From Alkalispirillum mobile (GTDB lineage: Bacteria; Pseudomonadota; Gammaproteobacteria; Nitrococcales; Halorhodospiraceae): a stretch of 64,000 nucleotides of DNA. The notes below the pieces were generated by a model. It had not been told where the DNA came from. It ran no database searches and worked only from the letters and a program-made list of their open reading frames with translations. The stretch covers positions 62,001-126,000 of the forward strand of contig NZ_RCDA01000003.1 of NCBI RefSeq assembly GCF_003664325.1, read 5' to 3'. Within the stretch, counting starts at the first letter, position 1. Every line of letters starts with the position of its first letter. Both the position numbers and the translations under genes were made by a program. Shown in pieces: positions 1 to 64,000 of the stretch.

Positions 1-375
1 CCCGGTGGGGCCGAAGGGGCCCGGCGGCTGGGCGAGGACGAACGGGTCAACACACTGCTGCGCAAGCTGGCAGACAGCGAGCGTTTCACCGCCGCCATTT
101 GCGCCGCCCCCAAGGTGCTGGCCGGTGCCGGCGTGCTGGAGGGCCGCCAGGCCACCGCCTTCCCGGGCGCACTGGACGACAGCCCAGGGGTGGAGTTACG
201 CGGCGGCGAGCCGGTGGTGGTGGATGGCAGCGTGGTCACCTCCCGCGGCCCGGGCACCGCCATGGACTTCGCCCTGCGGCTTATTGAGCTGTTGGACGGC
301 GAGCAGAAGGCCGTCGAGGTGGAGCAGGCGCTGCAGCGCCCGGCGGAGCACCGCCAGTACGTGCACGAGGCCTGA
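1..375 (+). CDS. DJ-1/PfpI family protein (YajL-like), 5'-truncated
   Basis: This is the C-terminal 124 codons of a DJ-1/PfpI superfamily protein, cut by the window edge. The visible part opens with PGGAEGA and carries the nucleophile elbow AAICAAP with the reactive cysteine at bases 100-102. It ends with the conserved segment TSRGPGTAMDFAL that is typical of YajL, ThiJ and DJ-1. Family members act as chaperones or are proposed protein/nucleotide deglycases and oxidative-stress proteins in the cytoplasm. The gene lies 49 bp upstream of a dehydrogenase on the same strand. The exact subfamily cannot be decided without the N-terminus. Confidence 0.85.
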   Translation, partial: PGGAEGARRLGEDERVNTLLRKLADSERFTAAICAAPKVLAGAGVLEGRQATAFPGALDDSPGVELRGGEPVVVDGSVVTSRGPGTAMDFALRLIELLDGEQKAVEVEQALQRPAEHRQYVHEA

Positions 376-424
376 CCCGCAGGCCCGTCGAACCCATTCC
401 CAACCAGAGCACAACGGAGTCGCA

Positions 425-1312
425 ATGAAAGCAGGCGTGATCGGACTGGGTGCCATGGGCGCCGGCATGGCCGCCAACCTGACCAAACAGGGGCTGTTGG
501 CGGCCGTATGGAACCGCACCTATGACAAGGCGGTGGATTTTGCCGGTCAGCACGGGGTGGCGGCGGCAGCGGATGCCCCCACCGTGGCGGCCCAGTGCGA
601 CGTGATCGTCACCTGCGTGTCGGCGGACGCCGACGTGCTGGAGGTAGTGGACGCCATGCTGCCCGAGCTGGGCGAGGGCAAGGTGGTGGTCGACACCTCC
701 ACCGTCAGCGCGGATACCGCCCGGGAGGCCGCCGAGCGGGTTGCAGCCACCGGCGCGCAGTTCCTGGACGCCCCGGTCTCCGGCGGCAAGGAGGGCGCCG
801 AGAAGGCCACCATGGTGATGATGGTGGGCGGCGACGAGGCCACCCTGGAGCGCGTGCGGCCGGTGCTCTCGGCCATCAGCCGCTCGGCCACCTACATGGG
901 GCCGTCGGGTGCCGGGCAGGTCACCAAGGCGGTCAACCAGATCATGGTGGCCGGCATCAACCAGGGGGTGACCGAGGCGCTGGCCTTCGGCCAGGCCCAG
1001 GGCCTGGACATGGACAAGGTCATCGAGGTGCTGAGCGGCGGCGCGGCCGGCAGCTGGTTCCTGCAGCACCGCGGTCCCACCATGGTGCGCGGGGTGTACG
1101 AGCCCGGCTTCAAGATGGCCCTTCACCGCAAGGACCTGGAGATCTGCCGCGCCATGCTGGAGAACATGGGCGTGGCCCTGCCGGTGGTGGAGATGACCCT
1201 GAAGCAGTATCGGCCGTTGATCGAAGGCGGCCACGGGGATGACGATATCTCCGGGCTGTACCGCAGCAAGCGGGCCATGTTCGAGAACGGCGGGAACAAG
1301 AAAAGCCTCTGA
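425..1312 (+). CDS. NAD(P)-dependent beta-hydroxyacid dehydrogenase (GarR/MmsB family)
   Basis: A 295-residue oxidoreductase of the 6-phosphogluconate/3-hydroxyisobutyrate dehydrogenase superfamily. It starts with the dinucleotide-binding motif GLGAMGAGMAANL, has the substrate-binding signature DAPVSGG, and the catalytic lysine is Lys168 in QVTKAVNQI. The C-terminal helical domain contains the KMALHRKD segment. Full-length relatives are 290-300 residues, so the protein is complete. Likely substrates are tartronate semialdehyde, 3-hydroxyisobutyrate or a short-chain semialdehyde; the sequence does not decide which. The ATG is 49 bp after the DJ-1 gene, so co-transcription is possible. Confidence 0.9.
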   Translation: MKAGVIGLGAMGAGMAANLTKQGLLAAVWNRTYDKAVDFAGQHGVAAAADAPTVAAQCDVIVTCVSADADVLEVVDAMLPELGEGKVVVDTSTVSADTAREAAERVAATGAQFLDAPVSGGKEGAEKATMVMMVGGDEATLERVRPVLSAISRSATYMGPSGAGQVTKAVNQIMVAGINQGVTEALAFGQAQGLDMDKVIEVLSGGAAGSWFLQHRGPTMVRGVYEPGFKMALHRKDLEICRAMLENMGVALPVVEMTLKQYRPLIEGGHGDDDISGLYRSKRAMFENGGNKKSL

Positions 1313-1322
1313 TCACGGCAGC

Positions 1323-1363
1323 GGCGCTGCTCCCCGGGTCTGGCCCGGGCGGGGAGCAGCGCC
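1323..1363. terminator. Hairpin between convergent genes
   Basis: A 13-bp perfect inverted repeat (GGCGCTGCTCCCC at 1323-1335, its complement at 1351-1363) with a smaller CCCG/CGGG stem inside it. It lies between the stops of the dehydrogenase (+) and clpB (-). There is no T-run on either strand, so it may work with Rho or only protect 3' ends. A bidirectional terminator role is inferred from position. Confidence 0.5.
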
Positions 1364-1393
1364 CAACCGCCCGGGCTGCCCAATGCCCATTTG

Positions 1394-3988
<2,595 letters not shown>

Positions 3989-4042
3989 GATGAATCCTCT
4001 TGCTCCGGGGTGTGAGTCACCCGTCAATGCCTTTGCAATAAC

Positions 4043-4072
4043 AGATGGGGGAGCGCGCCGGGCTTTTCAACC
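4043..4072 (-). promoter_or_regulatory. Sigma-32 (heat-shock) promoter of clpB
   Basis: Reading the minus strand, GGTTGAAA (4072-4065) is followed by a 14-nt spacer and CCCCATCT (4050-4043). The known RpoH consensus is CTTGAAA, 11-16 nt, CCCCATNT, so both elements are close to perfect. Transcription should begin near 4036, giving a leader of roughly 48 nt before the clpB ATG. The same 137-bp gap must also hold the divergent pgeF promoter. Confidence 0.87.
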
Positions 4073-4125
4073 ATGAGCGGTGCTGCGGCTTGGCGCCGGC
4101 GACGCAATGGCCGATGATGGACGGC

Positions 4126-4860
4126 ATGAGTGAACTGGATTTCATACGGCCCGACTGGCCGGCGCCGCCCGGAGTGCGGGCACTGACCACCACCCGCGCG
4201 GGCGGGGTCAGTCCACCCCCCTACGATAGCCTGAACCTGGGGGCCCACACCGGCGATGCGGCGGCTTGCGTTGCGGAAAACCGCCGCCGCCTCGCGTTGG
4301 CGGCGGACTTGCCGGGGGCGCCGGTATGGCTGAAGCAGGTGCACGGCACGGCCGTGGTGGCGGCGCACCGGGCGACCGGCGTGCCGGAGGCCGATGGCAG
4401 CGTCACGGACCGGCGGGGGCTGGTCTGCGCCATCCTGACCGCCGACTGCCTGCCGGTGCTGCTCTGCGACCAGGACGGGACGCGGGTGGCGGCACTGCAC
4501 GCCGGCTGGCGCGGCCTGGTCGACGGGATGCTGGAGTCCGGGGTCGCGGCGCTGGGCGGCCCGGAAGGCCTGATGGCGTGGCTGGGCCCGGCCATCGGCC
4601 CCGACGCCTTCCAGGTGGGGGCAGAGGTGCGCCAGGCCTTCCTGGCCCGGGATGAGGGGGCCGCCCCCTGTTTCCGCGAGGACCAGGAGGGCCGGTGGCG
4701 GGCCGACCTCTACGCCCTGGCCGCCCGCCGCCTGGCCACTGTCGGGGTCCACGCCGTGTACGGCGGTGACCACTGCACCCACACGGAGGCCGCTCGCTTC
4801 TACTCCTACCGCCGCGACGGCGAGACCGGGCGCATGGCCACGCTGATCTGGCTGGCGTGA
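4126..4860 (+). CDS. pgeF: Polyphenol oxidase/laccase-domain protein (YfiH, PgeF)
   Basis: A 244-residue YfiH/YlmD/FAMIN family protein. E. coli YfiH is described as peptidoglycan-editing factor PgeF, and relatives act as multifunctional purine nucleoside enzymes. Hallmarks are TTTRAGGVS, PYDSLNLGAH, WLKQVHG, TADCLPVLL, LHAGWRGL and a C-terminal FYSYRRDG; the histidines and cysteine in these motifs form the metal/active site. The start MSELDF aligns with E. coli MSKL; in-frame ATGs 3 and 4 codons earlier are possible alternatives. In E. coli this gene sits between rluD and clpB in the same orientation. Here it is inverted relative to clpB and separated from rluD by three genes. Confidence 0.9.
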   Translation: MSELDFIRPDWPAPPGVRALTTTRAGGVSPPPYDSLNLGAHTGDAAACVAENRRRLALAADLPGAPVWLKQVHGTAVVAAHRATGVPEADGSVTDRRGLVCAILTADCLPVLLCDQDGTRVAALHAGWRGLVDGMLESGVAALGGPEGLMAWLGPAIGPDAFQVGAEVRQAFLARDEGAAPCFREDQEGRWRADLYALAARRLATVGVHAVYGGDHCTHTEAARFYSYRRDGETGRMATLIWLA

Positions 4861-4942
4861 GGCCGCGACAGCGCCGCGGCACGGATTGACCCGGCTGGCG
4901 GCGCGGCGGATCATCAGGGCAAGGACCACAGGGAGTGCCACC

Positions 4943-5521
4943 ATGCGCCGATTCGTGCTCGACACCAGTGTTTTCACCAATCCCCACTGCGCCGTGCAGT
5001 TCGGCGAGGACCCGCTGGCCGGGGTGCAGACCTTCCTCCAGCTGGCCCGGCGCTCGCCGGCGGAGTTCTACATGCCGCTGTCGGTGTACGACGAGTTCCG
5101 GCGCATGCGCGACCTGGCGGAGATGGCAGCGGATTTCGAGACCGAGGTATGGGTCCGGTCGCCGCGCCGGTTCAGCATGAACATACCGGCGGAGATCCTC
5201 TACGAGTTCATCTACGAACTGCGCGGTCGCATCGACCGCGGCCTGCGCATCGCCGAGGAGCATACCCGCCAGGCGGGCGCCGCCACCGACATGCGCCCGG
5301 AGCTGATCGCCAGCCTGCGCGAGCGCTACCGCGAGGCCATGCGCAAGGGACTGGTGGACTCCCGTGAGGACGTGGATGCGGTGCTGCTGGCCATGGAACT
5401 GGACGCGGAGCTGGTCAGCGCCGACGAGGGCATGCGCAAACTGGGCAACCGGATGGGCGTGAAGCTGCTCACCGCGGACTACCTGCGGCGGGTGATGGAG
5501 AACCTGGCGGGCGGCTACTGA
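4943..5521 (+). CDS. RNA ligase partner protein, PIN-like nuclease domain
   Basis: A 192-residue protein matching the RNA ligase partner family, a PIN-fold family known to occur almost only in genomes that also carry a Pab1020-type RNA ligase. Candidate PIN acidic residues are Asp7 in LDTSVF, Glu51 in YDEF, Asp143/Asp145 in SREDVDAVLLA and Asp161 in VSADEG, so a metal-dependent RNase active site looks intact. The middle (about residues 70-135) is an all-helical insertion. The ATG has GGGAG 9 nt upstream. The matching ligase is 1.4 kb away, on the other side of an aminotransferase gene and on the opposite strand. The physiological RNA target is unknown; cleave-and-seal cooperation with the ligase is inference. 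Confidence 0.85.
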   Translation: MRRFVLDTSVFTNPHCAVQFGEDPLAGVQTFLQLARRSPAEFYMPLSVYDEFRRMRDLAEMAADFETEVWVRSPRRFSMNIPAEILYEFIYELRGRIDRGLRIAEEHTRQAGAATDMRPELIASLRERYREAMRKGLVDSREDVDAVLLAMELDAELVSADEGMRKLGNRMGVKLLTADYLRRVMENLAGGY

Positions 5522-5635
5522 CCCGGGTCGCCGCCGGCGGGTCACACCGCCGTGACAGACCGCCGCCACTGGCTACGCTCAGGGGTAGGGGGCGCGGGTG
5601 GCCCCCAGCAACGCGGGGGTGACGTAGTGACGGGA

Positions 5636-6952
5636 ATGAGTATCGATGAGCGGCGTTACGGCCATGCGCCGGAGATCCACCTCAACCTCAACGTGCGGGA
5701 CCTGGGCCAGTCCGCCACCCTGGCCATCAATGAGCGCAGCGCCGCGCTCGCGGCGGATGGGCGGCACGTCTTCCGCTTCGGGCTGGGGCAGTCGCCCTTT
5801 CCCATCCCGGCCGCGGTGGAGTCAGAGCTGAAGGCGAACGCCCACCAAAAGGACTACCTGCCGGTGAAGGGGCTGCGCAACCTGCGCGAGGCGGTGGCCG
5901 AGTACCACCGGCGCGGCCAGGGCGTGGAGGTCTCCGCCGAGGACGTGATGATCGGCCCCGGCTCCAAGGAGTTGATGTTCATCCTGCAGCTGGTCTATTA
6001 CGGCGACCTGGTCATCCCGACCCCCAGCTGGGTCTCCTACGCACCGCAGGCGCACATCATCGGACGCCAGATCCGCTGGGTGCAGACCCGATACCAGAAC
6101 AACTGGCGGCTGATGCCGGAGGACCTGGAAAGGCTCTGCGCGCGGGACCCCTCCCGTCCGCGCATCCTGATCCTCAATTACCCCAACAACCCCACCGGTG
6201 AGACCTACAGCGCGGACGAGTTGCAGGCGCTGGCGCAGGTGGCCCGCCGGTACCGGGTGGTGCTGCTCTCCGACGAGATCTACGGCGAGTTGCACCACCG
6301 CGGGCAGCACATGTCCGTGGCCCGCTTCTACCCCGAGGGCACCATCATCAGCAGCGGGCTGAGCAAGTGGTGCGGCGCCGGCGGCTGGCGGCTGGGTACT
6401 TTCGCCTTCCCGCGGGGGCTGCACTGGTTGCTGGAGGCGATGTCCGTGGTTGCCAGCGAGACCTATACCTCCACCAGCGCCCCCATACAGTTTGCCGCTG
6501 TACGCGCGTTCCAGGGCGGGCTGGAGATCGAGCAGTACCTGCAGCAGTCCCGGCGGGTGCTGCAGGCCCTGGGCCAGTACTGCTGGCGCCGGCTGGACGG
6601 GGCCGGGTTGCACACCCCCCGCCCGGCCGGGGGGTTCTACCTGTTCCCCGATTTCAGTCCGCTGCGCGAGCAATTGACTGCACGGGGCATTGGCACCGCC
6701 TCGCAGCTGTGCAACCAGCTGCTGGAGGACACCGGCGTGGCATTGCTGCCGGGGAGTGCCTTCGGCCGCCCGGACGAGGAGCTCTCCGCGCGGCTCGCCT
6801 ACGTGGATTTTGACGGTGCCAAGGTCCTGACCGCGGCGGGAGACGAGCCCGCCGGGCCGCTCTCCGATGAGTTCCTGACCCACTCCTGCCCAAACGTGGT
6901 CAATGGCATCGAGAGGCTGGTGCGCTGGGCGCGGGGCGAAGAGGGGGGCTGA
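5636..6952 (+). CDS. PLP-dependent class I/II aminotransferase
   Basis: A 438-residue fold-type I aminotransferase. It has the cofactor motifs GPGSKELMF, NYPNNPTGETY (Asn of the NPTG motif), SDEIYGEL (PLP-binding Asp and Tyr) and the Schiff-base lysine Lys244 in SSGLSKWCGAGGWRLG, followed by the arginine of the GWR motif. This resembles the aspartate/aromatic/alanine aminotransferase branch; the amino-acid partner cannot be read from the sequence. An in-frame GTG three codons before the chosen ATG is an alternative start. It follows the PIN gene by 114 bp on the same strand and converges with the RNA ligase, 12 bp between stops. Confidence 0.88.
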   Translation: MSIDERRYGHAPEIHLNLNVRDLGQSATLAINERSAALAADGRHVFRFGLGQSPFPIPAAVESELKANAHQKDYLPVKGLRNLREAVAEYHRRGQGVEVSAEDVMIGPGSKELMFILQLVYYGDLVIPTPSWVSYAPQAHIIGRQIRWVQTRYQNNWRLMPEDLERLCARDPSRPRILILNYPNNPTGETYSADELQALAQVARRYRVVLLSDEIYGELHHRGQHMSVARFYPEGTIISSGLSKWCGAGGWRLGTFAFPRGLHWLLEAMSVVASETYTSTSAPIQFAAVRAFQGGLEIEQYLQQSRRVLQALGQYCWRRLDGAGLHTPRPAGGFYLFPDFSPLREQLTARGIGTASQLCNQLLEDTGVALLPGSAFGRPDEELSARLAYVDFDGAKVLTAAGDEPAGPLSDEFLTHSCPNVVNGIERLVRWARGEEGG

Positions 6953-6964
6953 GGCCTGCGGCGC

Positions 6965-8065
6965 TCAGTCGAACTGGGCGCCACCGGAGAGGGCGTGGGC
7001 CAGGGTGCCGGTCATCCGCGGCAGGACCCGCTCGAACTCCAGCACCCAGTAGCCGTCCTGCTGGCGGCTGGGCTGGTAGAGGATCTTCACGTGCTGCGGG
7101 CCGCCGGTGGCCTCCAGGTGCGCGACGAAGTGGTCCAGGTTGCGCTGGTGGCGGAAGCGGCAGCGGTAGCGGTGGCCTACCCGGCCCACCTCCCGGCTGC
7201 GCTGCACCGAGCGGCCGAGCCCCTGCAGCAGGGCGCGCCCCAGTTCCCGCTCCAGGTCCGGGTCGTTGCCCCGGTGCTCGGCCTCGAACAGGGCCAGGCG
7301 CATCATGCGGTTGGTGAAGTACTCCGGCGGCAGGTCGAGAAGTGCGTCACTGACCAGGGCAATGTCGTTGATGTTGGAGCGGGCGGTGACGTACTTGCTG
7401 CGCGCGCCCTGCACCTCACCCTTGAATACCAGCCCCTCGCAGCCGGCCCGGTCCAGCGACAGGATTAGCTCGGTCAGCGCCTGCTGGTCCTGTGCCCGGT
7501 AGCGGCCGAAGACCCGCGCCACCGGCAGGCGGTAGCGCTCCGCCAGGCCCTGTTTTTCCGCCTGCGCAATGAAGCCGGGCTGCCCGTCCCGCATCAGGTC
7601 AAAGACGAACAGCGCCACGTCATGCGCCACGTGGGGCGGGCTGCCCTCCATGTAGGGGTTCTCCGGGCCGGCCAGCTCGGCGCAGGCGATCAGCCCCGGG
7701 TGCTCGTCGAACAGGGCCGGGTCGAGCAGTTCAGGGACGCGGTCGGTGCTGAAGGGGCAGAGAAAACCGCCCCGGCTGAAGGCCAGCAGCCGGCCCTCGT
7801 GGGCCACGATGCGGATATTGAAGCCGTCGATCTTCTCCTCGGCCCAGAAGGGTTCGTCGCCGTACTGCTTCTCCAGGCCGGTGGCCAGCGCCTGGATGCG
7901 GCCGATGGAGGGGTAGCCGGGTATGACCCGCCCGGTGTCCAGCCGGACGCTGCCCTTGGGCAGCCGGGCCACGCTGTCGTGCAGGCGGATGTAGCTCAGC
8001 CCCTCGAACTCGTGCCGGGTGGCCTTGCCCTTTTCCAGCGCCTGTTTCGCGGTCAGTGCGTCCAT
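6965..8065 (-). CDS. ATP-dependent RNA ligase, Pab1020 family
   Basis: A 366-residue nucleotidyltransferase. The ligase motif I lysine, which becomes adenylylated, is Lys78 in EEKIDGFN. Downstream blocks fit motifs III and IV (FVFDLM) and V (CEGLVFKGE), with the typical C-terminal dimerisation region around 250-366. The founding member, from Pyrococcus abyssi, circularises RNA and is homodimeric; most relatives are archaeal, with a scattered set in bacteria. Length fits the family (about 370-390). The gene is convergent with the aminotransferase and 45 bp downstream of rluD on the same strand, so it may be read from the rluD transcript. Biological substrate in bacteria is not established. Confidence 0.9.
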   Translation of the reverse strand: MDALTAKQALEKGKATRHEFEGLSYIRLHDSVARLPKGSVRLDTGRVIPGYPSIGRIQALATGLEKQYGDEPFWAEEKIDGFNIRIVAHEGRLLAFSRGGFLCPFSTDRVPELLDPALFDEHPGLIACAELAGPENPYMEGSPPHVAHDVALFVFDLMRDGQPGFIAQAEKQGLAERYRLPVARVFGRYRAQDQQALTELILSLDRAGCEGLVFKGEVQGARSKYVTARSNINDIALVSDALLDLPPEYFTNRMMRLALFEAEHRGNDPDLERELGRALLQGLGRSVQRSREVGRVGHRYRCRFRHQRNLDHFVAHLEATGGPQHVKILYQPSRQQDGYWVLEFERVLPRMTGTLAHALSGGAQFD

Positions 8066-8110
8066 GTCCCAAGCCTAGCGCGCCGGGGGCGGTCGCGGAA
8101 AGCGCGCGGG

Positions 8111-9052
8111 TCAGCCCTGCAGGCAGGCGATCAGCGCCTGCATGTCCTCCGGCATGGGGGCGTCCCAGCGCACCCGCTCCCCGCTGTCCGGGTGGTCCAG
8201 CGCCAGCCGGGTGGCGTGCAGCGCCTGGCGGTGGAAACCGCGCAGGGCCTGGCGCTGGGCCTCGGTGGCGCCGGGGGGCAGGCGCAGCCGGCCGCCGTAC
8301 ACCGGGTCGCCCACCAGCGGGTAGCCCACGTAGGCCATGTGCACCCGGATCTGGTGGGTGCGACCGGTCTCCAGGAAGCAGCGCAGCAGGGTGTGGGCGC
8401 GCAGACGGGTCTCCACCCGGTAGTGGGTGACCGCGGGACGGCCGCGCTCCACAACCGCCATGCGCTTGCGATCGCGGGGGTGGCGGCCGATGGGCGCCTC
8501 GACCGTGCCGCCCGCCACCGGGCAGCCGCTGACCAGCGCCAGGTACTCGCGGCTCACGCTGCGCGCCTGGAGCTGGGCCACCAGCGCGGTGTGGGCCGGC
8601 AGGCTGCGGGCCACCACCATCAGCCCGGAGGTGTCCTTGTCGAGCCGGTGGACGATGCCGGCCCGGGGCAGTTCCGCCAGCGTCGGGTCGTGGTGGAGCA
8701 GAGCGTTCTGCAGGGTGCCCTCGCGGTTGCCCGCGCCCGGGTGAACCACCAGCCCGGCCGGCTTGTCCACTACCAGCAGATGGGCGTCCTCGTGGAGAAT
8801 ACGCAGGGGGATGGGCTCGGCGGAGACCCGTTGTTCCTCCTCCAGCTCGGCGCGCAGCGTGACCTGCTGGCCGCTGGCCACCTTGTCCCGGGGCCGCGGC
8901 TGGCGACCGTCGACGGTGACCTCGCCCTGCCGGATCCACTGCTGGATGCGGCTGCGCGAGTAGTCCGGCAGCAGCGCTGCCAGTGCCTGGTCCAGCCGTT
9001 GGCCCGCTTGTGCGTCTTCGATCAGGATGTCGTGTTCTATTCGAGTGCCCAT
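8111..9052 (-). CDS. rluD: 23S rRNA pseudouridine synthase RluD
   Basis: A 313-residue RluA-family pseudouridine synthase expected to modify U1911, U1915 and U1917 in helix 69 of 23S rRNA. An N-terminal S4 RNA-binding domain (about residues 17-75; SRSRIQQWIRQGEVTVDG) precedes the catalytic domain with motif HRLDKDTSGL, which holds the catalytic aspartate. TGRTHQIRVHM and GDPVYGG are the other conserved blocks. The start MGTRIEHDIL aligns with the family; the longer in-frame extension runs into bamD leader sequence and was not used. rluD and bamD are divergent, as in E. coli, with 70 bp between their starts. Confidence 0.93.
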   Translation of the reverse strand: MGTRIEHDILIEDAQAGQRLDQALAALLPDYSRSRIQQWIRQGEVTVDGRQPRPRDKVASGQQVTLRAELEEEQRVSAEPIPLRILHEDAHLLVVDKPAGLVVHPGAGNREGTLQNALLHHDPTLAELPRAGIVHRLDKDTSGLMVVARSLPAHTALVAQLQARSVSREYLALVSGCPVAGGTVEAPIGRHPRDRKRMAVVERGRPAVTHYRVETRLRAHTLLRCFLETGRTHQIRVHMAYVGYPLVGDPVYGGRLRLPPGATEAQRQALRGFHRQALHATRLALDHPDSGERVRWDAPMPEDMQALIACLQG

Positions 9053-9122
9053 GATGCTTTCCCGCTGCGCCAAGGCGCGTAGAATAAGCGCTTTCCCGCT
9101 TGATGTCAGATTGAGGTCCCGT

Positions 9123-9890
9123 ATGTTGCCGAAGCGCTGGATATGGCTGCTAATCCTGATTGTGCCGCTGTTGCTGGCCAGCGGTTGCTCGTCCAATGGC
9201 CCTGACCGGGAGCCGGAGGCCCAGGAGACTGCGGAGGAGCTCTACCAGCGCGCCCGCAGGCAGTTGGCCAACGGCAACTACAGCATGGCCGTGGAGACCC
9301 TGGAGCGGTTGCAGGGCCGCTTCCCCTTCGGCCCTTACGCCACGCAGGCGCAGCTGGACATTATCTACGCCTACTACGAGGCGGGCGAGATGGAATCCGC
9401 CATCGCTGCCGCCGACCGCTTCATGCGGCTCTACCCGCGGGACCCCAACGTCGCTTACGCCCGCTACATGCGGGGCCTGGCCCATGCCAGCAGTGGCGAT
9501 GAGTTCTTTTCCCGACTGTTTAACCTGGACCGTAGCCTGCGTGACCCGCAGCCGTTGCGCCGGGCGTTCGTGGATTTCCGGGAGCTGATCCAGCGCCACC
9601 CGGACAGCGATTACGTGGAAGATGCCCAGGAGCGCATGCGCGAGATCCGTGACATCCTGGCCCGCCACGAGATCAATGTCGCCCGCTACTACCTGCGCCG
9701 CGATGCGCCGGTGGCGGCAGTGGGCCGCGCCCGCACGGTACTCGCCGATTACCAGGGCACCAGCGCCGTGGAGGAGGCGCTGGAGGTGCTGGTGGAGGCG
9801 TACGGCGTCCTGGAGATCGAGGACCTGCAGGCGGATGTGCGCCGGGTGATCGGCGAGAACTTCCCCGGCCACCCGCTGGCCGCCAACTAG
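9123..9890 (+). CDS. bamD: Outer-membrane assembly lipoprotein BamD
   Basis: A 255-residue lipoprotein of the BAM complex that inserts beta-barrel proteins into the outer membrane. The signal peptide ends in the lipobox LASGC with the lipidated Cys22. The rest is a row of TPR helices from about residue 40 (AEELYQRARRQLANGNY) to 245. The conserved block SGDEFFSRLFNLDRS matches the BamD family. Length is close to E. coli BamD (245). The gene is divergent from rluD, with a TAGAAT -10-like hexamer at 9080-9085. Its stop is only 3 bp from the stop of the convergent AbiTii gene. Confidence 0.96.
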   Translation: MLPKRWIWLLILIVPLLLASGCSSNGPDREPEAQETAEELYQRARRQLANGNYSMAVETLERLQGRFPFGPYATQAQLDIIYAYYEAGEMESAIAAADRFMRLYPRDPNVAYARYMRGLAHASSGDEFFSRLFNLDRSLRDPQPLRRAFVDFRELIQRHPDSDYVEDAQERMREIRDILARHEINVARYYLRRDAPVAAVGRARTVLADYQGTSAVEEALEVLVEAYGVLEIEDLQADVRRVIGENFPGHPLAAN

Positions 9891-9893
9891 GGG

Positions 9894-10574
9894 TCAGGCA
9901 CCGAGCAGGCGGGAGAAGAAACTGCCCGCCTGGCCGGCGGATTCGCTCTTCGCCTGTTGCTGCCGGGCCTCGGCGTGGGCGGCTTCGATCAGGCTGTCCA
10001 GCTCGTCGGTGATGGCCGCGGCAACGCTGCGGTCCTCCTTGCTGAACGAGGTGCCGCTGCCCTGCAGGCCCGCGGCCGCCAACCCCTCCGCCCAGCGCCT
10101 TATACCCAGGCGCAGGGTGGCCAGCAGCACTTGCAGGTTCCGGGCGGGCACCACCAGCGCCAGACGGGTGTCCAACCGGGTCTCCACCCGCAGCTCCAGT
10201 TGCCGCTCCTCGGGCAGTTCCACCGGGATATCCATCTGCCGCTTGCCCGCCTGGTGCATAGCGTTCGATTCCAGATCACGGATGCCGTCGCGGATTTCGA
10301 ACCGGGACAAGCGCTCGTTGACCGCGTCGGTGATCGGCGCTTCCACCCAACCCATGCCAGGCCGCCAGGCCACCAGTACGCCGCCGCTGGTCTGCCGGTA
10401 GGGCACCGGCACCGGGGCATCCTCCGGGTAGCCGTCGAGCTCTTGGCGCAGCCATTCCGATACGGGTTTCTGCCTCAGGGTGGAGGCGAGGAAGCGGGCC
10501 CTGGTGGCCAGGTCGCCCACGTACGTGCTGCTGTCCCTGGTCTCCTCGATCAGGGTTTCAATGACTGAACTCAC
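9894..10574 (-). CDS. AbiTii-domain protein
   Basis: A 226-residue protein whose N-terminal 70 residues match the AbiTii domain: helical VIETLIEETRD, then ARFLASTLRQKPVSEWL, then RQELDGYP with VPYR. The C-terminal part (LRLGIRRWAEGL...SFSKED) also fits the usual continuation seen in stand-alone AbiTii proteins. The domain was named from a predicted role in abortive infection and biological-conflict loci; its molecular function is not known. A GTG start is preferred because GGAGGGA lies just upstream of it; an ATG five codons earlier has only a weak ribosome site. It lies between two housekeeping genes, with no other defence gene nearby. Confidence 0.72.
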   Translation of the reverse strand: MSSVIETLIEETRDSSTYVGDLATRARFLASTLRQKPVSEWLRQELDGYPEDAPVPVPYRQTSGGVLVAWRPGMGWVEAPITDAVNERLSRFEIRDGIRDLESNAMHQAGKRQMDIPVELPEERQLELRVETRLDTRLALVVPARNLQVLLATLRLGIRRWAEGLAAAGLQGSGTSFSKEDRSVAAAITDELDSLIEAAHAEARQQQAKSESAGQAGSFFSRLLGA

Positions 10575-10810
10575 TGCCGGTCCCTCCATTGGCGCATCCC
10601 AGCCCGCCCGTCACGCGAGCGGTGGGCCGTCATGGCCGCTTATTATTCTGACTTCCTGGGTCACGGCAGCTCGGGCCCGGCGGCCAGGCTGCCTTTGTGA
10701 CTTATTCGTCGTTTCAGTCTATGCAGGAAACCGGAAGGGAAACAAGCGGCTGTGCAGTGAGGTAATTGGCAGGGGCCCAGCCCCTGGGAGGGGCCAGGCC
10801 GGCCGGGGGG

Positions 10811-11230
<420 letters not shown>

Positions 11231-12856
11231 TCAGGATTCTACCGGCACCCCTGGCCAGCCGGAACTGATGGGGTAGCGGCGGTCCCGGCCGAAGGCGCGC
11301 GGGGTTACCTTGGGGCCGGGCGCCGACTGGCGGCGCTTGTACTCGTTGCGCCGGACCAGCCGGGTGACTCTCGCCACGGTCTGCGGTTCGTGGCCGGCGG
11401 CGACGATCAGGGCCTCGCTCTGGTCGTGCTCCACGTACCTCTCAAGTATATCGTCGAGCACGGGGTAGGGCGGAAGGCTGTCCTCGTCCTTCTGGTCCGG
11501 GGCCAACTCGGCGGTGGGCGGGCGGTTGAACACCCCCTCCGGGAATGCCGGGTTCAGGCTATGCCGATAGCGGGCCAGACGGTAGGCCTCGGTCTTGTAC
11601 ACGTCCTTGAGCGGGGCGTAGCCCCCGCACATGTCGCCGTAGAGGGTGGCGTAGCCCACCGCCAGCTCGCTCTTGTTGCCACAGGCAATGACCATGCGGC
11701 CGGTCTTGTTGGACAGGGCCATCAGCAGGGTGCCGCGGATACGCGACTGCAGGTTCTCCTCGGTCACGTCCGGCGCCATCCCCTCAAAGCTGGGGGCCAG
11801 GGTGCTGAGGAAGCCCTGGAAGATCGGCTCAATGGAGGTGGTCTGGTAGCGGATGCCCAGCATGCGGGCGATGGCCTGGGCGTCATCCAGACTCATGGGA
11901 GCGGTGTAGCGGCTGGGCATCATCACCGCCTGCACCTTGTCGGCGCCCAGGGCGTCCACCGCCACGGCGGCGGCCAGCGCCGAGTCCAGCCCGCCGGAGA
12001 GGCCCAGCACCACCCCGGGAAAGCCGTTGCGACGCACGTAGTCACGCAGGCCGGTGACCAGCGCCTGGTAGACGGCGCCCTCCTCGGAGGGCTGCGTGCT
12101 CTGCTCACCGTTGACGTTCCCGTGTGCCGGGTCTACCTCCACCGTGCACAGCTCGCTCCGGAAGCGGGGGGCGCGGGCCTGAACGGTGCCGCAGGCGTCC
12201 ACCGCCACCGAGCCGCCGTCGTAGACCACCTCGTCGTGGCCGCCGGTCATGTTGACGTAGAGCATCGCCCGGTGGGTATCGAGGGCGCGCTCGCGCAGCA
12301 CCGCCTCGCGTTCCGCCTGCTTGCGCCGGTGGAAGGGGGAGGCGTTGAGGTTGACCACCAGGTCAGCGCCGGCGGCCACGGCCTCGCGGGCGGGGGTGGG
12401 CCACCAGATGTCCTCGCACAGGCTCAGCCCCACGCGGGTGCCGGCCACCTCCACTACGCAGGGGCGTGTGCCGGGCACGAAGTGGCGGCTGTCGTCGAAC
12501 ACGCTGTAGGTGGGCAGCTCCCGCTTGGCGTAGCGGGCGATGACCCGGCCGTCCTGAACCACCACGGCGGCGTTGTGCAGCCCGTCGCGGTCCCGCAGCG
12601 GCACCCCGACCACGGCGGTGATCCCCTGCGCGGCCTCCTGAATGGGCTGCAGGGCGTTCTCCGCCGCGTGGATGAAGTCGTCACGCAGCAGCAGGTCGTC
12701 CGGCGGGTAGCCGGTGACCGCCAGTTCCGGGAAGACCACCAGCTGGGCCTGTTCCTTGTCGCGGGCGGCCTCTATGGCCTGGACGATTCGCCGGGTGTTG
12801 CCCTCGATATCGCCCACCGGGCAGGCCAGCTGGGCCAGTGTGACGCGCAATGTCAT
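11231..12856 (-). CDS. nadE: Glutamine-dependent NAD+ synthetase
   Basis: A 541-residue two-domain enzyme that converts nicotinic acid adenine dinucleotide, ATP and glutamine to NAD+. The N-terminal nitrilase-fold glutaminase (about 1-265) has the catalytic triad Glu44 (FPELAVTGYPP), Lys111 (YAKRELP) and Cys147 (SLCEDIWWP). The C-terminal synthetase domain has the ATP-pyrophosphatase loop LSGGLDSALAA. Because the glutaminase is fused, the cell should not need free ammonia for this step. The ATG follows AGGAGAA. glnB lies directly downstream, linking nitrogen sensing to a glutamine-consuming NAD pathway. Confidence 0.96.
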   Translation of the reverse strand: MTLRVTLAQLACPVGDIEGNTRRIVQAIEAARDKEQAQLVVFPELAVTGYPPDDLLLRDDFIHAAENALQPIQEAAQGITAVVGVPLRDRDGLHNAAVVVQDGRVIARYAKRELPTYSVFDDSRHFVPGTRPCVVEVAGTRVGLSLCEDIWWPTPAREAVAAGADLVVNLNASPFHRRKQAEREAVLRERALDTHRAMLYVNMTGGHDEVVYDGGSVAVDACGTVQARAPRFRSELCTVEVDPAHGNVNGEQSTQPSEEGAVYQALVTGLRDYVRRNGFPGVVLGLSGGLDSALAAAVAVDALGADKVQAVMMPSRYTAPMSLDDAQAIARMLGIRYQTTSIEPIFQGFLSTLAPSFEGMAPDVTEENLQSRIRGTLLMALSNKTGRMVIACGNKSELAVGYATLYGDMCGGYAPLKDVYKTEAYRLARYRHSLNPAFPEGVFNRPPTAELAPDQKDEDSLPPYPVLDDILERYVEHDQSEALIVAAGHEPQTVARVTRLVRRNEYKRRQSAPGPKVTPRAFGRDRRYPISSGWPGVPVES

Positions 12857-12891
12857 GTCGCGGTTCTCCTGCGTTGGTGGCCAGACGTGAG

Positions 12892-12925
12892 AACGGCCCG
12901 TCCCGCGGGGCGGGATCGGGCCGTT
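12892..12925 (-). terminator. Two-part hairpin downstream of sucD
   Basis: A compound hairpin: a 9-bp outer stem (AACGGCCCG / CGGGCCGTT) enclosing a 6-bp inner stem (TCCCGC / GCGGGA). It lies 40 bp beyond the sucD stop and just upstream of the nadE leader, so it probably ends sucCD transcription before nadE. The T-run after it is weak. Confidence 0.6.
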
Positions 12926-12964
12926 TTCTGGCTGGCAATGGCTTGGGCCATCGCAGCGGGGTGA

Positions 12965-13837
12965 TCAGCCTTTGAACAGCTCGTTGAGCTTCTGGCCGAT
13001 CTCCGCCGGGGAGCGCACGGTGGCGACACCGGATTTCTCCAGGGCGGCGAACTTGTCGTCCGCGGTGCCCTTGCCACCGGCAATGATGGCGCCGGCGTGA
13101 CCCATGCGCTTGCCCGGAGGTGCGGTGACACCGGCGATGTAGGCCACCACCGGCTTGTCCACGTTCTGCTGGATGTACTCCGCGGCCTCTTCCTCGGCGG
13201 TACCGCCGATCTCGCCCACCATGACGATGCCCTTGGTCTGCGGGTCGGCCTGGAACAGCTCCAGGGCGTCGATGAAGGACATGCCGTGGATCGGGTCACC
13301 ACCGATGCCGATGCAGGTGGACTGGCCGAGACCGATGTCGGTGGTCTGCTTGACCGCCTCGTAGGTCAGGGTGCCCGAGCGGGAGACGATGCCGATGGAA
13401 CCGGCCTTGTGGATGTGGCCGGGCATGATGCCGATCTTGCACTCGCCGGGGGTGATGACGCCCGGGCAGTTGGGGCCGATCAGGCGGCAGTCGTACTGCG
13501 CCAGGGCGGCCTTCACCTTGAGCATGTCCAGCACCGGGATGCCCTCGGTGATGCAGGCGATGACCTTGATGCCGGCATCGGCCGCTTCCAGGATGGCGTC
13601 GGCGGCGAAGGCGGCCGGCACGTAGATCATGCTGGCGTCGGCGCCGGTCTCCTGGACGGCATCTTCCACGGTGTTGAACACCGGGCGGTCCAGGTGCTTC
13701 TGGCCGCCGCGGCCGGGGGTCACGCCACCGACCACGTTGGTGCCGTAGGCGATGGCCTGCTCGGCGTGGAAGGTGCCCTGCTTGCCGGTGAAGCCCTGGA
13801 CGATGACCTTCGTGTTCTTGTCTACAAGTACGCTCAT
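12965..13837 (-). CDS. sucD: Succinyl-CoA synthetase, alpha subunit
   Basis: A 290-residue subunit that carries the phosphohistidine intermediate of succinate-CoA ligase in the TCA cycle. The CoA-binding Rossmann domain begins [11 protein letters not shown]. The phosphorylated residue is His247 in RMGHAGAI, and the GGKGTADDK segment follows. Length agrees with E. coli SucD (289). It follows sucC by 29 bp on the same strand, the universal sucCD order. Unlike in E. coli, sucAB is not adjacent. Confidence 0.97.
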
Positions 13838-13866
13838 GTCGATTGGATCCTCTTCTCCGGCGTGGT

Positions 13867-15042
<1,176 letters not shown>

Positions 15043-15192
15043 GGATGGCCTGCCTCCTCCTCGTGAAAAGCCGGTGTATTCTCTATCAAAGGCCGGTGCA
15101 AAAGCAAAAAGCGCGGCACATTGTCGCCCCGGCCCCGGTAGCGATGGGGTAAAGTGTAGGGCTGAATCACGGTTTCGCCCCACGGAGAGCCC

Positions 15193-15459
15193 ATGCTCGG
15201 ACAGATTCTCGTCATTATAGTGCTCATCCTGGCCTGGCTGGGCTTGCGCTCGGTGTTGCGCCAACTGCGTGAGCAGCGCGAGCGGGCGGCGGTCGCCGAT
15301 GAGCAGAGCCAGCGGCGCACGCGGGGCAAGGACCGGGTGGAGGCGATGGTCCGCTGTGATCATTGCGGGGTCTACGTGCCTCGCAACGAGGCGCTGCAGG
15401 ATGCCGGGCAGTGGTACTGCAGCGAGGAGCACCGCGACGCCGCGCGCCGGGGGGGCTGA
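15193..15459 (+). CDS. PP0621-family small membrane-anchored zinc-ribbon-like protein
   Basis: An 88-residue protein with one N-terminal transmembrane helix (about residues 3-20), a charged linker, and a C-terminal four-cysteine-type motif ([14 protein letters not shown]...WYCSEEH) that could bind one zinc ion. It matches the PP0621 family of proteobacteria, whose function is unknown. It ends 8 bp before the PilS-like kinase gene, an arrangement that suggests co-expression. The cytoplasmic orientation of the zinc ribbon is inferred from the charged residues after the helix. Confidence 0.75.
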
Positions 15460-15467
15460 CCCCGGTC

Positions 15468-17129
15468 ATGACTGCCCCGCGGACGGACGTTAGCCACTGG
15501 GTGGGCCTTCGGGTTCTCTGCGTCTATCGCATCGCCGTGGTGCTGGCGCTACTGATGCTCTTCATGTGGGCCCGGGGCGAGCCGCTGCTGCTCGCCGTTC
15601 GCTGGCCCGATATCTTTCTGAGTGCATTGCTGGGCTACCTGGCCTGGGCGGTCGTTGCGCTGTTCCTGCAGCAGCGCCAATTGCTGCCCTTTGCCTGGCA
15701 ATTGCACGCGCAGTTGGGCGTAGATGTCATCACGCTGGGGTTGCTGGTGGCGGCCACCGGCCGCATGGACGGCGGCCTGGCCCTGCTCCTGCTGATGGCC
15801 GTGGCCGGCGGCAGCCTGCTGCTGTCGAACCTGCGCCTGGCGCTGGGCCTGGCCGCCATGGCCACGCTGACCCTGCTGGCGGTGCAGGGCTTCGTTGCGG
15901 TGTACGCCGAGGGCAGTGCCGAGGGCTACACCCTGGTTGCCATGTACGGGCTGGGCCTGTTCCTGCTGGGCGCGGGGGGCAGTCTGCTGTCGGTGCGCAT
16001 GCGCCGGGTGCAGGCCCTGGCGGAGCGGCGCGGGGTGGACCTGGCCAACATGCAGGCCCTTAACGAACACATCGTGCAGCACATGGAGCCGGGGGTGATC
16101 GTGGTGGATGACGAAGGGGTCATCCGGCTGCTGAACCACTCGGCCATGGGCTGGCTGGCCACCGGCCGCGGCTCCGCCCTGGAGCATGTGGCCCCGGACC
16201 TCCACCGGGCCGTCGAGCGCTGGCGGCAGGGGGCCAGGGGGGATGACCCGGTGGTCCCCGTGCCGGGTTCGGGGGCCGATGTGCGGGTCAGCATCTCGCC
16301 GCTGGGGCGCGATGCGGGCGGTGCACTCCTGCTGCTGCTGGAGGACGAGGGTGGGCTGCGGGCGCGGGTGCAGCAGGCGAAGCTGGCCGCGCTGGGGCGG
16401 CTTACCGCCAGTATCGCCCACGAGATCCGCAACCCGCTCAGCGCCATCCTGCACGCCGAACAACTGCTCACCGAGTCCGCCGACCTGGACGAGGACGACC
16501 GCCGCCTGCTGGATATCATCCGGCGCCACGGCCGGCGGCTGAACAGCATTGTCGAGGACGTCCAGCAACTCTCCCGCCGCGGGCACAGCCGCCGGGAGGC
16601 GGTTTCACTGGGGCCCTTCCTGGAAGACTTCCGGCAACGCTGGCAGGAGCAGAACGGGCAGGCCTCTGTGCGGATTGACTGCCGTGTTTCCCCGGCCGCG
16701 CCGCTGGTGCTGTTTGACCCCAATCACCTCCACCAGGTGCTCACCAACCTGGTGGAGAATGCCGCGCGCCACGCCCGCGCCGGGCGCGATACCGTGGCGG
16801 TCACGCTGACGGGGCGGTCCTCCGGGGACGGCGGAGTGCAGTTGGACGTGGGCGACGACGGCCCGGGCGTGCCCAGCGAGGCTGCCGGCAGCCTGTTCGA
16901 GCCCTTCTTCACCACCGAGTCGTCCGGTTCCGGCCTGGGGCTGTTCATATGCCGCGAACTGTGCGAGAGCAACCGCGCCCGCCTGCAGTTGCTGAACCCC
17001 GGTGAACCTGGCGCCCTTTTCCGCATTACCTTGCAGGCGGCACCGCCGGAGAAACGGGCCGGGTGGCAGGAGCCGGCCGCCAGCCTTAGCGCAGGTGAGG
17101 ACGGGCCAATTCCGGCAACTCGCCGCTGA
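15468..17129 (+). CDS. PilS-like sensor histidine kinase
   Basis: A 553-residue membrane kinase. About six hydrophobic segments occupy residues 10-190, followed by a PAS-like region (MEPGVIVVDDEGVIRLLN, about 205-300). The dimerisation/phosphoacceptor box is ASIAHEIRNPLSAI with His318, and the ATPase has NLVENAARHA, GDDGPGV and SGLGLFI. This architecture and the LGRLTASIAHEIRNP segment resemble PilS, the sensor of the PilS-PilR type IV pilus system. No pilR follows; the next gene is ubiI on the other strand. The last 30 or so residues (GWQEPAASL onward) are low-complexity, and their codons overlap the 3' end of ubiI. Confidence 0.82.
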   Translation: MTAPRTDVSHWVGLRVLCVYRIAVVLALLMLFMWARGEPLLLAVRWPDIFLSALLGYLAWAVVALFLQQRQLLPFAWQLHAQLGVDVITLGLLVAATGRMDGGLALLLLMAVAGGSLLLSNLRLALGLAAMATLTLLAVQGFVAVYAEGSAEGYTLVAMYGLGLFLLGAGGSLLSVRMRRVQALAERRGVDLANMQALNEHIVQHMEPGVIVVDDEGVIRLLNHSAMGWLATGRGSALEHVAPDLHRAVERWRQGARGDDPVVPVPGSGADVRVSISPLGRDAGGALLLLLEDEGGLRARVQQAKLAALGRLTASIAHEIRNPLSAILHAEQLLTESADLDEDDRRLLDIIRRHGRRLNSIVEDVQQLSRRGHSRREAVSLGPFLEDFRQRWQEQNGQASVRIDCRVSPAAPLVLFDPNHLHQVLTNLVENAARHARAGRDTVAVTLTGRSSGDGGVQLDVGDDGPGVPSEAAGSLFEPFFTTESSGSGLGLFICRELCESNRARLQLLNPGEPGALFRITLQAAPPEKRAGWQEPAASLSAGEDGPIPATRR

Positions 17130-18303
17130 GCCCCATGGCGTGTGCCATGAACAGCGACTTGGCCGGGGTGAAGCGGTCGGTCAGATTCAGCCCGGCGCTG
17201 CGCAGGGCCGCCAGCGGCGGCAGGTCATTGGCGAACAGCCAGTGGAAGGCGTCCATGCCAGTCTGCATCAGGTGGTTGGCGCCCAGCCGCCGGCGCTGGT
17301 AGCGGTGCAACACCGCCGGCCCACCCGGGTCGCGACCCCGCTCGTGGGCGGCCAGCATCTCCTCGGCCAGGGTGGCCGCGTCCATGAAGCCCAGGTTGAC
17401 GCCCTGGCCGGCCAGGGGGTGGATGGTGTGCGCCGCATCGCCCACCAGGGCCAGCCGCCGGTCGATATAGCGGCGGGCGTGGGACCGGCGCAGCGGAAAG
17501 GCCGCCCGGGGGCCGCAGGCGTTGATCGGCCCCAGCACAGACTCGCTGGCCTGGGTCAGCCGCTCGCGGAAGCGCGCCTCGGGCAGTTCCAGTAGCTCCG
17601 CTGCCTGGGCCTCCGGGCAGGACCAGACGATGGAGCAACTGCCGTCGGACAGTGGCAGCAGGGCGAGCGGCCCGGTCGGCAAAAAGCGCTGCCGGGCGAT
17701 GCCGCCGTGGTGGTGCTCCGGCCAGACGGTGCCCACCACCCCGTGCTGGCCGTACGGGCGGACGCTGTGTCCGATGCCGGCCCGCTCGCGCAGCGGCGAG
17801 CGGGCCCCGTCCGCCCCCACCAGCAGCCGCGTGGTGCACTCGCTGCCATCGGCCAGGCGGACCCGGAGGCATTCGGCCTCGGCGGTCCAGGACTGGACGC
17901 TGCCCGGCACGATCAACCGCGCGTTGTCCCGCTCCGAGAGCTGCTGCCAGAGGGTGGTCTGGGTCAGGCGGTTTTCGACGATGTGCGCCAGGTGCGGTTC
18001 GCCGTAGCGGTGGGCATCGAAGTCTATCGATCCACCGCCTTCGCTGTCCCAGGCGTGGATGGCGTGGAACGGGCAGGCGCGGGCGCGGCGGATGGCGTCC
18101 CAGGCGCCCAGCCGGTCCAGGTAGCGTTCCGAGGCCACCGACAACGCCGATACCCGCTGGTCCACCGGGTCCTCCCGGCGCCAGCGGCGTGGGGCCTGGG
18201 CCTCCAGCACGGCCACCGGCAGCCCCGCGCGAGCCAGCGTCAGGGCCAGGGCCAGGCCGACCATGCCACCCCCCTGGATGATGGCCTCGTAGTCGATCCT
18301 CAT
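17086..18303 (-). CDS. ubiI: FAD-dependent ubiquinone-biosynthesis hydroxylase (UbiI/VisC position)
   Basis: A 405-residue flavin monooxygenase of the UbiH/COQ6 family. It has the N-terminal dinucleotide fold IIQGGGMVGLALALTLA, the middle GADGARSPLRE motif and the C-terminal FAD motif GDAAHTIHPLAGQGVNLGF. In E. coli the gene after ubiH is ubiI, the C5-hydroxylase of the ubiquinone ring; this position and the sequence support the same role, but UbiF- or UbiL-type regiospecificity cannot be excluded. Its ATG overlaps the ubiH stop in an ATGA, so translation is probably coupled. Its 3' end overlaps the PilS-like gene by 44 bp. Confidence 0.88.
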   Translation of the reverse strand: MRIDYEAIIQGGGMVGLALALTLARAGLPVAVLEAQAPRRWRREDPVDQRVSALSVASERYLDRLGAWDAIRRARACPFHAIHAWDSEGGGSIDFDAHRYGEPHLAHIVENRLTQTTLWQQLSERDNARLIVPGSVQSWTAEAECLRVRLADGSECTTRLLVGADGARSPLRERAGIGHSVRPYGQHGVVGTVWPEHHHGGIARQRFLPTGPLALLPLSDGSCSIVWSCPEAQAAELLELPEARFRERLTQASESVLGPINACGPRAAFPLRRSHARRYIDRRLALVGDAAHTIHPLAGQGVNLGFMDAATLAEEMLAAHERGRDPGGPAVLHRYQRRRLGANHLMQTGMDAFHWLFANDLPPLAALRSAGLNLTDRFTPAKSLFMAHAMGLSGELPELARPHLR

Positions 18304-19538
18304 CGCGGCTCCTCGCGGTTCAGGGGGCAGCCAGCGGCCAGCGCCGGCAGCGGTGTTCCCAGCCCCATGCCCAGTTTCATGAAGGCCCGGCGCGCCGGCG
18401 GCACGATGTCCAGCCATTTCAGCGCCAGGTTGCGCCCGGCCCGCAGTCCGGGCAGGCGGTTGCCGAAGCTGGCCAGCAGCAGGTGGGTGAAGCCCATGAT
18501 CAGCCGGGTGTCCGCCTGGCGCTGGCGGGCGTAGCGCTGGAGCAGGGCGGGGTGGCCTACATCCTCGCCGCGCCGCTCGGCCTCCGCCAGCAGCTGCGCC
18601 AGCCAGGCCACGTCGCGCAGCGCCAGGTTGAGGCCCTGGCCGGCCACCGGGTGCATGGTGTGGGCGGCATTGCCGATGACGACCCCCCGCGGGGCCAGCG
18701 GCTGGGTGACCACGTGGCCGCGCAGCGGGTAGTGGGCGCGCCGGCCCACCTGGCGGAAGCGGCCCAGCCGGTAGCCGAAGCGGCGCTGGACCTGGTCGAG
18801 GAAGGCGGCGTCGTCCAGTGCCAGCACGTCGTGCAACTCGTCGTCCGCCACCGACCACACCAGGGCGCAGCGCCCGCCGGTGGTGGGCAGCAGGGCCATG
18901 GGCCCGTCCGGGGTGAAGCGCTCGTAGGCACGGCCGCGGTGATCCTCGCCGGGGGTGAGGTTGGCGATCACCGCGTGGCTGCCGTAGTCGTGCTCGTGCA
19001 GCGGCAGGTCCCACTGTTCGCGCAGCACCGAGCGCGCCCCGTCCGCCGCCACCACCAGCCGCGCCTTGAGGAGCTGCTGGCGGCCCTCGTCATCCTCCGC
19101 GGTCAGCTCGATGCCGTGGGCGGTGGTGCGGGTGGCCACGGCGCGGGCCGGGGCCAGGTAGTCGAGGCCGGGCTGGTGCTGCAGGCGCTGGGGCAGGACC
19201 TGGCCGAAGCGGCGGTTGGGCACCAGGTAGCCCAGTGCCGGGACGCCCTCGCGGTCGGCGCGCATGCGGGTGTAGCCAAAGCCGGCCTGTTCGGAGATGT
19301 GGATCTCGCGGATGGGGGTGATCTCGCCCTGCAGGTCGGGCCAGAGGTCCAGTGCCTCGAGGATGCGGCGGGAGACCGGCGACAGGGCGGTGGTGCGGTC
19401 GTCGTAGCTGGGCTGGCTCGCGGCATCGCTGGCTACGGCCTCGAGCACGGCCACGCGCAGGCCGGTCTGGCCCAGGGCCACGGCCAGGCAGCCGCCCACC
19501 AGCCCGCCCCCGGCGATCACCACGTCGTACCGACTCAT
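18300..19538 (-). CDS. ubiH: 2-octaprenyl-6-methoxyphenol hydroxylase UbiH
   Basis: A 412-residue FAD monooxygenase that hydroxylates C1 of the ubiquinone precursor ring. Motifs are VVIAGGGLVGGCLAVAL at the N-terminus, AADGARSVLR in the middle and GNAAHTMHPVAGQGLNLALRD near residue 295; Asn in place of Asp in the last motif is the usual UbiH form. The start codon overlaps the pepP stop codon (ATGA), and the stop overlaps the ubiI start in the same way, giving a tightly coupled pepP-ubiH-ubiI operon. Length fits E. coli UbiH (392). Confidence 0.95.
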   Translation of the reverse strand: MSRYDVVIAGGGLVGGCLAVALGQTGLRVAVLEAVASDAASQPSYDDRTTALSPVSRRILEALDLWPDLQGEITPIREIHISEQAGFGYTRMRADREGVPALGYLVPNRRFGQVLPQRLQHQPGLDYLAPARAVATRTTAHGIELTAEDDEGRQQLLKARLVVAADGARSVLREQWDLPLHEHDYGSHAVIANLTPGEDHRGRAYERFTPDGPMALLPTTGGRCALVWSVADDELHDVLALDDAAFLDQVQRRFGYRLGRFRQVGRRAHYPLRGHVVTQPLAPRGVVIGNAAHTMHPVAGQGLNLALRDVAWLAQLLAEAERRGEDVGHPALLQRYARQRQADTRLIMGFTHLLLASFGNRLPGLRAGRNLALKWLDIVPPARRAFMKLGMGLGTPLPALAAGCPLNREEPR

Positions 19539-20848
19539 CGCCGGGCCTCCGCCATCAGCGCCTCGATGGCATCCGGAGCCTTGGGGACCTCCGGCGTGAG
19601 GTTCTCGTGGCCGTCGCGGGTGACCAGCAGGTCGTCCTCAATGCGCACGCCGATGCCGTGCCAGCGCGGGTCGACCTCCGGACAGTCCGGGGCGATGTAG
19701 AGCCCGGGCTCGATGGTCAGGGTCATGCCCGGTTCCAGCTCGCGCCACTCGCCGTCTATGCGGTAGTCACCCACGTCGTGCACGTCCATGCCCAGCCAGT
19801 GGCCGGTGCGGTGCGGGAAGAAGCGCTTGTATTGCTCCTCTTCGATGACCTGTGCCCGGTCGCCTTGGAGAATGCCCAGGTCCAGCAGGCCGTCCACCAG
19901 CACCTCGGTGGCGCGCTCGTGGGCCAGGTTCCAGCTCACCCCCGGGCGCACGGCGTCGATGGCCGCGTACTGGGCGGCCAGGACCACGTCGTAGACGGCC
20001 CGTTGCTCTGCGCTGAAGCGACCGTTCACCGGGAAGGTGCGGGTGACGTCGGCGGCGTAGCCGGCCAGCTCGCAGCCGGCGTCGATCAGCACCAGCTGAT
20101 TATCGCGCAGCTCGTCCTGGTTGAGGATGTAGTGCAGCACGCAGCCGTTGCCGCCGCCGCCGACAATGCTCGGGTAGGCGGGTTCGCCGCCGGCGCGGCG
20201 GAACGCGTCCAGAAACCCGGCCTCCAGCTGGTACTCCATCATGCCCGGCCGGCAGCTCTGCATGGCGCGGATGTGGGCCGCCTCGGTGACCCGGGCGGCG
20301 CGGCGCATGCAGACCACCTCCTCCGGGCGTTTGATCAGGCGCATCTCGTGCAGGTGGTGTTCCAGGGCCGCGAACTCCTCGGGGCCGCGCCGGGCACCGC
20401 GGCTGCGGGCGCGTACCTCGCGGGTCCAGCCGATCACCCGCTGGTCGAACACCTTATCCAGCCCCATGGTGTAGTGGACCCGCTCGCGGCCCTCCATCAG
20501 CCCGGGCAGGATGTCGTCGATGTCCTCGATGGGAAAGGCGTCGTCGGCGCCGTAGTCACGTACCGCGCCCTCTTGGCCGGCCCGGGGGCCGTCCCAGACC
20601 TCGCGCTCGGGGTTGCGCTCGCGGCAAAAGAGCAGGAAGGCCCCCTGTTCCCGCCCCGGGACCAGCACGGCCACGGCGTCCGGCTCGGGAAAGCCGGTGA
20701 GGTAGCGGAAGTCACTGTCCTGGCGGAAGGGGTAGTGCACGTCGCGGTTGCGCACCTTCTCGGTGGCGCCGGGGATGATGGCAATGCCGTCCTCCCCGAT
20801 GAATTGCATCAGTTCCTGGCGACGGGCGGCGTACTCGGCAGGGGCCAT
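19535..20848 (-). CDS. pepP: Xaa-Pro aminopeptidase PepP
   Basis: A 437-residue aminopeptidase P that removes N-terminal residues preceding proline. The N-terminal domain (about 1-170) starts YAARRQELM and contains PFRQDSDFRYLTGFPEP. The pita-bread catalytic domain binds two manganese ions through LIDAGCELAGYAADVTRTFP (two aspartates), HRTGHWLGMDVHD (histidine) and TIEPGLY plus RIEDDLLVT (two glutamates). Length matches E. coli PepP (441). It is the first gene of pepP-ubiH-ubiI, with ygfB 12 bp upstream on the same strand, the same order as in E. coli. Confidence 0.96.
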   Translation of the reverse strand: MAPAEYAARRQELMQFIGEDGIAIIPGATEKVRNRDVHYPFRQDSDFRYLTGFPEPDAVAVLVPGREQGAFLLFCRERNPEREVWDGPRAGQEGAVRDYGADDAFPIEDIDDILPGLMEGRERVHYTMGLDKVFDQRVIGWTREVRARSRGARRGPEEFAALEHHLHEMRLIKRPEEVVCMRRAARVTEAAHIRAMQSCRPGMMEYQLEAGFLDAFRRAGGEPAYPSIVGGGGNGCVLHYILNQDELRDNQLVLIDAGCELAGYAADVTRTFPVNGRFSAEQRAVYDVVLAAQYAAIDAVRPGVSWNLAHERATEVLVDGLLDLGILQGDRAQVIEEEQYKRFFPHRTGHWLGMDVHDVGDYRIDGEWRELEPGMTLTIEPGLYIAPDCPEVDPRWHGIGVRIEDDLLVTRDGHENLTPEVPKAPDAIEALMAEARR

Positions 20849-20860
20849 ATCTGCTCCGGG

Positions 20861-21436
20861 TCAGTGCAGGGTGGATTTGTCCGGCACGGGGCCGGCGTCC
20901 GGCTTGAGCGGGTGCAGGTTGTCGCGCACCAGCAGGGCCGCGACGCGGACGTACTCGACCAGTTCGGTGTAGGCGCTCTCGTTGTCCTCGCTGGCCTCCG
21001 GGTCCAGCTCCACCCGGGATATTTCGCCCAGGTCGGTCAGCACCTCGCGGATGTCCTTGGGCAGGTCGCCGATCTCCGGCAGCCCCGCCACGCCCAGGCC
21101 GTAAAGAAAGCCCTGGCACCAGTTGGACAGGGCGTCCGCGCGCACCTGCAGCGCCTCGCCGTCGTCGGGCAACAGGAGGTCGAAGCCGAGGTTCTTGTCC
21201 TCGAGCTGTTCCTGGACCTCGTCGTAGAGGCCGGCCAGCAGCATCAGCACCTCTTTGGCCGCCTCGCCGCTGGGTTGCGTGCCGTCCAGCACTTGGGCGA
21301 TCCAGCGGGCCTTGTCGGCGCCGTCGGGGAGGGCGCTCATGCCGCAGAGCACGCCGTGGGCCTCTGCCGGGTGGGTGCCGGCGTTGATGGCCGCGAGGGC
21401 GCGCTCGAGGTCGTCGTAGCTTGCTTCCAGGCGCAT
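20861..21436 (-). CDS. ygfB: YgfB/UPF0149 family protein
   Basis: A 191-residue, acidic, helical protein of the YecA/YgfB family. Recognisable segments are AEAHGVLCGMSAL, WCQGFLYGLG and EISRVELDPEASEDNE. In Pseudomonas YgfB has been described as a regulator that lowers AmpDh3 expression; in most species the role is unknown. It is the promoter-proximal gene of the pepP operon. The chosen ATG begins MRLEASYDDLE; a GTG three codons earlier is possible. Upstream there is no gene until the zapB-like gene, only the palindromic element. Confidence 0.9.
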   Translation of the reverse strand: MRLEASYDDLERALAAINAGTHPAEAHGVLCGMSALPDGADKARWIAQVLDGTQPSGEAAKEVLMLLAGLYDEVQEQLEDKNLGFDLLLPDDGEALQVRADALSNWCQGFLYGLGVAGLPEIGDLPKDIREVLTDLGEISRVELDPEASEDNESAYTELVEYVRVAALLVRDNLHPLKPDAGPVPDKSTLH

Positions 21437-21502
21437 GGGGCTCACATCGGTTGTTGGCGGAGCCTTAATGCTAACACCCTCGCGGCGGGCTTCGCTTGGC
21501 AC

Positions 21503-21697
21503 GCCGGGTTGGGGTACGGGGTGGTTGGGATGGGGCTCCGAATGCGCCCCCCTTCGGGGTCCCCTGTGCTACTCGGGAAAATCGGCGGCGCGAGAACTCG
21601 CTTCGCTCAGACAGCTCGCGCCTTTTCTCCGATTTTCCCTGCGTTGCTCGGTGCGCATAAGTCGCCCCATCCCAACCACCCCGTACCCCAACCCGGC
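21503..21697. repeat. 195-bp palindromic element with perfect 34-bp terminal arms
   Basis: The 331-bp gap between ygfB and the zapB-like gene holds no reading frame of its own. It is dominated by one nested palindrome. Bases 21503-21536 are exactly repeated, inverted, at 21664-21697 (34 of 34). Inside are smaller stems: ATGCGC 21542-21547 with 21653-21658, an 11-bp GGGAAAATCGG 21575-21585 with 21629-21639, and GGCGCGAG 21587-21594 with 21615-21622, leaving a 20-nt loop. Transcribed, it would form a long hairpin. It may be a mobile non-autonomous palindrome or a strong terminator for divergent operons; copy number in the genome is unknown. Confidence 0.85.
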
Positions 21698-21767
21698 ACT
21701 GGCTTTTGCGTTGACCTGCCGGTGCGCGCACACTATATTCCGGATTAACGTCAAAAGAGGTCGTCAA

Positions 21768-21983
21768 GTGGCTGATTCCGTTGCTGAAGAGCTGATTCGC
21801 CTGGAACAGCGCGTGGAGGCGCTGCTGAAGGCGGATGCGCGGCTCAGGGAAGAGAACCGGGTGCTTCGCCAGTCGTTGGAGCAGCTCAACGGCGAGCGGG
21901 CCAGTCTGCAGGAGAAGAACGACCTGGCCCGGTCGCAGATCGAGGCCATGATCAGCCGCCTGCGCGCCATGGAACACAGCTGA
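21768..21983 (+). CDS. ZapB-like/TIGR02449 family coiled-coil protein
   Basis: A 71-residue protein that is almost entirely heptad coiled coil (LEQRVEALLKADARLREENRVLRQ and onward). It matches the small family found next to zapA in many gammaproteobacteria and often annotated as cell-division protein ZapB-like. The start is a GTG: AGAGG lies 7 nt before it, the frame upstream is palindromic non-coding sequence, and the protein then begins VADSVAEELIRLE. It is 27 bp upstream of zapA, so the two should be co-expressed and may act together at the Z ring; that function is inferred from context. Confidence 0.8.
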   Translation: MADSVAEELIRLEQRVEALLKADARLREENRVLRQSLEQLNGERASLQEKNDLARSQIEAMISRLRAMEHS

Positions 21984-22010
21984 CCTCTCATCCCCGCCGG
22001 AGACCCCAAG

Positions 22011-22295
22011 ATGACCGAACCCGTCAAGATCCAGATCCTGGACAAGGAATACATGATTGGCTGCCCCGAAGAGGAGAAGCAGGGGCTGCTGCAATCAGCC
22101 GATTATCTGCATCGGAAGATGAAGGAGATCCGGGATCGCGGCAAGGTGCTGGGTACCGATCGTATCGCGGTGATGGCGGCGCTCAACATCACCTACGAAC
22201 TGCTGGAGGCGCGCCGGGAGAACGAGAGCATGGAGGACGTCCGCCGCCGGCTCCGTGCGCTGGACCAGCGTATCGCCGAGACCACCGGCGACTGA
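22011..22295 (+). CDS. zapA: Cell-division protein ZapA
   Basis: A 94-residue ZapA, which cross-links FtsZ filaments at midcell. The N-terminal globular part contains VKIQILDKEYMIGCPEEEK and the second half (MAALNITYELLEAR onward) is the coiled-coil dimerisation helix. Length agrees with the family (about 100-109). It lies directly upstream of 6S RNA and ygfA, the zapA-ssrS-ygfA order conserved in gammaproteobacteria. Confidence 0.95.
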   Translation: MTEPVKIQILDKEYMIGCPEEEKQGLLQSADYLHRKMKEIRDRGKVLGTDRIAVMAALNITYELLEARRENESMEDVRRRLRALDQRIAETTGD

Positions 22296-22364
22296 GCGTG
22301 CGGTGTGTCGCCGCGGGCGCCGATAACACTGGACGCCGGCGGGAACCCTGGTCCATCATGGAAT

Positions 22365-22552
22365 TGCGCCCCCTGCGGTGTACGAAAGCGGGCTAAGTAT
22401 TCTTGAGCCTCAACGTGATCGCCAGGGGATAAGGCGTGGAGTGACTGGTGTGCATGTCCGCCCTGGTAGCGGAAAGCCTAAGGCGCTCCCGATATCCCCA
22501 CCTGGACCTCAGGGTTCAAGGGCGATGCCCGTACGGCACCTGTGGGGGGCGT
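22365..22552 (+). ncRNA. ssrS: 6S RNA (ssrS)
   Basis: The 305-bp gap between zapA and ygfA contains 6S RNA, which binds sigma-70 RNA polymerase as an open-promoter mimic in stationary phase. The terminal stem is formed by CGCCCCCTGCGGTG near 22367 and CACCTGTGGGGGGCG ending at 22551. Conserved internal stretches matching the E. coli RNA are AAGCGGGC, TCTTGAGCC, TGGTGTGCATG, AGCGGAAAGCCTAA and GGGTTCAAGGGCGATGCCCGTACGGCA. The position between zapA and ygfA is the classical one. The ends are estimated from the closing stem and could be off by a few bases. Confidence 0.9.
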
Positions 22553-22600
22553 CTTTTCTGCCGGAGCCGGTCGCCCGACCGCTCTGGTATCCTCTCCTTA

Positions 22601-23236
22601 ATGTCCGCTGTTGCCCCCGAAAAACCGTTGGACCGCCAGCGCCTCCGCCAGATGATGCGCGCCCGTCGTCGTGCGCAGCCCCTGGCCGTGCGTCGCAAGG
22701 CCGCCCGAGCCCTGGCCCGACGCGTCTCGCGTCACCCGTTGCTGCGCAATGTGCGCCGGCTCGCCGCCTTTCTGCCCGCCGATGGCGAGATGGACCCGCG
22801 TCCGCTGGTGCACCGGCTGCACCGGCGGGGGGTCCGCGTCTACCTGCCGGTGGTCCGGCCCGGTACCCGCGTGCTGCGCTTCCGCGCCTGGCGCCCCGGC
22901 CAAGCGTTGCGCCGCAACCGCTTCGGTATACCGGAGCCGCTGCCGAACAGCACCCCGTTGCTCCGCCCGGTTGAGCTGGACCTGGTGCTGACCCCGCTGG
23001 TGGCGTTCGACGGGAGGGGCGGCCGGCTGGGGATGGGGGGCGGTTTCTACGATGCCAGTTTTGCCTTTCTTGGCCGCTGGCGCTGGCGTACCCACCCCCG
23101 CCTGGTGGGCGTGGCCTGGTCCTTCCAGTGTGTGCCGGAGCTGCCACTCGCGCCCTGGGATATCCCGCTGCACGGGGTGGCGACGGAGCGGGGCATCCAG
23201 GTGGTTGGCAACGGGGGCGTTACGCGGCGTCGCTGA
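22601..23236 (+). CDS. ygfA: 5-formyltetrahydrofolate cyclo-ligase (YgfA)
   Basis: A 211-residue enzyme that converts 5-formyl-THF to 5,10-methenyl-THF with ATP. The signature GGRLGMGGGFYD (phosphate-binding loop plus the substrate tyrosine) is clear, as are LRQMMRARRRA at the N-terminus and VGVAWSFQ near the end. Length fits the family (about 180-210). The start MSAVAPEK was chosen because the upstream in-frame codons lie within 6S RNA; no clear ribosome site precedes it. It probably shares the 6S transcript, as in E. coli where 6S RNA is processed from a longer ssrS-ygfA RNA. Confidence 0.9.
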   Translation: MSAVAPEKPLDRQRLRQMMRARRRAQPLAVRRKAARALARRVSRHPLLRNVRRLAAFLPADGEMDPRPLVHRLHRRGVRVYLPVVRPGTRVLRFRAWRPGQALRRNRFGIPEPLPNSTPLLRPVELDLVLTPLVAFDGRGGRLGMGGGFYDASFAFLGRWRWRTHPRLVGVAWSFQCVPELPLAPWDIPLHGVATERGIQVVGNGGVTRRR

Positions 23237-23317
23237 GGAGCGGGGTTTTCGCCGGCGGACAACGCTGGCCCGGCTGTGCAAAACTAGCGCTCGTCATTCT
23301 TCCGACGGGGGGAGCCC

Positions 23318-23794
23318 ATGAACTACTGGCTGATGAAGTCCGAGCCGGACGAGTTCGGTATCGAGGACCTGAAGCAGCGCCCGGACCAGACCGAGCCCTG
23401 GGACGGGGTGCGCAACTACCAGGCGCGCAACATGATGCGCGACCAGATGAAGGTGGGGGATCTGGCCTTCTTCTACCACTCGAACACCAAGCCGCCGGGC
23501 ATCGTCGGGGTCGTGGAGGTCGTGCGCGAGGGTTACCCCGACCCGACCCAGTTCGACCCCGATGACAAGCATTACGACCCCAAAAGTGACCCGGACAAGC
23601 CGCGCTGGTATCTGGTGGACGTGACGTTCAAGCAGATGCTGCCGCGCAAGGTTACGCTGCACGAGCTGAAAGCGCAGCCGCAGTTGGAGGGCATGAAGCT
23701 GCTGGCGCGGGGCAATCGGCTGTCCGTCATGCCGGTGGCGCCTGAGCATTGGGACTACATCCTGCAGCTGGCAGAGCAGGACCCGGAAGGCTGA
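23318..23794 (+). CDS. EVE-domain protein
   Basis: A 158-residue single-domain EVE (PUA-like) protein. Typical features are MNYWLMKSEPDEF at the start, WDGVRNYQARNMMRD, DLAFFYHSN and GNRLSVMPV. EVE domains are related to the YTH/PUA fold and are thought to read modified bases in nucleic acids. In gammaproteobacteria the stand-alone gene is often found after zapA-ssrS-ygfA, as here. The substrate modification is not known. The ATG follows GGGGGGAG. Confidence 0.93.
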   Translation: MNYWLMKSEPDEFGIEDLKQRPDQTEPWDGVRNYQARNMMRDQMKVGDLAFFYHSNTKPPGIVGVVEVVREGYPDPTQFDPDDKHYDPKSDPDKPRWYLVDVTFKQMLPRKVTLHELKAQPQLEGMKLLARGNRLSVMPVAPEHWDYILQLAEQDPEG

Positions 23795-23838
23795 ACCGCG
23801 CAGGCCCGCACGCACCAAGCGGGGCGGCGGGCAGAACG

Positions 23839-23866
23839 CGGACGGGGGCGCAGCGGCCCCCGTCCG
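23839..23866. terminator. 11-bp GC-rich hairpin between convergent genes
   Basis: A perfect 11-bp stem (CGGACGGGGGC at 23839-23849 with its complement at 23856-23866) and a 6-nt loop, 45 bp after the EVE stop and 22 bp beyond the cold-shock stop. It probably ends transcription from both sides. No T-run is present. Confidence 0.6.
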
Positions 23867-23887
23867 GACGTGCAGGTCGAGGCGGGC

Positions 23888-24097
23888 TCAGATCGCCGCC
23901 ACGTCCTCCGCCTGCAGGCCCTTGGGGCCGCGAACCACGTTGAACTCCACCTGCTGGCCCTCGTCCAACGAGCGGAAGCCCTCCCCGCGGATCGCGCGGA
24001 AGTGCACGAACACATCTTCACCCTGCGGGCGCTGGATGAAGCCAAACCCCTTGGCGTTATCAAACCATTTGACCGTACCGGTCTCGCGTTCTGCCAT
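23888..24097 (-). CDS. Cold-shock domain protein (CspA family)
   Basis: A 69-residue single OB-fold RNA-binding protein. RNP1 is KGFGFIQ and RNP2 is DVFVHF, both intact. It begins [12 protein letters not shown] with AGAGG 8 nt upstream; codons in frame further upstream are leader. CspA-like proteins unfold RNA and act as antiterminators or chaperones. The 223-bp space to the divergent hydrolase contains a long leader and small palindromes, consistent with the long regulated 5' UTR common for csp mRNAs, although no specific thermosensor could be proved. Confidence 0.93.
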
Positions 24098-24320
24098 GAC
24101 AGCAACCTCTGAAAACCTTGACGTAAAACGTTCCCGCCGGGTTTCAGGCTTGGCGCGGGCTGGCTGAGAGGCTGCAGAACACACGATGCACTCGAGGGAT
24201 TCGGCAGTCCTGAGTCAGACTGGTCAAGCATGTCACCCGACTTTTGCCATATTGGCAGACTGTCGCGAATAATCAACGTCGGATTCCCGACAGCTTTTCC
24301 GGTCGAATCACGGAGATAGC

Positions 24321-25145
24321 ATGCTTAGAGCAGTCCTGATCATCGGTGGTACGGTCCTGCTGGCCTGGTTGGCGCTGACCCTCATCATGGCGTTGGGCCA
24401 GAATCGGCTGGTCTTCCTGCCCCACATCCCGGGCCGGGAGCTCGACGCCACCCCGGAGGCCCGCGACCTGGTCTACGAGGACGTGGAGCTGGAGACCCGC
24501 GACGGCGTGCGCCTGCACGGCTGGTGGCTGCCGCACGCCGAGCCGCGCGGCAGCCTGCTGTTCCTGCACGGGAATGCGGGCAATATCTCCCATCGGCTGG
24601 ACTCGCTGGAGATCTTCCATCAGTTGGGGGTATCGGTGCTGATCATCGACTACCGCGGCTATGGGCGCAGCGAGGGCAGCCCCAGCGAGCCCGGGGTCTA
24701 CAAGGATGCCGAGGCGGCGCTGGCTTGGCTGCAGGCCGAGCAGGGGGTGTCGGCGGAGGAGCTGATCCTTTTCGGCCGCTCGCTGGGGGCGGCGGTGGCA
24801 GCGCGCACCGCGGCAGAACACGGCGCCCGGGGGTTGATCGTGGAGTCGGCCTTCACCAGCGCGCCGGACCTGGGGGCGGAGCTGTACCCCTTCCTGCCGG
24901 TCCGCCTGCTGGCGCGGCTGGAGCTGGATACGCGCGCGGCGGTGGGGCGGGTGGATGCCCCCACGCTGGTGGTCCACAGTCGTCAGGACGATATCGTGCC
25001 CTTCCACCACGGTGAGGCCCTTTACCAGGCCGCGGCTGAACCGGTGGGGCTGCTCGAACTGCGGGGCGATCACAACACCGGGTTTCTGGTCAGCCGGGAC
25101 GACTACATGGCCGGGCTGGACGACTTTCTCGACCGTCTGCCTTGA
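24321..25145 (+). CDS. Alpha/beta hydrolase, Bem46/ABHD17-like
   Basis: A 274-residue membrane-anchored serine hydrolase. One N-terminal transmembrane helix (about residues 3-27) is followed by an alpha/beta hydrolase fold with oxyanion segment FLHGNAGN, the nucleophile elbow FGRSLGAA (Ser), the acid residue in SRQDDIVPF and the histidine in GDHNTGF. This pattern is that of the Bem46/ABHD13/ABHD17 group. The substrate (a lipid, thioester or ester) is not predictable. It is divergent from the cold-shock gene and 79 bp upstream of gor on the same strand. Confidence 0.88.
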   Translation: MLRAVLIIGGTVLLAWLALTLIMALGQNRLVFLPHIPGRELDATPEARDLVYEDVELETRDGVRLHGWWLPHAEPRGSLLFLHGNAGNISHRLDSLEIFHQLGVSVLIIDYRGYGRSEGSPSEPGVYKDAEAALAWLQAEQGVSAEELILFGRSLGAAVAARTAAEHGARGLIVESAFTSAPDLGAELYPFLPVRLLARLELDTRAAVGRVDAPTLVVHSRQDDIVPFHHGEALYQAAAEPVGLLELRGDHNTGFLVSRDDYMAGLDDFLDRLP

Positions 25146-25224
25146 AACCGGCGCCGGTCACCGTCATGTCACAATGATCGCCTTGGCCGGCATGGCCTAA
25201 CCAGAACAAAAGGGGAACTTGCCA

Positions 25225-26580
25225 ATGGAACAGCATTTTGACCTGTTGGTTGTCGGGGGCGGCAGCGGTGGCATGGCCACGGCGCGCCGGGCGGCCAGTT
25301 ACGGGGCCAGAGTGGCCCTGGTCGAGCGCTCCCGCCTCGGCGGGACCTGCGTCAACGTGGGCTGTGTTCCCAAAAAGGTCATGTGGAACGCCGCCCACAC
25401 GGCCGATGCCCTGCACCGGGCGGCCGATTACGGGTTCCAGGTGGGCCCGGCGGCGCTGGACTGGGGCGAGCTGAAGAGCCGGCGCGATGCCTATATCCGG
25501 CGGCTGAACGGCATCTACGGGCGCAACATCGACAAGGCGGGCATCACCCTGCTGGAAGGCGACGCCCGGCTGGTGGACGCCCGCACCGTCGAGGTGGCCG
25601 GTGCCCGTTACACCGCCAGTCACATCCTCGTGGCTACCGGCGGTCGGCCGAGTCGGCCCGATATCCCGGGCCAGGAACTGGGCATCGACTCCGACGGCTT
25701 CTTCGAGTTGGCCGAGCAGCCGCGCCGGGTGGCGGTGGTGGGCGCCGGTTACATCGCGGTGGAACTGGCCGGCGTGCTGCACCACCTGGGTACGCAGGCC
25801 GATCTGGTAGTGCGGCGCGAGGCACCGCTGCGCAGTTTCGACCCGCTGATCCGTGACAGCCTGCTGGAGGCGATGGAGCAGGATGGCATCACCGTGCAGA
25901 CCCATTCCGTGCCCAAGGCGCTGGAACGGGCGGATGACGGCACCCTGACCCTGGAGCTGGAGGATGGCCGCCACATTGGTGGTTACGACCAGGTCATCTG
26001 GGCGATCGGCCGCGACCTGTGCACGGATGGCCTGGGGCTGGAGGCCGCCGGGGTGGAACGTAATGGTGATGGCAGTATCCCCGTCAACGCCTACCAGGAG
26101 ACCAACATACAGGGTATCTACGCGGTGGGGGATATCATCGGCCACCATCCGCTCACGCCCGTGGCCATCGCCGCTGGTCGTCGGCTGGCCGACCGCCTTT
26201 TCGGCGGGCAGGCGGACCGCCACCTGGACTATCAATGCGTACCCACGGTGGTCTTCAGCCACCCGCCCATCGGCACGGTGGGACTCACCGAGCCCGAGGC
26301 CCGCGAGCAATACGGCGAGGAGGAGGTCGAGGTCTTTACCACGCGCTTTGTCGCCATGGATTACGCCATGGGCGATGACAAGCGGCGCAGCGCCATGAAG
26401 CTGGTAACGGTGGGCGATAACCGTCGGGTGGTGGGTGCCCACCTGTTCGGGGTGGGTTCGGACGAGATGCTGCAGGGGTTCGCCGTGGCCATACGCATGG
26501 GCGCCACCAAGCAGGATCTGGACGACACCGTCGCCATCCACCCCACAGCCGCGGAAGAGCTGGTCACCCTGCCGGGTTGA
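25225..26580 (+). CDS. gor: Glutathione reductase
   Basis: A 451-residue flavoprotein disulfide reductase that keeps glutathione reduced. The FAD motif is VVGGGSGGMATA; the redox disulfide is Cys42-Cys47 in GGTCVNVGCVPKK. The NADPH domain has VGAGYIAVELAGVL followed by VRREAPLRSFD, whose arginines are the known NADPH-specific residues of E. coli Gor. The active-site His-Glu pair is in AIHPTAAEELVTLPG. Length equals E. coli Gor (450). The ATG was chosen over a TTG two codons earlier. prlC follows; gor and prlC are near neighbours in E. coli too. Confidence 0.96.
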   Translation: MEQHFDLLVVGGGSGGMATARRAASYGARVALVERSRLGGTCVNVGCVPKKVMWNAAHTADALHRAADYGFQVGPAALDWGELKSRRDAYIRRLNGIYGRNIDKAGITLLEGDARLVDARTVEVAGARYTASHILVATGGRPSRPDIPGQELGIDSDGFFELAEQPRRVAVVGAGYIAVELAGVLHHLGTQADLVVRREAPLRSFDPLIRDSLLEAMEQDGITVQTHSVPKALERADDGTLTLELEDGRHIGGYDQVIWAIGRDLCTDGLGLEAAGVERNGDGSIPVNAYQETNIQGIYAVGDIIGHHPLTPVAIAAGRRLADRLFGGQADRHLDYQCVPTVVFSHPPIGTVGLTEPEAREQYGEEEVEVFTTRFVAMDYAMGDDKRRSAMKLVTVGDNRRVVGAHLFGVGSDEMLQGFAVAIRMGATKQDLDDTVAIHPTAAEELVTLPG

Positions 26581-26677
26581 GGGCTGGGTGGGGGTGCTGG
26601 CCGGTAATCATCTTTAGCTGGCGGTCCGACCGGACAATGGCCGGGCCGCCCCGATTCATCGAATGAGAGAGACAACA

Positions 26678-28717
26678 ATGACCGATAACCCGCTGCTGCG
26701 TGACGACCCGTTGCCCCCCTTTCCCGAGATCCAGCCCGAGCACGTGGAGCCGGCCGTCGACCAGCTGCTGGCCGAGTGCCGGCAGACCCTAAAAGACGTG
26801 CTGGCGAAGGGCGACTGGACCTGGGACGGCCTGGTGGCGCCGCTGGAGGCCACCGAAGAGCGGCTGAACCGTGCCTGGTCGCCCGTCTCGCACATGAACT
26901 CGGTGGTCAACACCGAGGAAATGCGGGCCGCATACAACGCCTGTCTGCCCAAGCTCAGCGCCTATGCTACTGAGGTGGGGCAGAACACCGAGCTGTGCGC
27001 CGCCTTCCAGGCCCTGCGCGACAGCGACGACTACCCGCGCCTGGACAGCGCTCAGCAGCGTACCGTGGACAACGCCCTGCGCGATTTCCGCCTCTCCGGC
27101 GTCGACCTGCCCCAGGACAAGAAAGAGCGCTACGGCGAGATCGCCCAGCGGTTGTCCGAGCTCTCCTCGAAGTTTGGTGAGAACGTGCTGGATGCCACCA
27201 ACGCCTGGCACAAGGACCTGCCCGACGCCGATGCCCTGGCCGGGCTGCCCGAGTCCGCCCTGGCGCTGGCCCGGCAGGCCGCCGAGCGGGCCGGGGTGGC
27301 GGGTTACCGGATCAACCTGGAGTTTCCCAGCTTCTTCGCCGTCATCACCTACGCGGAAGACCGGGCGCTGCGCCGCGAGGCCTACGAGGCCTGGAGCACC
27401 CGCGCGTCCGAGCTGGGCCCCCATGGCGGCGAGTGGGACAACCTGCCGCTGATGGAGGAGATCCTGGCATTGCGCCACGAGAAGGCGCAGTTGCTGGGCT
27501 ACGCCCATTACGCTGAACTCTCCCTGGCGAAGAAGATGGCCGGTTCCACCGATGAGGTGCTCGGTTTCCTCAACGACCTGGCCGAGCGCGCCAGGCCCCG
27601 CGCCGAGGAGGATCTGGCGGAGCTTCGCCGGTTCGCGGCCGGCGAACTGGGGCTGGATGAGATGGAGCCCTGGGATATCCCCTACGCCTCCGAGAAGCTC
27701 CGCCAGGCCCGTTTCGAGCTCTCGGACGAGGACTTGCGCCCCTATTTCCCCGCCGACCGGGTGATGGCGGGGCTGTTCGAGGTGGTGCAGCGGCTCTATG
27801 GGCTGCGCATTGAGGAGCGCGCGGGCGTGCCCACCTGGCACGAGGACGTGCGCTACTACGAGATCCGCGATCCGGACGGGGCGCTGCGCGGCGCTTTCTA
27901 TACCGATCTCTACGCCCGTCCGCACAAGCGGGGTGGGGCCTGGATGGACGAGTGCCGGGCGCGGATGCGGCAGGGCGACCGGGTGCAGGCGCCGGTGGCT
28001 TACCTGACCTGCAACTTCACCCCGGCAGTGGGCGATCAGCCCGCGCTGCTGACCCACGGCGAGGTGATCACCCTGTTCCATGAGTTCGGCCACGGCCTGC
28101 ACCACATGCTGACGCGGGTGGAGGCGCCGGCAGTGGCCGGCATTCGGGGTGTGGCCTGGGATGCGGTGGAGCTGCCCAGCCAGTTCATGGAGAACTGGTG
28201 CTGGGAGCGCGAGGCGCTGGATCTTTTCGCGGCCCACCACGAGACGGGCGAGCCCATACCGGATGAGCTCTTCCAGCGCATGAAGGCGGCGCGCAACTTC
28301 CAGTCCGCCATGCAAATGGTGCGGCAGCTGGAGTTCTCCCTGTTCGACTTCCGGCTGCACGCGGAGTACGACCCGGCGCAGGGGGCACGTATTTACCCGC
28401 TGCTGGAGGAGGTGCGCGATCAGGTGGCGGTGGTTCGGCCGCCGGAGTGGAACCGGTTTGCCAACAGCTTCGGCCATATCTTCGCCGGCGGGTACGCGGC
28501 CGGTTACTACAGCTACAAATGGGCCGAGGTGCTGTCCGCGGACGCCTACTCCCGGTTCGAGGAGGAGGGCATCTTCAGCCAGGAGGCCGGGCGCGAGTTC
28601 ATGACCCACATCCTGGAGAAGGGCGGTTCCGAGGACCCGATGGTGCTGTTCCGCAACTTCCGCGGACGTGAACCGCGGATCGACGCCCTGTTGCGCCACT
28701 CCGGGCTGGCGGCTTAG
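26678..28717 (+). CDS. prlC: Oligopeptidase A
   Basis: A 679-residue M3-family zinc metallopeptidase that degrades cytoplasmic peptides, including cleaved signal peptides. The zinc site HEFGHGLHHML gives His468, Glu469 and His472, with a third ligand expected in the following EL(P)SQFMENW segment. Length matches E. coli PrlC (680). The ATG with GAGAG 7 nt upstream was preferred to one five codons earlier. The end of the gene is 30 bp from the convergent RAYT gene. Confidence 0.96.
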   Translation: MTDNPLLRDDPLPPFPEIQPEHVEPAVDQLLAECRQTLKDVLAKGDWTWDGLVAPLEATEERLNRAWSPVSHMNSVVNTEEMRAAYNACLPKLSAYATEVGQNTELCAAFQALRDSDDYPRLDSAQQRTVDNALRDFRLSGVDLPQDKKERYGEIAQRLSELSSKFGENVLDATNAWHKDLPDADALAGLPESALALARQAAERAGVAGYRINLEFPSFFAVITYAEDRALRREAYEAWSTRASELGPHGGEWDNLPLMEEILALRHEKAQLLGYAHYAELSLAKKMAGSTDEVLGFLNDLAERARPRAEEDLAELRRFAAGELGLDEMEPWDIPYASEKLRQARFELSDEDLRPYFPADRVMAGLFEVVQRLYGLRIEERAGVPTWHEDVRYYEIRDPDGALRGAFYTDLYARPHKRGGAWMDECRARMRQGDRVQAPVAYLTCNFTPAVGDQPALLTHGEVITLFHEFGHGLHHMLTRVEAPAVAGIRGVAWDAVELPSQFMENWCWEREALDLFAAHHETGEPIPDELFQRMKAARNFQSAMQMVRQLEFSLFDFRLHAEYDPAQGARIYPLLEEVRDQVAVVRPPEWNRFANSFGHIFAGGYAAGYYSYKWAEVLSADAYSRFEEEGIFSQEAGREFMTHILEKGGSEDPMVLFRNFRGREPRIDALLRHSGLAA

Positions 28718-28747
28718 TACTCGTCTCCGCTTGAAAGGCCCGGGGCT

Positions 28748-29260
28748 TCAAGACGGCTGGGGCGGGCGCAGCGCGGACTGCCGAGCGTCCGCCTGCTCCG
28801 CCTGCTCCGCCTGCCAGTCCGGCGGGTACAGCCCCCGCTCCACCCAGAACCGGAACGAGCTCTGCGGCCAGTCCCGGGGCGCGGCCACCAGCCCGTGGCG
28901 CACCGGGTCTGCGTGCAGCCGGTCCAGGGCGGCCTGCAGGGCCGCGACCGAGTCCAGCGGGCGAGACCGGACCTCCTGCGCCCAGAACCCGCGCAGCCCC
29001 GCCCGCCGCGATACACGCAACTTCACCCGCCGCCAACGCCCAGCGTAATCACTGTCGGGCAGCGTCCACACCGCATGCAGATGGTCCGGCAGCACCACCG
29101 TGCCGAGAACGCGGAAGGGCTGCTCGCGCATCACCTGGCGCAGTGCCGTGCGCAGATACTGCACCTGCAAGGGGTTTCGGAAATGGGGCTGGCGCCGCCC
29201 GGTGGCAAGGGTAAAAAAGAAGGTGCAGCCGGGCCGGTAGAGGGGTTCGAGTCCATTCAT
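28748..29260 (-). CDS. REP-associated tyrosine transposase-like protein (RAYT), catalytic Tyr absent
   Basis: A 170-residue protein of the Y1/HUH transposase superfamily, RAYT group. The HUH motif is present as His60-Leu-His62 in VVLPDHLHAVW. The downstream block DPVRHGLVAAPRDWPQSSF is typical of RAYTs, which usually read DYIHYNPVKHGLV; the nucleophilic tyrosine of that block is replaced by Arg114 (DRLHADPVRHG). RAYTs act on REP palindromes and are usually single-copy domesticated enzymes. With the tyrosine gone, this copy may bind but not cut DNA, or be decaying. A small REP-like hairpin lies just upstream of its start. It is isolated between prlC and ubiD. Confidence 0.82.
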   Translation of the reverse strand: MNGLEPLYRPGCTFFFTLATGRRQPHFRNPLQVQYLRTALRQVMREQPFRVLGTVVLPDHLHAVWTLPDSDYAGRWRRVKLRVSRRAGLRGFWAQEVRSRPLDSVAALQAALDRLHADPVRHGLVAAPRDWPQSSFRFWVERGLYPPDWQAEQAEQADARQSALRPPQPS

Positions 29261-29282
29261 GGCATCCTGCCTGGGTCCTTGG

Positions 29283-29300
29283 GGGCGCATCCATGCGCCC
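29283..29300. repeat. REP-like hairpin upstream of the RAYT gene
   Basis: A perfect 8-bp stem (GGGCGCAT / ATGCGCCC) with a 2-nt loop, 22 bp upstream of the RAYT start. RAYT genes are typically flanked by the REP hairpins they act upon, so this is a candidate REP. Only one clear copy is visible here. Confidence 0.5.
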
Positions 29301-29409
29301 GGGGTTTTCATGGCCACTAGACTAGCAGAGGCGCGCCGTGTCGGCCCGGCTGTCCGATCTTGCCCGGGTGTTATCATCTCCCGACCGTCCCACTCAAGAA
29401 GGAAGGCCC

Positions 29410-30876
29410 ATGAAATACCGCGATCTACGCGACTTCATCAGCAAGCTGGAGGCCGACGACGAGCTGCGCCGGGTCAAGGTGGAGATCGACCCGCGCCTGG
29501 AGATGACCGAGATCTGCGACCGCACCCTGCGCGCCGAGGGGCCGGCGATCCTGTTCGAGAACCCCGCGGGGTACAAGATGCCGGTGCTCGGCAACCTGTT
29601 CGGCACCCCGCGCCGGGTGGCCCTGGGCATGGGGGCCGATGATGTCTCCGCGCTGCGCGAGATCGGTGAACTGCTCGCCTTCCTGCGCCAGCCCGAACCC
29701 CCCAAGGGGCTGCGCGACGCCTGGTCGCAACTGCCGGTCTTTCGCAAAGTGCTGGACATGGGGCCGAAGAAGGTCCGCCGCGCCCCCTGCCAGGAGGTGG
29801 TGCTGGAGGGCGACGACGTGGACCTGGGCCGGCTGCCGGTACAGACCTGCTGGCCCGGGGATGCCGGCCCGCTGATCACCTGGGCGCTGGTGGTCACCCG
29901 CGGCCCGGAGAAGGAGCGCCAGAACCTGGGCATCTACCGTAACCAGGTCATCGGCCGGAACCGCACTATCATGCGCTGGCTGGCCCACCGGGGCGGGGCG
30001 CTGGACTTCCGCGACTGGCAGCGCGAGCGACCCGGCGAACCCTTCCCGGTGGCCATTGCCCTGGGTGCCGACCCGGCCACCATCCTCGGGGCCGTCACCC
30101 CCGTACCCGACAGCCTGTCCGAGTACGGGTTCGCCGGCCTGCTGCGCGGCAGCAAGACCGAGCTGGTGAAGTGCCTGGGCTCCGATCTGCAGGTGCCGGC
30201 CTCGGCGGAGATCGTGCTGGAGGGGCATATCCACCCGGACGACATGGCCCCCGAGGGGCCCTTCGGCGACCACACCGGCTACTACAACGAGGTGGATCAC
30301 TTCCCGGTGTTCACCGTGGAGCGCATCACCCACCGCAAGAACCCCATCTACCACTCCACCTACACCGGCCGTCCGCCAGACGAGCCGGCCATACTGGGCG
30401 TGGCGCTCAACGAGGTGTTCGTGCCCATCCTGCGCAAGCAGTTCCCGGAGATCACCGACTTCTACCTGCCGCCTGAGGGGTGCTCCTACCGAATGGCCGT
30501 GGTCACCATGAAAAAGCAGTACCCGGGCCACGCCAAGCGGGTGATGCTGGGGGTCTGGTCCTTCCTGCGCCAGTTCATGTACACCAAGTTCGTCGTGGTC
30601 ACCGACGACGATGTGAACGCCCGGGACTGGAAGGATGTCATCTGGGCGATGACCACCCGCATGGACCCGCAGCGCGACACCGTCATGGTGGATAACACCC
30701 CCATCGACTACCTGGATTTCGCGTCGCCCGTCTCGGGGCTGGGCTCCAAGATGGGCTTCGACGCCACCCACAAATGGCCCGGCGAGACCAACCGGGAGTG
30801 GGGCCGGGCCATCGTCATGGACGACGAGACCAAGGCGAAGGTGGATGCCAAGTGGTCGAGCCTGGGGCTGGACTGA
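29410..30876 (+). CDS. ubiD: 4-hydroxy-3-polyprenylbenzoate decarboxylase UbiD
   Basis: A 488-residue prenylated-FMN decarboxylase of ubiquinone synthesis. It starts [14 protein letters not shown]. Typical blocks are [18 protein letters not shown], the [11 protein letters not shown] segment, [13 protein letters not shown] (with the acidic residues that act with prFMN and the metal) and the C-terminal [10 protein letters not shown]. Length fits E. coli UbiD (497). The cofactor would come from UbiX, which is not in the window. The next gene is a flavin reductase, as in E. coli where fre follows ubiD. Confidence 0.96.
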
Positions 30877-30993
30877 GTCCGGCCGTCGCTGGTCAGCCCA
30901 GTGGTTGCGTGTATAACATAGTGATTGATGGGGTATTGGGCATGGCGGCCAGTGTCGGGCGCCCCCGCCCCGAACGGACACAGGAAAGCATTC

Positions 30994-32022
30994 ATGAGCT
31001 ACAAGGTTCTCATCGAGCGGACCGGACATGAATTCACCGTCGAGGAGGGCGAGTCCATCCTGGATGCCGCCCTCCATCACGGCCTGATCCTGCCCTACAG
31101 CTGTCGTGGCGGCTCCTGCGGGGCGTGCATGGGCAAGGTGATCTCCGGCGAGATCGATTATCCCGCTGGCCGCCCCGACGGGCTCAGCGACACCGAGGAG
31201 GCAGTGGGCCAGGCGCTGTTCTGCCAGGCCCGGCCGCGCAGCGACCTGAGCATCGAGGTGCGCGAACTGCGCGAGGCCGGCGACCTGACGCCGCGCAAGA
31301 TGCCCACCCGGGTGGTTCGCATTGAGGACCTGGCCCACGATGTACGCCGGCTCTGGCTCAAGCTGCCCAAGACCGAGCGGTTGCAGTACCTCGCCGGGCA
31401 GTACGTGGACGTGCTGCTGCGGGATGGCCGGCGGCGAGGCTTCTCCCTCGCCAACCCGCCCCACGATGACGAGTTGCTGGAGCTGCACGTGCGCCACGTC
31501 CCGGGCGGTGAGTTCACCGGCTATGTCTTCAATGAATTGAAGGAGAAGGCGCTGCTGCGCATCGAGGGGCCGTTGGGCACCTTCGCGCTGGACGAGGAGT
31601 CGGACCGCCCTGTCGTCATGCTGGCCGGTGGCACGGGGTTCGCACCCATCAAGGCCATGGTCGAGCACGCCCTGTACGTCGGCATCCGGCGCCCCATCCA
31701 TATCTACTGGGGGGTGCGGGCCCGCCGCGACCTCTACCTGGATGGCCTGCCGCGGCGCTGGGCCAGTGAGCATGAGCACGTCCATTATGTGCCCGTGCTG
31801 TCTGAGCCTCAGCCGGAGGACAACTGGCAGGGGCGTATCGGGCTGGTGCATAACATCCTGCTGGCCGATATCCCCAACCTGGCCGGTTACGACGTCTACG
31901 TTGCCGGCCCGCCCGGCATGATCAGCGCTGCAAAGCGGGACCTTCTCGCCCACGGGTTGCCCGAGGCGCGTTTCTTCTACGATTCGTTCGAGTACAGTAA
32001 CGATCGTCCTGTGCAGGAATGA
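30994..32022 (+). CDS. [2Fe-2S] ferredoxin-NAD(P)H flavin reductase (AscD/Fre-like)
   Basis: A 342-residue electron-transfer protein. An N-terminal plant-type ferredoxin domain ligates [2Fe-2S] by Cys37, Cys42, Cys45 (CRGGSCGAC) and Cys77. The C-terminal part is a ferredoxin-NADP reductase module with the flavin motif RGFSLAN and the nucleotide motif LAGGTGFAPI, ending in the usual FYDSFEYS. This layout is that of CDP-6-deoxy-glucoseen reductase-like and phenol hydroxylase reductase-like proteins. E. coli Fre lacks the ferredoxin domain. Being next to ubiD, it might supply reduced flavin or electrons for ubiquinone hydroxylations; this is inference. Confidence 0.9.
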   Translation: MSYKVLIERTGHEFTVEEGESILDAALHHGLILPYSCRGGSCGACMGKVISGEIDYPAGRPDGLSDTEEAVGQALFCQARPRSDLSIEVRELREAGDLTPRKMPTRVVRIEDLAHDVRRLWLKLPKTERLQYLAGQYVDVLLRDGRRRGFSLANPPHDDELLELHVRHVPGGEFTGYVFNELKEKALLRIEGPLGTFALDEESDRPVVMLAGGTGFAPIKAMVEHALYVGIRRPIHIYWGVRARRDLYLDGLPRRWASEHEHVHYVPVLSEPQPEDNWQGRIGLVHNILLADIPNLAGYDVYVAGPPGMISAAKRDLLAHGLPEARFFYDSFEYSNDRPVQE

Positions 32023-32142
32023 GACACACAGCAAATTCCGCTTGAGCAATGGAGCGGCAATGGTCTACCTTTGACTGCAGGGCAGTGAGGGGCTTTTGCC
32101 TCTCCCCTGTGATTTCCCGCAACTTCTGGGAGCAGTAAGCCA

Positions 32143-32799
32143 ATGATGCAGAAAAACAACGAGCAGGCCCGCCGTTTTGGTCTGGGCACAATGTGTTCCG
32201 GGCTGGTGATGGCCGGGATGCTGGCCGTTTCCGGGGCCGCCTTCTCAGCGGGGCATGGAGGCGAAGGCTTCCTGACCGATACCCGCGGGAACGAAGTGCG
32301 CAGCGGGTTCGGTCACTGCTGGGGCGTGACCTGGGAGACCGACACCAAACCGGAAGCCTGCATCGACCAGCCCGAGCCGGAGCCCGAGCCGGAACCGGAG
32401 CCCGAGCCGGAACCCGAGCCGGAGTTGGAGCAGATCAGCATCGATAGCGAGGCCCTGTTCGGCTTCGACAGCGCTGAGATTACCCCCGGGGGCCGTGCCA
32501 ACCTGCGCACCGTCATCGAGCGCATCAACGCCATGGAGCGCGTGGACAGCGTCGAGGTGCGGGGTCACACCGACCGCATCGGTAGCGCCGAGTACAACCA
32601 GGACCTGTCGGAGCGCCGTGCGGCCTCCGTGCGTGACTTCATGATCGATCAGGGGGTGGATGAAAACATCATCGATTCCCGCGGTTACGGCGAGGATCGC
32701 CCGGTCAAGGAGTGTGACGACGACCTGGCCCGTGATGAGCTGATTGAATGCCTGGCGCCCAACCGCCGGGTGGAGATCCACGTGGAGGGGGTGCGCTAA
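32143..32799 (+). CDS. OmpA-family outer-membrane/peptidoglycan-binding protein with Pro-Glu linker
   Basis: A 218-residue exported protein. The signal peptide runs to about residue 36 (AAFSA). A short region with two cysteines (Cys59, Cys73) is followed by nine Pro-Glu pairs (residues 77-94) and then an OmpA/MotB peptidoglycan-binding domain (ALFGFDSAEITP, VRGHTDRIGSAEYN, LSERRAASVRDFM, APNRRVEI). It resembles the RmpM-type OmpA proteins that lack a long beta-barrel. The mature protein is strongly acidic. It is a single-gene unit with its own terminator. Confidence 0.9.
   Translation: MMQKNNEQARRFGLGTMCSGLVMAGMLAVSGAAFSAGHGGEGFLTDTRGNEVRSGFGHCWGVTWETDTKPEACIDQPEPEPEPEPEPEPEPEPELEQISIDSEALFGFDSAEITPGGRANLRTVIERINAMERVDSVEVRGHTDRIGSAEYNQDLSERRAASVRDFMIDQGVDENIIDSRGYGEDRPVKECDDDLARDELIECLAPNRRVEIHVEGVR
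32371..32424 (+). repeat. Pro-Glu (PE) codon repeat in the OmpA-like gene
   Basis: Nine tandem Pro-Glu codon pairs using CCC/CCG and GAG/GAA. Such an extended, charged linker spans the periplasm between the outer membrane and the peptidoglycan-binding domain. The near-repetitive DNA is a likely site of length variation. Confidence 0.85.
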
Positions 32800-32835
32800 G
32801 AACCAGCGCCAGCTAAAACCTGCCGCGTTTTAAAG

Positions 32836-32863
32836 AAAGGCGCCCTTCGGGGCGCCTTTTTTT
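32836..32863 (+). terminator. Intrinsic terminator of the OmpA-like gene
   Basis: A 10-bp perfect stem AAAGGCGCCC / GGGCGCCTTT closed by a TTCG tetraloop and continued by a T-run, 37 bp after the stop. This is a textbook Rho-independent terminator. Confidence 0.95.
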
Positions 32864-32941
32864 GCTCACAATCCCGCCGCATACCACAAGTTTCCCAGTT
32901 AGCTGCGCCATGTCGCCATCACGTCGGCTGGCCCAGCGCGA

Positions 32942-34663
32942 TCACTTCTTGTATTCCTCTGGCATCCTCATCGTGCTTTGCCGGGCGAGCCGTCGCCATA
33001 GCCAACCGTCCGGGCGCAGTTCACCGGTGCCCAGGTAGCGCAGGGTGTTGATGTTGTTCACACTGGCTTCCAGTTGGTGGCGCGCCCGCTCCGTACCGCA
33101 GAACAGGATTTGGTCATCGGGCTCAATGACCGCCTCTTCGCCCGGGTGAAGGTAGACCTCGTCGCTGCGGGCCAGCAGCAGGGGCAGGGCGGCCAGCGGG
33201 GCGTCACGGTCGCCGGGGTCGCGCAGGAGGTGGCCCAGCCGCTTCACCAGGCCCTCGCGCAACGCCAGGAGGAGTGCCGGGCAGCAAACGGCATCCAGCC
33301 GCACCGTCCAGATTTCGGGCACGCTCTCCCCCGAGACCCTGCGCATCTCGCCCACCAGCTGCTCGTGCCAGCCTGGCTCCTGCTTGCGGGCGAGGCGCAG
33401 GAAGTCCGGTAGCAATGGCGCGTTGATCAGGGAGAGGATGCGGGTGGCGATTATGTAGCTGGGCTCCACCGGCAGTTCCAGGTTGGCAGCCCGGAATACC
33501 GGTTTGTTGGACAGCTGGTTGTTGCGCGCCCCCAGGTACAGGTCCGGGTTGAGATCACGCGCGGTCATGATGACCGACAGGTTGTCGGCGTCATCGGCGG
33601 TGGCGGCGAGCACTGCCGCCGCGGACTTGACGCCTGCTTGGTCCAGGGTATGCGCCTCGGTCCCCTTGCCCCGGATGCTGCCGTCCGGGCAGCCATTCTC
33701 CTCGGGGGTTTCGTCCACCACCACGGTGGGCACACCGCTGTCGTCCAGAAACCGGTGCACGGCCCGTCCCAGTCTGCCGTATCCGCAAATGATCCACGTG
33801 CCCTGCGGGGGGCGCGGGCGCTCCATCAGCGCGGTCCCTGGCATGCTCGACAGCCATTCGTACGCCTGATGCATCCGTGGGCTGCGGATGGCCATCGCCA
33901 GCCGGTCGCCGAAGGCCTCGAAGGGGTTGATGATGTGATCCGTGCCGAAAGAGGCCATGTTGCCGGCGGCCTCCTCGGTTTCGGCGCGGCAGGTCACCGG
34001 CAGCGCTGGATTGAGCAGTTTGCTGTTGATGGCCACCTGCAGGTTCGCTTGGTCGTCGTCGGTCACGGCCAGCACACCGACACAGCAGGCGTGTTGCAGC
34101 CCGGCGTTGATCAGGGTTTCCGGCTGGCGGGCGTCCGCCCGCAGACCGGGCACATGACTGATCAGGTCTCGGGTACCCAGCAGGTTGATGCGCTCCTCCT
34201 GGATATCCAGCACCACCGCCCGCAGGCCCCGCTCGGTCAGGGAGCGCACCAGCAGGTGCCCGGTGTCACCGTAGCCGCACACCAGGTAGAACGGGTCGCG
34301 CAGATGGCGCACGGTGCGGCTGAAGCGGGCCTGGGTCACGGTCTCCCGGAATTGCCGGTCCTGCACCAGGGCGATGATGGTGACCAGGGCGTAGAACCAG
34401 GTGATCACCGTCAGGTAGATGGCCACCAGCGCCCAGAGCCGCTGGGCCGGGGTGAACTCGTAGGGTACCTCGCCGAAGCCGATGGTGGGGGCGGTGTAGG
34501 TGACGAAGTAGAAGGCGTGCAGGAAGTCCATCCGCCAGGGGTCGCCCTGGTCGTCCACGCCCGGGATGAGGACCAAGCCGAGAGTGGCGATTGAATAGGC
34601 GGTGATCACCAGCAGCAGCGGCCAACGCATGCGCCGCAGGATCAGCGCGATAACGGTATGCAT
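32942..34663 (-). CDS. Potassium channel protein with two RCK/TrkA-N domains
   Basis: A 573-residue inner-membrane protein. Two transmembrane helices (about residues 13-33 and 77-98) flank a pore with selectivity filter TIGFG at residues 60-64, in place of the common TVGYG. Two NAD-binding TrkA-N/RCK folds follow, each with a dinucleotide motif: YLVCGYGDTGHLLV (about 127) and WIICGYGRLGRAV (about 290). A TrkA-C-like region is near the end. The gene is the last of a four-gene operon, 4 bp after DUF6394. Likely role: ligand-gated potassium efflux or homeostasis under osmotic stress. Whether it conducts potassium has to be inferred from the filter. Confidence 0.85.
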   Translation of the reverse strand: MHTVIALILRRMRWPLLLVITAYSIATLGLVLIPGVDDQGDPWRMDFLHAFYFVTYTAPTIGFGEVPYEFTPAQRLWALVAIYLTVITWFYALVTIIALVQDRQFRETVTQARFSRTVRHLRDPFYLVCGYGDTGHLLVRSLTERGLRAVVLDIQEERINLLGTRDLISHVPGLRADARQPETLINAGLQHACCVGVLAVTDDDQANLQVAINSKLLNPALPVTCRAETEEAAGNMASFGTDHIINPFEAFGDRLAMAIRSPRMHQAYEWLSSMPGTALMERPRPPQGTWIICGYGRLGRAVHRFLDDSGVPTVVVDETPEENGCPDGSIRGKGTEAHTLDQAGVKSAAAVLAATADDADNLSVIMTARDLNPDLYLGARNNQLSNKPVFRAANLELPVEPSYIIATRILSLINAPLLPDFLRLARKQEPGWHEQLVGEMRRVSGESVPEIWTVRLDAVCCPALLLALREGLVKRLGHLLRDPGDRDAPLAALPLLLARSDEVYLHPGEEAVIEPDDQILFCGTERARHQLEASVNNINTLRYLGTGELRPDGWLWRRLARQSTMRMPEEYKK

Positions 34664-34667
34664 GGCG

Positions 34668-35051
34668 CTAGCGGTGCATCTTTGCAGTCTCGATGATCAG
34701 CAGCGTCACCGACACCAGGTTGGCCAGCAGCGCCCCGCCGGAGAGCGAGACGATGCTGGCGGTCACCATCGGTGTCAGCCCCACCTCCGTGCCGTACACC
34801 GCCACGCCCCAGAGCACGGCGGCTGCTATGAGCTGGAGGTCGGCCACCAGGCTGGAGGCGAGCAGGATGGCGCCGATCTGGGTGCGTTCGCCGAACTTGA
34901 GCACCGTGGCGATCAGGTTGACGACGATGGCGGCGTACAGCTCGTAGACGGCGTGGTGGTCGGGGTTGTCGATGTCCCCGATGAAGAAACCGAAGTTGAG
35001 GGTGAGGGCCAGCAGGATGAAGAAACCGAAGATGACTTTTTCCAGGTTCAT
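34668..35051 (-). CDS. DUF6394 family membrane protein
   Basis: A 127-residue hydrophobic protein with about four transmembrane segments (residues 5-25, 37-52, 60-82 and 94-121), matching DUF6394, a family without known function. Its ATG overlaps the nfi stop (ATGA) and its stop is 4 bp from the start of the potassium channel gene. The tight pairing with the channel suggests it is an accessory subunit or belongs to the same osmotic response; this is inference. Confidence 0.78.
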   Translation of the reverse strand: MNLEKVIFGFFILLALTLNFGFFIGDIDNPDHHAVYELYAAIVVNLIATVLKFGERTQIGAILLASSLVADLQLIAAAVLWGVAVYGTEVGLTPMVTASIVSLSGGALLANLVSVTLLIIETAKMHR

Positions 35052-35731
35052 GCGGGGGCTTCCTTGGCTGATGCCAGCCGGTCCGCGGCCCGTTGCGGTT
35101 CCGGCAGGCGGTAGCGGGTGCAGCAGGCCAGTACCCAGTGAACGGCATCCTCGTGGCTCATTCGGTGACCGGGGGAGACGTAGAGTGGGCGCACGTGATC
35201 CCGGCTGCGCAACACCGTGCCGATGCGCTCGTGGCCGTCGTACAGGCCGCTGGTCGCTCCTTTCTCCGACCGGGGTTCGCGGTAGGTGCCCACCAGGCGG
35301 CTCTTGCCCACGCCGATGGCGGGCAGGTCGGTGATCAGGCCCAGGTGGGCGGCGATGCCCAGTCGGCGTGGGTGGGCGATGCCCTGGCCGTCACAGAGCA
35401 GCAGGTCGGGGGTGACCTCCAGCCGCTCCAGGGCCGCGACCACGCCGGGGAGTTCGCGAAAGGAGAGCAGGCCGGGGATGTAGGGCATGATGGCCGGGGC
35501 CCGCGCCACGCTCTGGGCGATGACCTGCAGGTCCGGCAGGGACATGACCACGACCGCTGCCCGTATGGTGCGGCCACCGTCGACGATGCCCGCATCGATG
35601 CCGGCCACCCGCTGCGGGCGGAACCCTCGCGGGGTTTTGAGGCAGAGTTGCTCGCGCAGGGTGTGCTGGAGCCGCCGGCCCTCGGCGGCGTCCACGGCCC
35701 AGGGGTGCAGTGTGCGTATGGTGACACCCAT
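35048..35731 (-). CDS. nfi: Endonuclease V
   Basis: A 227-residue deoxyinosine-specific endonuclease that nicks DNA (or RNA) 3' to deaminated adenine. Conserved blocks are VAGIDAGI with the metal-binding Asp46, YIPGLLSFRE and LLLCDGQGIAHPRRLGIAAHLG, IGVGKSRL. Length equals E. coli Nfi (223). It is translationally coupled to DUF6394 and starts 9 bp after DUF6763. Why a DNA-repair nuclease should share an operon with a potassium channel is unexplained. Confidence 0.94.
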   Translation of the reverse strand: MGVTIRTLHPWAVDAAEGRRLQHTLREQLCLKTPRGFRPQRVAGIDAGIVDGGRTIRAAVVVMSLPDLQVIAQSVARAPAIMPYIPGLLSFRELPGVVAALERLEVTPDLLLCDGQGIAHPRRLGIAAHLGLITDLPAIGVGKSRLVGTYREPRSEKGATSGLYDGHERIGTVLRSRDHVRPLYVSPGHRMSHEDAVHWVLACCTRYRLPEPQRAADRLASAKEAPA

Positions 35732-35740
35732 TGGCGGGTG

Positions 35741-36031
35741 TCACTCCTGGCGTTCCAGGGCGTCCAGTGTTTGCTGTACCGGGTCGCCGTGGAGGTGGTT
35801 CCAGCCCTCGATGTTGGGGTCCATGTCCATGGAGGCGACCCAATCCTCGGGTGGGCTGATCGGTTCCTTGCGGAATTCGGCCCAGGTCTCCAGGTCCAGT
35901 TCCTCGATGGCGCCATCCATGTACTGGATTTCGATGGTCTCGTCGTCCTCGTCGGAGGCGACAATCTCGAAGACCCGGCCCATGTGGTCCATGTACCAGG
36001 CGCCGACCTCGGGTGGGTTCTGCCAGGCCAT
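35741..36031 (-). CDS. DUF6763 family protein
   Basis: A 96-residue soluble, acidic protein starting MAWQNPPEVGAWYMD, matching the DUF6763 family; function unknown. The ATG has GGGGGAGGA 6 nt upstream, which decides against a start 14 codons earlier. It carries many tryptophans in short WY/EW patterns and looks like a small beta-rich domain (RVFEIVASDEDDETIEIQYMDG). It is first in the operon with nfi, DUF6394 and the potassium channel. Confidence 0.75.
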   Translation of the reverse strand: MAWQNPPEVGAWYMDHMGRVFEIVASDEDDETIEIQYMDGAIEELDLETWAEFRKEPISPPEDWVASMDMDPNIEGWNHLHGDPVQQTLDALERQE

Positions 36032-36140
36032 TTGGGTCCTCCCCCTTTTGGCTGCTCTGAACACCTGTTTCATCTATAGGCCCGATAGGGGTTTTGTGCA
36101 ACTCGGGGAGGGGCATTGCTGCAGGGCAGCAGCCGAGGGA

Positions 36141-37352
36141 TCAGAGCCGGTGGCGTTGGTCGGTCTGGATGAATTCGGGCAGCGGGGGCAGGTCGCGGCC
36201 CAGGGGCAGGACCTTGAAGCGCTCGCCCAGTTCGGCGGGCAGGGTGAGGCGGCGGACCTCCTGGGCGATCCGCAGGCGGTGCATGTCATCGTCATGCTTC
36301 GCCATGGCGGCGTCCGCCAGTTGCGGCAGACCGGCGGCCAGCAGGTACTGGGCCTGGCTGGTGAAGCCGAGCACGTCCAGGTCGGCCGCCAGCGCTGCCT
36401 CCGCCACCGCGGTGAAGTCCACGAAGGCGGTGATGTCCTGCAGCCCCGGCCAGAAAAACGGGTCTTCGTGGGCGCGATGGCGGTAGTGGCAGAGCAGCGT
36501 TCCCATGTGCCGATCGGGCAGGTAGTACTCGCGGCGCGGGTAGCCATAGTCGATGTAGAGCACCAGTCCGCGCGCCAGGCAGCGGGTGGTATCGCGCAGC
36601 CACTCGGCCAGTTGCGGCAGGCATTCGCTCCGGTAGCCGGCGGGCAGCCGCTGGCCGGTCTCGTGCTCGATATGGCGGACATGCTCAGCCAGGTCGTCGT
36701 CGGCGGGGCGGGGGGTCCAGTGGAGCTGGCCGCCCTCGTTCAGGGCCACGCCCCGCTCCAGAATGTGCGCGTCCTCGCGCTGGAAGCAGCGGAAGGGCAG
36801 GGCGTCCAGCACCTCGTTGGCCAGTATGACGCCGCTAATCGGTGCCTCGGGCAGGGCCTCCAGCCACTCCACCCGTTCCAGCAGGTGCGGTGCGTGCTCG
36901 GCCAGGGTGTTGCGCTGCTCCTGGCGCAGGGCGGCGCTTACCTCGAGGATGAGGTAGCGGGCCGGCAGTTGTTCCAGCCCCTCCAGCTCCAGCAGCAGGT
37001 CGGCGGCCATGCGGCCGGTGCCGGCGCCCAGCTCCATGACCTCGCCCTCGCCGGCGGGCAGTTCCAGGGCCTGCAGCGTGCGCTGGACGGTGTGCGCCAG
37101 CGTGCGGCCGAACAGCGGCGAGATCAGCGGTGCGGTGGTGAAGTCGCCGCCGCTGCCGAAACGTGGCGCCCCGGCGCTGTAATACCCCAGCCCCGGTTCG
37201 TACAGGGCCATGGTCATGTAGCGGTCAAAGGGCAGCCAGCCGTCGGCGGATTCGATGGCCTGGCGGATGCGGGCCTGCAGGGTCTCGCTGTGGGCACGGG
37301 CCTCGGCGTCGGGCGCGGGCAGGTCCAGGGCCGGTGGGCGCTGCCGGCTCAT
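36141..37352 (-). CDS. Class I SAM-dependent methyltransferase, MidA/NDUFAF7 family
   Basis: A 403-residue protein of the MidA (DUF185) family, the bacterial relatives of NDUFAF7, which methylates an arginine of complex I. Motifs: FDRYMTMALYEPGLGYYSAG, GDFTTAPLISPLFG, the SAM loop VMELGAGTGRMAADLL, ILEVSAALR, ILANEVLDALPF and LYIDYGYPRREYY. The start MSRQRPPAL overlaps the folK stop in an ATGA, so translation is coupled to folK-folB. The bacterial substrate is unknown. Confidence 0.9.
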   Translation of the reverse strand: MSRQRPPALDLPAPDAEARAHSETLQARIRQAIESADGWLPFDRYMTMALYEPGLGYYSAGAPRFGSGGDFTTAPLISPLFGRTLAHTVQRTLQALELPAGEGEVMELGAGTGRMAADLLLELEGLEQLPARYLILEVSAALRQEQRNTLAEHAPHLLERVEWLEALPEAPISGVILANEVLDALPFRCFQREDAHILERGVALNEGGQLHWTPRPADDDLAEHVRHIEHETGQRLPAGYRSECLPQLAEWLRDTTRCLARGLVLYIDYGYPRREYYLPDRHMGTLLCHYRHRAHEDPFFWPGLQDITAFVDFTAVAEAALAADLDVLGFTSQAQYLLAAGLPQLADAAMAKHDDDMHRLRIAQEVRRLTLPAELGERFKVLPLGRDLPPLPEFIQTDQRHRL

Positions 37353-37837
37353 GGCGCCATCTCCAGTTGGGTCATGCCCGCGTGCTCGCCCTGGAAAGCA
37401 GCCCAGAGTTCGGCATAGGTCTGCCCCAGTTCGGGGTGGCATTCGTCGCCGGCGATATCCGCCAGCGGCTTGAGCACGAAGGCGTAGCGGGTGATCTCGT
37501 CGCGCGGGAGTTTCAGCCCGCCCCGGTCAATGATGGCGTCGCCCCAGGTCAGCAGGTCCAGGTCCAGCGTGCGGGCGGCGAACTTGCCCCCGCCCCGGCG
37601 ACGGCCCTGTGTCGCCTCCAGCGCCCGGAAGGCATCGGCCAGGGTCTCCGGCGGCAGTTCGGTGTCGAAGCCCACCGCCAGGTTGTAGAAGTCGTTGCCG
37701 TCGAAGCCCACCGCCGGGTTGCGGTAGACGGGGGAGACCAGCAGCCTGCCGTAGTGCTCGCGCAGGGCCTGCACGGCCACGCGCACATTTTGCTCGGGTT
37801 CGATGTTGCTGCCGATGCTGACGTAGACGCGGGTCAT
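37349..37837 (-). CDS. folK: 6-hydroxymethyl-7,8-dihydropterin pyrophosphokinase
   Basis: A 162-residue HPPK of folate synthesis that transfers pyrophosphate from ATP to hydroxymethyl-dihydropterin. It begins VYVSIGSNIEP; the pterin/ATP site includes NPAVGFDGNDFYN and the aspartates of ARTLDLDLL. The usual Pro before RTLDLD is Ala here, which is a small deviation. The start MTRVYV overlaps the folB stop (ATGA). Length fits E. coli FolK (159). Confidence 0.93.
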   Translation of the reverse strand: MTRVYVSIGSNIEPEQNVRVAVQALREHYGRLLVSPVYRNPAVGFDGNDFYNLAVGFDTELPPETLADAFRALEATQGRRRGGGKFAARTLDLDLLTWGDAIIDRGGLKLPRDEITRYAFVLKPLADIAGDECHPELGQTYAELWAAFQGEHAGMTQLEMAP

Positions 37838-38190
37838 GGTTGTTCGCCTCGCTCGATGCAGATGCCGACCGTGCGGCACTGGGGCAGGATGCCGGATTTA
37901 CTGAGCCTTAGCCGCACCCAGGGGAGGCCGAACTGGGTGCGCAGTTCGTCGGCGATGTGCTCCGCCAGGGTTTCCAGCAGCTGGCATTCGCCCTCGGCGG
38001 CCAGTGCCTGGACGAACCGCGCCACGGCGGCGTAGTCCACCGCGGCCTGGATGTCGTCGCTTTCGGCGGCCGGCCGGGTGTCGGTCCCCAGGTCCAGATC
38101 GAGCAGCAGGGTCTGGCGCACCTGTCGTTCCCAGGCGGTGACGCCTATGGTGGTCTCCAGGCGGATTTCGCGCAGAAAAACGGTGTCCAT
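37834..38190 (-). CDS. folB: Dihydroneopterin aldolase
   Basis: A 118-residue tunnelling-fold enzyme that converts dihydroneopterin to hydroxymethyl-dihydropterin, the substrate of FolK. Family marks: MDTVFLREIRLETTIGVTAWER at the start, the VDYAAVAR segment, LLETLAEHIA with the catalytic glutamate, and RLSKSG with the catalytic lysine. It is translationally coupled to folK and divergent from plsY, with 107 bp between their starts, the arrangement seen in E. coli. Confidence 0.94.
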   Translation of the reverse strand: MDTVFLREIRLETTIGVTAWERQVRQTLLLDLDLGTDTRPAAESDDIQAAVDYAAVARFVQALAAEGECQLLETLAEHIADELRTQFGLPWVRLRLSKSGILPQCRTVGICIERGEQP

Positions 38191-38297
38191 GACGGCTCCG
38201 GGTGGTGCAAAGCGGGCACTATAGCGGCTCGCGTTGGGTGCGCCAAATGCGGCGCCCGACTTGACCCCGGGCCCGCGGCGCATTGGAATACATCGCC

Positions 38298-38894
38298 ATG
38301 ATCATGACAATCCTGCTGATAATCGCCGCCTACCTGTTCGGCTCGATCTCCTCGGCCGTGCTCGTCTGCAAGGCCTTCCGGCTGCCCGACCCGCGCCAGG
38401 AGGGGTCCGGGAACCCGGGCGCCACCAACGTGCTGCGCCTGGGGGGCAAGCTGCCGGCCGCACTCACCCTGGGCTTCGACTGGTTGAAGGGCATGTTGCC
38501 GGTGCTGGTGGCGCTGGCGTTGCTGGATGGCTTGTGGGGGATTGGCCTGGTGGGGCTGGCGGCTTTCCTGGGACACCTCTACCCGGTGTTCTTCGGCTTT
38601 CAGGGGGGCAAGGGGGTGGCCACCGGGCTGGGTGTGCTGCTGGGCTGGTCGCCGGTGGCGCTGCTGCTCACCGGCGCCACCTGGCTGCTGGTCGCCGCGG
38701 CATCCCGGTACTCCTCTCTGGCCGCACTCATCGCCTTCGTGCTGGCGCCGGTCTGGATCGCGGTGGTGACCGGCAGCGCGGCACTGACCACCTGCATGTT
38801 CGTGATCACCGCCTTCAGCTGGTGGCGACACCGGAGCAACCTCAAGCGCCTGGCCGCCGGCGAGGAGCCGAAGATCGGCCGCCGCAAGGGCTGA
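38298..38894 (+). CDS. plsY: Acyl-phosphate glycerol-3-phosphate acyltransferase PlsY
   Basis: A 198-residue inner-membrane acyltransferase that makes lysophosphatidate from acyl-phosphate. It has about five transmembrane helices and the three PlsY motifs: GSGNPGATNVLR, the GHLYPVFFGFQGGKGVATGLG block, and the C-terminal RHRSNLKRL. A TTG five codons upstream is in frame but the ATG fits better. Length fits E. coli PlsY (205). It converges with tsaD, 11 bp apart. Confidence 0.95.
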   Translation: MIMTILLIIAAYLFGSISSAVLVCKAFRLPDPRQEGSGNPGATNVLRLGGKLPAALTLGFDWLKGMLPVLVALALLDGLWGIGLVGLAAFLGHLYPVFFGFQGGKGVATGLGVLLGWSPVALLLTGATWLLVAAASRYSSLAALIAFVLAPVWIAVVTGSAALTTCMFVITAFSWWRHRSNLKRLAAGEEPKIGRRKG

Positions 38895-38905
38895 GGCGGT
38901 GCGCG

Positions 38906-39916
38906 TCAGGCCGGGGGCCTGAGCTCGCTCAGCGGCCAGCGGGCGGTGACACTGAAATCCAGGTCATCGTGCTGGCCCTCGCACAGCCGGCACCAGCCGG
39001 CGTAGGCCACCATGGCGCCGTTATCGGTGCACAGGGCCAGCCGCGGATAGTGCACGGCAGCGCGCTCCTTCTCCGCCATCGCGGCCATGCGGTCGCGCAA
39101 CAGGGTGTTGGCGCCCACGCCGCCGGAGATCACCAGCCGCGGGCTGCCGGTCTCCCGCAGCGCCCGCCGGCACTTGATCACCAGAGTGTCCACCACCGCC
39201 TCCTGGAAGGCGGCCGCGATATCCGCCCGGTCGGCCTCCGTGCTCTGCTGTACCGTCTGCAGCACCCGGGTCTTCAGGCCGCTGAAGCTGAAGTCCAGCC
39301 CGGGGCGGTCGGTCATGGGGCGGGGGAAGCGGTAGCGGCCGGCGTCCCCGGTGCGTGCCAGGCGCTCCAGCTCCGGGCCGCCGGGGTAGGGCAGGCCCAG
39401 CAGCTTGGCGGTCTTGTCGAAGGCCTCCCCGGCAGCGTCATCCAGGGTCTCCCCCAACACGTGGTAGCGGCCGATCCCGGCCACCTGCACCAGCAGGGTA
39501 TGGCCGCCGGAGACCAGCAGGGCCACAAAGGGGAAGGCCGGCGGGTCCGGCTCCAGCATGGGGGCCAGCAGGTGGGCCTCCATGTGGTGCACGCCCAGCG
39601 CCGGCACCCCCAGGCCCCAGGCCAGGCTGCGGGCCATGCCGGCCCCGACCATCAGCGCGCCCACCAGGCCCGGGCCGCGGGTGTAGGCCACCGCGTCGAC
39701 GGACGCCAGGTCGCAGTTGGCCTCGGCCAGTACCCGGCGGGTCAGGGGGATGACCCGCCGTACGTGGTCGCGCGAGGCCAGTTCGGGCACCACGCCGCCA
39801 TATTCCGCGTGGGTGGCCACCTGGCTGTGCAGGGCGTGGGCCATCAGCCCCTGGGTGCTGTCGTAAAGGGCCAGGCCGGTCTCATCACAGGAGCTTTCTA
39901 CACCGAGTACACGCAT
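38906..39916 (-). CDS. tsaD: tRNA threonylcarbamoyladenosine transferase TsaD
   Basis: A 336-residue ASKHA-fold enzyme that, with TsaB and TsaE, adds threonylcarbamoyl to A37 of tRNAs reading ANN codons. Iron-binding HMEAH is present ([10 protein letters not shown]), as are the ATP-site blocks [17 protein letters not shown] and ISGGVGAN. The start [14 protein letters not shown] is canonical. Length equals E. coli TsaD (337). It is divergent from rpsU, a conserved arrangement. It is relevant here because the downstream tRNA-Ile(CAU) belongs to the ANN-reading set. Confidence 0.97.
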
Positions 39917-39942
39917 GTGCTATCTTTTTCCGCTTAAGGGTT

Positions 39943-39971
39943 TTGCATTCGCCGCGGGGCGCGGATAGAAT
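39943..39971 (+). promoter_or_regulatory. Likely sigma-70 promoter of rpsU
   Basis: TTGCAT (39943-39948), a 17-nt spacer and TAGAAT (39966-39971), giving a start near 39978 and a leader of about 67 nt before rpsU. The -10 is five of six to consensus, the -35 only weak. The leader contains a small ACCCC/GGGGT hairpin. Confidence 0.6.
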
Positions 39972-40044
39972 ACCGCGCCTTCACCCCGTATGCAGGGGTG
40001 GTCCAAAAAATTCTCATCAAGCATTTAAAAGGGTGTGATCACGC

Positions 40045-40260
40045 ATGCCGATTGTTAAGGTTCGCGAAAACGAGCCCTTCGAGGTGGCGCTGCGCCGTTT
40101 CAAGCGCTCCTGCGAAAAGGCGGGTGTCCTGTCTGAAATCCGTCGTCGGGAGCACTACGAGAAGCCGACCCAAGAGCGCAAGCGTAAGGCCGCGGCCGCG
40201 GTCAAGCGTCACATGAAGCGCCTGTCCCGCGAACAGGCCCGTCGGCGTCGCCTGTACTGA
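40045..40260 (+). CDS. rpsU: Ribosomal protein S21
   Basis: A 71-residue, very basic S21 (bS21) needed for initiation on the 30S subunit. It begins [27 protein letters not shown] and ends in the arginine-rich helix typical of the family. Length equals E. coli S21. It is the first gene of the rpsU-yqeY-dnaG-rpoD macromolecular-synthesis operon, which couples translation, replication and transcription initiation. Confidence 0.98.
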
Positions 40261-40284
40261 TCGCAACCGGAACCGGGAGCGAAC

Positions 40285-40743
40285 ATGGCCGCGGCCAGTG
40301 ACTTGAAGCATCGCCTGCAACAGGCGGTCAAGGATGCCATGCGGGCCAAGGACAAGACACGCCTTGGCGTGCTGCGCATGGTGACCGCCGCGGTCAAGCA
40401 GCGTGAGGTGGACGAGCGCACCGAGCTGGACGATGCGCAGGTGCTGGAAGTGCTCACCCGCATGGTCAAGCAGCGGCGCGAGTCCATCGCCCAATACCGC
40501 GACGCCGGTCGGGATGACCTGGCAGCCGTGGAAGAGGCCGAGCTTGAAGTGCTCGCCGAGTTCATGCCCCAGCCGCTCAGCGAGCAGGAGCTGGACGCGC
40601 TGGTCGCGCAGGCGATCAGCGACACCGGCGCCGAGGGCATGCAGGACATGGGCCGGGTCATGGGGCAGCTCAAGTCCCAGGTTCAGGGCCGGGCCGACAT
40701 GGGCGCCGTCAGCAAAATGGTGAAGGCCCGACTGGCGAGCTGA
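40285..40743 (+). CDS. GatB/YqeY domain protein
   Basis: A 152-residue all-helical protein of the YqeY family, equivalent to the C-terminal tRNA-contacting domain of GatB: LKHRLQQAVKDAMRAKDKTRLGVLRMV, then EFMPQPLSEQEL and GRVMGQLKSQVQGRADM. The molecular role of stand-alone YqeY is not established. It lies between rpsU and dnaG, a frequent position outside the enterics. Confidence 0.93.
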   Translation: MAAASDLKHRLQQAVKDAMRAKDKTRLGVLRMVTAAVKQREVDERTELDDAQVLEVLTRMVKQRRESIAQYRDAGRDDLAAVEEAELEVLAEFMPQPLSEQELDALVAQAISDTGAEGMQDMGRVMGQLKSQVQGRADMGAVSKMVKARLAS

Positions 40744-40789
40744 GTCCCGTGCCGGTTGGCGTCACCCGCGCCCACAGGTTCGGGGTGTT

Positions 40790-42640
40790 ATGGCCGGCAG
40801 GATTCCCGACGAGTTCATCGACGAGCTGCTCCACCGCACGGATATCTCCGAGGTGGTAGGCGCCCGTGTGCGTTTGAAAAAGACCGGCGCTAACCTGCTC
40901 GGTCTCTGCCCCTTCCATACCGAAAAGACCCCCTCCTTCACCGTCGCCCCCGCGAAACAGTTCTATCACTGCTTCGGCTGTGGCGCGCACGGCACCGCTA
41001 TCCGCTTCCTCATGGACTACGAGCGGATGGACTTCCGGGAGGCGGTGGAATACCTGGCCCGCCAGGCTGGGATGGAGCTGCCGGCGAGCGCCGCGGCCAC
41101 GCCGGTTCCCGATCGCCATGCCCGGCTTTACGAGGTGCTTGCCGAGGCCGCCGCCTTTTACCAGGACGCCCTGCGTCGCCATCCCGCCCGGAGCAAGGCG
41201 GTGGAGTACTTAAAGCAGCGGGGCCTTTCCGGGGATATCGCGGCGCGATTCGCGCTGGGTTTCTCGCCGCCGGGCTGGGACAACCTGCTCAAGCGCCACC
41301 GTGATCGCCAGGCCGACCTGGTGGAGGCGGGGCTGCTGATCGAGCGAGATGGCGGCCGGGTCTACGACCGCTTCCGCGACCGGATCATGTTCCCCATCCG
41401 CAACCGCCGGGGCACGGTGGTGGGGTTCGGTGGCCGGGTGCTGGGTGATGGCGAGCCCAAGTACCTGAACTCCCCCGAGACCCCGGTCTTCCACAAGGGG
41501 CGGGAGCTCTACGGGCTGTACGAGGCCGTCCAGGCGGAGCGTAACCCGCCGCTGTTGTTGGTGGTGGAGGGCTACATGGATGTGGTGGCCCTGGCCCAGC
41601 ACGGGGTGCAGGGGGCGGTGGCCACCCTGGGCACCGCGGTGACGCCCGACCAGGTCAGCCGCCTGTTCCGGGCCACGGACCGGGTGGTGTTCTGCTTTGA
41701 TGGCGACCGGGCCGGGCGCCAGGCCGCATGGCGGGCGGTGGAGAACAGCCTGCCCGCCATGCGGGAGGGGCGCTCGGTGGAGATCTTGCTGCTGCCCGAG
41801 GGCGAGGACCCGGATAGCCTGGTCCGGGCCGAGGGGCCCGAGGCCTTCCGGGGGCGCCTGGAGGCGGAGACCCGTCCGCTCGCCGAGTACAGCCTGGAGG
41901 CGCTCGCCGAGGGGCTGAAACCGGACACGGTGGATGACCGGGCGCGCCTGGTACAGCGCGCGCTGCCGCTGGTGCAGCGCCTGCCGGTGGGCATCTACCG
42001 CGATTTTTACATCGAGAAACTGGCCGAGTTGGCGCACACCCGGGTGGAGCGCATCGAGCAGGCCCTGCAGCAGTCGTCGGCAGGCGCCCGTGAACCGGCA
42101 AGGCCGCCGATGGAGCGACCCCGCACGGCCGGCCGGGGCCGGACCGGCTCCGCCATGGTGCGCCGGACCCCGGTGCGCCAGGCCCTGACCCTGCTGCTGC
42201 AGCGCCCGGCGTTGGCAGAGCAAGCCGGTCCCCTGGATGAGCTGCACGGGGATCTGCCCGGGCTTGAGTTGTTGCGCCAGATCCTTGAAATCGCGCGCGA
42301 CCACCCCGATGTCAGTACAGCGGGGCTGTTGCAGCGTTTTCAAGGTCATCCGCAGGAAACCGCCCTTTGGCGCCTGGCCACCTGGGAGCTGCCGGGGGGC
42401 GATGTGGCGGCGGAGTTCGAGGACTGCATGGGCCGTGTTCGCCAGGCCTGCAGCAGCGAGCAGACCAGTCAATTGCGTGCCGCCCTCACCGAGGAGCACG
42501 ACTTCGACGCGGCCAAGGACAAGCTGCGCGTGTTGATGCAGCGGCGCAGGCTGCAATACTTGCAGGAAAAGTCGAAGCGGGGAGCGCTGGACGAGAGGGA
42601 ATCGAGGGAACTGCAGACCCTGGAGCAGGGTCAACTTTGA
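40790..42640 (+). CDS. dnaG: DNA primase
   Basis: A 616-residue primase that makes RNA primers at the replication fork. The N-terminal CHC2 zinc ribbon is Cys40, His43, Cys61, Cys64 (LCPFH...YHCFGCG). The RNA-polymerase core contains the TOPRIM acidic motif VVEGYMDVVAL and FDGDRAGRQAA. The C-terminal region after about residue 440 is the DnaB helicase-binding bundle. Length is typical for gammaproteobacteria (580-660). Confidence 0.97.
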   Translation: MAGRIPDEFIDELLHRTDISEVVGARVRLKKTGANLLGLCPFHTEKTPSFTVAPAKQFYHCFGCGAHGTAIRFLMDYERMDFREAVEYLARQAGMELPASAAATPVPDRHARLYEVLAEAAAFYQDALRRHPARSKAVEYLKQRGLSGDIAARFALGFSPPGWDNLLKRHRDRQADLVEAGLLIERDGGRVYDRFRDRIMFPIRNRRGTVVGFGGRVLGDGEPKYLNSPETPVFHKGRELYGLYEAVQAERNPPLLLVVEGYMDVVALAQHGVQGAVATLGTAVTPDQVSRLFRATDRVVFCFDGDRAGRQAAWRAVENSLPAMREGRSVEILLLPEGEDPDSLVRAEGPEAFRGRLEAETRPLAEYSLEALAEGLKPDTVDDRARLVQRALPLVQRLPVGIYRDFYIEKLAELAHTRVERIEQALQQSSAGAREPARPPMERPRTAGRGRTGSAMVRRTPVRQALTLLLQRPALAEQAGPLDELHGDLPGLELLRQILEIARDHPDVSTAGLLQRFQGHPQETALWRLATWELPGGDVAAEFEDCMGRVRQACSSEQTSQLRAALTEEHDFDAAKDKLRVLMQRRRLQYLQEKSKRGALDERESRELQTLEQGQL

Positions 42641-42652
42641 TACGACGCAGTC

Positions 42653-42682
42653 TTGTCAGCAGCCTGCACTGCCACTTATACT
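42653..42682 (+). promoter_or_regulatory. Sigma-70 promoter of rpoD
   Basis: TTGTCA (42653-42658), an 18-nt spacer and TATACT (42677-42682), each five of six to consensus, in the 97-bp gap between dnaG and rpoD. The transcript would start inside a GCCGGG/CCCGGC hairpin (42683-42705). An internal promoter before rpoD is known from E. coli as well. Confidence 0.7.
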
Positions 42683-42737
42683 GCCGGGTTCACCAACTGC
42701 CCGGCAAGTTCACCGCCGCCTCAGGTAACTGTACTCT

Positions 42738-44534
<1,797 letters not shown>

Positions 44535-44547
44535 CGGTTGCAGGGCT

Positions 44548-44580
44548 GCTGGCCGGGCCGGTGACCCCGGCCCGGCCAGC
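44548..44580 (+). terminator. 14-bp hairpin after rpoD
   Basis: A perfect 14-bp stem (GCTGGCCGGGCCGG at 44548-44561 with 44567-44580) and a 5-nt loop, starting 13 bp after the rpoD stop. There is no T-run. It probably ends or stabilises the operon transcript. The loop overlaps the tRNA promoter -35. Confidence 0.7.
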
Positions 44581-44590
44581 GGTATATACT
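44561..44590 (+). promoter_or_regulatory. Candidate promoter of tRNA-Ile(CAU)
   Basis: GTGACC (44561-44566), an 18-nt spacer and TATACT (44585-44590), giving a start near 44597, about 18 nt before the mature tRNA. The -10 is strong, the -35 is four of six and lies in the loop of the rpoD hairpin. Confidence 0.55.
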
Positions 44591-44614
44591 CCCTTCCCGA
44601 ACCCACCCAGATAC

Positions 44615-44691
44615 GGGCCTGTAGCTCAGTTGGTTAGAGCAGTCGACTCATAATCGATAGGTCGCAGGTTCAAGTCCTGCCGGGCCCACCA
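44615..44691 (+). tRNA. tRNA-Ile (anticodon CAU, lysidine type)
   Basis: A complete 77-nt cloverleaf with encoded CCA. The acceptor stem is GGGCCTG/CGGGCCC with one G-U pair, the D-arm is GCTC/GAGC, the anticodon stem is GTCGA/TCGAT and the loop is CTCATAA, so the anticodon is CAT. The T-arm is GCAGG/CCTGC with loop TTCAAGT. The anticodon arm CGACTCATAATCG and the GGTCGC segment match E. coli ileX (isoleucine, C34 modified to lysidine by TilS), not elongator tRNA-Met. The assignment to Ile rests on this resemblance. Confidence 0.85.
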
Positions 44692-44703
44692 GCACCGCTC
44701 GTC

Positions 44704-44728
44704 AAGCCCGCCCCGCGCGGGCTTTTTT
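44704..44728 (+). terminator. Intrinsic terminator of the tRNA gene
   Basis: AAGCCCGC / GCGGGCTT stem with a 5-nt loop, ending in a run of six T. It is 12 bp after the tRNA CCA end. Confidence 0.93.
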
Positions 44729-44839
44729 GCGTCTGCGGCATTGTTGTGCCGCGCGGAAAGCTGTGTTCGTGGCCCAGGCCTTCCTCTTCCCACAGCCCTG
44801 CGTAAGCTGTCCGGATAGACCGTTCAACCGGGAGCGACC

Positions 44840-45778
44840 ATGCGACTGCTGGGTATCCACCACCTGACTGCTATCACCGCCGATGCGCCGGGCAACCTGG
44901 CCTTCTACACCGGCACACTGGGCATGCGGCTGGTCAAGAAGACGGTCAACCAGGACCAGACCGAGGCCTATCACCTGTATTACGCCGATGCCGTGGGTTC
45001 GCCGGGTACCGACATTACCTTCTTCGATTTCCCCGCGCCCCCGGAACGGCGGGGAAGCCAGAGCATCTGCCGTACCGCGCTGCGGGTGGCCGGCGAGGAG
45101 GCCCTGGCGTGGTGGCAGGCCCGCTTGGAGGCCGCCGGCGTCCCCTGCGGCGGGATCACGACCCGGGATGGCCGTCGGGTTATCGACTTCGAGGATCCGG
45201 AGGGGCAGCGCCTGAGCCTGGTGGACGACGGTGGTGAGGGCGAGCCCGCCCGGCCCTGGTCCGGCAGCCCGGTACCGGCGGCCCTCCAGGTTCGGGGCCT
45301 GGGGCCGATCACCCTCAGCGTACGCGAGCCCGAGGCGCTGGATAACCTGCTGACCGCTGCCCTGGGGATGCGGGAGGTGCGCCGCTACCGCGATGATGGG
45401 GTGGCGGTGCGGGTGTACGCCATGGGCCCTGGGGGCGCTGGAGCGGAATTGCACGTAGCCGAGGAACCGGACCGGGCCCCCGCCCGCCCGGGAGCCGGCG
45501 GGGTGCACCACGTGGCGTTTCGGGTCGCGGACGATGAGTACGAGGCCTGGGCCCGCCACCTGGCCGACATCCGCCTGCCCAACAGCGGTCCGGTGGATCG
45601 CTTCTATTTCCGCAGCCTGTATTTCCGGGAGCCCAACGGGATCCTCATGGAGCTGGCCAGCGACGGACCCGGGTTCGCGACGGATGAGCCCCTGGAGCAC
45701 CTGGGCGAATCCCTGACGCTGCCGCCCTTCCTGGAGTCTCGGCGGGAGGCGATCGAACGCCGGCTTAAGCCCCTGTAA
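44840..45778 (+). CDS. VOC-family ring-cleaving dioxygenase (MhqO-like)
   Basis: A 312-residue protein with two vicinal-oxygen-chelate repeats. The first begins GIHHLTAITADAPGNLAFYTGTLGMRLVKKTVNQD, the typical start of the MhqO/MhqA hydroquinone dioxygenase group. The second contains GGVHHVAFRV and ends with GILMELASDGPGF, supplying the metal ligands His, His and Glu. Relatives protect against quinones and electrophiles. The next gene on the other strand is a flavin reductase, convergent. The actual substrate is not known. Confidence 0.85.
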   Translation: MRLLGIHHLTAITADAPGNLAFYTGTLGMRLVKKTVNQDQTEAYHLYYADAVGSPGTDITFFDFPAPPERRGSQSICRTALRVAGEEALAWWQARLEAAGVPCGGITTRDGRRVIDFEDPEGQRLSLVDDGGEGEPARPWSGSPVPAALQVRGLGPITLSVREPEALDNLLTAALGMREVRRYRDDGVAVRVYAMGPGGAGAELHVAEEPDRAPARPGAGGVHHVAFRVADDEYEAWARHLADIRLPNSGPVDRFYFRSLYFREPNGILMELASDGPGFATDEPLEHLGESLTLPPFLESRREAIERRLKPL

Positions 45779-45823
45779 GCGACCGGCCCGATGCGGCAAG
45801 CCACCGGGCCGGCGACGTCGGCC

Positions 45824-46444
45824 TTAGCCCGGCCGGTGCATGCGGAAACGCTGGGCGGGGCCCACCGTAAAGTAGTCGGCTGGGCCACCGCCACGGAGAA
45901 TGGGCTCCGCGGCGGTGGTGTCGTAGACACCGTCCTGCAGCAGGGCCGGGTCGATGTGCACGCCCACCACTTCGCCGAAGACCATCCACGTGTCCACCGG
46001 CTGCTGGTCGGCCCCCTGCAGTTGCAGCAGTTGGCTCAGCCGGCACTCGAAGGCCACCGGCGATTCGGCGACCCGGGGCACGTCCACCAGCCGGCAGGGG
46101 GCCGGGGTAAGGCCGGCCAGTTCAAACTCGCTGACCTCCGCCGGTACGCTGGAGCTGGTCAGGTTCATCGCCTCCGCCAGGGGAAGGGTGGCCAGGTTCC
46201 AGACAAAGCAGCCGGTGTCGGCGATGTTCCGCACCGAATCCTTATAGCCGATGCTGGAGAAGCCGATGATCGGCGGCCGGTAGTTGAAGGCATTGAAGAA
46301 GCTGTAGGGTGCCAGATTGATCTGCCCCCGGTGGTCGCTGGAGGCCACCCAGCCGATGGGTCGGGGTGCGACGATGGCGTTGAAGGGGTCATGGGCCAGA
46401 CCATGCCCCTTGCCCGGTTCGTAAAAGTAGTATTGCGTGGTCAT
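45824..46444 (-). CDS. Flavin reductase-like (FMN-binding split-barrel) protein
   Basis: A 206-residue protein of the flavin reductase/DIM6-NTAB family. Features are PFNAIVAPRPIGWVAS at the flavin-binding start, NLAPYSFFNAFNYRPPIIGFS, KDSVRNIADTG and FVWNLAT. The family binds FMN and passes electrons from NAD(P)H or acts as an oxidoreductase; the electron acceptor cannot be decided. It is divergent from ggt and convergent with the VOC dioxygenase; the neighbourhood hints at redox or quinone metabolism. Confidence 0.87.
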   Translation of the reverse strand: MTTQYYFYEPGKGHGLAHDPFNAIVAPRPIGWVASSDHRGQINLAPYSFFNAFNYRPPIIGFSSIGYKDSVRNIADTGCFVWNLATLPLAEAMNLTSSSVPAEVSEFELAGLTPAPCRLVDVPRVAESPVAFECRLSQLLQLQGADQQPVDTWMVFGEVVGVHIDPALLQDGVYDTTAAEPILRGGGPADYFTVGPAQRFRMHRPG

Positions 46445-46532
46445 GCCCTCACCTTGGCCGGAGCGCCCCGGGGCGCGTCAATAGCGAGCATACACGGTAC
46501 GCTGAAAACAACGCACGGTTGGATGGATCGAC

Positions 46533-48296
46533 ATGAGTGAACCCTTGCCACCACCCGCCCCAATGCGCCGATGGTGCCTCCGCCTGCCCGCGGCCTGCGC
46601 CCTGGTCGCCCTGCTGATGGCGCCTCTTGCCAGCGGCGACACCCCGCCCTGGGTGGCGGAGGAAAAACGCACCGCCCAGGGCGAGGGGGCCATGGCGGTG
46701 ACCGCCAACCCCCACGCTACCCGGGCGGCCCATGAGATGCTGGCTGCCGGGGGCAGTGCCGTGGATGCGGCCATCGCCGCGCAGCTGGTGCTCACCCTGG
46801 TGGAGCCCCAGTCCAGCGGCATCGGCGGCGGCGCCTTTCTGCTGCACCACGACGCCGAGACCGGTGAAACGCTGGCCTACGACGGCCGGGAGACCGCGCC
46901 GGCGGCGGCGGACGCCGAACTCTTCCTGCAGGAGGGCGAGCCCATGGACTTCCGCGAGGCGGTCAGCGGCGGCCTCGCCGTGGGTGTCCCCGGCGTGGTG
47001 CGGCTGTTAGAGCGCGCCCATGACCACCACGGTGTCCTGCCGTGGGCGGAGCTGTTCCAACCGGCCATCGAGCTGGCGCGGGAGGGCTTCGAGGTCAGTC
47101 CTCGCCTGAACGACATCCTCCAGAGCGACTGGGCCATCGTCGACCACGAGGCCGCCCGGGCCTATTTCCACACCGACGAGGGTGAGCCCCTGCCGGTGGG
47201 CCAGCGCCTGCGCAACCCGGCGCTGGCCGATACCCTGCACCGGATCGCCGAGGAGGGGGCGGAGGCCTTTTACGCGGGCCCCATCGCCGAGGATATCGTC
47301 GACGCCGTGCAGGGGGCGGCGCACAACCCGGGCCGGCTGACCCTGGAGGACATGGCCGGTTACCGGGCGGAATTGCGGGCGCCGGTCTGTGCGCCCTACG
47401 CCGGGCACCGGGTCTGCAGCGCACCGCCCCCGGCCGGCGGGTTCGTCGTGCTGCAGATCCTGGGGCTACTGGAGCGGGCGGAGGGCGCCCACCCCCCGGA
47501 GGATGAGGTCGACCGCGCCCACCTGCTGGCGGAGGCCTCGCGCCTGGCCTACGCGGACCGCGCCCGCTTCGCCGCCGATCCGGACCACGAACCGGTGCCG
47601 GTGGCTGAGCTGCTGGACCCCGATTACTTGGACGAACGCGCCGCCCTGGTCGACCCGACCCAGAGCCTGGGCGAGGCGGAAGCCGGGCTGGTAATGGAGC
47701 CGGAGCAGGCCGCCATGCCCCGGGGGCCGGCGCGGCCCTCCACCTCCCACCTCTCCATCGTGGATGCCCAGGGCAATGCCGTGTCCATGACCTCGTCGGT
47801 GGAGATGCCCTTCGGCTCCGGGCTGTTCGTGCGCGGCTTCATCCTGAACAACCAGCTGACCGACTTCGCCTTTGAGCCGGAGGACCGCGAGGGCAATCCG
47901 GTGGCCAACCGGGTGGCACCGGGCAAGCGCCCCATGAGCGCCATGTCGCCCACCCTCGCCTTCGAGGACGACGCCCTGCGCCTGGCCGTGGGCTCGCCGG
48001 GCGGCCCCTGGATCATCGGTTACACCGCCCGCCGCCTGGCGCTGGTGTTGGGGGAGGGGGCGCCGCTGGCCGAGGCGGTGGCCGCACCCAACTGGAACAA
48101 CCGCAACGGCCCCACCAAGCTGGAAGAGATGGAGGGCAGCGAGGCGCTGGCCGAGGCCCTGCGCGAGCGTGGCCACGAGGTGTCGGTGCGGGGGATGACC
48201 AGCGGGGTGCACGCCATCTGGGTGGACGGTGACGGGGTGCGCCACGGGGCCGCTGACCCGAGGCGGGAGGGCACGGTGCTGCACGTGGAGCCGTAA
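46533..48296 (+). CDS. ggt: Gamma-glutamyltransferase
   Basis: A 587-residue periplasmic Ntn-hydrolase that cleaves the gamma-glutamyl bond of glutathione. The signal peptide covers about residues 11-35. The precursor is expected to self-cleave before the threonine of RPSTSHLSIVD, giving large and small subunits; this is the family position of Thr391 of E. coli. GIGGGAFLLHH and PGKRPMSAMSPTL are other conserved segments. The mature protein is rich in Glu and Asp, fitting a salt-exposed location. With gor in the window, glutathione turnover is well represented. Confidence 0.94.
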   Translation: MSEPLPPPAPMRRWCLRLPAACALVALLMAPLASGDTPPWVAEEKRTAQGEGAMAVTANPHATRAAHEMLAAGGSAVDAAIAAQLVLTLVEPQSSGIGGGAFLLHHDAETGETLAYDGRETAPAAADAELFLQEGEPMDFREAVSGGLAVGVPGVVRLLERAHDHHGVLPWAELFQPAIELAREGFEVSPRLNDILQSDWAIVDHEAARAYFHTDEGEPLPVGQRLRNPALADTLHRIAEEGAEAFYAGPIAEDIVDAVQGAAHNPGRLTLEDMAGYRAELRAPVCAPYAGHRVCSAPPPAGGFVVLQILGLLERAEGAHPPEDEVDRAHLLAEASRLAYADRARFAADPDHEPVPVAELLDPDYLDERAALVDPTQSLGEAEAGLVMEPEQAAMPRGPARPSTSHLSIVDAQGNAVSMTSSVEMPFGSGLFVRGFILNNQLTDFAFEPEDREGNPVANRVAPGKRPMSAMSPTLAFEDDALRLAVGSPGGPWIIGYTARRLALVLGEGAPLAEAVAAPNWNNRNGPTKLEEMEGSEALAEALRERGHEVSVRGMTSGVHAIWVDGDGVRHGAADPRREGTVLHVEP

Positions 48297-48299
48297 TGC

Positions 48300-48324
48300 G
48301 GCGCGGTTGCGGGTTGGCCGCGCC
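48300..48324. terminator. Small hairpin between ggt and fliD
   Basis: A 7-bp stem GGCGCGG / CCGCGCC with an 11-nt loop in the 37-bp gap between the convergent ggt and fliD stops. No T-run. It could serve both genes. Confidence 0.4.
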
Positions 48325-48333
48325 TCAGTGGAT

Positions 48334-49764
48334 TTACATCGGCAGTGCCCCACCGCCACCACCACCCGGCAGGTTGTTGGCCAGGTAGTCACCGGTCTGG
48401 TTCATCTCGGCGACCATCTGATCCATGGCCGAGAACTCCCGGATCAGGCTCTCCTCTCGCCGCTCCATGCGGTTGTCCAACCGCTCCTGCTGCGGCTCCA
48501 GTGCCCCCATGCGGTCCTGCAGGGAGTCGGTGCGGTTGCCAATGACGCTGTCCGCGCCGGTGAACTCGTCCACGGCATCCTCCAGCCGGCGGGTCATGCC
48601 GTCCTCCTCGTCGGTGAACAGCCGCACCACATCCAGACGGTTTTCGTTCAGGGCCTGGCTCAGCTGCTGGTCATCCACCGACAGGGTGCCGTCGCGCTGG
48701 GTGGTCATGCCCAGGTCGGCCAGGGTCTGCACCGGACCTTCGGCGTTGGGGATGGGCTCGTTGATCAACTGGCGCATCCGCGACTGCACCGAGCGCAGGG
48801 TGGCATCGCCGTTGAGGGGACCGGCCTCGTCCTCTTCCGGGTCGTAGGCGTTCAACTCGGTCAGGGTGCCCTGCAGCGTGTTGTAGGCCTCGACGAACTC
48901 GCGCACCGCGCCCTCGGCGGCACCCTGCTCCTCGCTGACGTTCACCTGCGCCGTCTCGTCCTCCTCGTTGACGGTGAGGGAGACGCCGTCGATGGCGTCG
49001 TTGATCTCGTTGGTGGGGCGTTCGATCTCCAGGCCGTCCACCAGGACGCGGGCGTTCTGCGCCTCGGTCAGCTCGTCGGCAGCGCCTTGCCCGTCTTCGT
49101 CCAGATCCTCGCGGGAGAACGCCAGGTTGTTCAGCAGAGCCTCGTCGCCATCCTCCGCGTCCACCTCCAGGGCGGTCACCGAGTTCTCTTCCCCGGTCTC
49201 CCGACTGGTCAGCACCAGCCGCGGCCCCTCGCCATCATCCACCACGGAGGCGCGCACGTTCTGGCTCTCCTGATTGATGATCGCGCGCACGTCCTGCAGG
49301 GTGTCGGCCCCTTCCTCCAGCTCGAAGGTCTCGGTACTGCCGTCCTCGAAGGCGAGGGCGAAGCTGCCGGCACCCAGCGAGGTGCTGCCGGCGGAGAAGT
49401 CATCCACCCCGGCAAACGCATCCTCGGTGGTGGCCACGCGTTGGGCCTGGGCGATCTGTTCCACTTCCACGTTGTAGCTGCCGGGCGGCGCGTCGTCGTC
49501 CGCCGAGACGCTGACTGCCTGCTCGTTGTTGCTGGACGCCTCCACGCTGCGGAAATCCCCCTCGCTGGAGACGCTGCCCAGTGCCCCGCCGAACTCGGAC
49601 ACCGCCTGCTGCAGCTTACCCAGCCCGGAGATCTCCGATTCCAGCCGCTGCTCCTGGCGGTCGATGCGTTGCTGCGCGGGCTGGCGCTCCGCCTCGACCA
49701 ATTGCGTAACCATGTCCTGGATATCCATTCCGGAACCGACGCCCAGGGAACTGATGCTAGCCAT
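48334..49764 (-). CDS. fliD: Flagellar filament cap protein FliD
   Basis: A 476-residue hook-associated protein 2 that caps the flagellar filament and assists flagellin assembly. The N-terminus MASISSLGVGSGMDIQDMVTQLVEAERQPAQQRI is the FliD D0 domain. The middle contains the FliD core, with QAQRVATTEDAFAGVDDF, and the C-terminal coiled coil covers the last 60 residues (RMERREESLIREFSAMDQMVAEMN). It is very acidic. No fliC, fliS or other flagellar gene is next to it. A sigma-28 promoter lies 125 bp upstream of the ATG. An ATG three codons earlier was not used. Confidence 0.93.
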   Translation of the reverse strand: MASISSLGVGSGMDIQDMVTQLVEAERQPAQQRIDRQEQRLESEISGLGKLQQAVSEFGGALGSVSSEGDFRSVEASSNNEQAVSVSADDDAPPGSYNVEVEQIAQAQRVATTEDAFAGVDDFSAGSTSLGAGSFALAFEDGSTETFELEEGADTLQDVRAIINQESQNVRASVVDDGEGPRLVLTSRETGEENSVTALEVDAEDGDEALLNNLAFSREDLDEDGQGAADELTEAQNARVLVDGLEIERPTNEINDAIDGVSLTVNEEDETAQVNVSEEQGAAEGAVREFVEAYNTLQGTLTELNAYDPEEDEAGPLNGDATLRSVQSRMRQLINEPIPNAEGPVQTLADLGMTTQRDGTLSVDDQQLSQALNENRLDVVRLFTDEEDGMTRRLEDAVDEFTGADSVIGNRTDSLQDRMGALEPQQERLDNRMERREESLIREFSAMDQMVAEMNQTGDYLANNLPGGGGGGALPM

Positions 49765-50113
49765 AATGACCATCCACTGCGTTGTGACCCTCTCCCCGAC
49801 CGCGGGCTGGCGGGCGGGGGCCGCATGGTCCCATACAAGAATTGAACCACGCCAGGGTGTTGAGGAGTTGCCGACCTGCTATCCCGCCCTATCGGCGAAG
49901 TGCCCGTGACCTTTAACAATTTTTGGCCCCGGATACGCATCCGGTCGGTGGTCAACCCGTGCCGGCGCCGGGCAGTCCGCTACCGTCAGGGTCGGCAAGG
50001 GCTTGCCTGCTGCCCCAATCTGCCTAGCGTGCAGGGTAGGGCAAATCGGGTGCAGGTTCCGGCCCCCGATCCGGTACTATGCTAAAAACCATCACTATTA
50101 GACGGAGAGGGCC
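49765..50113. other. Divergent intergenic region fliD / diguanylate cyclase
   Basis: 349 bp without a gene. It holds the fliD sigma-28 promoter (49889-49915), the fliD leader, a short GGCAAG/CTTGCC stem at about 49994-50007, and the leader of the diguanylate cyclase with a GGAGAG ribosome site. No clear sigma-70 promoter was found for the cyclase. Confidence 0.7.
49889..49915 (-). promoter_or_regulatory. Sigma-28 (FliA) promoter of fliD
   Basis: On the minus strand TAAAGGTC (49915-49908), an 11-nt spacer and GCCGATAG (49896-49889). The known FliA consensus is TAAAGTTT, 11 nt, GCCGATAA, so the -10 is seven of eight and the -35 six of eight with the exact spacing. It should place fliD in the late flagellar class. 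Confidence 0.88.
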
Positions 50114-51373
50114 ATGCAGGGCGTACTGGACGAGCGGCTGTTGATGGCGGCATTGGAGCAGTCGTACAACGCGGTGGTGGTGACCGAACCGCAGCTGGAC
50201 GGGCCCGGGCCGAGAATCCGTTACGTCAACGCGGCGTTTGAGCAGATGACCGGCTACCGGCGCGAGGAGCTCATTGGCCAGACGCCCGCCATGCTCCAGG
50301 GCCCGGCCACCGACCCGGAGGAACTGCAGCGCCTGCGCCGGCAACTGGAGCAGGGCGAGTTCTTCGAGGGCAGCGCGGTCAACTACCGCAAGGATGGGCG
50401 GCCCTATCACGTGCAGTGGTCCATATCGCCGGTCCTGGACGACGACGGCGTCGTCACCGCCTGGTTGTCGATTCAGCGGGATGTGACCCGGGAGCGTCAG
50501 CTCGAGCAGGAGGCCCGCCTGCTCTCCACCGCGGTGGAGGCCTCCGCGGCCAGTATCCTGATCACCGACCCGGAAGGCAGGATCGTCTACGTCAACCGCG
50601 GCTTCGAGCAGATCACCGGCTATCGCCGTGATGAGGTCATCGGTCAGAGCCCCAGGCTGTTGAGCTTTGGCGAGCAGTCGCGCCGTTTCTACTCGGACCT
50701 GTGGTCCACCCTGGAGCGCGGCGAGACCTTCCGCGGTACCTTCGTTAACCGCGATCGGCACGGGCGGCGCTTTTACCTGCAGCAAAGCATCACCCCGGTG
50801 CTGGGCGATCACGGCGAGGTGATCCGATACGTGGGGACCGGGAAGGACATCACCGAGCGGGTGCGCATCGAGGACGAGCTCAAGCGCGCGGCGACCACCG
50901 ATGCCCTGACCGGTCTGGCCAACCGGTTGAGCTTCGAGCAGTTGCTGGAGCGCGAGTACGAACGTGCCCGCCGCTACGATTGTCCGCTGTCGCTGGTGAT
51001 GTTCGACCTCGACCTTTTCAAGGACATCAATGACCAGCACGGGCACGAGGCCGGGGATGCCGTGTTGCGCGCCCTGGCCGGACTGGTGCTGGCCAACGTG
51101 CGCACGGCCGATACGGTGGCCCGCTGGGGCGGCGAGGAGTTCATGATCCTGTTGCCGGAGACCGGCCTGCGATCGGCGGAGATCCTCGCCGAGAAGTTGC
51201 GCGAGCGGGTGGCCGCGCACCGGTTTGCCCACGGCGACCCGGTGACCGCCAGCTTCGGCGTCTCGGCATTGCGCGAGGATGATACCCGCAAGGACTTGTT
51301 GCGCCGGGTGGACGAGGCGCTCTACCGGGCCAAGCACCTGGGCCGCGACCGCGTGGCATGCCTGAACAGCTGA
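50114..51373 (+). CDS. PAS-PAS diguanylate cyclase (first PAS LOV-like)
   Basis: A 419-residue soluble enzyme that makes cyclic di-GMP. PAS1 (about 10-125) has the look of a LOV domain (RYVNAAFEQMTGY, then MLQGPATDPEELQRLR, NYRKDGRPY, ISPVLDDDG, QRDVT), but the photoactive cysteine position of G-x-N-C-R-F-L-Q is Pro58 (GQTPAMLQ). PAS2 (about 135-250) resembles NifL-type flavin or redox PAS domains. The GGDEF domain has the active motif GGEEF at 339-343 and the product-inhibition I-site RTAD five residues before it, so activity and feedback control are expected. The downstream gene overlaps it by 16 bp. Confidence 0.92.
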   Translation: MQGVLDERLLMAALEQSYNAVVVTEPQLDGPGPRIRYVNAAFEQMTGYRREELIGQTPAMLQGPATDPEELQRLRRQLEQGEFFEGSAVNYRKDGRPYHVQWSISPVLDDDGVVTAWLSIQRDVTRERQLEQEARLLSTAVEASAASILITDPEGRIVYVNRGFEQITGYRRDEVIGQSPRLLSFGEQSRRFYSDLWSTLERGETFRGTFVNRDRHGRRFYLQQSITPVLGDHGEVIRYVGTGKDITERVRIEDELKRAATTDALTGLANRLSFEQLLEREYERARRYDCPLSLVMFDLDLFKDINDQHGHEAGDAVLRALAGLVLANVRTADTVARWGGEEFMILLPETGLRSAEILAEKLRERVAAHRFAHGDPVTASFGVSALREDDTRKDLLRRVDEALYRAKHLGRDRVACLNS

Positions 51374-52356
51374 CGCTGGCACCACCGCGGTTCGAGCCCC
51401 CTTTCTGGTTGGCCAGCGGCCATGCCCAGACCCTCTGGCCAGCGCTGGTCCGGCGACCGCCCGCCGTGGCCCGTCAGTGCGAACGGCTCGCGCTGCCCGA
51501 TGGCGATGAGCTCAACCTGGTCTGGGGCCCGGGGCCGCGAACCGGCCCCTTGGTGCTGATCCTGCACGGGCTGGCGGGCAGTGCCACGGCCTCTTACGTG
51601 CAGGGGCTGATGGCAGCACTGGCGCAGGCGGCGATGGGATCGGTGGTGATGGAGTTTCGAGGCGCCGGGGTGCGCCCCAACCGCTTGCCCCGCTTCTTCC
51701 ATGCCGGCGAGACCGAGGACGTCCAGTGCGCGGTCCAGCATGTACGCGCGCGCCACCCCGACCGGCCACTGGCCCTGGTGGGCTTCTCCATGGGCGGCAT
51801 CGTGGGACTGAACTGGCTGGGCAGGCTGGGTGTCCGGGCGGCGGTTGAGCAGGCGGTCATCGTCTCGGCGCCGTTGCAGCTGGCGGAGTGCTCCCGCCGG
51901 CTGGACCGCGGGTTCTCGCGCCTCTACCAGTGGGCCATGGTGCGCGATCTCAAGGCCATGTTGGCGCGCAAGCGCGAGGCCGGCTGCCCACCGCCCCAGG
52001 CCGAGGCCGCCTTCCGCGCCCGCAGCCTGTGGGAGTTCGACGACCGGCTGACCGCGCCGCTGCACGGTTTTGACGGCGCTGCCGATTACTATCAGCGGTG
52101 CGCCCCGGAGCAGCGCCTGGGGTGCATCCGCGTGCCCACCCTGATGATCAACGCTGCCGACGACCCCTTCTGCCCGGCCGATACCCTGCCCCCGCCCGGT
52201 GCGTTGACCCCCTGGGTGCAGCTGGCCATGAGCCCCGGCGGCGGCCACCTGGGTTTCGTGGCGGGCTGGCCCTGGCGACCCCGCTACTGGCTGGAGCCCA
52301 CCCTGGTGGCATGGCTGGCAGCCCGCCTCAACCGTCCTCGCGCAGCGGCAGGTTGA
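51358..52356 (+). CDS. yheT: YheT-family alpha/beta hydrolase
   Basis: A 332-residue YheT/ABHD1-ABHD3-like hydrolase. The family start FEPPFWLASGHAQTLWPAL is clear. The oxyanion region is LILHGLAGS, the nucleophile elbow is GFSMGG (Ser), the acid is in INAADDPFCP and the histidine is in GGGHLGF. Substrate unknown, probably a lipid ester. The ATG lies within the last codons of the cyclase gene, so translation is probably coupled. Its 3' end overlaps the convergent DUF6352 gene by 29 bp. Confidence 0.92.
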   Translation: MPEQLTLAPPRFEPPFWLASGHAQTLWPALVRRPPAVARQCERLALPDGDELNLVWGPGPRTGPLVLILHGLAGSATASYVQGLMAALAQAAMGSVVMEFRGAGVRPNRLPRFFHAGETEDVQCAVQHVRARHPDRPLALVGFSMGGIVGLNWLGRLGVRAAVEQAVIVSAPLQLAECSRRLDRGFSRLYQWAMVRDLKAMLARKREAGCPPPQAEAAFRARSLWEFDDRLTAPLHGFDGAADYYQRCAPEQRLGCIRVPTLMINAADDPFCPADTLPPPGALTPWVQLAMSPGGGHLGFVAGWPWRPRYWLEPTLVAWLAARLNRPRAAAG

Positions 52357-53359
52357 TCAGCAGGTTCTGCGGTTTCATCCGCAGGAAGCCCTGGCGATCC
52401 ATGGCCAGTCCAAGGTGGACCGGGTAGCCCTCTGCGTCGGGACGCAGCCGTTGCTCACCGGTCAGCTCCAGGGTAAAGAGTGCCAGGATCTGGCGTTGTT
52501 CGTCACGCTTCAGCTCCGCCCCCTGGTACAGCCGGTTCAGCAGGTCGGTGCTGTTGACGTCCAGGCCGATGTGCCAGCGCCAGCGCTCGTCCTCGATGGC
52601 TTTCACCGGCGCCAGTCGGCCGGTCAGTCCGGTGAAGTGGTGCAGCCAGTCCTGCAGCAGCCCGGCCAGGGCGATCAGCCCGGGGCTGTCGAAGCTGATG
52701 TCCAGCGCCAGATCATGGGCCTCGCTGGCAGTGAGATAGCGTGGCGCGGTCTCCGAGTTGAGCACGTCCAGGGTGGGGCGGCCGTCGGAGGCCAGGCCCT
52801 GGGCCTCCCGCAATAGCGACTGGATGATGTCGGTGCCCCCCGGGGTGCCGCGCCGGCCCTCCAGGTATTCGTGGTCGGCCAGCACCACCCCGCCCTCCAG
52901 GGCCACCTTTTGCTCCCGGAAGAAGAGCTCCGCGGCGCGGGCGCGGAAAGCGTCCGGGTTCGGGCCCAGCAGCCCGCGGAGGATGAGTTGGGTGAGCCAA
53001 TCCATCAGCACCGGCGGGACCGGCCCGCCGCTCTGGCCGCGGGCAATGCGCAGGTAGGCCTGCTCCAGGGTTTCGGCCTGTTCCAGCAGGTCGCGGAACC
53101 GGCGGTAGACCTGGTAGTTGGTCTCCGCCTCGGGATCGCCCAGGGTCTTCAGGACCTCGTCGTTCAGCGGCAGCAGTGGGTCGTCCAGCAGTCGGCGGTA
53201 CAGTCGCCGTTCCGCCTCCCCGGCCTCCTCGGGGGGGCGGAGTTCGGGCCGTTGCAGCAGGTGGCGGTAAAGGTCGGCGGTGGGTTGCAGGCCCGCCGGG
53301 GTCGCGGTCAGCGTCCGGTAACCGCAGCTGGGCCAGAGGTCTTGCGGCGCAGTGGTCAT
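52328..53359 (-). CDS. DUF6352 family protein
   Basis: A 343-residue soluble, mostly helical protein. It begins MTTAPQDLWPSCGYRTLT and matches a family annotated as DUF6352; function unknown. It contains conserved charged blocks LLPLNDEVLKTLGDP, LEGGVVLADHEYLEGRRG and FTLELTGEQRLRPDAEGYPVH. No catalytic motif could be recognised. It starts 29 bp after the DUF6164 gene and is probably co-transcribed with it. Confidence 0.7.
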   Translation of the reverse strand: MTTAPQDLWPSCGYRTLTATPAGLQPTADLYRHLLQRPELRPPEEAGEAERRLYRRLLDDPLLPLNDEVLKTLGDPEAETNYQVYRRFRDLLEQAETLEQAYLRIARGQSGGPVPPVLMDWLTQLILRGLLGPNPDAFRARAAELFFREQKVALEGGVVLADHEYLEGRRGTPGGTDIIQSLLREAQGLASDGRPTLDVLNSETAPRYLTASEAHDLALDISFDSPGLIALAGLLQDWLHHFTGLTGRLAPVKAIEDERWRWHIGLDVNSTDLLNRLYQGAELKRDEQRQILALFTLELTGEQRLRPDAEGYPVHLGLAMDRQGFLRMKPQNLLINLPLREDG

Positions 53360-53388
53360 GGCAGCCCTTGTCTGGTTGCGGGGCCGGT

Positions 53389-53757
53389 TCAGCCGGCGCC
53401 CATGGAGAAGAAGGGGCGGATCGAGAAGTACAGGATGATCGCCACGAGCGCGACGTAGGCGGTGACCTTGAGCGGATTGCGCAGGAACAGGCTGGTCACC
53501 GTCTCGGCGGTGCCGTCGCGTTTCTGCTGCTCGTAGGCCTCGCGCACCCGGCGCTGGCGTTCGCGCTGGTAGTCGTCCAGCAGCCGGCGGGCCGCGGGGT
53601 GCTGGCCCTCGTCACGCAGCCATATGCCACCGGCACTCAACCCCCAGCGGTTCGGGGGTGTCTCGTAGTAGTCAATGCCCTCGCGGGTCAGCAGTTCGCG
53701 CACCTCGTCGGCCTCGTCGGCGGGGACGTTGCGCAGGTTCATCAGTCGTTTGGCCAT
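53389..53757 (-). CDS. DUF6164 family membrane protein
   Basis: A 122-residue protein. A soluble N-terminal part (LMNLRNVPADEADEVRELLTREGIDYYETPP, a fold reminiscent of DUF2007-like domains) is followed by a basic coiled segment and one C-terminal transmembrane helix (about 97-117). It matches DUF6164, function unknown. Upstream of DUF6352 in the same direction. Confidence 0.75.
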   Translation of the reverse strand: MAKRLMNLRNVPADEADEVRELLTREGIDYYETPPNRWGLSAGGIWLRDEGQHPAARRLLDDYQRERQRRVREAYEQQKRDGTAETVTSLFLRNPLKVTAYVALVAIILYFSIRPFFSMGAG

Positions 53758-53865
53758 GGGGCCATTCTAAACCAAGCGGTGGCGGTGGTGCTGTTCAGCC
53801 TGCGTTCAGCCGGCGTGCGGCATGCTCTCCCCTGTCTGGTCCAACAAGAACAGCAGAGGTCTGCC

Positions 53866-54381
53866 ATGAACAAGCCGATTCTCACCGCACTGGCAACCGC
53901 CGGCCTGCTGGCCGCCGGCCTGGCGCAGGCCGCGGGCAGCCAGTATGCCTACGGCGAGGTGCTCAGTGTTACGCCGCAGTACCGCACCGTGGAGGTGTCC
54001 AATCCGCGCCAGGAGTGCTGGGATCAGCCGGTGCAGCGTACCACCCAGGGGCAGCGCAACACCGCGGCGGTGATCGCCGGTGGCGTGGCCGGCGGAGTGG
54101 TGGGCAGCCGGTTCGGCGGGGGCCGCGGGCGGGATGCCGCCATCGCTGCCGGTACCCTGGCCGGGGCCGGTATCGCCGACGGGCTGAGCGGCACCGAATC
54201 CCGGACCTACACCGTAAACGAGCGCCAGTGCCGTACTGTCCACGATACCCGGACGGAGGAGCGCCGCGACGGCTACCGGGTGCGCTACCTCTACGATGGG
54301 CAGGAATACTCCACGCGGACCAACTCCCACCCGGGGGATCGCATCCGGCTGCGGGTTTCGGTGACCCCGGACCACTATTGA
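53866..54381 (+). CDS. Glycine-zipper 2TM domain outer-membrane protein
   Basis: A 171-residue exported protein. The signal peptide is residues 1-22 (LAAGLAQA). A beta-rich part with Cys51 precedes the glycine zipper AVIAGGVAGGVVGSRFGGGRGRDAAIAAGTLAGAGIADG (residues about 66-105), then a C-terminal beta domain with a second Cys. This is the SlyB/Rick-17kDa-like group of envelope proteins without a lipobox. Such proteins are often part of the envelope-stress regulons; here no regulator box is visible. An AGAGG ribosome site decides the start. Confidence 0.85.
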   Translation: MNKPILTALATAGLLAAGLAQAAGSQYAYGEVLSVTPQYRTVEVSNPRQECWDQPVQRTTQGQRNTAAVIAGGVAGGVVGSRFGGGRGRDAAIAAGTLAGAGIADGLSGTESRTYTVNERQCRTVHDTRTEERRDGYRVRYLYDGQEYSTRTNSHPGDRIRLRVSVTPDHY

Positions 54382-54431
54382 TCCGGTCACCGGTGTGGGG
54401 CGCGATGGCCGCGCTGGTGTAAATTAGCGGG

Positions 54432-54665
54432 ATGAACCGCCGAAACTGTATCCGGCTGCTCTGCGCCGCCCCGCTGGTGCTCATCGCGCCCCCGGCCCTC
54501 GCGGAACTGAGCGAACGCGAGGCCGTGGCCCGCGTGCGTGAACACACCGATGGCCGCGTCCTGGGCGTGGAACGTCGCGGCAGCCACTACCGGGTCAGGG
54601 TGCTGGTCGCGCCCGGCCAGGTGCGGGTCTACCGGGTGGATGCCCGCTCCGGGGAGGTGCGCTGA
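54432..54665 (+). CDS. Exported PepSY-domain small protein
   Basis: A 77-residue protein with an N-terminal signal peptide (about 1-24, RLLCAAPLVLIAPPALA) and one PepSY-like domain (LSEREAVARVREHTDGRVLGVERRGSHYRVRVLVAPGQVRVYRVDARSGEV). PepSY modules are thought to inhibit or bind peptidases or to act in sensing in the periplasm. Its stop codon overlaps the response-regulator start by one base (TGATG), so it belongs to the same operon as the two-component system. Confidence 0.85.
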   Translation: MNRRNCIRLLCAAPLVLIAPPALAELSEREAVARVREHTDGRVLGVERRGSHYRVRVLVAPGQVRVYRVDARSGEVR

Positions 54666-55345
54666 TGCGCCTGCTGGTGGTGGAGGACGAGGCCGCCCTG
54701 CGCGACCAGCTCCAGACCGCCCTGGGCGGTGTCGGTTACGTGGTGGATGTGGCCGCGGACGGCCCCGAAGGGCTGCACATGGCCCGTGACTACCCGCTCG
54801 ACCTGGCCATCGTGGACCTCGGGCTGCCCGGGCTCTCCGGGCTGGAGCTGATCCGCGCCCTGCGTGACGAGGGCAGCAACCTCCCGGTGCTGGTTCTCAC
54901 CGCCCGTGGCCATTGGCAGGACCGGGTCACCGGGCTGGAGGCCGGTGCCGATGATTACCTGGTCAAGCCCTTCGAAATGCCGGAACTCCTGGCCCGGGTG
55001 CAGGCGCTGCTGCGGCGCGCCGGCGGCTGGGCCGCCCCGGTGTTGCGCTGTCCGCCGCTGGCGGTGGACAGCCGCAGCCAGACCGCCTGGCGGGGCGATG
55101 ACCGGGTGGAGCTGACCGGAAGCGAGTTCCGGCTCCTGCACTACATGATGCTGCACCAGGGCGAGGTCTTGTCCAAGGCGGTGCTGGAGGACCACCTCTA
55201 CCCGGACGCCGCGGAGCACGACAGCAACGTCATGGAGGTCTTCATCCGCCGTCTGCGCCGTAAGCTCGACCCGGACGGTCGGCTCCAACCCATCGAGACC
55301 CTGCGCGGTCGCGGCTACCGCTTCCGCCTGCCCCGGGGCGGCTGA
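54665..55345 (+). CDS. OmpR/PhoP-family response regulator
   Basis: A 226-residue DNA-binding response regulator. The receiver domain has acidic residues Glu7 and Asp8, phosphoacceptor Asp51 (IVDLGLPG), Thr in LTARG and Lys in VKPF. A winged-helix domain follows from about residue 125 (LTGSEFRLLHYMMLHQGE, VMEVFIRRLRRKL). The sequence resembles PhoP/QseB. It is between the PepSY gene and the kinase gene, with 1-base TGATG overlaps on both sides. Confidence 0.94.
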   Translation: MRLLVVEDEAALRDQLQTALGGVGYVVDVAADGPEGLHMARDYPLDLAIVDLGLPGLSGLELIRALRDEGSNLPVLVLTARGHWQDRVTGLEAGADDYLVKPFEMPELLARVQALLRRAGGWAAPVLRCPPLAVDSRSQTAWRGDDRVELTGSEFRLLHYMMLHQGEVLSKAVLEDHLYPDAAEHDSNVMEVFIRRLRRKLDPDGRLQPIETLRGRGYRFRLPRGG

Positions 55346-56676
55346 TGACCGTCCAGCGCCTCTCCCTGCTGCACCGGGTGCTCTGGGTGGCGGGGCTCTC
55401 CCTGTTGCTGTTGCTCGGCACTACCGGCCTGGTGGTGGACCACGCCTACCGTGAGGGCGCGGAGCAGGCCCGCAGCGAGCGTCTGCAGGGGCAGGTGTTC
55501 GGTCTGCTCGCCGCTGCGGAACTGCGCGACCAGGCCCTGACCCTGCCCGGCGACCTGCCCGATGCCCGCCTGCGCAGTGCCGGTTCCGGGCTCTACGCCC
55601 AGGCGGTGGACGAGCAGGGTGAGGTGCGCTGGCGTTCTCCTTCGCTGCTGGACAGCGCCTTGCCGACCCCGCCGCTGCTGGCGCCGGGGGAGACCCGGGA
55701 GAGCACGGTGCCGGGGCCCGACGGCACGCCCCTGCACGGCTACGCCTACGGCATCGCCTGGGAGGAGGCGGACGGCGAGTCCGGCCGTTTTACCCTGCAG
55801 GTGCTGGAGGCGCAGACCGTGCTCGGCGACGAACTGAGCCGCTTCCGCCAAGCCCTCTGGGGCTGGCTGGCGCTGGCGGCGGTCGGCGTGCTGCTGACCC
55901 AGTTGCTGCTGCTCCGCTGGACGCTGCAACCGCTGCGCCGGATGACCCGGGAGTTGCAGGCGGTGGAGGCCGGCGAGGCCCGCCGTCTGGGCGAGGCGCA
56001 CCCGCCGGAGCTGGCGGCGTTGACCGGCCGGCTGAATCAACTGCTGGCGGCCCAGCAGCGCCGTATCGACCAGCACCAGACCGTGCTGGCCGACTTGGCC
56101 CACAGCCTCAAGACCCCGCTGGCGGTGCTGCGCAGCCAGCTGCCGGGCGCCGGTGATGACACCGCCGCCGAGCAGCTTCGGCGCATGGACCAGGCCATCG
56201 ACTACCACCTGCGCCGGGCCGGACACGGGCCGGCGCCCCTGGGTGCGCGAGTAGCGGTGCGGCCGGTGCTGCAGCGGTTGGTGGCCGCGCTGGCCCGGCT
56301 CAATGACCGGGTGGGCGTCGATCTGGACTGTCCCGGTTCACTGCACTTCCCCGGGGGCGAGGCGGAGCTGATGGAACTGGCCGGCAACCTGCTGGACAAC
56401 GCCCTGCGACACGCCCGCAGCCAGGTCCGGGTGAGTGCCGGGGGCCGGGACGGCGGGGGGCTGTGGCTGGAGGTGGAGGATGACGGGCCCGGCGTCCCGG
56501 AGCGGGCGGTAGCGCACGTCCTGGCGCGCGGCGGTCGGGCCGATGAGCGGCACCCGGGGCAGGGCATTGGCCTGGCGGTGGTGCGGGAACTGGCCCTGGC
56601 CCGGGGAGGCGACGTGGCGGTACAGGCGTCCGACCGCCTGGGCGGGGCCCGCTTCCGTGTCACCCTGAGGTACTGA
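55345..56676 (+). CDS. PhoQ/QseC-like sensor histidine kinase
   Basis: A 443-residue membrane sensor. Transmembrane helices at about 13-32 and 172-192 flank a periplasmic sensing domain of about 140 residues. A HAMP-like linker leads to the phosphoacceptor box LADLAHSLKTPLAVL with His253, and an ATPase domain with NLLDNALRHA, EDDGPGV and GQGIGLAVV. Partner is the response regulator encoded just upstream. The physiological signal is unknown; PhoQ and related sensors read divalent cations, peptides or acidity. Confidence 0.93.
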   Translation: MTVQRLSLLHRVLWVAGLSLLLLLGTTGLVVDHAYREGAEQARSERLQGQVFGLLAAAELRDQALTLPGDLPDARLRSAGSGLYAQAVDEQGEVRWRSPSLLDSALPTPPLLAPGETRESTVPGPDGTPLHGYAYGIAWEEADGESGRFTLQVLEAQTVLGDELSRFRQALWGWLALAAVGVLLTQLLLLRWTLQPLRRMTRELQAVEAGEARRLGEAHPPELAALTGRLNQLLAAQQRRIDQHQTVLADLAHSLKTPLAVLRSQLPGAGDDTAAEQLRRMDQAIDYHLRRAGHGPAPLGARVAVRPVLQRLVAALARLNDRVGVDLDCPGSLHFPGGEAELMELAGNLLDNALRHARSQVRVSAGGRDGGGLWLEVEDDGPGVPERAVAHVLARGGRADERHPGQGIGLAVVRELALARGGDVAVQASDRLGGARFRVTLRY

Positions 56677-56686
56677 GCGGGACGGG

Positions 56687-57298
56687 CTAGCCGCCCCGGG
56701 CCAGGCCCAGCTGCTCCATGGCCTTCACCACCTGCTGCATCCGCGCCTTGTCACCGCCCCGGTCCGGGTGGTGGCGCATCACCAGGCGCCGGTACTGCAA
56801 GCGGATCTCCTCGTCGGTCACCGGCTCGCTCAGCTCCAACTCGGCCAGGGCGGCGTCCCGCTGGTCCACGCGAGTCACCCGCCGCCAGCCGTCGGCCAGC
56901 ATGGCCTCCACGCTGGCCAGGTCCGCCTCCGCCAGGTGGTCCAGGTCCAGGTAGTAGGCCGCCAACGGGTCCGGCGCGCTCAGGCTCTGGCGCCGATCCG
57001 GGTTGCCGCCGCCGGGTGCCGGGCCGCAGGTCAGCCCGATGCGGGTGCAGTGGATCTGCAGGTCCTCGCCCTGGCGCCGCAGTCGCTGGCGCAGCCGGTA
57101 GAGGCAGTGGAAGAGCAGGAAGTGGGTGCGGAACAGGCTGCCGGTCTCGCGCAGGCCCTCGCGGCTGAACGGGCCCACCGCCGCCTCGTCCAGGGCGCGG
57201 ACCAGCTCGAACTCGCCGAGCCCCTGCGGGTGCGCCCGCAGCACGGCGAGAATCTGCGGCAGCAGGGCTTCCAGTTCCTGTTCCGGCGGCACGTGCAT
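56687..57298 (-). CDS. DnaJ-related protein with C-terminal J domain
   Basis: A 203-residue protein. The N-terminal part (PEQELEALLPQILAVLRAHPQGLGEFELVRAL, RTHFLLFHCLYRLRQ) matches the DNAJ-related domain. The C-terminal 55 residues are a J domain with the required HPD motif (LVMRHHPDRGGDKARMQQV). Its Hsp70 partner and client are unknown. It is divergent from priA, with 71 bp between the starts, and converges with the kinase gene. Confidence 0.88.
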   Translation of the reverse strand: MHVPPEQELEALLPQILAVLRAHPQGLGEFELVRALDEAAVGPFSREGLRETGSLFRTHFLLFHCLYRLRQRLRRQGEDLQIHCTRIGLTCGPAPGGGNPDRRQSLSAPDPLAAYYLDLDHLAEADLASVEAMLADGWRRVTRVDQRDAALAELELSEPVTDEEIRLQYRRLVMRHHPDRGGDKARMQQVVKAMEQLGLARGG

Positions 57299-57369
57299 GG
57301 CCGGCAGTATACGATAGGGGGCGCCCGGGGCCTAAGCGGCCCGGCGCCGGCTGCACTCACGGAGGATGA

Positions 57370-59589
57370 ATGGCTCGCATACTGCGCGTGGCGCTGCCCG
57401 TGCCGCTGTACACCTGTTACGACTACCTGCCCCCGCGCGAGGCGTGGCCTGAGCAGGCCGGCCGCGGTTGTCGGGTGCGCGTGCCCTTCGGCCGGGGTCG
57501 GCGGGTGGGCGTGGTGGTGGCCGTCACCGAGCACACCGAGGTGCCGCAGCACAAGCTACGCCCGGCCCAGGCCTGGCTGGATGCGGAGCCTCTGCTGGAC
57601 GCGCCCCTGATGGCGCTGCTGGAGTGGGCGGCCCGCTACTACCACCACCCGCTGGGCGAAGTGCTGGATGCCGCCCTGCCCACCCTGCTGCGCCAGGGCG
57701 AGCCGGCCCAGTGGCGGCTGCGCGAGCACTGGTGGGTGACCGAGCAGGGCCGCAACACCGAGCCGGACGCGCTGAACCGGGCCCCCCGCCAGGCTCAGTT
57801 GCTGGCCCGCCTGCAGGCCCTGGGCGAGCGCGGCCTGGAGGCGTCAGAGCTGGCGCAGATGCCGGGGCAGGCCCGCCGCGCCGCCCGCGCCCTGGCCGAC
57901 CGCGGCCTGGCAGTCAGCGCGGAGCAGGCCAGCCCGGAGCTGCTGCAGGGCGAGGGGGTGGAGACGCCGCCGGCCCCGCTGGATGACCAGCAGGCAGTGC
58001 TGGACCACTTGCAGGCGGCGGGTGAGGGCTTTCAGCCCATTCTGCTGGAGGGGGTGACCGGCAGCGGCAAGACGGAGGTCTACCTGCGCGCCACGGAGCA
58101 GGCCCTGGCCTCGGGCCGGCAGGTGCTCATCCTGGTCCCCGAGATCGGCCTGACGCCGCAATTGCTGCGCCGTTTCCGCCGCCGGCTGGCGGTGCCCATG
58201 GCGGTGTTCCACTCGGGGCTCAACGACCGCGAGCGGCTGGACGCCTGGCTGGCGGCCCGCGAGGGCCGCGCGCGGGTGCTCATCGGCACCCGCTCGGCGG
58301 TCTTCGCGCCATTGCCCGAGCCGGGACTGATCCTGGTGGACGAGGAGCACGACACCTCTTTCAAGCAGCAGGACGGCTTTCGCTACTCCGCCCGTGACCT
58401 GGCGGTGATGCGCGCCCGTCGGCTGGGTGTGCCCGTGTTGCTCGGTACCGCCACCCCCTCGCTGGAGAGCCTGCAGAACGCGCTGGCCGGACGCTACGCC
58501 CACCTGCACCTGAAGCACCGCGCCGGCGGGGCGGCCATGCCCTCGTTCCGGGTGCTGGACGTGCGCGGCCGGCCGTTGCGCGAGGGGTTGTCGCCGGCGC
58601 TGCAGACCGCCATGGACGCGCACCTGGCCGCCGACGGCCAGGTGCTGCTGTTCCTCAACCGGCGGGGGTTCGCGCCCACGCTGCTCTGCCACGAGTGCGG
58701 CTGGGTGGCCGAGTGCCAGCGCTGCGACGCCCGCTACACCTGGCACCGGCGGGCCGGGCGGCTGCGCTGCCACCACTGCGACAGCGAGCAACCGGTGCCC
58801 CGGGCCTGCCCGGAGTGCGGCAGCGTGGACCTGCGGGCGGTGGGGCAGGGGACCGAGCGGGTGGAGCAGGTGCTCGCCGAGCTCTACCCCGACGTGCCGG
58901 TATTGCGCATTGACCGCGATAGCACTCGCCGGCGCGGCGCCATGGACGCCCTGCTGGCCGAGGCCCACCAGCCGGGCGCGCGCATCCTGCTGGGCACGCA
59001 GATGCTGGCCAAGGGGCACCACTTTCCCGATGTGACCCTGGTGGGGGTGCTGGATGCCGACCACGGGCTGTACGGGGCCGACTTCCGGGCGCTGGAGCGC
59101 ATGGCGCAGTTGCTCATCCAGGTGGCGGGCCGGGCCGGTCGCGCCGAGCGCCCGGGCGAGGTGCTGATCCAGACTCACCACCCGGAGCACCCGCTGCTTC
59201 ATACCCTGTTGGGGTCCGGCTACGACGCCTTCGCCCGCGCCCACCTGGAGGAGCGTCGCGGTGCCGGCCTGCCACCCTTCGCCGCCATGGCCCTGTTGCG
59301 GGCCGAGGCGGTGCAGGCCGGGCACGCCCGCGGTTTTCTGCAGGCGGCTGCGGAGCAGGCCCGGGCGCTGGCCGGGGGCGGCATGCAGGCAGGGGTGATG
59401 GTGCTGGGGCCGGTGCCGGCGCCCATGGAGCGGCGGGCCGGACGTTACCGGGCGCAACTGCTGTTGCAGGCGGAGAGCCGCGCCGCCCTGCACCGGTTGC
59501 TGGCGCGCTGGGTGCCGGGGCTGGCGGCGCTCCCCACGGCGCGCCAAGCCCGCTGGTCACTGGACGTGGACCCGCAGGACATGTTCTGA
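57370..59589 (+). CDS. priA: Primosomal replication helicase PriA
   Basis: A 739-residue 3'-5' helicase that restarts collapsed replication forks. An N-terminal DNA-binding domain (RVALPVPLYTCYDYLPP) precedes the superfamily 2 motor: Walker A GVTGSGKTEVY (Lys234), Walker B DEEHD (Asp324), LLGTATPSLES and QVAGRAGR. The eight-cysteine zinc insertion is seen in LCHECGWVAECQRCDARY, CHHCDSEQ and CPECGS. Length equals E. coli PriA (732). It converges with ruvA. Confidence 0.97.
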   Translation: MARILRVALPVPLYTCYDYLPPREAWPEQAGRGCRVRVPFGRGRRVGVVVAVTEHTEVPQHKLRPAQAWLDAEPLLDAPLMALLEWAARYYHHPLGEVLDAALPTLLRQGEPAQWRLREHWWVTEQGRNTEPDALNRAPRQAQLLARLQALGERGLEASELAQMPGQARRAARALADRGLAVSAEQASPELLQGEGVETPPAPLDDQQAVLDHLQAAGEGFQPILLEGVTGSGKTEVYLRATEQALASGRQVLILVPEIGLTPQLLRRFRRRLAVPMAVFHSGLNDRERLDAWLAAREGRARVLIGTRSAVFAPLPEPGLILVDEEHDTSFKQQDGFRYSARDLAVMRARRLGVPVLLGTATPSLESLQNALAGRYAHLHLKHRAGGAAMPSFRVLDVRGRPLREGLSPALQTAMDAHLAADGQVLLFLNRRGFAPTLLCHECGWVAECQRCDARYTWHRRAGRLRCHHCDSEQPVPRACPECGSVDLRAVGQGTERVEQVLAELYPDVPVLRIDRDSTRRRGAMDALLAEAHQPGARILLGTQMLAKGHHFPDVTLVGVLDADHGLYGADFRALERMAQLLIQVAGRAGRAERPGEVLIQTHHPEHPLLHTLLGSGYDAFARAHLEERRGAGLPPFAAMALLRAEAVQAGHARGFLQAAAEQARALAGGGMQAGVMVLGPVPAPMERRAGRYRAQLLLQAESRAALHRLLARWVPGLAALPTARQARWSLDVDPQDMF

Positions 59590-59615
59590 GTGGGGCCGCG
59601 GCCGGCAGGGGGTGA

Positions 59616-60248
59616 CTATTTGACCGCCGCCTGCAGGGCGCGGCGGATCAGTTCCTCGCTCGGGGTATCGTCGGCATCGGGTACGGCGTTGACCAGGCGG
59701 CCGGCCTCGGCGGGCTTGTAGCCCAGGGCTATCAGCGCGCTCACCGCGTCGTCGCGGGCGCTCTGGCCGGCCGCCGGGGTGGCGGGCTGGCTGGTGCCGC
59801 CCCGGCCGCTGGCGGTGAGCACACTGCCCTCGGCCCCGGGCAGCAGCCCGTCCAGCCGGTCGCGCAGTTCCACCATCAGCCGCTGGGCGGTCTTCTTGCC
59901 CACCCCGGGCAGGCGGGTCAGGGTGGCCACGTCCTCCTGTTCGATACAGCGCTGCAGGCCCTCGGCGTTCATCCCCGACAGCAGGGCCAGGGCAAGCTTG
60001 GGCCCGACGCCGCTGATACGGATCAGGACCCGGAACAGGTCGCGCTCCGAGCGACTGGCAAAGCCGTACAGTGCCTGGCCGTCGTCGCGCACTGCCAGGT
60101 GGGTCCAGAGGGTGACCGGCTGGTCGCCGGCGGGCAGGGCGTAGAAGGTGGACATGGGCGCCTCCAGCTCGTAGCCCACGCCGCCCACGTCCAGCAGCAG
60201 GGCCGGCGGGTGGCGCTCCGCCACGGTGCCGTGCAGCCGCCCGATCAC
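59616..60248 (-). CDS. ruvA: Holliday-junction branch-migration subunit RuvA
   Basis: A 210-residue tetrameric Holliday-junction binder. Domain I is the OB-fold (VIGRLHGTVAERHPPALLLDVGGVGYELEAP). Domain II carries two helix-hairpin-helix motifs (ISGVGPKLALALLSGM and LPGVGKKTAQRLMVELRDRL). Domain III at the end contacts RuvB (DAVSALIALGYKPAEA). The start is GTG, overlapping the ruvC stop as GTGA; upstream in-frame codons are inside ruvC. No ruvB follows; priA lies beyond. Confidence 0.95.
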   Translation of the reverse strand: MIGRLHGTVAERHPPALLLDVGGVGYELEAPMSTFYALPAGDQPVTLWTHLAVRDDGQALYGFASRSERDLFRVLIRISGVGPKLALALLSGMNAEGLQRCIEQEDVATLTRLPGVGKKTAQRLMVELRDRLDGLLPGAEGSVLTASGRGGTSQPATPAAGQSARDDAVSALIALGYKPAEAGRLVNAVPDADDTPSEELIRRALQAAVK

Positions 60249-60742
60249 GCCCCGGCCCTCGTCAGTCGCGCGCGCACATCCGCCTGGTGCAGGTGGCACA
60301 TGGCGGCGGCCAGGGCGTCGCCCGCGTCCTCCGCCGGGGTGGTGTCCAGGCGCAGCAGCATGCGCACCATGTAGCCCACCTGGGCCTTGCCGGCCCGGCC
60401 GTGGCCCACCAGCGCCTGCTTGATCTCCCCCGGGGTGTACTCGGCCACCGGCAGCCCCGCGTTGACACAGGCGCAGATGGCCGCGCCCCGGGCCTGGCCC
60501 AGTTTCAGGGCCGAGTCGGGGTTGCGGCTGACAAAGACCTGCTCCACCACGGCGGCCTCCGGCCGGTGTTCGGCGATCACTTCGGTGAGGGCCCGGTAGA
60601 GCACCCGCAGCCGCTCAGGGAAGGCCCCGGTGGGCAGGCGCAGGCAGCCGCTGGCGATGTGGCGCAGCTGGTTGCCGCTGCCTTCCACCACGCCGAAGCC
60701 GGTGATGCGCGAGCCGGGGTCGATGCCGAGGATGCGGGGCAT
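60245..60742 (-). CDS. ruvC: Holliday-junction resolvase RuvC
   Basis: A 165-residue endonuclease that cuts Holliday junctions. Catalytic acidic residues are Asp8 (LGIDPGSRITG), Glu in AAVVEQVFV and the two aspartates of AEDAGDALAAAMCH. The start MPRILGID overlaps the yebC stop by one base (TGATG). Length equals E. coli RuvC (173). The gene order yebC-ruvC-ruvA is the usual one. Confidence 0.96.
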   Translation of the reverse strand: MPRILGIDPGSRITGFGVVEGSGNQLRHIASGCLRLPTGAFPERLRVLYRALTEVIAEHRPEAAVVEQVFVSRNPDSALKLGQARGAAICACVNAGLPVAEYTPGEIKQALVGHGRAGKAQVGYMVRMLLRLDTTPAEDAGDALAAAMCHLHQADVRARLTRAGA

Positions 60743-61482
60743 CAGTCGGCGTAGGCCTCTTCGGCGATATCGGCGTTGGTGTAGACGTTCTGCACGTCGT
60801 CCAGGTCTTCCAGCATGTCGATCAGTTTGGCCGTGCGGGTGGCGTCGTCGCCGTCCACCGCCACCATGACGTCCGGCCGCATGGTCACGTCGGACTCCGC
60901 CGGTTCCAGGCCGGCCGCCACCAGGGCGTCGCGCACCTGGCGGTACTCGTCCGGGGTGGTCAGCACCTCCAGCGAGTCGTCCTCGTGGTGGACAATGTCC
61001 TCGGCACCGGCTTCCAGGGCCGCCTCCATCAGCCGGTCCTCGTCGGTGCCGGGGGGGTAGAGCAGCACGCCACGGTGCTGGAACAGGTAGCTGACCGAGC
61101 CGTCCGTGCCCAGATTGCCGCCGCACTTGGTGAAGGCGTGGCGCACCTCGGAGACGGTGCGGTTACGGTTGTCGGTCATGCAGTCGACCATGATCGCCGC
61201 GCCGGAGGGGCCGTAGCCTTCGTAGCGCAGCTCCACGTATTCGATGCTCTCGTCCAGCCCGGCGCCGCGCTTGATGGCGCGCTCAACGTTATCCTTGGGC
61301 ATGTTCTGGGCGAAGGCCCGGTCGATGGCCAGGCGCAGCCGCGGGTTGCTGTCGGGGTCCGGGCCGCCCATGCGGGCCGCCACGGTGATCTCCTTGATGT
61401 GCTTGGTGAAGATCTTGCCCCGCTTGGCGTCCTGCGCCTTCTTGCGGTGCTGGATGTTGGACCACTTGCTGTGTCCTGCCAT
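60742..61482 (-). CDS. yebC: YebC/PmpR family protein
   Basis: A 246-residue YebC family protein. It begins [25 protein letters not shown], the family signature, and has [11 protein letters not shown] and [15 protein letters not shown]. Family members were described as transcriptional regulators and, more recently, as translation factors for difficult peptide stretches. It is translationally coupled to ruvC. The chosen ATG is the canonical start; 15 in-frame codons upstream are non-conserved. Confidence 0.96.
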
Positions 61483-61551
61483 AGCCCTCGTCCGTTGCGT
61501 TGCCGGTGATGGCGGGGATTCTATCATCCCCGTTGGGGCGTGGCCGCCGGG

Positions 61552-62577
61552 TCAGTCGAGAAAGTCGGACAACGGGCGGCTGCTGGTACTGCCCAGGCAA
61601 TGACCGTGCTCTGCCAGCCAGCGCCCGGCGGCCTCCCGCCCCGCGTCACGCAGGTGGCTGAGGAAGGTCCAGTCCGCATTCAGGTGGCTGGCGGGGCCGA
61701 GGCCGAGCAGGTCGGCATCGCCGGTGAGGTGGTGGAAGCGTAGTCGGGCGATACGGCGGCGCAGCGGGGCGGGGGACCATTGCGCGAACGGGCCGCAGTC
61801 GGCCTGCTGCAGGGCCAGCCAGTGCAACTCCCGGTACAGGTGGGTGCTGAAGCTGAGCTCCCGCGACCGGCGCAGGATGTCACCCGGTTGCCGCGGCGGA
61901 CCGGCCTCCGCCCGCTGGGGCATCAGCTGGATCAGGAAGAGGTCGTCCGCCGTGGGGTGGGTAAGCAGGGGGTGCAGGGCCGGGTTGGCCGCGAAGCCGC
62001 CATCCCAGTAGTGGTGGTCGCCGTGCTGCACCGCGTGGAACAGGGTGGGCAGGCAGGCTGAGGCGAGCAGGGCTGATACGTCCACCTCTCGACCGGCGAA
62101 GATGCGCAGGCGCCCGGTTTCCACCTCGGTGGCGGCGACGAACAGCGGCGGTGCCTCCGGTGCGGCGAGCGCCTCCCAGTCCAGGCACTCCGTCAGCAGC
62201 TCCCGCAGCGGATTGATGCCGGTGGGGTTGAACTGGTAGGGCGAGGCGACCCGGGTGACGGCCTGAAAGGCCCGGTAGTGAACGGACCAGTCCTGGTTCC
62301 AGCCCTGGAGCAGGTAGTCCGCTGGCGAGGGCTGCACCGGGCTGCCCAGCGCGCTGATCCGGCGCCAAAGGTCCGCGAGCGTGCCGCGGGCGCCATCGGC
62401 CCCGCCCCGGGCCCAACCGGAGGCCAGGGCGGCGGCGTTCATGGCCCCGGCGCTGGTGCCGCTGAGGCCGCCGGGCTGCACGCCGGCCTCCAGCAGACGG
62501 TCGAGCACACCCCAGGTGAAGGCGCCGTGGGCACCGCCCCCCTGCAGCGCCAAGGCCAATGGCTGGTTCAGGGACAT
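61552..62577 (-). CDS. Patatin-like phospholipase
   Basis: A 341-residue patatin-family lipid acyl hydrolase. The catalytic dyad is Ser42 in LSGTSAGAM (GxSxG) and the aspartate in YWDGGFAANPAL (DGG). The oxyanion-hole motif GGGAHGAF is near residue 13. No signal peptide is seen, so it is probably cytoplasmic, as for RssA/YchK-type patatins. The substrate is not known. It is divergent from the HDOD protein gene. Confidence 0.9.
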   Translation of the reverse strand: MSLNQPLALALQGGGAHGAFTWGVLDRLLEAGVQPGGLSGTSAGAMNAAALASGWARGGADGARGTLADLWRRISALGSPVQPSPADYLLQGWNQDWSVHYRAFQAVTRVASPYQFNPTGINPLRELLTECLDWEALAAPEAPPLFVAATEVETGRLRIFAGREVDVSALLASACLPTLFHAVQHGDHHYWDGGFAANPALHPLLTHPTADDLFLIQLMPQRAEAGPPRQPGDILRRSRELSFSTHLYRELHWLALQQADCGPFAQWSPAPLRRRIARLRFHHLTGDADLLGLGPASHLNADWTFLSHLRDAGREAAGRWLAEHGHCLGSTSSRPLSDFLD

Positions 62578-62705
62578 GATGGTCTGCTACCCCTCTGCCG
62601 CGCTGGCCGGCCGCTCCACGGTCGGCTGTGATAGGCTTCTCGCAAGTGCTGCCGCTGTCACTCTGCAGTGTACCCGCACCGGATGCCAAGTGAGGAATGG
62701 ACCCC

Positions 62706-63947
62706 ATGAGTCAGCCAATCCCGCCCGCCTTCCTGCGCAACCTCAAGCCCCTGGACATGCTGGACGCCGCCGACCTGGAGATGCTCGCTGAACAGGGGCG
62801 GGTCGAGGCGGTGGCTGAGCGCAGCGTGATCTTCCGCAAGGACAGTGACGATCACTGGCTGCGCTATCTGCTGGCGGGGGAGGTGGTCCTCGCCCGGGCG
62901 CCAGGGGAGGCGCGCACCCTGGTGGCCACCGGCCGGGAGGATGTGCCCGACGAGCCGCTGGCCTGGGAGCCGCCCTGGCCCTGCACCGCCGTGGCGCGCA
63001 CCGATGCCCGACTGCTGCTGTTGCCCCGCGAGACCGTGCAGGCCTGCGTGGATGCCGTTCGTCCCGCGGATTACGCGGTCGAGGACCTGAGCGAGGGGGG
63101 CGCGGTGGCCGACCGGGTGTTTGCCGAGGTGGCCCAGGATCTGCTGCACGACCGGCTGGAGTTGCCCACGATGCCCGATCTGGCTATCCGGGTGCGGGAG
63201 GCGATCGCCGACCCGGATGCGGACAGCACCGCCGTGGCACGTATCCTCCAGGCCGACCCGGTGGTGGTCACCCGGCTCATCAAGGTGGCCAATAGCGCCA
63301 TGTTCTCCTCCCGCAGCGGCGTGGACACCTTGACCGGCGCGATCGTGCGGCTGGGCCTGGAGAACGTCCGGCATATCGTCATCGCGGTCACCCTGCGCGA
63401 GGTGTTCCGTGCCCGCCACCCGCTGCTGCAGGCACGCATGGCGCAGCTCTGGGAGCACAGCGCGCGGGTGGCGGCGGTGGCGGCGTTGCTGGGCGGACAC
63501 CTCCCCCGTTTCGTCCCCGAGCGGGCGTTGCTCGGCGGTCTGCTCCACAGCATTGGCGGCATCCCGCTGCTCACTCACCTGGACCGGCTCGACGGCGGGG
63601 CGATCGACGAGGCCCAGGTGGAGGCCCTGCTACACGAGTACGCCGGCCAGCTCGGCGGGATGATCCTGCGTAACTGGAACTTCCCGGAAGCTATCTGTGA
63701 GGTGCCCGCTGTTGTCTGGTCCGGCCAGGGTGGGCACGCCGGCAATGCGGGGGCCGGTTACCCGGCGCTGATCCTGGTGGCCGACGCGTTGGCCCGCGCC
63801 CTGGAAGAGCAGGCGGCGTGGGACGCCGTGGCCGGCGGCCCGGCCTGGGTCGAGTTGGGCATGGATCGGCTGCTGGCCACCAACCCGGCACTGCTGGACG
63901 AGGCGCGCGAGGAGATTGAGCGGCTGAAGGGCGTGCTGGGGGGCTGA
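62706..63947 (+). CDS. HDOD-domain protein with N-terminal cyclic-nucleotide-binding-like domain
   Basis: A 413-residue protein. Residues about 15-120 resemble a cNMP-binding-like beta-roll (LEMLAEQGRVEAVAERSVIFRKDSDDHWLRYLLAGEVVL). The HDOD domain covers about 140-340 (LELPTMPDLAIRVREAIADPDADSTAVARILQADPVVVTRLIKVANSAMF). HDOD proteins are HD-like but lack the catalytic metal ligands and serve as signalling platforms, often with c-di-GMP or chemotaxis systems. GAGGA 9 nt upstream decides the second ATG. The binding ligand is not predictable. Confidence 0.85.
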   Translation: MSQPIPPAFLRNLKPLDMLDAADLEMLAEQGRVEAVAERSVIFRKDSDDHWLRYLLAGEVVLARAPGEARTLVATGREDVPDEPLAWEPPWPCTAVARTDARLLLLPRETVQACVDAVRPADYAVEDLSEGGAVADRVFAEVAQDLLHDRLELPTMPDLAIRVREAIADPDADSTAVARILQADPVVVTRLIKVANSAMFSSRSGVDTLTGAIVRLGLENVRHIVIAVTLREVFRARHPLLQARMAQLWEHSARVAAVAALLGGHLPRFVPERALLGGLLHSIGGIPLLTHLDRLDGGAIDEAQVEALLHEYAGQLGGMILRNWNFPEAICEVPAVVWSGQGGHAGNAGAGYPALILVADALARALEEQAAWDAVAGGPAWVELGMDRLLATNPALLDEAREEIERLKGVLGG

Positions 63948-63951
63948 TGCC

Positions 63952-64000
63952 TCAGCTCCCCGCTTCCACATCTTCGAGTGCCTGCGCCCGCAGCTCCCGG
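63952..64000 (-). CDS. Possible 3' end of a gene running out of the window
   Basis: On the minus strand the last 49 bases form an open frame that ends with TGA at 63954-63952 and encodes RELRAQALEDVEAGS. It would be convergent with the HDOD gene, 4 bp away. Only 15 residues are visible, so the family is unknown and the call rests on the tight convergent spacing. Confidence 0.35.
   Translation of the reverse strand, partial: RELRAQALEDVEAGS

Follow-up and report, generated by a model that had tools for sequence, protein, structure and literature searches.

The 64,000-nucleotide stretch of Alkalispirillum mobile DNA analysed here (hereafter the window) contains a gene for a PIN-domain nuclease that faces a gene for an RNA ligase, and so raises the question of what the two enzymes do together in such a bacterium, and on which RNA.

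Organization of the locus

The following features are found on the two strands:

4943..5521, + strand: HARP, a minimal protein-only RNase P-like PIN nuclease, 192 aa (PF08745, TIGR03875, NF003344; 7og5)
5519..5544, + strand: possible terminator-like hairpin with inverted TGACCCG/CGGGTCA at the HARP stop codon, identified by eye
5636..6952, + strand: class I/II aminotransferase between HARP and the ligase (PF00155)
6965..8065, - strand: Pab1020/Rnl3-type ATP-dependent RNA ligase with a Lig_C domain, 366 aa (PF09414, PF18330, TIGR01209)

Both reading frames named in a preliminary description of this DNA are real and lie at the coordinates given there, and positions and strands agree with its statement that the genes face each other and flank an aminotransferase. 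According to the ORF coordinates, HARP and the ligase are convergent with a spacing of 1.44 kb, the aminotransferase lying inside; since the genes are convergent, they do not share an operon. On opposite strands and at most 5 kb apart, they form a pair in the published sense, and the pairing of HARP with Rnl3 is itself already known and in print (Seshadri & Gopalan, mBio 2025, PMC12153264). A chance match is ruled out by the E-values against full-length models, which range from 5e-65 (PF08745) to 3e-90 (NF003344), and by the recurrence of the pair in other genomes. From sequence, the assignment of the two proteins as HARP and Rnl3 is as good as certain.

Identity of the two proteins

The protein encoded at 4943-5521 is a HARP, i.e., a minimal protein-only RNase P, and a predicted nuclease. 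It scores 219 bits against PF08745 (PIN_5; cut-off 27), 232 bits against TIGR03875 ('RNA ligase partner protein'; cut-off 95.3), and 301 bits against NF003344, likewise above its cut-off. All seven of its PDB matches are named 'RNA-free ribonuclease P', with 7og5 on top; the HARP of another genome of the order (G021), around 66% identical to that of the window, has the same letters as the 7og5 chain throughout the aligned part. D139, R126, and R130 are invariant in an alignment of ten HARP sequences as well as in 79/79 loci. By position (the numbering shifts by +1 after a one-residue gap relative to the PDB relative 8kd9, and the equivalence to Aq880 is positional, not taken from a named alignment), the catalytic set D7, D139, D143, and D161 matches D7, D138, D142, and D161 of Aq880, and R126/R130 correspond to R125/R129 of its spike helix. 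For Aq880, PMC8266387 gives these four aspartates as catalytic and both arginines as required for pre-tRNA cleavage.

The PIN residues listed in the preliminary description (D7, E51, D143, D145, D161) are all present in the sequence. It overlooked, however, that the PIN protein is HARP, a homolog of the Aquifex RNase P, and its label 'rarely studied' does not hold for a partner with solved structures and a link to Rnl3 published in 2025. Its remark that the RNA target is undescribed stands in part: the known substrate of HARP is pre-tRNA, whereas no target was found described for bacteria that keep ribozyme RNase P. Published results on the activity of gammaproteobacterial HARPs conflict: recombinant HARPs of A. 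ehrlichii, H. halophila, T. nitratireducens, and M. infernorum did not process pre-tRNA (PMC12153264), whereas PMC8266387 reports processing by the H. halophila protein; folding or buffer may account for the failures.

The protein at 6965-8065 is an Rnl3/Pab1020-type ligase, predicted to be an ATP-dependent RNA ligase, with 292.9 bits against TIGR01209 (cut-off 136.9), 67.9 against PF09414, and 65.5 against PF18330; its leading PDB relatives are 3qwu and 2vug (PAB1020). The motif residues K78, D80, G81, E130, E210, and K224 are all in place, as is the Lig_C domain. The nucleophile K78 within EEKIDGFN, already pointed out in the preliminary description, is kept in 59/60 ligases, the remaining one having a gap there. 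An archaeal Rnl joins 5'-phosphate with 3'-hydroxyl ends (PMC5599603), and recombinant archaeal Rnl requires a terminal stem that brings both ends together (PMC9014305).

Co-occurrence and linkage

In a profile survey of 54 genomes of the window's order, the ligase is found in 25/25 genomes with HARP and in 2/29 without it (Fisher p 4e-13, phylogeny ignored), which bears out the earlier claim that the families co-occur; 27 of the 29 HARP-free genomes lack the ligase. In these 54 genomes, the association with HARP is looser for RtcB, a different RNA ligase (14/25 vs 4/29, p 0.0014). In genus g2, HARP and the ligase are unlinked, yet both occur in the same 6/9 genomes; they lie on different contigs in four drafts, and in the single-contig genomes G020 and G021 the distance between them is at least about 0.4 and 1.3 Mb, respectively, even if the contigs are circular. 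The divergence of HARP is correlated with that of the ligase (r 0.87 over 27 non-redundant pairs; 0/2000 permutations), a value obtained with no control protein alongside.

Among 60 linked loci from Bacteria and Archaea, 59 are arranged tail-to-tail and one is co-directional; the neighbourhood survey called for in the preliminary description finds the pair recurring. Clustering of the ORFs around 79 HARP loci (22 HARP lineage groups) detected no third conserved neighbour. Only three clusters span at least 4 of the 22 groups: HARP, the ligase, and one on the other strand overlapping the HARP/ligase region, which was rejected as a partner and regarded as an antisense artefact. ORFs were called crudely (at least 90 aa, overlap filter, 1116 retained), and no more than 19/22 groups and 52/79 loci had HARP itself in its cluster, such that a third gene, if small or poorly conserved, could escape. 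The aminotransferase was also rejected as a partner: a search for its homologues between HARP and the ligase found none in the 60 linked loci, and in another genome of the order (G037) an unrelated DRL/SAF oxidoreductase sits in its place. It looks like unrelated cargo, not a member of the module.

A search for an RNA target nearby yielded no Rfam match in positions 1-14000 of the window, whose only tRNA is at 44615. Among the 60 of 79 HARP loci scanned, seven contain any tRNA; in three of the loci (L099, L104, L112) a tRNA-Gly(CCC) is situated upstream of HARP, which we read as the synteny of one lineage.

RNase P ribozyme and genomes with HARP only

The genome of the window contains both rnpB (340.6 bits; RNase P RNA was searched as RF00010) and rnpA (100.3 bits), and HARP is therefore probably accessory here. 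The HARP genomes of the order possess rnpA in 25/25 cases and a match to rnpB in 23/25, one of these being a fragment under the cut-off. That HARP is nevertheless the main enzyme of tRNA 5' maturation in this organism can hardly be true against these data, despite its intact active-site residues and spike-helix arginines.

Among 48 bacterial HARP genomes, the ligase is present in 39/39 with a match to rnpA or rnpB and in 2/9 with neither (Fisher p 5e-7). HARP without a detected ligase was found in 7/50 sampled genomes, a sample that overlaps the Aquificota set; the control Thermus composti likewise has a HARP match and no Rnl3 match (one of the four HARP controls was under the cut-off). In the 70 Aquificota with a match, 56 have both genes, 13 HARP without a detected ligase, and one the ligase alone; the two genes are unlinked in 17 of the 56, draft contig splits included. 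Six tested Aquificota lack both parts of the ribozyme, and Aquificaceae are described as lacking ribozyme RNase P (PMC12153264). A strong rule, by which bacteria with no RNase P besides HARP would have lost the ligase, was rejected because 56/70 Aquificota have both genes in spite of that description. What survives is a one-way statement: among the 48 genomes, none of the ligase-less HARP bacteria has a detected ribozyme RNase P. In Archaea, it is broken by Haloferax volcanii, which has HARP and no Rnl3.

Proposed function and alternatives

We infer that the two enzymes share one tRNA-like RNA as substrate and that cutting precedes joining; an accessory RNA-end module of this kind has, in our judgement, about an even chance of being correct. 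HARP would act as a PIN metallonuclease (its relatives are oligomeric and proposed to bind the tRNA elbow via the spike helix), cutting pre-tRNAs, or RNAs resembling tRNA, in the manner of RNase P. Such cleavage yields a 5'-phosphate, and since an archaeal Rnl joins 5'-phosphate with 3'-hydroxyl ends, cutting followed by sealing appears chemically sensible; it is also close to the published hypothesis. Rnl3 would take the 5' end made by HARP and either adenylate it or ligate it to a 3'-hydroxyl close by, so that the RNA is circularised or resealed. Because ribozyme RNase P would carry out housekeeping tRNA 5' maturation, the role of the pair may be secondary, perhaps stress-linked, in RNA salvage or circularisation. 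This reading is supported by the identities of the two proteins, the co-occurrence in the order (in g2 even without linkage), the correlated divergence, the lack of a detected third neighbour, the rnpA and rnpB matches, R126/R130 in 79/79 loci, and the terminal stem required by recombinant archaeal Rnl, whereas the failed recombinant HARPs, the HARP-only genomes, the convergent genes, the Rfam scan of positions 1-14000 with no match, and results from T. kodakarensis count against it: tRNA and rRNA intermediates are still circularised there without the ligase (PMC9014305).

A more specific version, in which HARP would make the mature 5'-phosphate on pre-tRNAs without CCA and Rnl3 would close the acceptor stem into a circle, is improbable, although Hydrogenobacter HARP cuts pre-tRNAs with 3'-CCA about ten-fold more slowly (cited in PMC12153264). 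If true, circles could keep tRNA stored or quarantined out of the reach of nucleases in cells living under salty, alkaline, or hot conditions, and circular tRNA would be a target that Bacteria and Archaea share in cases where C/D box RNAs are no option.

The absence of direct cooperation, with HARP serving as a reserve RNase P or one stable under stress and Rnl3 as a general RNA-repair ligase, both kept by salty, alkaline, or hot habitats, is rather unlikely. The host habitats reported in PMC12153264, where this possibility is also brought up, agree with it, as do the unlinked genes in g2 and in 17/56 Aquificota (draft contig splits included) and the HARP knockouts of two archaea, which showed no growth phenotype (PMC12153264); the looser association of RtcB with HARP and the uniform orientation of the linked loci speak against it. 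According to another proposal, Rnl3 would respond to stress by 5'-adenylating the leaders of pre-tRNAs, which HARP would subsequently cleave off; it rests on a Palaeococcus Rnl3, strong in adenylation and weak in ligation (PMC12153264); the present data give it no preference over sealing, and we hold it to have a small chance. Maturation and circularisation of C/D box sRNAs by the pair, a model put forward for archaea, whose ligase has published support for the circularisation step (PMC12153264, PMC9014305), is practically negligible here: fibrillarin is over the cut-off in 0/54 genomes of the order, with no match in the window's own genome and sub-threshold fragments of around 22 bits in two (G007, G017). 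Of the controls, 4/14 pass the cut-off, and the five with a signal are four archaea and Thermotoga. This absence speaks against the C/D box model for the order and suggests a target that Bacteria and Archaea share, e.g., a tRNA-like RNA.

A toxin-antitoxin system, in which HARP would be an RNase toxin of the VapC kind and Rnl3 an antidote acting by repair, is very improbable. PIN cuts leave ligatable ends, which would suit such a system; type II (VapBC-like) systems, however, are co-directional two-gene operons, whereas the window pair and 59/60 linked loci are convergent. HARP is assigned to a VapC-like PIN group in PMC12153264, where the idea is discussed; against it stand the genomes with HARP and no detected ligase (7/50 sampled, 13/70 Aquificota, overlapping samples), the viable ligase knockout of T. 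kodakarensis (PMC12153264, PMC9014305), and PADLOC, which gave no match for either protein at E 0.01.

Where a second, protein-only RNase P exists beside the ribozyme, its tight association with an RNA ligase gives a strong hint of why it is kept, and gammaproteobacteria that carry both genes along with an intact ribozyme RNase P are suggested as systems for study. To the published pairing we add the order-wide co-occurrence, the measured tail-to-tail layout, the aminotransferase as cargo, the accessory status of HARP, the fibrillarin survey, and the ribozyme/ligase pattern.

Comparison with known systems

The window HARP matches that of H. halophila (7og5), as well as 8kd9, 7f3e, and 8ssf, over its whole length and has the active-site aspartates and spike-helix arginines in common with known HARPs. 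In Aquifex, HARP is the sole RNase P (PMC12153264), whereas in the window organism it exists alongside rnpA and rnpB. The ligase is alike over its full length to Rnl3/Pab1020 (TIGR01209; 2vug, 3qwu, 5d1o), including Lig_C and the nucleotidyltransferase motifs; C/D box sRNAs, the in vivo targets reported for archaeal Rnl3, are not expected in the window's order. The published HARP-Rnl3 linkage (ligase in 665/751 HARP genomes; 127/164 bacterial pairs within 5 kb) comprises the same two families on opposite strands in similar host types, whereas the window pair is split by the aminotransferase; furthermore, the layout termed 'bidirectional' there (PMC12153264) is measured as tail-to-tail in the present loci.

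Identity and active sites of the two proteins

The two proteins of the pair, and the gene between them, are located in the window as follows:

4943-5521, + strand: HARP, a PIN-family protein-only RNase P (homolog of Aquifex RNase P), 192 aa
5636-6952, + strand: class I/II aminotransferase, between HARP and ligase
6965-8065, - strand: Rnl3, the Pab1020-type RNA ligase, 366 aa

The preliminary description had claimed such a ligase and a PIN nuclease as a possible cut-and-seal RNA module, and the presence of both proteins is borne out by open reading frames and their translation as well as by profile and PDB matches. HARP scores 219 bits with PF08745, 232 bits with TIGR03875 ('RNA ligase partner protein') and 301 bits with NF003344; its seven PDB matches all bear the name RNA-free ribonuclease P, and the top one is 7og5, the HARP of Halorhodospira halophila (PMC8266387). 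The HARP of G021, a genome of the same order (Nitrococcales), is identical to the 7og5 chain across the aligned stretch and shares 66% identity with that of the window. The ligase matches TIGR01209 (292.9 bits), PF09414 and PF18330, and its PDB relatives include 3qwu and 2vug.

Concerning the active sites, PMC8266387 describes D7, D138, D142 and D161 of Aq880 as indispensable, with cleavage not detected in mutant R129A and little in R125A. Their counterparts by position in the window's HARP are D7, D139, D143, D161, R130 and R126. A contig scan across genomes yielded 79 distinct HARP loci from the best 80 of 85 relatives; in their alignment D139, D143, D161, R126 and R130 are invariant (79/79), and D7 is conserved in 73 (five gaps, one E). 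D139 was missing from the PIN residues listed previously. In the ligase, K78 is conserved in 59/60 (one gap), D80 in 54/60 (five N, one gap) and K224 in 60/60.

Co-occurrence in the order

Of the 54 genomes surveyed in the order, 25 carry HARP and 27 carry the ligase, among them all 25 with HARP, such that the co-occurrence stated earlier for the two families holds here; the ligase without HARP is restricted to two drafts of 81% completeness (G028, G029). The association (Fisher p 4e-13) compares with 14/25 genomes with HARP vs 4/29 without it for RtcB, another RNA ligase (p 0.0014), both p-values being overstated because related genomes are not independent. More telling is the genus g2, where the two genes are unlinked, yet both occur in the same six of nine genomes: on separate contigs in four drafts, and in two single-contig genomes at distances of 2.4 Mb (G020; about 0.4 Mb if circular) and 1.4 Mb (G021; about 1.3 Mb if circular). 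Neither gene was found in the other three drafts (94, 83 and 77% complete). In G001, HARP is split over two frames (L027/L029) and the ligase is intact, the split being due to pseudogenization or assembly error.

Gene arrangement

Within the order, the two genes are linked in 19/25 genomes, convergently in all 19 (read from match tables). The ligase lies within the fetched flank of 60 of the 79 HARP loci; none was found in the flanks of the remaining 19, several of which are short. The linked loci comprise 59 tail-to-tail pairs, one co-directional pair (L133) and no divergent one, with reading frames overlapping at their 3' ends in 11. By hand count (70% single linkage) they form 14 lineage groups, 13 convergent and one co-directional, which include one Micrarchaeota and one Thermococcus locus. 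In Aquificota, pairs within 5 kb are convergent in 39/39 cases, and in 17 of the 56 genomes with both genes these are unlinked or lie on split contigs. PMC12153264 calls the arrangement 'typically bidirectional'. Conserved convergence is not an operon, and a shared promoter therefore cannot be its reason. The divergences of the two proteins, compared with each other only and without a third-protein control, correlate with r 0.87 (27 non-redundant pairs, 0/2000 permutations).

A gap of 0.3-1.1 kb separates HARP and ligase in L104, L109, L122 and L128. In L099, L104 and L112 (two titled Methylothermaceae, one Methylohalobius), a tRNA-Gly(CCC) is situated upstream of HARP, at a distance of about 0.3-0.9 kb; L099 also has a tmRNA beyond the ligase.

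The aminotransferase was rejected as a member of the module: no homologue was found between the two genes in the 60 linked loci, and its place is occupied by an unrelated DRL/SAF-domain oxidoreductase in G037, which of the ten sequences aligned per protein has the pair most similar to that of the window. Loose cargo is the simplest reading.

In the Halorhodospira-like loci L092, L093, L094 and L138, YfiH, RluD, BamD and GlnB are grouped (preceded by ClpB in L092 and L093), and HARP follows 5-6 kb past GlnB; L145 shows the same grouping and HARP position, except that YfiH is absent from the stretch. Between YfiH and RluD, the window has HARP, the aminotransferase and the ligase. Within the stretch 4045-9890, YfiH (Cu-oxidase_4 / laccase fold) is inverted relative to the ClpB-YfiH-RluD-BamD order of Halorhodospira-like genomes, which marks a local rearrangement adjoining the pair. 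An AbiTii-family gene (9894-10589, - strand; PF18864 74 bits, PADLOC AbiTii 82 bits) between BamD and GlnB may be a defence-gene insertion, since these two lie closer together in Halorhodospira-like genomes. BamD is also found within about 10 kb of HARP in L106 and L121 (titled Zetaproteobacteria, Mariprofundaceae), in L121 together with RluD and YfiH; this proximity of genes that are also near HARP in the window's family reflects either chance or old linkage.

RNase P background

Alkalispirillum mobile possesses rnpB (340.6 bits) and rnpA (100.3 bits), the RNA and protein parts of the ribozyme, beside HARP, which is therefore most likely accessory. In the order, rnpA occurs in 52/54 genomes and rnpB is matched in 49/54 (48 above cut-off); for the HARP genomes the numbers are 25/25 and 23/25, with no rnpB match in G015 and G018 and fragments below cut-off in G008.

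A wider sample of 50 named HARP genomes, from 50 of the 79 loci, contains the ligase in 43, rnpA in 36 and rnpB in 35 (34 above cut-off; stricter filters lost weak matches); it appears to overlap the order survey, several genomes having the same match places, and the counts are not additive. Among its 48 bacterial genomes, the ligase accompanies HARP in 39/39 with rnpA or rnpB and in 2/9 without a match to either, both titled Aquifex. The ligase-less genomes are four Aquificota, one Nitrospiraceae and two WOR-3; the ligase is retained by two further WOR-3 genomes in which RNase P parts occur. The pattern suggested that HARP, where it is the sole RNase P, loses the ligase; in its strong form this is opposed by the Aquificota, where 70 of 136 genomes gave a match: 56 have both genes (one ligase a fragment), 13 HARP alone and one the ligase alone. 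No RNase P parts were found in six Aquificota checked. In the archaeon Haloferax volcanii, a control genome, HARP is present and the ligase absent.

Comparison with known systems

The HARP-Rnl3 pair is already published (PMC12153264); judged by titles and abstract openings, no other paper joining HARP and an RNA ligase was found, nor did the literature search yield one on HARP, protein-only RNase P and circular RNA. In the published proposal, HARP matures the 5' ends of C/D box sRNAs, which Rnl3 then circularises. This model does not fit the bacteria of this order, because fibrillarin was not found above cut-off in any of the 54 genomes (two sub-threshold fragments; four controls above cut-off).

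The RNAs common to both domains, Bacteria and Archaea, are tRNA and rRNA, and PMC8266387 proposes the spike helix of HARP as the element that binds the tRNA elbow. Read most economically, HARP would cut a tRNA-like target and Rnl3 would then join or tag it, both acting beside a working ribozyme RNase P. Against such a target, tRNA and rRNA intermediates are still circular in a Thermococcus kodakarensis ligase knockout (PMC9014305). The conflicting literature on gammaproteobacterial HARP activity also counts against it: the H. halophila and A. ehrlichii HARPs were among those that failed in PMC12153264, whereas the H. halophila enzyme is reported to be active in PMC8266387; a 2024 review cautions on folding failures (PMC10941002).

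As to the ligase, recombinant archaeal Rnl circularised C/D box sRNAs only with an intact terminal stem (PMC9014305), and the M. thermoautotrophicus enzyme can also trim a 3'-terminal adenosine (PMC5599603). According to the figures of PMC12153264, pairs within 5 kb make up 127/164 in bacteria vs 163/501 in archaea, the linkage thus being tighter in bacteria.
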